Made by a program: the position numbers and the translations under genes
Shown: positions 1 through 29,168 of the stretch, one piece after another
Numbering within the stretch: position 1 is the stretch's first letter
How the letters are laid out: each line of letters begins with the position of its first letter
IMG/VR virus record: IMGVR_UViG_3300020215_000119
Span: 1 to 29,168 of that record
Reading direction: 5' to 3' (one strand)
DNA from: a virus
DNA length: 29,168 nucleotides
Notes under the pieces: generated by a model
What the model was told of the DNA's origin: nothing
Seen by the model: only the letters and a program-made list of their open reading frames with translations
Databases searched by the model: none

Positions 1-1
1 G

Positions 2-148
2 GTTCGCGAAACGCTGTCCACCACGCCGCAAATGGCGCGCCTCAAGTGGTGTGACAACGTGCATGGCGGAACCAAATCGTGGCGGTCTTATGCGCGAGCC
101 GGCCATCGTATCCGCAAGATCAAGATCATCGATCTGGGTGATGCATGA
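2..148 (+). CDS. C-terminal fragment of an unrecognised phage protein
   Basis: An open frame enters from the left edge and stops with TGA at 146-148, giving 48 visible residues with no start. The tail is basic, and its last part reads HRIRKIKIIDLGDA. I do not recognise the family. The next gene begins 34 bases later on the same strand, so this is probably the upstream member of the same operon. The frame is kept because it is open from the edge and no other good frame covers these bases. It could equally be the end of a replication or regulatory gene. Confidence 0.5.
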   Translation, partial: VRETLSTTPQMARLKWCDNVHGGTKSWRSYARAGHRIRKIKIIDLGDA

Positions 149-182
149 CCTCCCCCATCCATACGCCATCTGCGAGGGTGTG

Positions 183-677
183 ATGACTCAGTTCGTTGCG
201 GGTGAACGTGTGCGATGTGTTGATGACGACTACGGCGTTCATCCTGGGCTTAAGGCTGGTGAAGAGTACGTGGTCGAGTTCCACGCCCCGGACACCGGCC
301 TCGTCTGGATCGAGGGTCTGATTGGCGAATGGTCTCCAACCCGCTTTGAGCACGTCGCGTACGCAGCTGCAGCACATGATGTGCTGAGCAACGCCGTCGC
401 CGACATGATGGTCGAATGCCAGTTCTGCGACAACAAGATCGAGCCGTGGCATTTCGTCTGCAAGCCCTGCTGGGATAAGGGCTGCCGCACAACTTACCAC
501 GCGCCAGTCAACCCCATCTTCAATCTTCCCATCGACAACTGCGTCAAACCCTCTCCCAAGCCACAGATCACCGCCAAGCAGCAGAGAGAAGGCGAGGGGA
601 TTCAGAGGGCGGTCAGTCGTCTCAACGCAGCCGGGCTGATGAGCGCTTTCCAGCACGGTTACGCGGTGGAGCCGTAG
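183..677 (+). CDS. Small SH3-like protein with a four-cysteine zinc motif
   Basis: This 164-residue protein has two parts. Residues 1-58 look like a small beta-barrel (GERVRCVDD, then EEYVVEF, then VWIEG and a closing RFE), a pattern seen in short phage KOW/SH3-like proteins. Residues 79-96 contain C79, C82, C93 and C96, a CxxC-x10-CxxC arrangement fit for one zinc ion. The ATG at 183 was chosen because GAGGG lies just upstream; an in-frame upstream extension to 51 has unlikely composition and overlaps the preceding gene. The stop abuts the next start directly. The function is unknown; nucleic acid or protein binding is a guess. Confidence 0.65.
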   Translation: MTQFVAGERVRCVDDDYGVHPGLKAGEEYVVEFHAPDTGLVWIEGLIGEWSPTRFEHVAYAAAAHDVLSNAVADMMVECQFCDNKIEPWHFVCKPCWDKGCRTTYHAPVNPIFNLPIDNCVKPSPKPQITAKQQREGEGIQRAVSRLNAAGLMSAFQHGYAVEP

Positions 678-770
678 ATGATAACTGGTCTCTGGGTCAC
701 ACTCTTGGTGACGCTGTTCAGTCTCGGCGTCCTTTCGGTCGCTATCATATTCGATGGGGACGACGAATGA
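678..770 (+). CDS. 30-residue single-pass membrane peptide
   Basis: The ATG directly follows the TAG of the upstream gene, and the ORF encodes 30 residues. About residues 4-25 form one hydrophobic stretch (WVTLLVTLFSLGVLSVAII), and the end is acidic (FDGDDE). The stop overlaps the next start (ATGA at 767-770), as expected for a coupled gene in this operon. It could be a tiny membrane effector or a lysis-related peptide, but nothing specific identifies it. The main support is the clean hydrophobic segment and the tight fit between two neighbours. Confidence 0.5.
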   Translation: MITGLWVTLLVTLFSLGVLSVAIIFDGDDE

Positions 771-922
771 CCTATTCCGCATGGCCATCCCCAACCATGC
801 GTGACGCGGGCTTCCAGCCCGCCGCCGTATCAGCTCGCCCCAAGGCTGATCCGGCAACCGCTCGCTGCGGCGGAGAGCGCAGCCATTTGTGTTCCTCCCA
901 GACTGCGGCAGGTGCGCGATGA
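767..922 (+). CDS. 51-residue hypothetical protein
   Basis: This small ORF is bracketed by ATGA overlaps at both ends (767-770 and 919-922), the junction style used throughout the operon. It encodes 51 residues rich in Ala, Pro, Ser and Arg with three cysteines (CGG, LCSS), and no domain is recognisable. Composition is close to what an off-frame read of GC-rich DNA gives, so the call rests mainly on the two overlaps and the absence of a better frame here. Confidence 0.4.
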   Translation: MTYSAWPSPTMRDAGFQPAAVSARPKADPATARCGGERSHLCSSQTAAGAR

Positions 923-1092
923 ACGTGCCTGCCGCTATTTTCTTCGTTGCCGCTGTGACATCTGGCATCCATTGCGAGCTTGCCGCCCAGCAAGAGCAGT
1001 GGGGTTGGGTAGCGGCGTTCACCTGCTACTTGCTGGTGTCCATCGCGGCGTGCACCGCTTGCATTATCTCCCGGCGACCGGAGCGAGATTAA
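919..1092 (+). CDS. Small membrane protein, 57 residues
   Basis: The start at 919 overlaps the previous stop by ATGA. The 57-residue product has a signal-like hydrophobic N-terminus (about residues 3-17), a second hydrophobic segment (about 29-50, including AAFTCYLLVSIAAC) and a basic C-terminus (SRRPERD), consistent with one or two membrane passes. The TAA at 1090-1092 abuts the next ATG. A holin-like role is possible from size and topology, but no lytic enzyme is adjacent, so no function is assigned. Confidence 0.55.
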   Translation: MNVPAAIFFVAAVTSGIHCELAAQQEQWGWVAAFTCYLLVSIAACTACIISRRPERD

Positions 1093-1668
1093 ATGTCCGC
1101 CCCGGCCGCTCTCTTTGCCCGCGAAATCGAGGCTGAATATCCCGCCCCCGACGAGAGCTGCACCAAGGCGCTCCTCGCCGACGCTGCATTGCGTGTTCTG
1201 AATAACCAAAGCCGGTCTGCGGTGCGCCAACACCGCGCGACCGAATGTCTGAAGCATGATGATCTGAAATTCGAGTCCGTAACGCATCTGAATGCTCCTT
1301 CCGCCAAAAGACATAAGACGGAGGAGCTAGGAGTGACCACCGCATCGACGGGGAGAACCCCCCAAGAACGAAATGATCGTATAACGAAGGATCATACTGC
1401 CGAAGTCGTGAGCTTTGCCCTGAAGGCATGGGGTAGGGAGAAGTCAGCGCCGATTGCCCGCGTCCAGCAGATCGCTGCTGTTGACCGCAAGACGGCTGAA
1501 GCCTGGTGGCACGGCAAGAACCCGCCGCAGCCACATCACCTATTCACGCTCGCCCGACACATCCCGGAGCTGAAAGCAGAAGTCCGCAGGCTGTTGGGGC
1601 TTGAGCAGGACCATCACGAGTCATTCCAGCGCGAAGCGATTGCGCTGCTGCAGAGGTATGTGCGGTGA
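1093..1668 (+). CDS. Putative DNA-binding protein with C-terminal helix-turn-helix
   Basis: The full frame encodes 191 residues. About residues 100-170 resemble a helix-turn-helix regulator: helix, IARVQQIAAVDRKTAEAWW, then a turn with HGKNPP and a following helix with LFTLARHI, similar to small Xre-like phage proteins. Residues 1-80 are not recognised. A second in-frame start, GTG at 1333, has a very strong GGAGGA Shine-Dalgarno 8 bases upstream and would give a 111-residue protein containing only the HTH part. The ATG at 1093 abuts the previous stop and has GGAG upstream, so both starts may be used. The target DNA is unknown. Confidence 0.65.
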   Translation: MSAPAALFAREIEAEYPAPDESCTKALLADAALRVLNNQSRSAVRQHRATECLKHDDLKFESVTHLNAPSAKRHKTEELGVTTASTGRTPQERNDRITKDHTAEVVSFALKAWGREKSAPIARVQQIAAVDRKTAEAWWHGKNPPQPHHLFTLARHIPELKAEVRRLLGLEQDHHESFQREAIALLQRYVR

Positions 1669-1820
1669 GCCAGCAGATCATTATCTGCGATGGCCCGCCG
1701 CTCTGCCCATTTGAGGGCGACGAAGCCGTGCAAAACCAAAACGACGGATGCCCGCGCTGTCACCGGATCGTTATCCGCGATGATGGCTCGGAAACGGAGA
1801 TCAGGAGGCACATCCAATGA
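1665..1820 (+). CDS. 51-residue zinc-ribbon-like protein (GTG start)
   Basis: It starts with GTG in a GTGA overlap with the preceding stop and ends in an ATGA overlap with the next start. The 51 residues contain C8, C14, C29 and C32, the last two as CPRC, which suggests a small zinc ribbon. The C-terminus is charged. The arrangement fits the short zinc-binding proteins frequent in phage early regions. No specific family or partner can be named. Confidence 0.55.
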   Translation: MSQQIIICDGPPLCPFEGDEAVQNQNDGCPRCHRIVIRDDGSETEIRRHIQ

Positions 1821-1960
1821 AACGTGATCACGTTTTCCAGCTGCATGACGGCTGGTACTGCATTGTTGGCGGCAAGGTCTTCGGCGCATGGGAGTGTCGT
1901 GGCTATGCTGTTGCCGGCCTAAAGACTGAGCAGCGGCGCCGGCTGAAGAGAGCTGCCTGA
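1817..1960 (+). CDS. 47-residue hypothetical protein
   Basis: The ATG overlaps the previous stop and has a near-perfect AGGAGG Shine-Dalgarno at about 1803-1808, which is strong support for translation. The product has a short beta-like N-terminal half (FQLHDGWYCIVGGKVFGAW) and a basic helix at the end (EQRRRLKRAA). It ends directly before the methyltransferase start at 1961. The family is unknown. Confidence 0.6.
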   Translation: MKRDHVFQLHDGWYCIVGGKVFGAWECRGYAVAGLKTEQRRRLKRAA

Positions 1961-2650
1961 ATGATCGAGCCGGTAGTCATCGGAGATGCGAAGCTTTACC
2001 TCGGCGATTGCCGGGAGCTTCCCATTGTGCGGCATGGATCTTTTTCCGATGTCTGCATAACAGACCCGCCGTACGGCATAAGGCACCACTCGAACTACGG
2101 CGCATCATGGCAACGCACGCAGATCGCAGGAGACACCGACACCGCGCTGCGGGATGAGGTGCTGGCCAAGTTTGAAAACGTCGCGGCGTTCGGCACCTGG
2201 AAAACCCCTCCGATTGCCGACACGAAAGGTTGTCTCGTGTTTGACAAGGGGCCGGCGTTTGGCATGGGCGACCTAAAATTCCCGTGGAAGGGTTCATGGG
2301 AACTGATCTACGTGCGCGGCGATATTTGGTTTGGTTCACGAGACGAGGGCGTATTGCGGGGACATATTCAGGTGTCTTGGGAGAGTCACGGTCGCGAACA
2401 CCCGCATCAGAAGCCAGTATCCCTAATAAAAGAACTAATCCTCAAGACACCCAGCCGCACCATTATTGACCCATTCATGGGATCGGGGACTACGGGCGTT
2501 GCCGCGCTGCAACTTGGCCGCGCGTTCATCGGCTGCGAGATCGACCCACATCACTTTGAAACCGCCTGCCGGCGCATTGAGCGCGCTTACCAACAACCGG
2601 ACTTCTTTGTGAACCGCCCCGAACCTGCCAAGCAGGAGGCATTGCTCTAA
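1961..2650 (+). CDS. Beta-class DNA methyltransferase (N6-adenine or N4-cytosine)
   Basis: This 229-residue enzyme should transfer a methyl group from S-adenosylmethionine to an exocyclic amino group in DNA. The catalytic motif DPPY is at residues 35-38 (TDPPYGI), HPHQKP is at 147-152, and the SAM-binding loop FMGSGTTG is at 172-179. DPPY before FxGxG is the beta-class order, as in CcrM. At 229 residues it is shorter than CcrM (about 358), lacking an extra C-terminal domain. No restriction enzyme gene is adjacent, so it is an orphan enzyme, likely protecting phage DNA or altering host methylation-dependent regulation. The recognition site cannot be read from sequence. The stop overlaps the next ATG (TAATG). 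Confidence 0.93.
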   Translation: MIEPVVIGDAKLYLGDCRELPIVRHGSFSDVCITDPPYGIRHHSNYGASWQRTQIAGDTDTALRDEVLAKFENVAAFGTWKTPPIADTKGCLVFDKGPAFGMGDLKFPWKGSWELIYVRGDIWFGSRDEGVLRGHIQVSWESHGREHPHQKPVSLIKELILKTPSRTIIDPFMGSGTTGVAALQLGRAFIGCEIDPHHFETACRRIERAYQQPDFFVNRPEPAKQEALL

Positions 2651-3312
2651 TGCGCCTTCTCCTCTTATCCGTTGCCCTTGGTCTTGTAAGCCTTCCTGAA
2701 CCGGTTATGGGGGATTGCCCGGTATCCATTGTGACGGGAGTGGATGTCTCGGCGTCGATCTCGCCGGAAGAATTGGCTTTGCAAGTGGATGGGATTTCGT
2801 CCGCACTTCAGTCCCCGGCGGTGTTGTCCGCCATTTCCGCTCAGGGCTGCGCAAGGTTCAGTGTGTTTCTTTGGGCCGACGGTCAGCCTGAAATCGTCCT
2901 GCCGTGGTCCGAAGTGAGCAGCGAGGAAACCGCTGCGGCAGTAGGACAAGTGCTCACTCAATCCGCTGGGCAGTATAACAAATCCGTTGGCTCTTTGACA
3001 GATGTTTCCGCAGCACTTCAGTTCTCCTGGGCGCTGCTCAACCAAACCCCTCCTGTTGGAAAGCAGGTGGTCAACCTCATCACCAATGGGGAGGACAACG
3101 TGAGGGATGGGCCACAGGTCATCTCGATACAGATGAAATCAGCGGGCGTGATTATCAACGCCGTCCTGATGGGACCGCCCAACCTCGAACAGTACTACAG
3201 GCAGAACGTAGTAGGGGGCATGGGTTCATTCATCATGAGGATCGATGCCTCAGAGGACGTGGCTGCGGCGTTCCGTTCGAAGTTCATCCTTGACCTCGCG
3301 AGTGTGCAATGA
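2650..3312 (+). CDS. Secreted DUF1194 / von Willebrand factor A-like protein
   Basis: The protein is 220 residues. Residues 1-21 form a signal peptide (hydrophobic LLLLSVALGLVSL, then VMG before DCP), so it is probably exported to the periplasm. The mature part matches the DUF1194 vWA-like pattern: DVSASIS (DxSxS metal-site motif, about residues 32-38), LWADG, PWSEV, a VVNLITNGEDN strand where a vWA fold carries a conserved Asp, and a VVGGMGSFI segment near the end. DUF1194 proteins are common in alphaproteobacterial chromosomes but unusual in phage operons. It is translationally coupled on both sides, which argues it belongs to the phage programme. The role is unknown; binding of an envelope or surface component is an inference. 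Confidence 0.8.
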   Translation: MRLLLLSVALGLVSLPEPVMGDCPVSIVTGVDVSASISPEELALQVDGISSALQSPAVLSAISAQGCARFSVFLWADGQPEIVLPWSEVSSEETAAAVGQVLTQSAGQYNKSVGSLTDVSAALQFSWALLNQTPPVGKQVVNLITNGEDNVRDGPQVISIQMKSAGVIINAVLMGPPNLEQYYRQNVVGGMGSFIMRIDASEDVAAAFRSKFILDLASVQ

Positions 3313-3563
3313 AGCTGCGCACCACACTCCGTGCCAACGACACTCCGCAGTTAAGGGCGGAGAAGATCGTTGCCATGCTCGGGCTGTCCGGTGACCCCAA
3401 GATCATTGCCCAGCACAGGGATGTAATTGCGGACCTGTTGGCTGTGTATCAGGAGATTGACGGTCGCTACTACGACTCAGCGGTAGACAGCTACCGGAGC
3501 TATTACGCGGCCATCGAAGCAATCAGGCGACAGAAATTTCCAGATGCGGATGGGGACAGATGA
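3309..3563 (+). CDS. Hypothetical helical protein, 84 residues
   Basis: Its ATGA overlaps the DUF1194 gene, and its own stop overlaps the next start. The 84 residues appear wholly helical, with a tyrosine-rich stretch (GRYYDSAVDSYRSYYAAIEA) near residues 52-71. No catalytic motif, signal peptide or membrane segment is seen. Translation is supported by the coupled junctions and coding-like composition. The family is not recognised. Confidence 0.6.
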   Translation: MKLRTTLRANDTPQLRAEKIVAMLGLSGDPKIIAQHRDVIADLLAVYQEIDGRYYDSAVDSYRSYYAAIEAIRRQKFPDADGDR

Positions 3564-3781
3564 ACCGGACCAAGGAATGGAACCGCGAGTATATGCGCCA
3601 GTGGCGGAAGAAGAACGCCGCCAAGGTCAAGGCCTATCGCAGCGCCAGCAAGGAATACATGCGCGAGTATCTGGAGGCTTACAAGTGTCGTGGTGACGGG
3701 TTCGATGTGGACCTGACCGACTTCGTTCCGGAGACACCAAGGCAGGCCGCTATGTGGCGTCAGTTATTGGGGGCGTCATGA
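3560..3781 (+). CDS. Small basic helical protein, possibly nucleic-acid binding
   Basis: This 73-residue product begins with a strongly basic, aromatic helix (EYMRQWRKKNAAKVKAYR) resembling the basic repeats that accompany phage HNH and related DNA-binding proteins, but there is no HNH motif. The C-terminal third is acidic to neutral (DVDLTDFVPETP). It starts and ends with ATGA overlaps. DNA or RNA contact by the basic helix is an inference from composition only. Confidence 0.6.
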   Translation: MNRTKEWNREYMRQWRKKNAAKVKAYRSASKEYMREYLEAYKCRGDGFDVDLTDFVPETPRQAAMWRQLLGAS

Positions 3782-3957
3782 TCCGGACCACTACTCAGAT
3801 ATCGATCTTCGCCAGCGCCGTTGCGGCTTCGAAGCAATATCGGGCGGATACGATCATTACCTTCCTGCCTGAGTCGCCGGACCTTGAGGCCAACTGGCGC
3901 TACATACTTTCCAAGGTTCGCCAAGAGCGTGCTGCGGCTGCGGAGTCGTGGCGGTGA
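3778..3957 (+). CDS. Hypothetical protein, 59 residues
   Basis: The start at 3778 is in an ATGA overlap with the preceding stop and is preferred over an in-frame ATG at 3754 that would lie inside the upstream gene. The 59 residues include a central beta/helix segment (TIITFLPESPDLEANWRYIL) and a basic helical end. The stop forms a GTGA overlap with the DUF1064 gene. No family is recognised. Confidence 0.55.
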   Translation: MIRTTTQISIFASAVAASKQYRADTIITFLPESPDLEANWRYILSKVRQERAAAAESWR

Positions 3958-4271
3958 ACAAGTACGGTGCCAAAAAGGTGACGTTTGATGGCATCGAGTT
4001 CGATAGCCAGCGAGAGTTCACTTACTATCTCGATTACAAGGCTTTGCAGAAGGCCGGGCAGATATCTCATCTCAAGGTCCACCCGCAGTTTCGCTGCGAG
4101 GTCAACGGCAAGCTGATTGGGAAATACACCGCCGACTTTGAGTTCGTTGAGAACGGCCGCCGCAGAGTAATCGACGTGAAGAATCCCGTAACTGCCCGCA
4201 AGGCGGACTTCAGGCTTCGCAAGAAGCTTGTGGAGGCCCTGCATGGAATTGACGTGGAGGTGGTTCTATGA
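3954..4271 (+). CDS. DUF1064 family protein (PD-(D/E)XK nuclease-like fold)
   Basis: The 105-residue protein matches the phage DUF1064 pattern: N-terminal NKYGAKK, then DGIEFDSQREFTYY, a middle LKVHPQF, and YTADFEF followed by RRVIDVK. The D-x(n)-DxK arrangement (YTADF ... VIDVK) and the early Glu are those of a restriction-endonuclease-like fold, so a small nuclease or DNA-processing role is plausible. GTG at 3954 overlaps the previous stop and gives the usual family N-terminus; an upstream in-frame GTG at 3948 would add only two residues. It is flanked by small HTH-type genes. No activity has been assigned to this exact protein. Confidence 0.82.
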   Translation: MNKYGAKKVTFDGIEFDSQREFTYYLDYKALQKAGQISHLKVHPQFRCEVNGKLIGKYTADFEFVENGRRRVIDVKNPVTARKADFRLRKKLVEALHGIDVEVVL

Positions 4272-4555
4272 GTGCTGGACGACATCTGACTCAGTGGGAG
4301 AAGGACCAGGCCAAGAAGCTATATCAGACGGGCTTGAGCTGGAGAGAGGTCGGTAGGCTGATCGGTCGCCCCTTCAAGACACTCCAGAACAAGCTCGGCA
4401 AAGAGTGCAGCCGGTCATACTCGGAAACCGCGAAGATGCGATGGAAGAAGCGCCCGCCTGGACCGCGGAATCTCAGCGCCAATGGACAGCGGCAGTACCG
4501 CAAATTGCGTGACCTCGGCTATAGCAGGGAAGAGGCTCTGCGCGGGGCTGAATGA
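4268..4555 (+). CDS. Small helix-turn-helix (Myb/GcrA-like) DNA-binding protein
   Basis: The protein is 95 residues. The N-terminal half (about 8-45) reads LTQWEKDQAKKLYQTGLSWREVGRLIGRP then KTLQNKLGK: Trp, helix, 'G-L-S' turn, recognition helix. This is the layout of Myb-like and GcrA-like HTH domains. The rest is basic with many Arg and Lys, suitable for DNA contact. The start overlaps the DUF1064 stop. It may be a transcription regulator of the phage or host, and is probably related in fold to the GcrA-like protein at 5271. Confidence 0.65.
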   Translation: MSAGRHLTQWEKDQAKKLYQTGLSWREVGRLIGRPFKTLQNKLGKECSRSYSETAKMRWKKRPPGPRNLSANGQRQYRKLRDLGYSREEALRGAE

Positions 4556-4619
4556 CACACTACACGTAATTTTGCGACGAATTTTGGCTGTTGGTTCCGG
4601 TGGTAACGGGCTACAATTT

Positions 4620-5084
4620 ATGACTCACTTTCACGAGAAGTACGACGAGGTTTCGAGGAAGCTAGAGGAACTGTTGAATGCGCCCAATCTCTTCGTATTT
4701 GGACGGGTTGACGTGTGGCTCAAGCAAGGTGCCTTGCCAGAGGAGATCCTTGAGATCTGCCCCCGAGTTGCCAAGCAGGGAAGATGGTCGGGCCGATCGC
4801 TCAATTATTTCGACGGCTTTATCGCGGACGCCATCGCTGCTCGGACAAAGCCTATGCCGGAAGCCCGCAAGCGAGATGATTCAGAAGGCACTCGAAAGCG
4901 CACGGATGGCGGATACCAACCCCTGCCAGAACTCCCCGACGACGTGCGAGACAGAATTGACCGTGGCAAGGCGGACATGCTGATGCGCGGCCAAAATGTA
5001 ATGAGTGTCACCCCGAATGATGCGCGGCGGTGGAAGGCGAAAGGGTGGTTGTCGCCTGAGGTGGCGCAGAGGTTTGGAGCATGA
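4620..5084 (+). CDS. Hypothetical protein, 154 residues
   Basis: The start at 4620 is the first ATG after a 64-base gap, though its Shine-Dalgarno is weak; an upstream TTG at 4572 is possible. The N-terminal half is helical, with a segment (LPEEILEICPRVAKQGRW then RSLNYFDGFIADAIA) resembling the helical region that follows the winged helix in some phage replication-initiation proteins. The C-terminal half is charged and less ordered, with an NDARRWKAKGWLSPEV end. That similarity is weak, so no function is assigned. The stop overlaps the next start. Confidence 0.6.
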   Translation: MTHFHEKYDEVSRKLEELLNAPNLFVFGRVDVWLKQGALPEEILEICPRVAKQGRWSGRSLNYFDGFIADAIAARTKPMPEARKRDDSEGTRKRTDGGYQPLPELPDDVRDRIDRGKADMLMRGQNVMSVTPNDARRWKAKGWLSPEVAQRFGA

Positions 5085-5257
5085 CCGAGAAACGCAAGGT
5101 GTGGGAGTTTGTCGCTTTGTCGCTCGAAGGTGATGTTGCTGAACTTCTCATCAGCCATGAAAACGAAGCCCAGAACATTGTTATTTCAAATATTCGGGCT
5201 CTCGCTGCTGAGTTGTGTGACGGGCTCGATTGCCATGAGCATTGTGTTCCCGAATGA
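5081..5257 (+). CDS. Hypothetical protein, 58 residues
   Basis: The ATGA overlap with the preceding gene fixes the start. The product is acidic and helical (residues 5-45), with three cysteines near the end (LCDGLDCHEHC), which may hold a metal together with the His residues. The stop lies 13 bases before the GcrA-like gene. No family is recognised. Confidence 0.5.
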   Translation: MTEKRKVWEFVALSLEGDVAELLISHENEAQNIVISNIRALAAELCDGLDCHEHCVPE

Positions 5258-5270
5258 GGGCATTGGACAA

Positions 5271-5450
5271 ATGATTTGGGCGCAGTGGCAGGAAGACCTC
5301 TTGCGGAAGATGTGGAGGTCTGCGCCAGCCAGCAGGATTGCTGAGGCATTAAACCGACGCGACTACAGCAGAGTCATTTCGAGAAGTGCAGTCTTGGGAA
5401 AGGCGCGCCGTATGGGTCTCACGGGTTTTCAACAGCGGAAGGAGAATTGA
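5271..5450 (+). CDS. GcrA-like DNA-binding protein (N-terminal domain only)
   Basis: The 59 residues match the conserved N-terminal HTH of the GcrA family: W-x-EDLLRKMW, then SAPASRIAEALN, then SRSAVLGKARRMGLTG, the counterpart of GcrA's 'SRNAVIGKVHRLGLSGR'. GcrA is an alphaproteobacterial cell-cycle regulator that binds DNA in relation to CcrM methylation and contacts sigma-70 through its C-terminal part. Here only the DNA-binding part is present (full GcrA is about 170 residues). The ATG at 5271 has GAGGG 10 bases upstream. An inference is that it competes with or diverts host GcrA. It lies in the same gene run as the beta-class methyltransferase. Confidence 0.75.
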   Translation: MIWAQWQEDLLRKMWRSAPASRIAEALNRRDYSRVISRSAVLGKARRMGLTGFQQRKEN

Positions 5451-5451
5451 A

Positions 5452-5754
5452 GTGGCAAGTACAATAGGTGGCCAGAGCGGCGGCTATGGCGATGCCAAGA
5501 GCCTGAAGCGAGAGACAGAGCTTGGATCAATGGTCAACCGATTGGTTGACTGGGAGCGCGATATTAGAGCTGCCAATGCCTCGCTTCGCGAGTTCCTAGC
5601 CGAAGTCTATGGCGAGGGCAATCCTCCCAAGGAGGACGCCAGTCGACCGGTTTCTGCTGGCTTACTCGGCAACATCAAGTCTCGCGGCGACGACATCAGC
5701 ACTGAGCTTTCGCAGCTTAACACTCTAACTCAGCGCCTGAGGTCGCTAGCGTAG
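5452..5754 (+). CDS. Coiled-coil hypothetical protein, 100 residues (GTG start)
   Basis: GTG at 5452 is preceded by AAGGAG seven bases upstream, a strong ribosome site, and the gene begins one base after the previous stop. After a Gly/Ser-rich N-terminus (STIGGQSGGYG) the protein is helical, with heptad-like spacing at residues 16-48 and 80-99 (STELSQLNTLTQRLRSL). No membrane segment is seen. It may form a small oligomer; no family is recognised. It is the last gene before a gene-poor stretch. Confidence 0.6.
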   Translation: MASTIGGQSGGYGDAKSLKRETELGSMVNRLVDWERDIRAANASLREFLAEVYGEGNPPKEDASRPVSAGLLGNIKSRGDDISTELSQLNTLTQRLRSLA

Positions 5755-5764
5755 AAACGAAAGA

Positions 5765-5798
5765 GCCGGAAGGTCACTGGCGAGCGACCCCTTCCGGC
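5765..5798 (+). terminator. Perfect 9-bp stem after the coiled-coil gene, possible terminator
   Basis: GCCGGAAGG (5765-5773) pairs perfectly with CCTTCCGGC (5790-5798) around a 16-base loop, 10 bases after a stop codon. There is no clean T-tract on the plus strand (CCGTTCATTC follows), while the opposite strand reads TCTTTCGTTTC after the stem. It may be a weak or Rho-assisted terminator, or an RNA-stabilising hairpin at the operon end. Confidence 0.45.
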
Positions 5799-5828
5799 CC
5801 GTTCATTCTGAAGTACCGAGTGAATTAT

Positions 5829-5993
5829 ATGCCGGTCGATACAGAATGTCAATGGCTCGCCCAGTTTTGCAGTTCACTTACGAACGCCGCCTATGCCGAT
5901 GGCAGTCAGATCGGAATCAAACAGGGGCTCTGGTGCGCCCATTCCACCCCCGGCCTGAACGATGCCCGGCAACCCCGGGACAGGGTGAGGTAG
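5829..5993 (+). CDS. Doubtful 54-residue ORF
   Basis: ATG 5829 to TAG 5991-5993 encodes 54 residues with protein-like composition (QWLAQFCSSLTNAAYADGSQ and a GLWCAH segment) but no recognised family. The ribosome site is weak. It stands alone, without the overlaps typical of the other genes here. It is listed because nothing else explains this segment; the competing frame from 5846 looks like its shadow. Confidence 0.25.
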   Translation: MPVDTECQWLAQFCSSLTNAAYADGSQIGIKQGLWCAHSTPGLNDARQPRDRVR

Positions 5994-6222
5994 CGGTTAC
6001 TGGTGTCAGTCGGAATGATCCCCGACCCACAGTAATCGTGCAGCGGCCCAAAAAACGCTGCGGCAGTTCCGATGGGGACAACATCGGGAGCCGGAAGGCA
6101 AAGGGTACTGAGTATGCGGCGTCTCGTAATTGGGGCGCTCCCTCTGATCAAGGGCTACTGGTCTGGGCTAACCCCATATCGGTAGGCAGAAAGGGCGAGA
6201 GCTATGGAGGAGAGAGATTGAG

Positions 6223-6612
6223 ATGAAGACGAACCACCTACCGAGTACCGAATGGAGCGAGACGTTTCTTCAGGGGATGCTCGACCGCATGGCGATCAGC
6301 TTCCACAAGTACGGAGCTGTTGCAGATGCTTACCCGCACAAGTACGACGCCATCGGGTCGATGCGAGATCGGCTGCAACTCTACATCCGCGGCGACGAGA
6401 AGAAGGGTATCAAACCTGGCAACACAGAATATCTGATGGATGCCGCCAACTTCCTGATGATCGAGGCCATGCATCCACGCCATGAAAGCGCACACTTTGA
6501 AGGCACCGATGAAACGGGCTCGCCAGGTCGGCGCAATCTTGACACGGGGCGCAGTGATCATCGGCATAACATGGAGGAATCGGGCGGCTTGTGGGTTCCT
6601 GGTGCACGTTAG
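6223..6612 (+). CDS. Conserved phage protein of unknown function (AYPHKYDAI family)
   Basis: The protein is 129 residues. Residues 8-100 match a small conserved protein widespread in phages: EWSETFLQGMLDRMAISFHK, KYGAVADAYPHKYDAIGSM, RLQLYIRG, GNTEYLMDAANFLMIE and the end motif HFEGTDETGSPGR. The helical, acidic pattern resembles MazG-like or dUTPase-like all-alpha nucleotide pyrophosphohydrolases, but the metal-binding EExxE signature is not clear, so the enzyme call is not made. A strong GGAGGAG precedes the ATG. About 27 residues after SPGR look less conserved and may be variable. Confidence 0.75.
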   Translation: MKTNHLPSTEWSETFLQGMLDRMAISFHKYGAVADAYPHKYDAIGSMRDRLQLYIRGDEKKGIKPGNTEYLMDAANFLMIEAMHPRHESAHFEGTDETGSPGRRNLDTGRSDHRHNMEESGGLWVPGAR

Positions 6613-6641
6613 TCGGCATCCCAACCGCAGAGGAGCAGTAG

Positions 6642-6842
6642 ATGATCAAGCTAGGTGCGATGGTTTTCTTGTTCGGCGCGGCATTGGCGTTGGCGTCGAT
6701 GTTTTTCGCGCTCGCGCACGTGCCGTTTGGCTTTGACCTACCCGGCCCGCGCGGATTGCTCGGCAAGGCGGCTGTTTGTGGTCTAGGTCTGATGCTGATG
6801 GGTGGCGTTACGGCAGTGCTGTCGGGGCTGCGAGAACTATGA
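6642..6842 (+). CDS. Small two-pass membrane protein, 66 residues
   Basis: GAGGAG lies seven bases before the ATG. The product has two hydrophobic segments, about residues 4-27 (AMVFLFGAALALASMFFALA) and 42-62 (AAVCGLGLMLMGGVTAVLSG), joined by a short Pro/Gly loop (DLPGPRG). Both ends are short. Size and topology would suit a holin or an inner-membrane exclusion protein, but no lysis genes are next to it. Family unknown. Confidence 0.65.
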   Translation: MIKLGAMVFLFGAALALASMFFALAHVPFGFDLPGPRGLLGKAAVCGLGLMLMGGVTAVLSGLREL

Positions 6843-6870
6843 GCCCACCCCCAACCCCCGCACAGGAGGG
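6842..6870 (+). repeat. 29-bp direct repeat, copy 1 (ribosome-site cassette)
   Basis: This 29-base C-rich block, ending in CACAGGAGGG, is identical to 7176-7204. Each copy sits in the gap between two genes, begins at or just after a stop codon and supplies the Shine-Dalgarno for the next ATG (6877 here). The 10-base core CACAGGAGGG also occurs at 7704-7713. Confidence 0.9.
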
Positions 6871-6876
6871 GATGAA

Positions 6877-7170
6877 ATGAAGTATCGTTATCTCGTGATC
6901 GGGCCAGACCCAAACGGGGGAGAGCAAGTCAGGTTCGCCAAGGACTGGGATGCAGTGAACGGGATCTTTGCTGGCACAAAGGACTACAACCCAATCTGGG
7001 ACGGGAAGCAGAGGTTTCTGAAGGAGGGCGATGTTCAAAAAGATGACGAGGGCACGGGTTACGCAATGCTGGATTGGGACAAGGACGGCACCGCGAAGGT
7101 CATGGTGCTGGAAATCAAGGCTATCGTAATTCCGAAGCCCAAGCAGTTTGTGACGAAGTTTGAGCCGTGA
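6877..7170 (+). CDS. Hypothetical protein, 97 residues
   Basis: The ATG at 6877 follows the AGGAGGGG of the repeat cassette. The product looks like a small alpha/beta or all-beta protein: KYRYLVIGPDP, RFAKDWDAVNGIF, AMLDWDKDGTAKVMVLEIKAIV. No catalytic motif or signal peptide is seen. The preferred start removes a cysteine-containing upstream extension that would overlap the membrane gene. Family not recognised. Confidence 0.6.
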   Translation: MKYRYLVIGPDPNGGEQVRFAKDWDAVNGIFAGTKDYNPIWDGKQRFLKEGDVQKDDEGTGYAMLDWDKDGTAKVMVLEIKAIVIPKPKQFVTKFEP

Positions 7171-7175
7171 TCCCC

Positions 7176-7204
7176 AGCCCACCCCCAACCCCCGCACAGG
7201 AGGG
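7176..7204 (+). repeat. 29-bp direct repeat, copy 2 (ribosome-site cassette)
   Basis: Identical over 29 bases to 6842-6870. It begins five bases after the stop of the 97-residue gene and provides the GGAGGG ribosome site for ATG 7209. Two identical gaps around one gene suggest duplication or recombination-mediated insertion of the gene between them. Confidence 0.9.
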
Positions 7205-7208
7205 CTAG

Positions 7209-7427
7209 ATGGATAATGAGCATTTCTCGGAGATGACCAAGGCAATTGAGCATGCGGCGCTTGAGGCAACGATGCTGAATGGCACCGCATGGGGAGGGTT
7301 CAGGGTGGATGTGTTCATGAATGCTTTGGCGATTACGGGATACGAGGTTGTTCCGGCGTACCGTGCGGAAGTGCTCAGTGATGAAACCGGTCGCCCGATA
7401 GCAATAAATACGAGGCCGGTGAGATGA
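7209..7427 (+). CDS. Hypothetical protein, 72 residues
   Basis: It uses the ribosome site of the second repeat cassette. The sequence starts with an acidic helix (MDNEHFSEMTKAIEHAALEA), then WGGFRVDVFMNALAITGYEVVPAYRAEV, with a beta-like end. It overlaps the next gene by ATGA. No recognised family; a small protein of the early or middle region. Confidence 0.6.
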   Translation: MDNEHFSEMTKAIEHAALEATMLNGTAWGGFRVDVFMNALAITGYEVVPAYRAEVLSDETGRPIAINTRPVR

Positions 7428-7720
7428 GCAGACGACTGAATAATTTGCGGAGACGCGTGAAGCGATCGAGGCGATTCATGGTCAACACCTGCCCGGCGTC
7501 CCGGCATCTGCACATGATGGCGGAGGCCCTGGCATCTGGGCGCAAGTATCACATGCTGAACGAAGAGCCACAGCACTGCGCCGAGACCATGCTGAGCGTT
7601 CTGCATTCGCTTTGGACGCTGCGGACTGAAACCGGATGGCCCAGCAAGAAGACCAAGCGCAGGTGGGACCGGGCCTCTGAGGCATTAGCCAAGCGGCGGG
7701 CCACACAGGAGGGCCGGTGA
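7424..7720 (+). CDS. Basic hypothetical protein, 98 residues
   Basis: The start is in an ATGA overlap. The N-terminus is very basic (SRRLNNLRRRVKRSRRF), the middle is helical (AETMLSVLHSLWTLRTE), and the end is basic (KKTKRRWDRASEALAKRR). There are two cysteines without a metal pattern. The basic tails suggest nucleic-acid association, which is inference only. The last bases carry the CACAGGAGGG ribosome motif for the following gene. Confidence 0.55.
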   Translation: MSRRLNNLRRRVKRSRRFMVNTCPASRHLHMMAEALASGRKYHMLNEEPQHCAETMLSVLHSLWTLRTETGWPSKKTKRRWDRASEALAKRRATQEGR

Positions 7721-7721
7721 G

Positions 7722-7931
7722 ATGAGCGAGACGTTCGGCATTACCTCTCTGCGAGAGGCCATCCAGCGCAAGGAATTGCAGGCTAACGAATGTCGGTATG
7801 AACTAGCCAAGTGCGATAACGAGATTGCATCACAGAAGCGCTTCAAGGAGACCATCAGCTTTAACCTCAAGAACCATGAGCGCGAGCTAGCCGAAATGCG
7901 GGCTGATTTGGAAAAGCTGACAGCGCGATGA
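7722..7931 (+). CDS. Coiled-coil protein, 69 residues
   Basis: GGAGGG lies upstream and the gene begins one base after the previous stop. After about ten residues the whole chain is a charged helix (REAIQRKELQANECRYELAK and on to RELAEMRADLEKLTAR) with heptad-like Leu/Ala spacing, so it should form a coiled-coil dimer or bundle. No membrane segment. Family unknown. Confidence 0.6.
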   Translation: MSETFGITSLREAIQRKELQANECRYELAKCDNEIASQKRFKETISFNLKNHERELAEMRADLEKLTAR

Positions 7932-7967
7932 CCCCCACTGACACCCCACCTCTGTGAAGGACTCTCA

Positions 7968-8387
7968 ATGAGCCGCCGATACGTTAACCGCGAGGAGCGG
8001 GTTGAGCCGACACCGGAAACATTGGCGAAGCTCTGTCCTCCCGTATGGCAGACCTACCCCAACGAGCTGGTGAACGCCGCAAAGGAAATTGAAGCGGCGA
8101 TAGACCTGATCGCAGGGCACCTGAAGATGCGCGCCAGTGATTTCTACTGGATGGACAAAGCCACGGAGAGACCGGACTTCACAGAAGGCCAGCAGAAGCT
8201 CATATGGCGCTACAGGCGTTGGTGTGAGGCAATGAGGCAGGACAGGCAGCACATCGGGTACATCATCGGGATTCTAGCCATGGATCACCCCATAACCTTT
8301 GAGGGGCTGCTGAGATCTGCCTTGGTCTTGTACGACAAGGTGAACTATCGGACCCGCAGCAAACGCTTGCATTTGGTCAAGGGATAG
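7968..8387 (+). CDS. Hypothetical helical protein, 139 residues
   Basis: GAAGGA precedes the ATG at 7968. The product is mostly helical: TPETLAKLCPPVWQTYP, then ELVNAAKEIEAAIDLIAGHL, then a Trp-rich LIWRYRRWCEAMRQDRQH and a hydrophobic helix HIGYIIGILAMDHPITFEGLL. It is the last gene before the terminator at 8429-8460. No family is recognised and there is no signal peptide or catalytic motif. Confidence 0.6.
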   Translation: MSRRYVNREERVEPTPETLAKLCPPVWQTYPNELVNAAKEIEAAIDLIAGHLKMRASDFYWMDKATERPDFTEGQQKLIWRYRRWCEAMRQDRQHIGYIIGILAMDHPITFEGLLRSALVLYDKVNYRTRSKRLHLVKG

Positions 8388-8428
8388 GGTATTTACATGG
8401 TTCGGAGCCTAAATCAGGTGTGCAATCG

Positions 8429-8460
8429 ACCCGTCAGACGGATGGACTCTGGCGGGTTTT
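8429..8460 (+). terminator. Intrinsic terminator closing the early/middle gene run
   Basis: ACCCGTCAG (8429-8437) pairs with CTGGCGGGT (8449-8457) as nine base pairs, one of them G-T, around an 11-base loop. TTTT follows at 8457-8460. It lies 42 bases after a stop codon. This is a conventional Rho-independent terminator and marks the border between the small-gene region and the packaging region. Confidence 0.75.
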
Positions 8461-8485
8461 CGATTCTCCATTCTTGCTGAGCAAA

Positions 8486-8665
8486 ATGGACTCTAAGCCC
8501 CTCAAGCTCGATGAGGCCACAGGCGAGAACCTGATCATAGAGGCCCTGCCTGCTGGCGGTGTCCAGGTGATTGTGAATTCAGGGTATGACGGCGCAGCGA
8601 TCTGCCTAACCCCAGACAAGGCTAGGCTCCTCCGTGACTGGCTAAACGAGAACCTGAAGGACTGA
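8486..8665 (+). CDS. Hypothetical protein, 59 residues
   Basis: ATG 8486 is chosen over an in-frame GTG at 8420 because the terminator hairpin lies between them. The ribosome site is weak. The 59 residues look like a compact beta protein (NLIIEALPAGGVQVIVNSG, DGAAICLTPDKARLLRDWL), a pattern often seen in short phage proteins of unknown role. The stop overlaps the next start (TGATG). Confidence 0.55.
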   Translation: MDSKPLKLDEATGENLIIEALPAGGVQVIVNSGYDGAAICLTPDKARLLRDWLNENLKD

Positions 8666-9099
8666 TGGAAGATCGATTTGGTGTTGCGCTCGCGATGTCG
8701 GAATGGTTTGCGGCCCGGCACGAGCCCAAAAAGAGCGCCGAGCCAGACACGATCTATGTGATCGGAGACGAACTGCCAACCGTTAAAATTGGCATCAGCT
8801 GCAATCCCAAGCATCGGCTATCACAACTTAAATGCCAAAGCGGCCGGCCGGGCCTCGGGTTTCTGTTCTTGAACGACTGCGGCGCGTTGGCCAGGAGGGT
8901 TGAGGCCGACATCCACGAGCAGCTGAAGACCGCCAGAGTGTTGGGTGAGTGGTTCAATATCGATCACGAGGTCGCCGTCAGAACCACAATCAAGACCATC
9001 AGGCGCATTGTGCGACAGGCTAAGAATGAGCGAAAAGAAAAGAACGATCGCCAGAGAGCCGAGAGAGAGCAATCGGCCCCTGACCAAACAGCAGCTTGA
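8665..9099 (+). CDS. GIY-YIG superfamily protein (T5orf172/MUG113-like)
   Basis: The protein is 144 residues. Residues 30-100 fit the T5orf172/MUG113 branch of the GIY-YIG nuclease fold: YVIG (31-34) in place of GIY, KIGIS (41-45) in place of YIG, the helix with R51 (HRLSQLK), E80 in RRVEADIHEQL, and GEWFNI (94-99). The C-terminal 40 residues are a charged helix. Members may nick DNA; some are inactive. It overlaps terS by 74 bases in a different frame. A nuclease next to the terminase could be a packaging helper or a homing-type passenger. Confidence 0.8.
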   Translation: MEDRFGVALAMSEWFAARHEPKKSAEPDTIYVIGDELPTVKIGISCNPKHRLSQLKCQSGRPGLGFLFLNDCGALARRVEADIHEQLKTARVLGEWFNIDHEVAVRTTIKTIRRIVRQAKNERKEKNDRQRAEREQSAPDQTAA

Positions 9100-9547
9100 T
9101 TTCATCGCCGCCTATATCGAAACCGGCAACGGCTGCGAGTCATTGCGCAGGGCCTATCCCAAGGCAGCTAAATGGAAATCCATTGCTCAGAGAGTCAGGG
9201 CCAGCGAGCTGTTGGACGATCCCAGGATCGAGAAAGCAATAGCGGCCCATAGGGCCAAGGCCGCACGTAACACTGTCGTGACGCTTGAGGAGCTGATTGA
9301 CGAGTGTAATGAGGCTAGGGACATTGCAAGAGCCGAACAGAACGCCCCCGCGCTCGTGGCCGCAGTCCAGCTGAAGGCCAGGCTCGCCGGCAAGCTGACC
9401 GACAAGGTGCAGCAGGAAGTGACTATGGTTGGCCCGGCTGATCTCAAGCCTGATCTGTCCAATCTGCGCCGTGCTGCTGTCGCTGCTGCAGCAGAGTCCA
9501 CCGATAATTCAGGACCAGAAGCCCAATCACCGTCCGCAATCCACTAA
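9026..9547 (+). CDS. terS: Terminase small subunit
   Basis: The protein is 173 residues. It should recognise phage DNA and load the large subunit to start packaging. The pattern is that of the Terminase_2 family: LTKQQLDFIAAYIETGNGCESLRRAYP (HTH region, about residues 19-45), then ASELLDDPRIEKAIAAHRAK, and a helical oligomerisation part with VVTLEELIDECNEAR ... LKARLAGKLTDKV. The C-terminus is Ala/Pro-rich and probably flexible. ATG 9026 is chosen because upstream in-frame sequence lies within the GIY-YIG gene and looks off-frame. terL follows after an unusually long gap. Confidence 0.88.
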   Translation: MSEKKRTIAREPRESNRPLTKQQLDFIAAYIETGNGCESLRRAYPKAAKWKSIAQRVRASELLDDPRIEKAIAAHRAKAARNTVVTLEELIDECNEARDIARAEQNAPALVAAVQLKARLAGKLTDKVQQEVTMVGPADLKPDLSNLRRAAVAAAAESTDNSGPEAQSPSAIH

Positions 9548-9564
9548 CCCATTGAACGGGTTAG
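9544..9564 (+). terminator. 7-bp hairpin overlapping the terS stop codon
   Basis: CTAACCC (9544-9550) pairs with GGGTTAG (9558-9564) around a 7-base loop, and the TAA stop of terS lies in the left arm. CAAGTCCATTTT follows, so the T-run is displaced by eight bases. It could be a weak terminator or an mRNA 3' end that lowers readthrough toward terL. Confidence 0.4.
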
Positions 9565-9986
9565 CAAGTCCATTTTCCATAATTGTGAATTATGCGAATG
9601 GGCAGTGGTGCTGACTGGGGCGGCGGCAGGGGTAAGCGGGCCGATCGAGAAGGCCGTCCCCGTCCGAGAAAGCATGCTTAGAGTTCTCATGCCGAGCGTG
9701 AGCGGGAACCTATCCCCTAGCTGGCGACACACTTTAGGGTCCCCATCCACCCACTACTGGTTGATCTGGGACTCCGACAAACCGCCCCATACCCTGGGGT
9801 TTTACGTATCGTGGGTTGAATATCGAGAGTGGTGCGGTTCAATTCCGCCTCGCTGACCGAGATCAGGTGAGCAAAAGAGGGTTCGAGTCCCAGCCCTACG
9901 GGGAAGCGGAGCCGGCACGGACGCCGGGGTCTGGCAGCCGGGAATAGACCGGCACATTTCACGGGTCCCATCTCCACCACCCTTGC
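9548..9986. other. 439-base gene-free region between terS and terL with RNA-like structure
   Basis: No credible gene is present. Structured elements in order are the terS-stop hairpin, the 9578-9594 palindrome, GTTCTC/GGGAAC (about 9682-9709), CCCC/GGGG followed by TTTT (9785-9803), and a two-part stem CGAG+GCGG / CCGC+CTCG (9824-9852) with a 7-base TTCAATT loop that looks like a tRNA T-arm. A GGGTTCGAGTCCC motif follows near 9880-9892, then CCGGC/GCCGG (9912-9927), GGTCT/AGACC (9928-9950) and a CTCCACCA at about 9971-9978. No complete tRNA or tmRNA fold could be made. Candidate roles are a pac site, a structured RNA, or the remnant of RNA genes. Confidence 0.5.
9578..9594. promoter_or_regulatory. 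17-bp AT-rich palindrome, operator-like
   Basis: CATAATT-GTG-AATTATG is a perfect 7-bp inverted repeat with a 3-base spacer in an otherwise GC-rich gene-free gap. The size and symmetry fit a binding site for a dimeric regulator. CATAAT also resembles a -10 element, but the nearest -35-like sequence (TTGAAC, 9552-9557) is 20 bases away, which is too far for a confident promoter. Confidence 0.45.
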
Positions 9987-10067
9987 ATGGAACGATCCAT
10001 GACGAAGCCCCGCACTCGTGAAGAGGAAGAGCGGATGGGTGTCATCTGGAGTCCGCCTCCGAAGTGA
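9987..10067 (+). CDS. Possible 26-residue leader ORF coupled to terL
   Basis: ATG 9987 (or 9999) to TGA 10065-10067 encodes a short charged peptide (TKPRTREEEERMGVIWSPPPK at its end). Its stop overlaps the GTG start of terL as GTGA, the coupling seen elsewhere in this genome. It could supply translational coupling for terL, which has no strong Shine-Dalgarno of its own. The start is uncertain and the peptide may have no function itself. Confidence 0.4.
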   Translation: MERSMTKPRTREEEERMGVIWSPPPK

Positions 10068-11638
10068 CCCACCTCCCCGCTGGTGACGTTGAATGGCTTC
10101 AGAACGAGGCTACGCGGGAAGAGGCGCATCGGTACTACGACGCCCTATGGGATGCCTGTAAGGGGACTCAGTGGGCACCTATTGCGGAGCTGGGCAGGGC
10201 TGATCGGTACTTTCTCCTGACCTGGTTGTGCGGAAGAAGGGACGCCGCGGACCGGGATTGGATTTACCAGAGGTGTCGGGAGGTCGAGAAAGACCCTGAC
10301 GGGTATTTGGACCTCTGGGCGCGTGAGCACTACAAGTCCACGATCATCACCTTCGCGGGGATAATCCAGGACATCCTCAAGAACCCCGAAGTGACGATTG
10401 GCTTGTTTTCGTACAACGCGACCAACGCTCGGAAGTTTGCTTCCCAGGTGAAGAGGGAGTTCGAGAGCAACGGTCGTTTGAAGGCTGCTTATCCCGATGT
10501 CTTGTTTGACAAGCCCGAGAAACAGTCTCCGATCTGGAGTGAAGAGAAGGGCATTGTCGTCAAGCGCAAGGGAAATCCTAAGGAAGCGACTTTAACCCCC
10601 CATGGTTTGATCGAGGGTCTTCCCGCCGGCCCCCACTACGACCTGAGGTACTACGACGACATCATTACGGAGAACGAGGTTACGTCTCCGGAGATGATGG
10701 AAAAAGCCATGCACATGTGGCGGCAGTCCCAGAACCTGGGAAAAGAGGGTGGGAAGCAGAGACACGCCGGTACGATTTACCACTTCAACGACCCGCACGC
10801 GATCATGCGCCGGGACAATCTTCTGAAGACCAGAGTCTATCCAGCTACGATCGATGGTACACCCACGGGGAAACCCGTCCTGGTAAGTCCAGAGTACATG
10901 GCCGAGAAATACCAGCTGCTCGGGCCATACGTTTTTAGTGCCCAATGGCTGTTGAATCCCGTCGCTGATGAGGCACAGGGCTTCAAGAAGGAATGGGTCA
11001 AGTACTGGACTCCCGACAATTGGGAGAGTCTGAACCGATACATTTTATGCGACCCCGCGAACGAGAAGAAGAAGCACAGTGACTACACCGTCTTCTGGGT
11101 CGTTGGACTCGGAGCTGATCGAAACTACTATGTCATCGACTGTGTTCGGGACCGACTTAACCTCACTGAGCGGGCAGATGCCCTCTTTGCCCTGCATCAG
11201 AAGTACCGCCCACTTGGAGTGGGATACGAGAAGTATGGGATACAGGCTGATATTGAGCACTTCGAGGACCGCCAGCGCCGCGAAAATTACAGATTTGGCA
11301 TCACTCCTCTTGGCGGGAATGTCCGGAAGGAAGACAGAATCCGGGCAATGATCCCCGCCTTTCAACAAGGAAGGATGTGGTTCCCCGAGTGCGTGATGTA
11401 CCGGGGGAAGGATGGGAGGAACCTCGATCTCATCCGGACGTTCATCGAACAGGAGATGATCGCGTTCCCCGTCTCGGTCCATGACGATATGTTGGACAGT
11501 TTGGCTCGTGTCTTCGATGCGGAACTCGGGGTGATCTGGCCGAAGACCTCCAGCCGGATCTCAAAAGCGGACGGAAAGAAAGATGCCTGGGAACGAAAGA
11601 GCGGTTCCACGTCCGGTACGTGGATGAGCCAATGGTGA
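10064..11638 (+). CDS. terL: Terminase large subunit (packaging ATPase and nuclease)
   Basis: The protein is 524 residues, a normal TerL length. The N-terminal ATPase has a deviant Walker A at residues 86-93 (AREHYKST), Walker B LRYYDD at 194-199 and the coupling region after it. The C-terminal RNase H-like nuclease shows D330 in ILCDPA, D340 in SDYT and the late HDDMLD motif at 474-479. It pumps DNA into the prohead through the portal and cuts the concatemer. The start is GTG 10064 in a GTGA overlap with a short leader ORF; the next genes follow closely, so it leads the packaging/head operon. Confidence 0.95.
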   Translation: MTHLPAGDVEWLQNEATREEAHRYYDALWDACKGTQWAPIAELGRADRYFLLTWLCGRRDAADRDWIYQRCREVEKDPDGYLDLWAREHYKSTIITFAGIIQDILKNPEVTIGLFSYNATNARKFASQVKREFESNGRLKAAYPDVLFDKPEKQSPIWSEEKGIVVKRKGNPKEATLTPHGLIEGLPAGPHYDLRYYDDIITENEVTSPEMMEKAMHMWRQSQNLGKEGGKQRHAGTIYHFNDPHAIMRRDNLLKTRVYPATIDGTPTGKPVLVSPEYMAEKYQLLGPYVFSAQWLLNPVADEAQGFKKEWVKYWTPDNWESLNRYILCDPANEKKKHSDYTVFWVVGLGADRNYYVIDCVRDRLNLTERADALFALHQKYRPLGVGYEKYGIQADIEHFEDRQRRENYRFGITPLGGNVRKEDRIRAMIPAFQQGRMWFPECVMYRGKDGRNLDLIRTFIEQEMIAFPVSVHDDMLDSLARVFDAELGVIWPKTSSRISKADGKKDAWERKSGSTSGTWMSQW

Positions 11639-11645
11639 GGATGGA

Positions 11646-12056
11646 ATGAAGGTTAAGCGCAGAGGTTTCTTGGCGCTGTTTGGCGCCGTTACCGCGGCTC
11701 CGGCTGCGGCGCATGCGAAGATCATGGACTACCTCGCGGACAAGCGAAAGCACGTCGAGCACGGTTACTATGGCGATTTTGCCGAAATCCTGTCGCGCTT
11801 TGAGCGCGAGTTCGGCGCAGAGCACATCCGGTTTGAACTGTTCGACATGAGTGAAAAGCTCGGGATTGCTTACCGGGTCAATCCTGAAGGCGGCGGGTTG
11901 CGCATCGCGTATTGTTTCAAGCACGACGCCGGAATGGCCGAAGCTGACAAGGCCATCAATCATCTCCGAGAATGGATCAAGAACCCCGTGTGCCCTCCGG
12001 GAGTGCCGGAGAGGCACGTTCTTGTGGGCAATGAGATCAGCGCAGAGCTTCTATAG
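11646..12056 (+). CDS. Protein with a Tat-like signal sequence, unknown function
   Basis: This 136-residue protein begins with KRRGFLAL (residues 4-11), a twin-arginine motif, followed by a short hydrophobic stretch (LFGAVTAAPAAAHA) with an A-x-A site near residues 21-24. That would send it folded to the periplasm, odd for a gene between terL and the portal. The mature part is alpha/beta (EILSRFEREFGAEHIRFELFD, GIAYRVNPEGGGLRIAYCF) with no known catalytic motif. The ribosome site is GAGGATGGA. It may alternatively be an uncleaved membrane-anchored protein. Confidence 0.6.
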   Translation: MKVKRRGFLALFGAVTAAPAAAHAKIMDYLADKRKHVEHGYYGDFAEILSRFEREFGAEHIRFELFDMSEKLGIAYRVNPEGGGLRIAYCFKHDAGMAEADKAINHLREWIKNPVCPPGVPERHVLVGNEISAELL

Positions 12057-12068
12057 AAAGGAACTACC

Positions 12069-12299
12069 ATGGGTACCAGTTCTAAAATCTCCGGCCCCGG
12101 TCTGAAGGGCCTGGCGAAGAGCGAAAATCGCGTCCAGACCGCCGAGACCAACACTCTTGGGGGTGGAGTCGGAATGCATGGTGGCGGACCTCGGAAGAAC
12201 GCCAACGCCGGCACCGACTACCGCGATGCCGGGAGTCATTCGATCAAGGCGAAGGACCGCCGAATCTCGAACGCGCCGACGAACTACAAGGGTTCGTGA
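12069..12299 (+). CDS. Gly/Asn-rich small protein, 76 residues
   Basis: AAGGA precedes the ATG. The sequence is low in hydrophobic residues and rich in Gly, Lys, Asn and Ser (SSKISGPGLKGLAKSENR, GGGVGMHGGGPRKNANAG), so it is likely disordered. Such small basic proteins between terL and portal are common in podoviruses but have no assigned role. The stop overlaps the next start. Confidence 0.6.
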   Translation: MGTSSKISGPGLKGLAKSENRVQTAETNTLGGGVGMHGGGPRKNANAGTDYRDAGSHSIKAKDRRISNAPTNYKGS

Positions 12300-12433
12300 T
12301 GTCTGAGACGGAACTAAGAACTCTTGCCCTGCAGATGGCTATCGACTACTGGCGCGGCCAGGTGTCGGCAATGACCGTCGTTCTGGATACCGCCAAGCAT
12401 TTTGAAAAGTTCCTGCGAGGCGAGAATGACTGA
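12299..12433 (+). CDS. 44-residue helical protein
   Basis: This ORF begins in a TGATG overlap at 12299 and ends at 12433, overlapping the next gene's ATG by eight bases. The 44 residues form one amphipathic helix (LRTLALQMAIDYWRGQVSAM, then VVLDTAKHFEKFLRGE). No family is recognised. The two tight overlaps support translation. Confidence 0.55.
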   Translation: MSETELRTLALQMAIDYWRGQVSAMTVVLDTAKHFEKFLRGEND

Positions 12434-12803
12434 TGCCGTGCCGCAGGGGTCACGCAAGCCCGACATCAAAACCGAGCTGTTCGTCGCGGCCTCGGAAGCT
12501 TTCCCGGAGCCGGCGGAAGTCCAGATCAAACCCATTCCTTCGGGTCATCAGAAGATCGCCACCCGAAAACTCCCCCCGCAGTATCAGGTGAGAGTCCAGA
12601 TGACCGCTCCCTCCGTGGATTACAAGCACGTCACGGTGAAGGAGGAGGGGAAGGACGTTCAGAAGCTCCAGAGAGTCCCGGTGAACATCACTTACGCCGT
12701 CTGCGGGATGTATCCCCAGGACGGAAGTGTCTCCGGAATAAAGGCTTTCATTGAAGAGCTGAAGTCCGACGCCCAACGAATCGTGGATGGTTTCCCGAAA
12801 TAA
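12426..12803 (+). CDS. Hypothetical protein upstream of the portal, 125 residues
   Basis: The first ATG inside the frame at 12426 overlaps the previous ORF. The product has a Pro-rich N-terminus, a beta-like middle (QYQVRVQMTAPSVDY, VPVNITYAVCGMYPQ) and a helical end (GIKAFIEELKSDAQRIVDGF). The stop abuts the portal start. Position suggests a head-related or assembly protein, but no family is recognised. Confidence 0.6.
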   Translation: MTDAVPQGSRKPDIKTELFVAASEAFPEPAEVQIKPIPSGHQKIATRKLPPQYQVRVQMTAPSVDYKHVTVKEEGKDVQKLQRVPVNITYAVCGMYPQDGSVSGIKAFIEELKSDAQRIVDGFPK

Positions 12804-15161
12804 ATGGCCACCAACACCCGCGTTCCGCCCGCCGAAACAGAGGAAGTCGGCGGAGGGAAGGGCTCGTACTCAGGCCTCGATGTCGTTCAGAAGATCAAGG
12901 GTTGGTACAAGGAATCCCGAGACGGCACCGCGAAGTGGCGCTCCAACCTCAAGCGCTATTATGCTTTCAAGGCAGGAGATCAGTGGGAAGCGGACGACAT
13001 TTCTCGTTTGAAAGCTAACGGCCGTCCCTGCATCACCTACAACCGCATCCAACCGATCATAGATGCCGTGGCCGGTGTCGAGATCCAGAACCGTCAATCA
13101 ATCCGGTTCATCCCAAGGTCTCAAGAAGACGGGCCTGTAAACGAACTCCTCACCAACGCCTCTGATTTCTTCCGTGACGAGGCAAATTCAAACGAGGAGG
13201 AATCCGACGCTTTCGAAGACATGCTCACCTGTGGTCTTGGCTGGACCGAGACCCGCATGGACTATTCGGAAGACCCCGACGGGAAGATGGTGGATCACCG
13301 CATCGATCCACGGGAGATGTACCAAGATCCCACGGTTACGAAGAAGAACCTCCAGGGTTCCAGATTCGTCATCCGAGTTAAAGAATTTAACGCCTACGAC
13401 GCCTGCGAGATGTTTCCTCATATCGAGGATGAGGACGATTTACACGCGGAGTGGGCTTCTGACATTGAGGAAACCAAAGCCTCTACCATTGATCGTCAGG
13501 TCCGCGCGAAATACGAACAGGGCCTTACGGGAAAGAAGAAGCGGGACGATAAGGTCCGCATCGTTGAATGCCAGTGGTGCGAATACGAGACGGTTTACAC
13601 GATCGTCAACCCCCTGACGGGCCAACTGGAGCGCATTGACGCGCAGACTTGGGCGAAGCTGAAGTCGAAGCTCGCGAGATCAGCGAAGAAGGAAGCCGAA
13701 GCCACCAAGCAGAAGATCAAGGTCTACAAGCGGGCTTTTGTCGGTTCGAAACTTCTCAATCCGATCGATCCTGAAACGGGAAAACCCGACCTGACTCCCC
13801 CCTGTGATGTCGATTTCACCTATCAGTGCATCACGGGGAAGAGGGACCAGAATGAACGCGAGTGGTACGGCCTGGTGAAGCCGATGATGGACCCACAGCG
13901 GTGGGCCAACGGCTTCATGAGTGCGATTCTCCACATCATCCAGACCTCCGGAAAGGGGATGATGCTGGAGGAAACCGCGGTCACGGATATCCGTGAGTTC
14001 GAACAGAACTTCGCCAAGCCTGACGCTATAAAATGGCTCGCCCCCAACGCGGTGAGTCAGGGGAAAGTCTTCCCGATCCCGAATCAATCTCTCCCATCAG
14101 GTCTTCCGGACATGATGGTGCATGCTATTTCAGCTATTCGGGATGTTACCGGAGTAAATCTGGAACTCCTTGGCTTGGCGGATAGACAACAGGCGGGAGT
14201 TCTTGAGCAGCAGAGGAAACAAGCTGGCCTTACTATTCTCGCCGGGTTGTATGACTCCCTCCGCTTGTACCGAAAGAGGAAGGGAAAGCTGATCCTCTGG
14301 TACATCCAGAACCGTCTTTCTGATGGAAGGTTGGTTCGTATCGTTGGCCCCGAGGGGGCGCAGTACGTTCCCCTTGCCCTCGATGGAGACGCTGGGAAGT
14401 ACGACGTTGTCGTTGACGACACCCCCACCTCTCCGAACGCGAAAGAGAGAATCTGGGACACCGTGATGGCGATGGGTCCGGCGCTCACTCAAGCGGGGAT
14501 GCCGCCGCAGATTTGGGCGTCTCTGCTCCGTTATTCACCTCTCCCATCCTCTGTCTCCGAACCCATGGCGCAGCAACTCATGCAGCCACAAGGTCCACCG
14601 CCTGAAGTACAGATCCAACAGCAGAAGTTCGATCTGGAAAAGCAGAAGATGGAGATGGAAGCCCAGATCAAACAGCAACAAGCCCAGTTCGATATGGAGA
14701 TCGAAAAGGCGCGTCTCGCGTTGGAGATTCAAAAAGCTCAGATGCAGATGCAGATCGAGGGGCAGAAGTCCCAACAGCAGATGCAAATCAAGCAGCAGGA
14801 AGCCGCGATCGACGCACAGATTGCCCAGCAGAGGGCCGAAACCGATATCACCCTCGCGAACCAGAAGGCCCAGAACGATCTCTTTATCGCCTCAAGAAAG
14901 TCCGAGAGCGATATTCAGTTGGCCGGGAAGAAAGCCGAGACGGATATGGCGATCGAGACCCAGAAGGGCGATGCGAAGTTCGAAGCCGCCACGGGCGGGG
15001 GATTGAGCAAAACCCTCCAGGCTTTCATCGAAGACAACAAGCGGCGTGACGAGAGGCAGGATCAACAGATTCAGCTTCTTGCGAAGCTCATCGGTGCCGA
15101 GCGTGAGCTTGTGAGAGACCCGAAGACCAACAGCATCCTTGGGGCGAGGATCAGGCAATGA
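12804..15161 (+). CDS. Portal protein, P22-like, with long Gln-rich coiled-coil end
   Basis: The protein is 785 residues. It should form the dodecameric ring through which DNA is packaged and ejected. The N-terminal part matches P22-type portals: WYKESRDGTAKWRSNLKRYY, GDQWEADDISRLKANGRPCITYNRI, then VDHRIDPREMYQDP and the DVDFTYQCITGKRDQNEREWYG region. From about residue 590 to 725 the chain is an unbroken Gln/Lys/Glu-rich coiled coil (QKFDLEKQKMEMEAQIKQQQ and similar), comparable to the helical barrel at the C-terminus of P22 gp1 but with more Gln. P22 portal is 725 residues, so the size fits. The next gene overlaps by ATGA. Confidence 0.93.
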   Translation: MATNTRVPPAETEEVGGGKGSYSGLDVVQKIKGWYKESRDGTAKWRSNLKRYYAFKAGDQWEADDISRLKANGRPCITYNRIQPIIDAVAGVEIQNRQSIRFIPRSQEDGPVNELLTNASDFFRDEANSNEEESDAFEDMLTCGLGWTETRMDYSEDPDGKMVDHRIDPREMYQDPTVTKKNLQGSRFVIRVKEFNAYDACEMFPHIEDEDDLHAEWASDIEETKASTIDRQVRAKYEQGLTGKKKRDDKVRIVECQWCEYETVYTIVNPLTGQLERIDAQTWAKLKSKLARSAKKEAEATKQKIKVYKRAFVGSKLLNPIDPETGKPDLTPPCDVDFTYQCITGKRDQNEREWYGLVKPMMDPQRWANGFMSAILHIIQTSGKGMMLEETAVTDIREFEQNFAKPDAIKWLAPNAVSQGKVFPIPNQSLPSGLPDMMVHAISAIRDVTGVNLELLGLADRQQAGVLEQQRKQAGLTILAGLYDSLRLYRKRKGKLILWYIQNRLSDGRLVRIVGPEGAQYVPLALDGDAGKYDVVVDDTPTSPNAKERIWDTVMAMGPALTQAGMPPQIWASLLRYSPLPSSVSEPMAQQLMQPQGPPPEVQIQQQKFDLEKQKMEMEAQIKQQQAQFDMEIEKARLALEIQKAQMQMQIEGQKSQQQMQIKQQEAAIDAQIAQQRAETDITLANQKAQNDLFIASRKSESDIQLAGKKAETDMAIETQKGDAKFEAATGGGLSKTLQAFIEDNKRRDERQDQQIQLLAKLIGAERELVRDPKTNSILGARIRQ

Positions 15162-16324
15162 CAACGAGCAGACAGAGCATCGCCACCCTCGCGAACGATC
15201 TTCAGGAAGTCCTTGCCTGGGGTGAGGCTGCGGAAGCCGCGAACGCTGCCATCTGTGCCGAACGTGACGCTGCGATTGCTCGATGTGCATCAATCCAAGA
15301 AGACCATGACGCACTGGAAGCAACGCTGGCGCAGGTCGTCGCAGAGAAAGACGCCACCATCGCCGCGAAGGACGTTGAGCTGGCGGCGGCCCTCACAAGC
15401 GCAGAGGACTGGCACAATCTGGCGAATAGCCGTCTAGATCAGATCGCCGCGAAGGATGCGGAGATTGCCCGCCTAGAGCAGGAGAACGCGGACTACCACC
15501 AAGTCGCCGAAGAGCAGATCGCGGAGATTCACGCTCAGCGCGCCGAAATCGCCCGCCTCAAGGCCCTGCTGCGCCCCGTACAGTTCACGACCTACAACGA
15601 AATGAAGTCGGTCCCGTCTCTGCCGCTTCCTCCCATCCGGTTCATCTATGAGAACGAACTGATTGCCCCCGGTGAAACCCGGTACATGCCGCCCAATGTG
15701 GATCACCTGAGAGCCAAGTTCGCTCAGATCAAGGCCAATGAACCCGATGTGAAGATGGTTGTGCTTGACCAGGAGGGCTGGTTACCCGGTGGAAGTGGAT
15801 CAGCTCAGATCGAGCACCCGGAGTATTTCGTCACCCTTCTTACAGTGGCTCATGAGTTCTGGGATGAGGTTTCGCAATACAGCTATCCCAAGCGGTACTA
15901 TGGGTTTGTGACCGGCAGTCCGGCGGAGAACGAGACCCGCTATAACACCCTGGTCGCTCATACCCAGCAAACACAGGAAATCACCGACCTCTGCACGTTC
16001 CTGTGCCCGTCGTTCTATGTTCCCACGGCGATTGAAGACCCAACCAAGCGCGCCAAGTGGATGGATGGCTATTTCAGCCTGTGCGAACTCGTCGCCCCTG
16101 GAAAGGACATCATCCCAACCCTGTGGCCGCGCTTCCACTCTCATCCGGCTGATTGGCTCACGGGTCCGATCTGGGATGAGATGATACGCCGGATATACGC
16201 CCGTCAATCCTGCATGGGCTACATCATCTTCGGCCGCTCAGGTGGGGATGATCCCGACCCGCGCCCGCTGAACCTGCCCTGGTGGCAGGCCGATGAGGCG
16301 TTCCGCGCTGAACGATTGGCTTAA
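15158..16324 (+). CDS. Coiled-coil protein with glycoside-hydrolase-like C-terminal domain
   Basis: The protein is 388 residues. Residues 1-140 are an Ala/Glu-rich coiled coil (repeated EKDATIAAKDVELAAAL-like units). Residues about 155-388 look like a TIM-barrel hydrolase: PIRFIYENELIAPG, VKMVVLDQEGW (residues 198-208, a DxE pair at D204/E206 as in GH18/GH25-like sites), TFLCPSFYVPTA, IIPTLWPRFH and MGYIIFGRSGG as a late strand. The fold is inferred from motif layout only. Sitting directly after the portal, it may be a virion-associated polysaccharide-cleaving protein attached by its coiled coil. A non-catalytic carbohydrate-binding role is the main alternative. Confidence 0.55.
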   Translation: MTTSRQSIATLANDLQEVLAWGEAAEAANAAICAERDAAIARCASIQEDHDALEATLAQVVAEKDATIAAKDVELAAALTSAEDWHNLANSRLDQIAAKDAEIARLEQENADYHQVAEEQIAEIHAQRAEIARLKALLRPVQFTTYNEMKSVPSLPLPPIRFIYENELIAPGETRYMPPNVDHLRAKFAQIKANEPDVKMVVLDQEGWLPGGSGSAQIEHPEYFVTLLTVAHEFWDEVSQYSYPKRYYGFVTGSPAENETRYNTLVAHTQQTQEITDLCTFLCPSFYVPTAIEDPTKRAKWMDGYFSLCELVAPGKDIIPTLWPRFHSHPADWLTGPIWDEMIRRIYARQSCMGYIIFGRSGGDDPDPRPLNLPWWQADEAFRAERLA

Positions 16325-17310
16325 TGGCGATTACGCACGTCCAATCGGTCGCCGGGAGCACTACGGCAACCACATCTGACACAATCGTCATCCCCACGGT
16401 GGAGGCTGGGGATTTTCTGATGCTGGGTTGCACCAACAAAGGTGCAACCGCAGCCCCGACTGTCGAAGACGACGACACTGGTGGAAATACTTGGACGAGG
16501 TTGGACGGCACCGCAACGAACGGAGCATCTGTCTGGTACAAACGGGCCACCCTGGATACGTCCGGGAAGTCCGTGACAGCGAGCGGGTTCACGACCTCTT
16601 GTGCAGTTGGTCTGTCGGTCTATCGGGGTTTGGATTCCCCTGACCTGCCGATCGAGAACCTCTCGGTTCAAGTTCTTGGCTCTGGTGTCGAGACGGTCGC
16701 CGGCATGACGCCGACGCGTGATGGTTCCTTGATTTGTTTTTTCACGATGAACCGCAACGTCGCGACGAGCGTTGGAACGCCGACGGCGACAAACCCGGCT
16801 ACTCTGGATGAGCGGTACGACGTGGTGCATTCAACCGCAGGGGAACTGTGCGCCATCGAACACGCCAGTGCAGTACAAACCACGGCCGGGCCGACTGGAA
16901 GCATAAGCTGGACGCAGACCAACTCCGGGCACATCACGATCACGTTCGATCTGATGCCTCCGTTGGTGGCGACGGAAGAGAGAAGGGGCGTTGGCGCGCG
17001 GAACTGGAAAGCTCTCGCTGACGCTGAATTTGAAATTCACAAGATCGGAACGACAGTTCCGAAGGACTACGAAGACAAACTCGACCAGGCGGAGGATGCC
17101 TCTGAGGCTCCAAAATCCGACGAACCCCCAAAATGGGTGCAGGAGTTTGTCGAGGAAGAATACGACTGGCGCGCTCATCTCGCCGCGGTCGATCTGATCC
17201 TTGAAAGGATCGATGCCAGCCTTCGGGAAGTCACCGAAGCGTGGTTGAAACGAGAAATCGAGAGACAACGGGACGAAGAAGAAGCGGCATACCTGCTTCT
17301 GTTGAACTAG
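16324..17310 (+). CDS. Beta-sandwich virion protein with helical C-terminus
   Basis: The protein is 328 residues, starting in a TAATG overlap. Residues 1-213 are Thr/Gly/Ser/Val-rich beta-strand sequence (SVAGSTTATTSDTIVIPTV, GNTWTRLDGT, SVWYKRATLD, LSVYRGLDS) typical of phage surface or carbohydrate-binding proteins. Residues 250-328 are acidic and helical (EFVEEEYDWRAHLAAVDLIL, ending EEEAAYLLLLN). It is probably a minor structural protein exposed on the particle. The exact family is not recognised. Confidence 0.6.
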   Translation: MAITHVQSVAGSTTATTSDTIVIPTVEAGDFLMLGCTNKGATAAPTVEDDDTGGNTWTRLDGTATNGASVWYKRATLDTSGKSVTASGFTTSCAVGLSVYRGLDSPDLPIENLSVQVLGSGVETVAGMTPTRDGSLICFFTMNRNVATSVGTPTATNPATLDERYDVVHSTAGELCAIEHASAVQTTAGPTGSISWTQTNSGHITITFDLMPPLVATEERRGVGARNWKALADAEFEIHKIGTTVPKDYEDKLDQAEDASEAPKSDEPPKWVQEFVEEEYDWRAHLAAVDLILERIDASLREVTEAWLKREIERQRDEEEAAYLLLLN

Positions 17311-17320
17311 GAGACCTTGA

Positions 17321-17866
17321 ATGCCCAAGCAACCACAGTCCTACAGCCAGCCGGTTACGTTGGCGACGGATGAATGGACAGCGCACGATGCCGCGATCAC
17401 CAACGGCTCTCCGCCGGTCATGCAATCGGCTTATGCCGTTGCTCCAGCGGATTCGGCGGTCGCCAACCAGGTCAGCGCCAACGGCGATGCTGTTCGTCAG
17501 ATCGCTGATAGGGATGGGGCGATCTACACCCACCCTCATCCCCCGCGCATCTGGAATACGATGAGTTCGTTCACCGCTGCGCAGACCGCCGCCAGCGTGA
17601 AGGCGGGCACCGCCGGTTTGTCCCTTTACGTAAAGACCATCGGTGTATCGATCCCGGAGAACACGGCGGCGGTTTCCAGGGTCGCGCTAATCGACAGCTC
17701 CACCACGACCATTTGGGCCCGGAGTTTCCCCGCAGCGGGAAACCAGAACATCGAAAATGTCATCGAACCGCCGATCAAGCTGACCGCCGCAAACTCACTG
17801 CGGGTCACGACGGCCGGCACATCAGCCACCATGGATCTCTATGTGTCCGGGTTCATGGCCCCGTAA
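17321..17866 (+). CDS. Putative virion beta-protein, 181 residues
   Basis: TAGGAG provides the ribosome site. The C-terminal two thirds have a repeated beta pattern common in small phage virion proteins: LSLYVKTIGVSIPENTAAVS, ALIDSSTTTIWARSFPAAG, IENVIEPPIKLTAANSLRV and a final MDLYVSGFMAP. The N-terminus (residues 1-75) is flexible, with DGAIYTHPHPPRIW as a boundary. A capsid decoration or head-fibre role is inferred from place and composition. Confidence 0.55.
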   Translation: MPKQPQSYSQPVTLATDEWTAHDAAITNGSPPVMQSAYAVAPADSAVANQVSANGDAVRQIADRDGAIYTHPHPPRIWNTMSSFTAAQTAASVKAGTAGLSLYVKTIGVSIPENTAAVSRVALIDSSTTTIWARSFPAAGNQNIENVIEPPIKLTAANSLRVTTAGTSATMDLYVSGFMAP

Positions 17867-17876
17867 GGAAGGATAA

Positions 17877-18773
17877 ATGTCACTCCAACCCCTAGACGAC
17901 ACCACGAAGACCTACTTCGAGACGCGCGGCCAGGTCACGCCTCCTGTTGAGCCTCCCGCAGAACCGGTCCAGGAACCGGTTGCTCCGGTAGAGCCGCCGC
18001 AGGAACCTCAGGAACCGACCGAGGAGAACAAAGGCCAGTTCGTTCGCCTTGGCGCTCTGCATGAGGAAAGAGCAAAGCGCCGTGAGCTTGAGAGGCAGCT
18101 TCAGGAACTTCTCCCGATCAAGGAGCGCTATTCCAAACTGGAGTCTCGTACCGAGGAAATCCTGCGCCGCATGCAGGAGGACCAGGCCCCGCAGATCCCG
18201 GAGTGGGAGAAAGACCCGCTCGGCCATACGAAAACCCGTATCGAGACCCAGGAAGAGCGCCTTGCCCGTTTGGAACGGGAAGAGGAACAGCGCCGGGAGA
18301 TGGCGCAGCATCAGTCGGAATACATGCAGTTCCGGAACGTGGTGGCTCAACATACCCACCAGTTCATGGCGAAGACGCCGGACTATGCCCAGGCGTACCA
18401 GCATCTGATGACCATGCAGGCGGAAGCCCTGAAAGAAGCCGGTTTCCCGCCGGAGCAGATCCGGGTCACCCTGGAGCAGTACGAAACCGCCATTGCCCGG
18501 AAGGCTCTTGAGGATGGCGTAAACCCGGCGGAACGGGCTTATGCAATGGCGAAGAAGATGGGCTACAAGGGCGCTCAGGCCCCCACCCCATCTCATGCCG
18601 AGCAGAAGCTTCAGAACATCGCCGCTGGCCAGAGGGCATCCGCGTCCCTCTCGGACGCCGCGGGGTCCGCTAAACCCCAACTGGATGCCAAAACCCTGGC
18701 GGAAATGCCGGACGAGGACTTTGCCAAGATCTGGGCCAACCGGAAACAGGTACGCCAGATCATAGGCCGTTGA
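17877..18773 (+). CDS. Scaffold-like protein upstream of the capsid gene
   Basis: The protein is 298 residues. It has a Pro/Glu-rich N-terminal segment (PPVEPPAEPVQEPVAPVEPP), a long charged coiled coil (about residues 45-150, RRELERQLQELLPIKERYSK then RLEREEEQRREMAQ), then a helical domain and a basic tail (KIWANRKQVRQIIGR) able to bind capsid subunits. Acidic-helical-basic architecture directly before the major capsid gene is what internal scaffolds of N4-gp56/P22-type heads show. AAGGAAGGA is the ribosome site. The stop codon lies inside the -35 element of the capsid promoter. Confidence 0.8.
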   Translation: MSLQPLDDTTKTYFETRGQVTPPVEPPAEPVQEPVAPVEPPQEPQEPTEENKGQFVRLGALHEERAKRRELERQLQELLPIKERYSKLESRTEEILRRMQEDQAPQIPEWEKDPLGHTKTRIETQEERLARLEREEEQRREMAQHQSEYMQFRNVVAQHTHQFMAKTPDYAQAYQHLMTMQAEALKEAGFPPEQIRVTLEQYETAIARKALEDGVNPAERAYAMAKKMGYKGAQAPTPSHAEQKLQNIAAGQRASASLSDAAGSAKPQLDAKTLAEMPDEDFAKIWANRKQVRQIIGR

Positions 18774-18799
18774 CACCGCCTGGCGGTGTGTTCTATGAT
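18770..18799 (+). promoter_or_regulatory. Sigma-70-type promoter for the major capsid gene
   Basis: TTGACA (18770-18775, perfect -35) and TATGAT (18794-18799, 5 of 6 to the -10 consensus) are separated by 18 bases. The TGA of the scaffold gene is within TTGACA. The predicted transcript start is near 18806, exactly before the first leader repeat, giving a 5' leader of about 116 bases before ATG 18922. Confidence 0.65.
18773..18789. promoter_or_regulatory. 17-bp perfect dyad inside the capsid promoter spacer
   Basis: ACACCGCC-T-GGCGGTGT is symmetric around 18781 and lies between the -35 and -10 elements, overlapping the last three -35 bases. A protein binding here could block or, MerR-style, remodel the promoter. 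In RNA from upstream it would also fold as a 6-bp hairpin with a 5-base loop and could act as an attenuator, though no T-tract follows. Confidence 0.55.
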
Positions 18800-18806
18800 T
18801 ATCGAA

Positions 18807-18856
18807 CATTCGTCTGACCCGCGTTAGAGGTCATTCGTCTGATCCCGCGTCAAGGG
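18807..18856 (+). repeat. Tandem repeat in the capsid leader, complementary to the start region
   Basis: Two copies about 25 bases apart (18807 and 18832) share CATTCGTCTGA and then CCCGCGT, with one extra T in the second copy. The core TTCGTCTG (18809-18816 and 18834-18841) is the exact reverse complement of CAGACGAA at 18914-18921, the eight bases directly before the capsid ATG. Either copy could pair with and hide the start region in the mRNA. Confidence 0.75.
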
Positions 18857-18921
18857 GTCGTGCGTGACGCAGCCAGCGTTATTGGCCGCTCCCCGACAAT
18901 CTTTGATGTGAGACAGACGAA

Positions 18922-20016
18922 ATGGCTGATACTGCCTTTGGGACGAATGACTCCCTTACAGTCAAGCTGTGGCGTCGTGGCCTCTTCCATGAGGCCCTGA
19001 ACGAGACCTGGTTCCAGAAGTTCATCGGCGAGGGTTCCGACAGCATGATTCAGCTGTTGACGGAAACCCAGAAGCAGTCCGGTGACCGTATCCGCGTTGG
19101 CCTGCGCATGCAGCTGACCGGTGCGGGTATTCAGGGGAACGGGACTCTGGAGGGCAATGAAGAGTCGCTGACGACCTACAGCGATGACCTCCTGATCAAC
19201 TACCTGAAGCACGCCGTCCGTTGGGATGCCTCGATTTCCCAGCAGCGCGTGGCCTTCGAACTCCGCGAAGAAGCGATGATGGGTTTGAAGGACTGGTGGG
19301 CTGATCGTTTCGACACCGCGGTGATGAACCAGCTGACCGGCAATACCGGCCAGGCTGACACCCGCTACACCGGCAACAACGCGACCGTCGCTCCGACCGC
19401 GACCACCCGTATCATCACGGCTGGCCCGAACCTGGACAACACGGAAGCCTCGTTGTCGGCCACCACGACCTTCTCGCTGAACTTCCGCGAGATTGATCGT
19501 TGCGTGGCGATCGCCAGGACCGGAACGGTGGGCACTACCCCTCCGATCCGACCCCTGAAGATCAACGGTGACTCGTACTACGTGATGTTCATTCACCCGT
19601 ATCAGACGTACCAGCTGCGTCGCGATACGACTACCAACAACTTCATGGACATCGCCCGTCAGTCTCTTGCTGGCGCTCTCCAGCAGGGCAAGGCTGCGAT
19701 CTTCGATGGTGCCTTGGGTATCTATAACAAGGTCATCCTGCACGAATCGAATCGCATCCCGATCATCACGGGCACTCCGAACTCGGGCGCTGCGAACGCC
19801 TTCCGTCGTGCGGTGTTCTGCGGCGCTCAGGCCGCGGCCATCGCGTTCGGCAAGAAGTCGTCCAAGGACGATGAGATGGAGTGGGTGGAGCAGAAGTTCG
19901 ACTACGAAGACAAGATCGGCGTCAAGGGTGCATCCACCTTTGGCGTGAAGAAGATGGTCTTCAACTCGACGGACTTCGCGACCATCGCGGTCTCCGGCTA
20001 CGCGCCGACGGTGTAA
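18922..20016 (+). CDS. Major capsid protein, N4-gp56 family
   Basis: The protein is 364 residues. It forms the icosahedral shell (HK97-type fold). N4-gp56 features in order: an N-terminal NDSLTVKLWRRGLFHEALNE, FIGEGSDSMIQ, DRIRVGLRMQLTG, GNEESLTTYSDDLLINYLKH and VRWDASISQQRVAFELREEA, with the YYVMFIHPYQTYQLRRDT and GALGIYNKVILHESNRIPI segments later. The end has EWVEQKFDYEDKIGVKG and FGVKKMVF. No strong Shine-Dalgarno precedes the ATG, which is notable for the most abundant virion protein; instead the leader carries repeats complementary to the start. It has its own promoter and is co-transcribed with the next gene. Confidence 0.93.
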   Translation: MADTAFGTNDSLTVKLWRRGLFHEALNETWFQKFIGEGSDSMIQLLTETQKQSGDRIRVGLRMQLTGAGIQGNGTLEGNEESLTTYSDDLLINYLKHAVRWDASISQQRVAFELREEAMMGLKDWWADRFDTAVMNQLTGNTGQADTRYTGNNATVAPTATTRIITAGPNLDNTEASLSATTTFSLNFREIDRCVAIARTGTVGTTPPIRPLKINGDSYYVMFIHPYQTYQLRRDTTTNNFMDIARQSLAGALQQGKAAIFDGALGIYNKVILHESNRIPIITGTPNSGAANAFRRAVFCGAQAAAIAFGKKSSKDDEMEWVEQKFDYEDKIGVKGASTFGVKKMVFNSTDFATIAVSGYAPTV

Positions 20017-20028
20017 GGGAGAAAAGAC

Positions 20029-20493
20029 ATGGCTACTCATACCTCTTCTCTCTATGCCGCTCAGGGTGACAAAACGGTCAAGTCGCCGCACATCGGCGTC
20101 GTGACCCTCGCTGGTACCCACAACACCGGTGCCGCGACGGCCTCGGCTGGCGACGTTCTCTTCCTGTGCAAGATCCCGCACGGGGCGAAGATTGTCCACT
20201 TCTGGGAGCGTCACTCGACCGGCGCGACCGCCCACGGCATCTCCGTGGGTCTGGCTCGTGGTTGGTCAACCGGCGGCTCTGCGTCCTTGTCCTGCATCAT
20301 CGCTTCCGGTGCGCAGGCAACGCAGAACTTCAAGAACGTGGATGACGAGAAGTTCCCGACCATCTCGGTTTCCGATGCCGACACGCTCCGCTACGGCGTG
20401 CTGGCAGCGAAGCTGGGTGAGGCGGGCACTGCTACCACGTCTCTGAAGATCAGCTGGTCCGTCTCCTACACGATGGACCCCGCTACCGAATAG
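20029..20493 (+). CDS. Capsid-associated protein (decoration-like), 154 residues
   Basis: This beta-rich, Thr/Ser/Ala-rich protein (IGVVTLAGTHNTGAATASAG, VLFLCKIPHGAKIVHFWERH, TLRYGVLAAKLGEAG, SLKISWSVSYTMDPATE) lies 12 bases after the capsid gene and before a strong terminator. Small beta proteins at this place usually decorate the capsid or bind head joints. The LFLCKIPHGAKI segment is a pattern seen in phage structural proteins of this position. The ribosome site is GGGAGA. Confidence 0.65.
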   Translation: MATHTSSLYAAQGDKTVKSPHIGVVTLAGTHNTGAATASAGDVLFLCKIPHGAKIVHFWERHSTGATAHGISVGLARGWSTGGSASLSCIIASGAQATQNFKNVDDEKFPTISVSDADTLRYGVLAAKLGEAGTATTSLKISWSVSYTMDPATE

Positions 20494-20518
20494 CGCAGCC
20501 TCCTCCTGCGTTCCACCT

Positions 20519-20550
20519 GGCCCCGCCTCAACAGCGGGGCCTTTTCTTTT
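20519..20550 (+). terminator. Strong intrinsic terminator of the capsid unit
   Basis: GGCCCCGC (20519-20526) pairs perfectly with GCGGGGCC (20534-20541) around a 7-base loop, followed by TTTTCTTTT (20542-20550). It lies 26 bases after the capsid-associated gene and 10 before the next start, so it ends the two-gene capsid transcript and lowers expression of the genes beyond. Confidence 0.93.
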
Positions 20551-20560
20551 GGGAGTTTGA

Positions 20561-21991
20561 ATGTCGGTCAAAGCCGGACGCGAAGCCTACGACAGAGGCG
20601 ACCGGGAACACGCTCTGTTGGAGTTCTATGAGGCTCTGAACAAGGACTTCAACGATCATCAAGCCTTGTTCTATGCCGGCACTCTTCTGTTGGAGAAGGG
20701 GTGTAACGGCGTCGCGGCGAACCTCCTATCAAGGGCCTTGCAGTGCAAGCCCGGCAACCCCGACGCTCTTACGAATCTAGCCGCCTGTTACAAGAAGGAG
20801 GAGAACTGGGACGGCGCCGAGGAAATCTGGCGCATGGCCTACGACGCCTTTGAGAGTCAGGGCGACAGGGCCGCGATGGCGGGGACTCTTTCGAACATCG
20901 CCTCTGTCTACGTCCACAAGGGGGATATCGAAGAGTCGCTTCGGATATTCGACCACGCGGTGTCGATCTGCCCAACCCAGATCGATGCGCTTGCTAATCG
21001 AACAATGTCCTACCTGTGGATGGGTCGATGGAAAGAGGGTTGGGCTGACTATGACTACCATTTGAAGCTCGGCACTCGTCACCCCCGGCCGTACATGGTC
21101 GATGGTCAGACCATTCCGGCGTGGGACGGAACACCGGGGAGAAAGCCGGTGGTCTATGGGGAGCAGGGGATCGGAGATGAGATCCTGTTCGCCTCGATGT
21201 TTCAGGATGTCCAGAGAATATGCCCGGATGCAGTTCTCGACTGTCATCCGAGATTGGAGAAGACGTTCCGTCGTTCGTTCGGGCCGCGGTGTTACGGGAC
21301 GAGAAAGTCAACCAACATCGGCGAATGGTTCTCGCAGGAGATGCCGGACTGCGCGATTCCGATAGGGTCGCTCGGCAAGTTCTTCCGGAACGACCTGAAG
21401 GATTTTCCGGGAACACCCTATCTGATACCCGATCCTGAACTGTTGGAGAAGTTCAACGGCCAGCGCAGAGGCAAACCACGGATCGGAATTTCCTGGGCCG
21501 GGGGTTCGAAGAAAACCGGGAAGAGCGTTCGTTCGATTCCTCTGGATGATTTCGTCCCGTTACTGAAGTCGGTGGATGCCGACTGGTACTCCCTTCAGTA
21601 CACGAAGCCTGCTGGAGAAGAGGTGGACAAGCTGGAGATGGAGACCGGAATCCATATCCGGCACTTCCCGGACCTGGTTCAACACACCGATTACGACCGG
21701 ACGATTTCATTCGTCGCGTCCCTCGATCTTGTCATCACCTGCTGCACATCGATCCTCCACGTCGCGGGGGCTCTTGGTGTGCCGGTGTGGATTCTCACTC
21801 CATATGAGTCCGCCTGGAGGGAGTCGGGGAACGACGGGAAGCGCGGACCAAACATGCCCTGGTACTCCTCCGCCAAACTCTATCACAGAGCGAAAGAAGA
21901 CGAGACCTGGGCTCCGACAATCGAAAGAGTGAGGACTGAGCTTGTTGATCACTTCGGACTACAGAGAGCAGAACCGATCGCTGCACAATGA
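20561..21991 (+). CDS. TPR-glycosyltransferase fusion (GT41/GT9-like)
   Basis: The protein is 476 residues. Residues 1-155 are tetratricopeptide repeats (for example ALLEFYEALNKDFNDHQALF, ANLLSRALQCKPGNPDALTN, ESLRIFDHAVSICPTQIDAL). Residues 190-476 form a GT-B-like transferase: VVYGEQGIGDEILFAS (198-213), IGISWAGG (308-315) and DLVITCCTSILHVAGALG (389-406), a donor-site block shared with GT41/GT9 enzymes. It probably transfers a sugar to a protein or glycan, the TPRs presenting the acceptor. It begins 10 bases after the capsid terminator, with GGGAG as ribosome site. A capsid or tail protein acceptor is inference. Confidence 0.85.
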   Translation: MSVKAGREAYDRGDREHALLEFYEALNKDFNDHQALFYAGTLLLEKGCNGVAANLLSRALQCKPGNPDALTNLAACYKKEENWDGAEEIWRMAYDAFESQGDRAAMAGTLSNIASVYVHKGDIEESLRIFDHAVSICPTQIDALANRTMSYLWMGRWKEGWADYDYHLKLGTRHPRPYMVDGQTIPAWDGTPGRKPVVYGEQGIGDEILFASMFQDVQRICPDAVLDCHPRLEKTFRRSFGPRCYGTRKSTNIGEWFSQEMPDCAIPIGSLGKFFRNDLKDFPGTPYLIPDPELLEKFNGQRRGKPRIGISWAGGSKKTGKSVRSIPLDDFVPLLKSVDADWYSLQYTKPAGEEVDKLEMETGIHIRHFPDLVQHTDYDRTISFVASLDLVITCCTSILHVAGALGVPVWILTPYESAWRESGNDGKRGPNMPWYSSAKLYHRAKEDETWAPTIERVRTELVDHFGLQRAEPIAAQ

Positions 21992-22541
21992 ACGGCCTGA
22001 TTACGGCTCTTATGGAGCCAAATGGGCTGAGACTGTTTGGGGTCTAGCCCATCAGTACAATGCGGCGTCGGTCCTCGACTACGGGTGCGGGAAGCAAACC
22101 CTGCACAACGCTCTGCGCGAACAAGAGCAGATGTTCCGGTTCAAGGCCCGTTTCTGCTGCAAGGAACACCAGTGGATGCATGCCGGATGGGCCGACTATG
22201 ACCCGGCGATTGCTGGCCTGGATGATACGCCTCAAGCGGCTGATCTAGTGGTCTGCACCGACGTTCTCGAACACATCGAACCTGAGTGCTTGGATGCTGT
22301 GTTGGATGACATCAAGCGCTGCACTCGGAAAGCGGCGTTCCTGGTGATTGCGACTCGTCCAGCGAAGAAGACTCTTCCGGATGGAAGAAACGCCCATCTC
22401 ATCCAACAGCCGATCGGTTGGTGGCTGAACCAGTTGATGAACAGGTTCACCGTCCGACAGGTGCAGAACTTGGGTGGTGAGTTTGTGTTCATCGGCGAGC
22501 CGAATACGGAGATCACTCTGACGGCGGAGAGGGCGGCATGA
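21942..22541 (+). CDS. Class I SAM-dependent methyltransferase (TTG start)
   Basis: The protein is 199 residues. Motif I VLDYGCGK is at residues 44-51, and the post-motif DLVVCTDVLEHIEPE (101-115) is typical of phage and biosynthetic small-molecule methyltransferases; there is no DPPY, so it is not a DNA enzyme. TTG at 21942 with GAGGA upstream gives the family-like N-terminus LITSDYREQNRSLH; the start overlaps the glycosyltransferase gene by 50 bases. It likely modifies a sugar or related small moiety with the flanking glycosyltransferases. The substrate is not determined. Confidence 0.85.
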   Translation: MLITSDYREQNRSLHNERPDYGSYGAKWAETVWGLAHQYNAASVLDYGCGKQTLHNALREQEQMFRFKARFCCKEHQWMHAGWADYDPAIAGLDDTPQAADLVVCTDVLEHIEPECLDAVLDDIKRCTRKAAFLVIATRPAKKTLPDGRNAHLIQQPIGWWLNQLMNRFTVRQVQNLGGEFVFIGEPNTEITLTAERAA

Positions 22542-23218
22542 ACCGCGTCTTCGTCGGGTTGGACCCACGTCAGGTCATCTCCTACACGGTCCTGTCAACA
22601 AGCATCGTCACTCGGACTGCCGAGCCTGTGTTGGTCGGACCGATCAGCACGATGAACACGCCATGTAACCGGAAGGGACTTACTCCATTCACTTGGGCAA
22701 GGTTCCTGGTTCCGTGGCTCTGTAACTACGAAGGATGGGCGCTCTTCCTGGACGCGGACATTATGCTCCGAGGAGATGTGAATGAGCTGTTCAAGCTCGC
22801 AGATGAAAAACATGCGGTCATGGTGAGCAAGAACCAACTCAAGTTCGAGTGGGCCTCGGTGATGTTGTTCAACTGTGCCCATCCAGACAATCGGAAACTG
22901 ACTCCGGAGTTCGTGGAACATGCAGAAGGGCTTCATCAAATCCTATGGACTGACGCCGTTGGTGAACTCCCCGGAGAGTGGAACCATCTCGTTGGATACG
23001 ATGCTCCCAACCCAGACGCAAAGCTCGTCCATTACACACAAGGCGTCCCGGCCTGGCCGGAAACCGCAGATACGGAGCATTCCGCTGAGTGGCAGCAAGA
23101 GGCACAGTTAGCCTTCTCTGCCCAGCCATGGCACATGATCATGGGCAACTCCGTTCACGCAAAGCCTGTGTATGAGCGCCTTCTGAGAGAAGGAAAGATC
23201 AAGGGTGCCGCACAATGA
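22538..23218 (+). CDS. GT8-like glycosyltransferase
   Basis: The protein is 226 residues. It has a GT-A-type layout: N-terminal RVFVGLDPRQVISYTVLSTS, then FTWARFLVPWLCNYEGWALF and the metal-binding DxD in LDADIM (D72, D74), VMLFNCAHP, GELPGEWNHLVGY and HYTQGVPAW near the end. This matches phage and bacterial glycosyltransferases of the GT8 type that use nucleotide-sugars. The ATGA overlap with the methyltransferase implies co-translation and a shared pathway. The acceptor is unknown. Confidence 0.85.
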   Translation: MNRVFVGLDPRQVISYTVLSTSIVTRTAEPVLVGPISTMNTPCNRKGLTPFTWARFLVPWLCNYEGWALFLDADIMLRGDVNELFKLADEKHAVMVSKNQLKFEWASVMLFNCAHPDNRKLTPEFVEHAEGLHQILWTDAVGELPGEWNHLVGYDAPNPDAKLVHYTQGVPAWPETADTEHSAEWQQEAQLAFSAQPWHMIMGNSVHAKPVYERLLREGKIKGAAQ

Positions 23219-23391
23219 AACCCTGCCCCTTCTGCAAGCAGCAGCCCGCAATTCATCGTCACACCAAGAGTCAGCCGGTTTGGTTTCAAGTTGAGTGCGT
23301 TTCGAATGAATGCGCAATGAGGGAAGTGCGAACTCACCGCTGCGGCAATGAGGCGGAAGCTGTGCGCATATGGGATGAGCGAGCAGACTAA
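23215..23391 (+). CDS. Lar-like zinc-finger protein, 58 residues
   Basis: The start at 23215 is an ATGA overlap. The sequence begins KPCPFC (C4, C7), has a second pair at C28 and C33, and ends with EAVRIWDERAD, the pattern of the small Lar (restriction alleviation) family and related zinc ribbons. Lar of Rac prophage modulates type I restriction/modification; whether this copy does so is inference. The gene ends one base before the adaptor gene. Confidence 0.7.
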   Translation: MKPCPFCKQQPAIHRHTKSQPVWFQVECVSNECAMREVRTHRCGNEAEAVRIWDERAD

Positions 23392-24039
23392 ATGACAACC
23401 TACCTCGTAATGCAGAACCGCATCGCGAATGAGGTGCGGAACATCTCCACTGCGGCCTCCTCGGACATCCAATCGGAGATTCAGAGCGCGATCAAATCCG
23501 CCATAGCTCATTACGAACGGGAACGCTTCTACTTCTCGGAACTCCGCTCCGAAACCTTCAACACGGTGGACGGGCAGGAGTTCTACGGCTCTGCGGACAA
23601 CGCAAACATCCCGAATATCGCTCATATCGATTCTCTCACCATGACCATCAACTCCACCCAGAGGTGGGTGTTGAAGGAACGGGAGTGGGATTGGATCGAG
23701 CGGTACAACTTCGACACCAGCTTTGAGGGCGACCCCGAGTACTATGCTTATTACGGTCGTCAGATCAGGTTAGGCCCGATCCCCAATACAGCGAGGACGA
23801 TCCGCATCTCCGGCATTTGGAGACTCACGGCGCTCTCTGCCGATGGTGATTCAAATGTCTGGACGACCGAGGCCGAGGAACTGATCCGCTCCCGCGCGAA
23901 ATGGGACATCTGGCGGAATGTCCTTAAGGAAGAACAACAAGCGCAGATCGCGAAAGCGACCGAGGGCGAAGCCTACGCTGCTTTGAAACGCGAAACGACG
24001 CACCGGCTAACCAGCCGCGTGTCAGGAATGTTCATCTGA
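23392..24039 (+). CDS. Head-tail adaptor protein (P22 gp4-like)
   Basis: The protein is 215 residues. The order of helical N-terminus (SEIQSAIKSAIAHYERERFY), strand block (DSLTMTINSTQRWVLKEREW), EYYAYYGRQIRLGPIPN, TIRISGIWRLTAL and a helical C-terminus (EAEELIRSRAKWDIWRNVL) is that of phage adaptor proteins that bind beneath the portal. It precedes the gp10-like protein, as in P22-type tail machines. A GGCAGG-type ribosome site is not clear; coupling to the abutting gene upstream is likely. Confidence 0.8.
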   Translation: MTTYLVMQNRIANEVRNISTAASSDIQSEIQSAIKSAIAHYERERFYFSELRSETFNTVDGQEFYGSADNANIPNIAHIDSLTMTINSTQRWVLKEREWDWIERYNFDTSFEGDPEYYAYYGRQIRLGPIPNTARTIRISGIWRLTALSADGDSNVWTTEAEELIRSRAKWDIWRNVLKEEQQAQIAKATEGEAYAALKRETTHRLTSRVSGMFI

Positions 24040-24043
24040 CCCC

Positions 24044-25522
24044 ATGCAGATCCCGATCGGTACTTACACTCCAGATCAGCCGCCTCTGGAGAACCAGGGG
24101 GCATTGGAGGCAAAGAATGTAATTCCCGCGGCCAAGAGCTATAGACCGCTTCCGGCGTTCTCTTCTGTGACCAGTGCTCTAACCGCGAGGGCTCAGGGTT
24201 GGTTCTCCTGTCGGGACCTGTCTGGTAACATCCACAACTTCGCCGGGGACGCCACTAAACTCTACAAGCTCTCCGCCGATGGTTTGACGTGGAACGATGT
24301 TTCGCGGGTCGCTGGAGGAGCGTACGCAACCGATGCATCTGGTGGGTGGTCGTTCTGCCAGTTCAACAACTCCGTCATCGCCGTAAACGGGGTTGACGCG
24401 CCCCAGGAGTTTACGCTGGGGACGGATACGAACTTCGCCGCTCTCGCGGGTTCTCCGTCGATATCCCGGTTCACCGCAACCATCCGTGACTTTGTGTGGA
24501 TGGGTCGTATCAGCGGCGCCCAGAATAGAGTGAAGTGGTCCGGCATTGCCGATCCAACGGCATGGACGATTTCTCAAGTTACGCTGTCTGACGAGCAGGA
24601 CATCGCGGACGGTGGTTACATCATGGGCCTCACGGGTGGTGAGGCTGGACTGATTCTCCAGAGGAACGCGATCAAGAGAGCTACGTTTGTTGGCCCTCCG
24701 GTCATCTTCCAGTTCGATGAGATTTCCAAGAACATCGGCGTGATGGCGGAAGGTTCGATCGCTGCTTATGAAAACGATGTGTTTTTCCTTTCCGATAATG
24801 GGTTCTATCATTGTTATGCTCAGTTGGAGTTGAGAAGGATCGGCGCGGAGATCATCGACAAGTTCTTCCTTGATGATTTTGACCAGAGTTACCCACATCG
24901 GATTACATCGGCGATTGATCCGCAGAACTCGCTCTATGTGATCTCTTATCCCGGATCGGGAAACTCCGGCGGCACTCCGAATAAGGGATTGATGTATCAC
25001 TGGCCCACTCAGAGATGGGCAAGATTCGAGCAGGAAGTTGAAATGGTGTATGCCGCTCAATCGCAGAGCGGTTACACCCTTGATACGTTGGACTCAGTAA
25101 ACGGCAGTCTGGATGCTCTGCCGTACTCCCTTGATTCGGTGAACTTCACCGGCACCGGCCGCCTTCAGTTGGCTGCGTTCGATACATCTCATAAATCTGG
25201 ATTCTTTTCCGGATCGAATATGGCGGCGACCGTGGATACCGGAGAGTTCCAGTTGGCCCAGGGTAGCCGATGCATGATCAACGCCATCCGCCCGATGGTG
25301 GATGGAACGTCGGCAACGGTAACAGTGAGGCCGATCACTCGGAACAAGTTGGGTGAAGCGGTTTCAACGGGTGCCGCAATTTCTCTCAATACCATAGGCG
25401 TCGCGAACATGCGGACCTGTGCGAGATATCACAGGTTCCGTATCGAGGTTGCCTCAGCGGGAACGTGGACGCACATCCAGGGTATTGACGACATCAAGTG
25501 GACGCCTGCGGGTCAACGATGA
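24044..25522 (+). CDS. Tail hub protein, P22 gp10-like (DNA stabilisation)
   Basis: The protein is 492 residues. The beginning (QIPIGTYTPDQPPLENQGAL, NVIPAAKSYRPLPAFSSV) and repeated beta-blades (GWSFCQFNNSVIAVNGVD, FVWMGRISGAQNRVKWSGIA, IAAYENDVFFLSDNGFY) are those of the P22 gp10-type tail component that closes the portal channel. The end (GTWTHIQGIDDIKWTPAGQR) is a final strand pair. It should lie below the adaptor in the tail machine. The next gene overlaps by ATGA. Confidence 0.85.
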   Translation: MQIPIGTYTPDQPPLENQGALEAKNVIPAAKSYRPLPAFSSVTSALTARAQGWFSCRDLSGNIHNFAGDATKLYKLSADGLTWNDVSRVAGGAYATDASGGWSFCQFNNSVIAVNGVDAPQEFTLGTDTNFAALAGSPSISRFTATIRDFVWMGRISGAQNRVKWSGIADPTAWTISQVTLSDEQDIADGGYIMGLTGGEAGLILQRNAIKRATFVGPPVIFQFDEISKNIGVMAEGSIAAYENDVFFLSDNGFYHCYAQLELRRIGAEIIDKFFLDDFDQSYPHRITSAIDPQNSLYVISYPGSGNSGGTPNKGLMYHWPTQRWARFEQEVEMVYAAQSQSGYTLDTLDSVNGSLDALPYSLDSVNFTGTGRLQLAAFDTSHKSGFFSGSNMAATVDTGEFQLAQGSRCMINAIRPMVDGTSATVTVRPITRNKLGEAVSTGAAISLNTIGVANMRTCARYHRFRIEVASAGTWTHIQGIDDIKWTPAGQR

Positions 25523-25869
25523 CAGAGAAGACTTCATTCAAGGGCCTTATCCCGCCCCCGAAGAGTATGCAGGGGATATACGAGTGGATTCAAAAGGCGT
25601 GGGTTAGCTTCAACTCGATGCTCTCAGGGAAGCTGAACTGTACCTATCCCTCGTTCACTCTTACTGCAAACGCTGCGCAAACCACACTGACGGACTTTCG
25701 GATCGGCGGATCGAGTGTGATCCTGTTTGTCCCCAAAACCGCAAACGCCGCGGCTGAAATTGGAAATGGAACTTTGATTCTCGGAGAGCCTGTCAGTGGC
25801 GCTGTGAATGTCGGTCACGCGAATAACGCGCAGACCGACCGAACCTTTGACCTTGTGATCCTCGGATAA
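25519..25869 (+). CDS. Small structural beta-protein, 116 residues
   Basis: The start at 25519 overlaps the previous stop. After a helical N-terminus (GIYEWIQKAWVSFNSMLSG), the C-terminal 70 residues carry a pattern repeatedly found in podovirus tail operons: FTLTANAAQTTLTDFRIGG, SSVILFVPKTANAAAEIGNG and VGHANNAQTDRTFDLVILG. It is probably a tail or virion surface protein. Family unnamed to my knowledge. Confidence 0.7.
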   Translation: MTEKTSFKGLIPPPKSMQGIYEWIQKAWVSFNSMLSGKLNCTYPSFTLTANAAQTTLTDFRIGGSSVILFVPKTANAAAEIGNGTLILGEPVSGAVNVGHANNAQTDRTFDLVILG

Positions 25870-25882
25870 CTGGAGAGAAGAA

Positions 25883-26338
25883 ATGCCGAGCCTGTTTGAC
25901 ATGGGTGGGGGCGGTGCAATGTCCCCCTGGTGGATGAGCGGCGGCGGGCCGCTGACATACCGCCCAAGCCTGGACTTCTTTGTGTACGGTAATCAGGGCG
26001 CTCCGGGTATGGACCCGTCGATGGGAGCTGGGGGTTTAATGGCTCCTCCGCCGGCTCCTCAGCCGAACATGCCGCCTCCGGGGGCTCCTCAAGTCCCCCC
26101 GATGCCGATGCCGCCGCTTCCGCCGACGCTGCCTCCGGGGGGCGTGTTGTCGCCTCCGGGCATGCCTCCGATGCCGCCGGCACTGCCCCCGGTCCCGCCT
26201 GTCATGCCCGGCGGCAATGGCGGGATGGGTCTTGGTCCTGCACAGCCGCCGTCTGTTGGGGGCATCGGTGGCTTCAAGGGCGGTGGCGAAAAGGCGGGCA
26301 AGGCACCGAAGCCGGGGGGAATGCTCGGCGGGCGCTAG
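25883..26338 (+). CDS. Pro/Gly/Met-rich low-complexity virion protein
   Basis: The protein is 151 residues and begins MPSLFDMGGGGAMSPWW. The centre is a collagen-like run of PP-M/A/G units (PPPGAPQVPPMPMPPLPP and similar), and the end is Gly/Lys-rich (GGFKGGGEKAGKAPKPGGML). GGAGAGAAG precedes the ATG. Such sequence should be extended and disordered. The stop region overlaps by a few bases the end of the opposing lipoprotein gene. A tail or DNA-ejection role is a positional guess. Confidence 0.6.
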   Translation: MPSLFDMGGGGAMSPWWMSGGGPLTYRPSLDFFVYGNQGAPGMDPSMGAGGLMAPPPAPQPNMPPPGAPQVPPMPMPPLPPTLPPGGVLSPPGMPPMPPALPPVPPVMPGGNGGMGLGPAQPPSVGGIGGFKGGGEKAGKAPKPGGMLGGR

Positions 26339-26481
26339 TTCTTCTGCTGAGCGCCCTTGAACGGGGGATTGTCCTGGATGCTGTGATTGCTGCGCTCATA
26401 TCGGTCGCGGTCAACGTAACAGCATCTCTCCGCCGAACACCCGGCAACTAACAAAACACACGCAATAAGCACAAAGCGCAT
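26335..26481 (-). CDS. Small outer-membrane-type lipoprotein on the opposite strand
   Basis: This minus-strand ORF runs from the start codon at 26479-26481 to the TAG at 26335-26337 and encodes 48 residues. It begins MRFVLIACVLLVAGC: a basic n-region, a hydrophobic core and a clean lipobox (VAGC, Cys15), followed by SAERCCYVDRDRYER and a polar tail. Signal peptidase II processing would leave a 34-residue lipid-anchored peptide. It is the only convincing minus-strand gene in the window. There is no Shine-Dalgarno, but a promoter-like sequence 7-12 bases upstream would give a nearly leaderless transcript. Candidate roles are an outer spanin or, given its separate orientation, a superinfection-exclusion lipoprotein. 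Confidence 0.65.
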   Translation of the reverse strand: MRFVLIACVLLVAGCSAERCCYVDRDRYERSNHSIQDNPPFKGAQQKN

Positions 26482-26487
26482 AGGTGG

Positions 26488-26516
26488 AATATGCGCTCAA
26501 GGATTCACGCATTCAA
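26488..26516 (-). promoter_or_regulatory. Possible minus-strand promoter for the lipoprotein gene
   Basis: On the minus strand, TTGAAT (26516-26511) and CATATT (26493-26488) are spaced by 17 bases, each 4 of 6 to the sigma-70 consensus. The start would fall within a few bases of the lipoprotein ATG, consistent with the missing Shine-Dalgarno. It is weak evidence on its own. Confidence 0.3.
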
Positions 26517-26527
26517 GGTGAACAAAG

Positions 26528-27415
26528 ATGGCACGTGGCGTAGGTGGTGAGGGCGGCGCAAGGGGTGGGCGTGACCCTAATGCTGGCAGTTCTGGTCCCA
26601 AAGGCGGCGGCACTGGTAATGCTGGTCTTGGATCTGGCTCTCAGCGTCATCGCAACCGCCAAGCGGAAATCAGCCGCGTTGCCAAGGCCACGGGAACATC
26701 CTCAACCCCCGTAGGAAACACTGGTGTGTCGAAAGCCGGGCGCGTGTCTAGTACCGCTCTCGGTATGTCTCGCGATTATCGGAACACCGGGAACTCCGCA
26801 TGGGATAATGGCTGGAATCGCGTTGCCAGCTTGCTTGGGTTCAACGAGCAGCGTCCGTCCTTGAAGTCAGCTCTGGATCGGGTGAACAGCACGCCAGCAG
26901 GGCAGAATACGGACACTCGGGCGGGGTGGGGGTTTGACCCTGCTGGGCTTATAGGTGGCGCGGTTGGAATGGGTTTGGGACTGCCGTTTGGCGGCGGCTT
27001 CATTGCTGACCAGCTGTCATCTCTTGCGGGACGCCCGATGGAGATCGGCCTTGGCCCGAGCGTATTTGGTGGCGGTTGGAACATGCCATCGTTCGGCGGC
27101 GGCCCTCTGTCCCCTGGACAGGGCGGCGGACAGATGGCCGGCAACACTGGCAATTATGGTGGTGTTCTCTCCCCACAGCCGCGTACGCCAAACAGCGCTC
27201 CGCAAGTTGCCTCGCAACCGCAACAAGGCTCTCCAATGCCGTCATACGGCAGCTGGCAGCAGCCAATGCAGTGGGCGCAGCCGGGGATGTCAGGTTTGAG
27301 TTCATGGGGCGTCCAACCCACGCAACCGATGTTTGGACAGCCGTTGTGGAGTCCTACAGGACAACAGCAGTGGGGCCAGCGGCAACCGCGGACGCATACG
27401 ACCGGATGGCGATAA
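26528..27415 (+). CDS. Gly/Gln-rich low-complexity protein, 295 residues
   Basis: AAGGTGA precedes the ATG. The N-terminal 80 residues are Gly/Ser/Arg-rich (GGEGGARGGRDPNAGSSG), the centre has a hydrophobic glycine-rich segment (AGLIGGAVGMGLGLPFGGGF, about residues 139-158), and the C-terminal 120 residues are Gln/Pro/Trp/Ser-rich (SYGSWQQPMQWAQPG). The central segment could insert in a membrane, as in some ejection proteins. Function is inferred from place among tail and internal genes. The end overlaps the next gene by 10 bases. Confidence 0.55.
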   Translation: MARGVGGEGGARGGRDPNAGSSGPKGGGTGNAGLGSGSQRHRNRQAEISRVAKATGTSSTPVGNTGVSKAGRVSSTALGMSRDYRNTGNSAWDNGWNRVASLLGFNEQRPSLKSALDRVNSTPAGQNTDTRAGWGFDPAGLIGGAVGMGLGLPFGGGFIADQLSSLAGRPMEIGLGPSVFGGGWNMPSFGGGPLSPGQGGGQMAGNTGNYGGVLSPQPRTPNSAPQVASQPQQGSPMPSYGSWQQPMQWAQPGMSGLSSWGVQPTQPMFGQPLWSPTGQQQWGQRQPRTHTTGWR

Positions 27416-27822
27416 CCCCGCGCCTCGTTCCGATCGAAGAGGTTGGGCTCATCTGGTCAACGGTAGCTCCTATCCTCGCAACGTCAATTGATCGGGATGA
27501 CGGAAGAAGGTCACTGCACAGCGTTCTCCGGCAACTGGTGAACGGTGAAAACCAACTGTGGGTCGTCGCCGATATCGACCCGATTGGAGTTGTCGTCACT
27601 GCGATCCTTCATTACCCGCATCGACGGGTTCTGAGGGTTGAATGGCTTGCCGGAGAGAGATTCGCGGAGTGGGCGCACCTCATCTCCGTATTGGAGGATT
27701 GGGCGCGTGAACAGCAGTGTTCATCGGTTGAGATCGCTGGCCGAATGGGGTTTGCGCGAGTGTTCAAGAGTTTCGGGTTTGAGATTACAGGCTTCGAAGG
27801 AAGGAAGCTGATAGATGCCTAG
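27406..27822 (+). CDS. GNAT-like conserved phage protein, 138 residues
   Basis: ATG 27406 gives a 138-residue product with the pattern of a small GNAT-like protein common in tail/internal regions of podoviruses: RLVPIEEVGLIWSTVAPIL, NQLWVVADIDPIGVVVTAIL, YPHRRVLRVEWLAGE, LISVLEDWAREQQCSSVEI and AGRMGFARVFKSFGFE. The acetyl-CoA loop (Q/RxxGxG/A) is not clear, so enzyme activity is doubtful. Upstream in-frame sequence back to 27076 is antiparallel to real coding frame and is excluded. Confidence 0.7.
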   Translation: MAITPRLVPIEEVGLIWSTVAPILATSIDRDDGRRSLHSVLRQLVNGENQLWVVADIDPIGVVVTAILHYPHRRVLRVEWLAGERFAEWAHLISVLEDWAREQQCSSVEIAGRMGFARVFKSFGFEITGFEGRKLIDA

Positions 27823-28432
27823 TCAACAGTCTAGCTCAACGTCAGAGACGAAGAGCCTCCCGTACGGTGTCCAGTACTGGAACGAAGCACAGAAAGAGGC
27901 TCAGCGCCTTTATAAGACCGGTGCTCCGCAGTATGTGCCGTGGTCAACCGTTGCTCCCCTGAATCAATATCAGACGCAGGCCATGGACTTGGCCTCTCAA
28001 GGGGCTGCAGGGAAGCTTGATCCTGTGTTTGAGAACGTCCGCTCCAAGGTCATGCCGGCGATCGACACTGCTTACGCGAGGGGTGGCCGAACCCCGACGG
28101 GTGCGGGAAGCTATGGTGCCGTTGCCGCAGATGCTCTGACGAACGCCTACGCCCCGATCGCACAGCAGCAGTACAACACTGATTATGGGCGTTTGTATCA
28201 GGCTGGGCAGGACTATAACCAGTACCAACAGGCCCAGGTCCAAGACGCCACCAACAGGTTCAACTACTACCAGAACCTCCCCTGGGATCAGCTCGCCAGA
28301 TATCAGCAGGGTCTCAACGTGTCAGGTGGTGGCGTCGGAGCGCAGAGCACGACCCAACCCTACTATCAGAACCCGTATCTCCAGGGTGCGGGGGCTCTTG
28401 CACAAATCTTCGGTGCGCTGAGGGGATTCTAA
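27815..28432 (+). CDS. Gln/Tyr-rich virion protein, 205 residues
   Basis: GAAGGAAGGA is a very strong ribosome site. The product begins SSSTSETKSLPYGVQYW, has a helical PLNQYQTQAMDLASQGAAG segment, then long Gln/Tyr/Asn-rich helices (QQQYNTDYGRLYQAGQDYNQ, QQAQVQDATNRFNYYQNLPW) and ends GALAQIFGALRGF. Such proteins lie next to internal virion proteins in related phages and may be ejected with DNA. Family not named. Confidence 0.65.
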   Translation: MPSQQSSSTSETKSLPYGVQYWNEAQKEAQRLYKTGAPQYVPWSTVAPLNQYQTQAMDLASQGAAGKLDPVFENVRSKVMPAIDTAYARGGRTPTGAGSYGAVAADALTNAYAPIAQQQYNTDYGRLYQAGQDYNQYQQAQVQDATNRFNYYQNLPWDQLARYQQGLNVSGGGVGAQSTTQPYYQNPYLQGAGALAQIFGALRGF

Positions 28433-29168
28433 ATGCCGAACGGACAACCTTCTGCCGCGTCTTTCGGGCCGCGCATGGATGCCATATCATATGGCTTGAT
28501 GAACCTCGGTCAGCAGTTGGCCCAGGCCGGGGCTCCATCACCGTACAAGCAGAACGTCTTTGGTGGACTGGCCCAGGGCGCCCAGGGTTACGCTCAAGGG
28601 CTGAACCAGTACCGCGACATTGCTGCTCAGGACGAATTGCTCCAACTCCAGAAGGAAGAAGCGACACAGAAGCGGAAGAAGCTGGAGTTTGAGACCAAGA
28701 AGCACGAGCAGGACGCAGCCGACGCCGCAGCCAAACGTGACACGCTCATGAGGATGGCGCAGACGCCACCTAAGACGTGGACCGGCGATATGCAGTCCTG
28801 GCAGAACCTTGTCTTGACTGATGTTGATTCTGCCGCGAAGTGGTACGAGCCGAATGAACTGGAGACGATCACGGAATACCAAGGCGGTCAGCAGCGCACG
28901 GCGTTCTATGATCCTCGTACGGGAGAGACTGTAAGGACTGGTGAGTGGTCGCCGCGCTGGGCGCCGACACAGGCGGCACAGCCTACGGAGTTCTCGGCGT
29001 GGCTGGAGGCATTCAAAAGAGACCAAGGCCGCAACCCAACAGCCAAGGAAATTGCTGATCGTGACAAGCGGTTGTCCGACGCAATCGAATATAAGAACGT
29101 CCTCATCAATGGGCAGGTAAAGACGCTGCCTGTGGGCCCCGATTTGGATGCAGCAATTCAACAGGGCA
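28433..29168 (+). CDS. Probable internal virion protein, cut by the right edge
   Basis: ATG 28433 follows the previous TAA directly; the frame is open to the edge, giving 245 visible codons. It starts MPNGQPSAASFGPRMDAISY, then a Gly/Gln-rich segment (NVFGGLAQGAQGYAQGLNQY), a charged coiled coil (about residues 65-105, LQLQKEEATQKRKKLEFETK), and a Trp/Tyr-rich part with TITEYQGGQQRTAFYDPRTG. The composition and place after the Gln/Tyr-rich gene fit internal or ejection proteins of podoviruses. The C-terminal part, which would show any lytic domain, is outside the window. Confidence 0.65.
   Translation, partial: MPNGQPSAASFGPRMDAISYGLMNLGQQLAQAGAPSPYKQNVFGGLAQGAQGYAQGLNQYRDIAAQDELLQLQKEEATQKRKKLEFETKKHEQDAADAAAKRDTLMRMAQTPPKTWTGDMQSWQNLVLTDVDSAAKWYEPNELETITEYQGGQQRTAFYDPRTGETVRTGEWSPRWAPTQAAQPTEFSAWLEAFKRDQGRNPTAKEIADRDKRLSDAIEYKNVLINGQVKTLPVGPDLDAAIQQG

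Follow-up and report, generated by a model that had tools for sequence, protein, structure and literature searches.

Few products of a phage are more abundant than the major capsid protein, an abundance that leads one to expect an open start region on its mRNA and makes a buried start unexpected. To our knowledge, the matching of capsid protein to scaffold and portal levels in tailed DNA phages is poorly understood. The locus described here raises the question of whether the leader of a capsid gene folds back on its own start codon, and, if it does, whether related phages do the same and what this could mean for capsid synthesis. The starting material was sequence only: a 29,168-base IMG/VR record (IMGVR_UViG_3300020215_000119), hereafter the window, in which a terminase, a P22-type portal and a PF13252 (N4-gp56-type) capsid gene are all present.

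The capsid gene of the window (18922..20016, plus strand) encodes 364 aa and starts with the ATG at 18922. A TPR protein, a methyltransferase-like gene (phrog_24759) and a match to phrog_28018 lie inside the structural operon at 20561-23218, where they are placed between the head and tail genes. The sole promoter-like site found in 2.5 kb of the window is a sigma-70-type site, TTGACA-18-TATGAT (18770..18799, plus strand), with 11 of 12 matches; because this site ends at 18799, a transcript start is predicted near 18806, which leaves 116 bases of leader upstream of the ATG. This agrees with the start predicted in an earlier, sequence-only reading of the window, as does the lack of a canonical Shine-Dalgarno sequence, that reading having noted no strong one. 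Relatives show an excess of TTGACA at -160..-110 (7 versus 0.8 expected), and a promoter-like match of at least 9/12 was reached in just 19 of 132 relatives, so that the sigma-70 promoter was not accepted as conserved in general.

Predicted folding of the capsid leader in the window

Two tandem repeat copies with a spacing of 25 and 93% identity lie in the leader: copy 1, CATTCGTCTGACCC (18807..18820, plus strand), comprises a linker, TTCGTCTG, and the 5' strand of a first hairpin, and copy 2, CATTCGTCTGATCC (18832..18845, plus strand), comprises the same linker and the beginning of a second hairpin. The linker, at 18809-18816 and 18834-18841, is in both copies the exact reverse complement of CAGACGAA (18914-18921), directly 5' of the capsid ATG, which confirms the observation from which the sequence-only reading set out. 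Besides the eight bases noted there, a second stretch is paired, CGCGTCAA (18846-18853) with TTGATGTG (18903-18910). Pairing of 18806-18891 with the 27 bases 5' of the ATG gave a duplex of -30.0 kcal/mol, compared to -14.6 +/- 2.7 kcal/mol in shuffles, and none of 3000 shuffles was as good; against other 27-mers of its own genome the window duplex gave p = 0.013.

The MFE of 18806-18960 was -65.1 kcal/mol (z -4.84). In this fold TTCGTCTG at 18834-18841 pairs with CAGACGAA and CGCGTCAA pairs with TTGATGTG, resulting in a long fold-back, whose 5' arm (18834..18866, plus strand) is best paired in these two stretches and whose 3' arm (18890..18924, plus strand) is the capsid start region, including TTGATGTG, CAGACGAA and the ATG. 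The predicted cost of opening the start region was 23.3 kcal/mol, and 7.7 kcal/mol after a cut at -48, by which the 5' arm is removed. The cost drops stepwise as the 5' end passes 18820, 18831, 18840 and 18848, with 10.0 kcal/mol remaining at 18840 and 7.5 kcal/mol at 18848.

The sequence-only reading did not include an array of three hairpins in the same leader, between which TTCGTCTG serves as a linker. Hairpin 1 (18815..18833, plus strand) reads TGACC-CGCGTTAGA-GGTCA, with GCGUUA in its loop; hairpin 2 (18841..18859, plus strand) has the stem GATCCC/GGGGTC around GCGTCAA, with GCGUCA in its loop; and hairpin 3 (18869..18889, plus strand), the tip of the fold-back in the MFE fold, has the stem GCAGCCA/TGGCCGC around GCGTTAT, again with GCGUUA. 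Hairpin 2 and the 5' arm have bases in common, which makes hairpin 2 and the fold-back mutually exclusive in the window. A span-limited fold of the window reached -42.1 kcal/mol, versus -65.1 kcal/mol for the full fold, placing the two states about 23 kcal/mol apart.

The proposal that the two repeats offer alternative pairing partners did not hold up as a general feature. Repeat 2 of the window finds its partner before the ATG, and 18942-18951 can serve as a partner for repeat 1; this second pairing was not robust, as MFE folding with added upstream context folds repeat 1 locally instead. Among relatives, pairing of leaders with +3..+40 was not enriched. The tandem repeat is particular to the window phage, relatives having no conserved repeat, and the outcome that would have spoken against the fold-back, a repeat kept while its complementarity is lost, was replaced by the reverse: complementarity is kept with differing sequences. 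The tandem repeat itself, the second pairing partner and a role in timing are not established.

Conservation of the fold-back and predicted ribosome access

Relatives were collected by capsid-based scans of viral contigs and from four phage genome records, those of Rhizobium phage RHph_Y1_10, Paracoccus phage KLEP18-1, Microcystis phage Mae-JY35 and ctDrO704 (Manatee Spring), resulting in 156 unique leaders, of which 135 were non-redundant. A scan of genome contigs returned zero relatives, and no close relative of the window was among those collected. Since the leaders were mostly unalignable between groups, we chose alignment-free tests. In the principal one, each start region was paired with its own leader and with swapped leaders of other phages, with correction for row and column effects; the arms had to be at least 33 nt apart, a minimum imposed so that local hairpins would not be split, as a cut at -32 might have done.

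Start regions paired better with their own leaders, with z of -10.8 (n = 63), -4.5 in a held-out set (n = 32) and -6.4 in a third set (n = 40), and z of -13.9 for -27..+12 over all 135 leaders; the same test placed inside the gene, as a control, gave z of 0.0 to -3.1. Ranked among 16 GC-matched partners, the cognate leader came first in 30 of the 135 cases versus 8.4 expected, and a Watson-Crick-only alignment score of at least 9 was found for 37 of 135 cognate pairs versus 2.4 non-cognate. Scanned by position, the pairing target peaked at -10 (z -12.7), was strong at -20 and 0, and was at background at -60..-30 and from +10 to +400; leader pairing with codons beyond +10 was therefore rejected as a general feature. 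The 5' arm peaked at about -70 (z -11.6), and MFE folds paired the start region with upstream sequence in many relatives. A narrow test of -12..+3 only had shown a mean longest run of 5.1 versus 4.9, and the reading drawn from it, that the fold-back is not conserved, was overturned by these wider tests. The idea that the leader folds back on the start region is in this way backed, as a predicted pairing, across the clade.

Looking for compensatory changes in related leaders, as the sequence-only reading had proposed, gave a divided result. Alignable subgroups contained such changes, over the SD GGAGC between L263 (CGTTAGCTC/GAGCTAACG) and L240 (CGTTTGCTC/GAGCAAACG), and between L198 and L132 in alignment A2, both in small groups with modest counts; the covariation score of alignment A3, also a small group with modest counts, was matched by 15 of 500 shuffles. 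Pairwise covariation over the long-range pairs of the MFE folds, in contrast, was at about chance, with 18 of 39 double changes remaining paired, and G-U and A-C combinations in the long-range arms, compared to tell RNA from DNA pairing, numbered 50 versus 57. TTAAC before the SD co-occurred with an upstream GTTAA (odds ratio 5.6, p 0.0007), some 3' arms being anti-loops, and many relatives' leaders had no strong fold-back.

The predicted consequence for ribosome access was compared with that at 237 other gene starts from the same contigs. The median cost of opening -18..+4 was 12.5 kcal/mol for capsid starts versus 8.9 kcal/mol for these controls (p 7e-15), and the two were about equal once the transcript was cut at -48. 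The 5' part added at least 5 kcal/mol in 45% of capsid leaders versus 4% of controls. Taken together, the models show a conserved complementarity of the leader to the ribosome-binding region together with a predicted occlusion of that region.

Insertions were observed around relatives' capsid genes. Group I introns (RF00028) lie within or at the start of several of them (L134 1013-1217 and 1897-2134; L136 1135-1382; L061 1212-1455; L062 2707-2950). The capsid gene of ctDrO704 (L013 2278-3091, MW202512.1) has, after about codon 32, an insertion with an HNH-type ORF, which matched no Rfam intron at the gathering threshold; since the gene is split by this insertion, its annotated start (3091) omits the N-terminus. 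In RHph_Y1_10 and KLEP18-1, HNH endonuclease genes also separate the scaffold region from the capsid leader (L015 2298-2873; L016 2208-2786), which gives capsid leaders the appearance of homing hot spots.

CGUNA-loop hairpins in capsid leaders

An unbiased count of loop pentamers placed CGTTA and CGTCA at the top and CGTGA and CGTAA at or near it. Hairpins with CGTNA loops were present in 33 of 65 leaders of the first set versus 0.8 in shuffles (reverse-complement control, 5), in 16 of 32 held-out leaders versus 0.75 expected, and in 25 of 40 leaders of the third set (reverse-complement control, 2); overall, 72 of 135 leaders carried them, versus 7 of 135 in the reverse-complement control. The loops follow the consensus (R)CG(U/A)NA, in which the fourth base is unconstrained (C42 T32 A28 G22), and the stem sequence is free to vary, 71 of 104 doubly changed pairs remaining paired in pairwise comparison versus about 38% by chance. 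G-U exceeded A-C in the stems (31 versus 16, p 0.04), and relatives show an excess of TTCGT and TTCGC at -110..-60 (31 versus 11.2 and 28 versus 13.1, respectively). Clusters of at least two CGUNA hairpins numbered 25 in 587 kb, all but one of them (24/25) in a capsid leader on the sense strand, and their last hairpin ends 33-66 nt upstream of the ATG. In 24 of the 135 leaders no CGNNA hairpin was detected. A row of CGUNA hairpins in the capsid leader is shown by computation, and, judged by the comparative evidence, the predicted clade-wide RNA element is real.

The relation of this array to the fold-back differs between the window and the clade. Of 50 cases, 24 had a 5' arm overlapping a hairpin, a share not above that of random windows; a strict either-or of array and fold-back was therefore rejected for the clade, and in these models the two-state switch as such is not conserved. 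At the capsid starts of L206, L208, L210 and L215 alike, CCGTGATG is complementary to CATCATGG, the context of the start codon, and in most of them CCGTGATG lies within a small CGUGA-loop hairpin; this pairing is possibly the simplest form of the switch.

Proposed mechanism, alternatives and known systems

We consider it probable that the leader is a cis-acting translational attenuator, the window being one instance of a clade-wide RNA element in podovirus-like phages. In the proposed mechanism, a 5' arm about 70 bases upstream would pair with the ribosome-binding region and the start codon, with the last CGUNA hairpin as the tip, and capsid translation would stay low until the fold-back is avoided or opened. 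From the folding models we infer that the mRNA does adopt this pairing and that initiation is lowered by it; that the leader times or limits capsid synthesis is plausible. In the window, hairpin row and fold-back would be alternative states, with hairpin 2 and the 5' arm competing, and the unpaired TTCGTCTG linker may give the start region a toehold for strand invasion of hairpin 2. The conserved CGUNA loops might be read by a protein, of phage or host origin, that favors one state. A conserved loop with a free fourth base suggests protein recognition, and the CGUNA hairpins are likely docking sites for a factor. The separation of about 23 kcal/mol between the window states indicates that control is more likely exerted during folding or via several bound molecules, a single-ligand equilibrium switch being the less likely arrangement in the window.

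It is also possible that the leader is above all an operator for a phage or host RNA-binding protein, which would sit on the CGUNA loops and provide assembly feedback, the fold-back being a by-product or a co-repressor. The conserved loop, its free fourth base and the arrays of two to four hairpins are consistent with this, as are distant capsid relatives with a CsrA-like gene directly before the capsid gene and a compact hairpin over the start region. Such a gene is annotated in BcepIL02, DC1, Pavtok and Parlo, and similar unannotated ORFs were recognized by eye in SopranoGao, Itty13 and Skulduggery, with a weaker one in Mwe-JY25. CsrA-like ORFs 5' of the capsid gene lie at L298 309-503, L307 97-288, L310 123-305, L311 17-211, L299 266-475, L306 110-295 and L309 109-294; some of those among L298-L311 are annotated merely as hypothetical, with a capsid start hairpin alongside. 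The JC1 authors class the CsrA-like gene as a moron gene (PMC9144972), whereas our observations suggest that phage CsrA regulates capsid and is not a moron gene. Against an operator of this kind, a search for a phage CsrA-like protein in the window and 27 relatives (PF02599, alignment A5) returned no match, the loops read CGUNA without GGA, and no candidate binder emerged; the first two of these results speak against a leader of the CsrA/Rsm-controlled class, the gene search bearing on phage-encoded CsrA and not on that of the host. A more elaborate version, which we regard as rather improbable, would have an RNA-binding protein tied to assembly recognize the array and thereby match capsid synthesis to the supply of scaffold or portal, a new class of phage RNA switch standing in for the CsrA-like gene of distant relatives.

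Timing by transcript length is doubtful. In T4 gene e, late promoters just 5' of the RBS yield open transcripts (PMC3014915), and by analogy read-through transcripts with the 5' arm would be silent and late starts between the arms translated. This mechanism is documented for gene e, and truncation of the window leader past 18848 does open the start region in the predictions; however, the only promoter-like site of the window lies upstream of both arms, as does the TTGACA enrichment of relatives. No promoter motif was enriched between the arms in relatives, a search that phage-specific promoters could escape. Harder to credit is that the structures mainly affect how stable the mRNA is or how it is processed (through 5' protection, RNase III or RNase E), for which the stable hairpins, the predicted 5' end, the high expression of the gene and the long intergenic gaps (median 148 nt) would speak, but which leaves unexplained both the precise targeting to -30..+10 and the fixed loop sequence. 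Very improbable is a role at the DNA level, as a site of replication, packaging or recombination, or else a pairing that arose by chance because the leader is GC-rich; this would be in keeping with a window duplex that is just a 1.3% tail within its own genome and with the clustering of HNH endonucleases and group I introns around relatives' capsid genes, but is opposed by the strand-specific loop orientation, a pairing target precisely on the start region, the excess of G-U over A-C in hairpin stems and replication in two independent sets.

The attenuator reading suggests, from predicted folds, that an RNA element absent from existing catalogues holds back shell-protein production in a large family of tailed phages. 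An element with a conserved loop that is common to cultured Rhizobium and Paracoccus phages makes this control of capsid directly testable.

Sequestration of an RBS is a known principle, and the CGUNA/fold-back element itself is uncatalogued in Rfam and the literature searched. No family of Rfam 15 was matched at the gathering threshold in the window and 15 relatives, no conserved core resembling a riboswitch-type aptamer was seen, the searched literature on RNA motifs at capsid genes held no match to the element, and the catalogue of 104 structured RNAs of Weinberg 2010 mentions no capsid motif. The predicted stem, at -41 kcal/mol, would be too stable for simple melting as an RNA thermometer.

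The starts of T4 genes e, soc, 49 and I-TevI are sequestered in RNA helices with the upstream leader (PMC3014915), and in our predictions the SD and/or AUG is likewise held in a helix with the upstream leader, the pairing that defines the gene e class. Unlike gene e, no promoter was seen between the arms here, and, unlike all of these T4 cases, the helix is joined to a CGUNA hairpin array and lies at the major capsid gene. The T4/RB69 gp43 operator consists of a hairpin about 40 bases upstream, with a UAAC loop, and a sequence overlapping the RBS (PMC3014915); like it, the present element has a short hairpin, conserved in its loop bases, at a distance of a few tens of bases 5' of the start codon, and it differs from this single UAAC hairpin in having up to four CGUNA hairpins, at a different gene. 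The closest parallel in gene context is offered by the distant PF13252 phages, in which a compact hairpin buries the start region (10-17 kcal/mol for 12 of 13). The Lessievirus phages BcepIL02, DC1 and JC1, as well as Pavtok and Parlo, have a homologous PF13252 capsid and a start region buried 5' of the ATG; those phages with a CsrA-like gene use a compact hairpin of about 45 bases without a CGUNA array, whereas the window clade has the array and, in the window and 27 relatives searched, no CsrA-like gene. The CsrA-like gene beside the capsid gene of these distant relatives points to a wider theme, the control of capsid at the RNA level.
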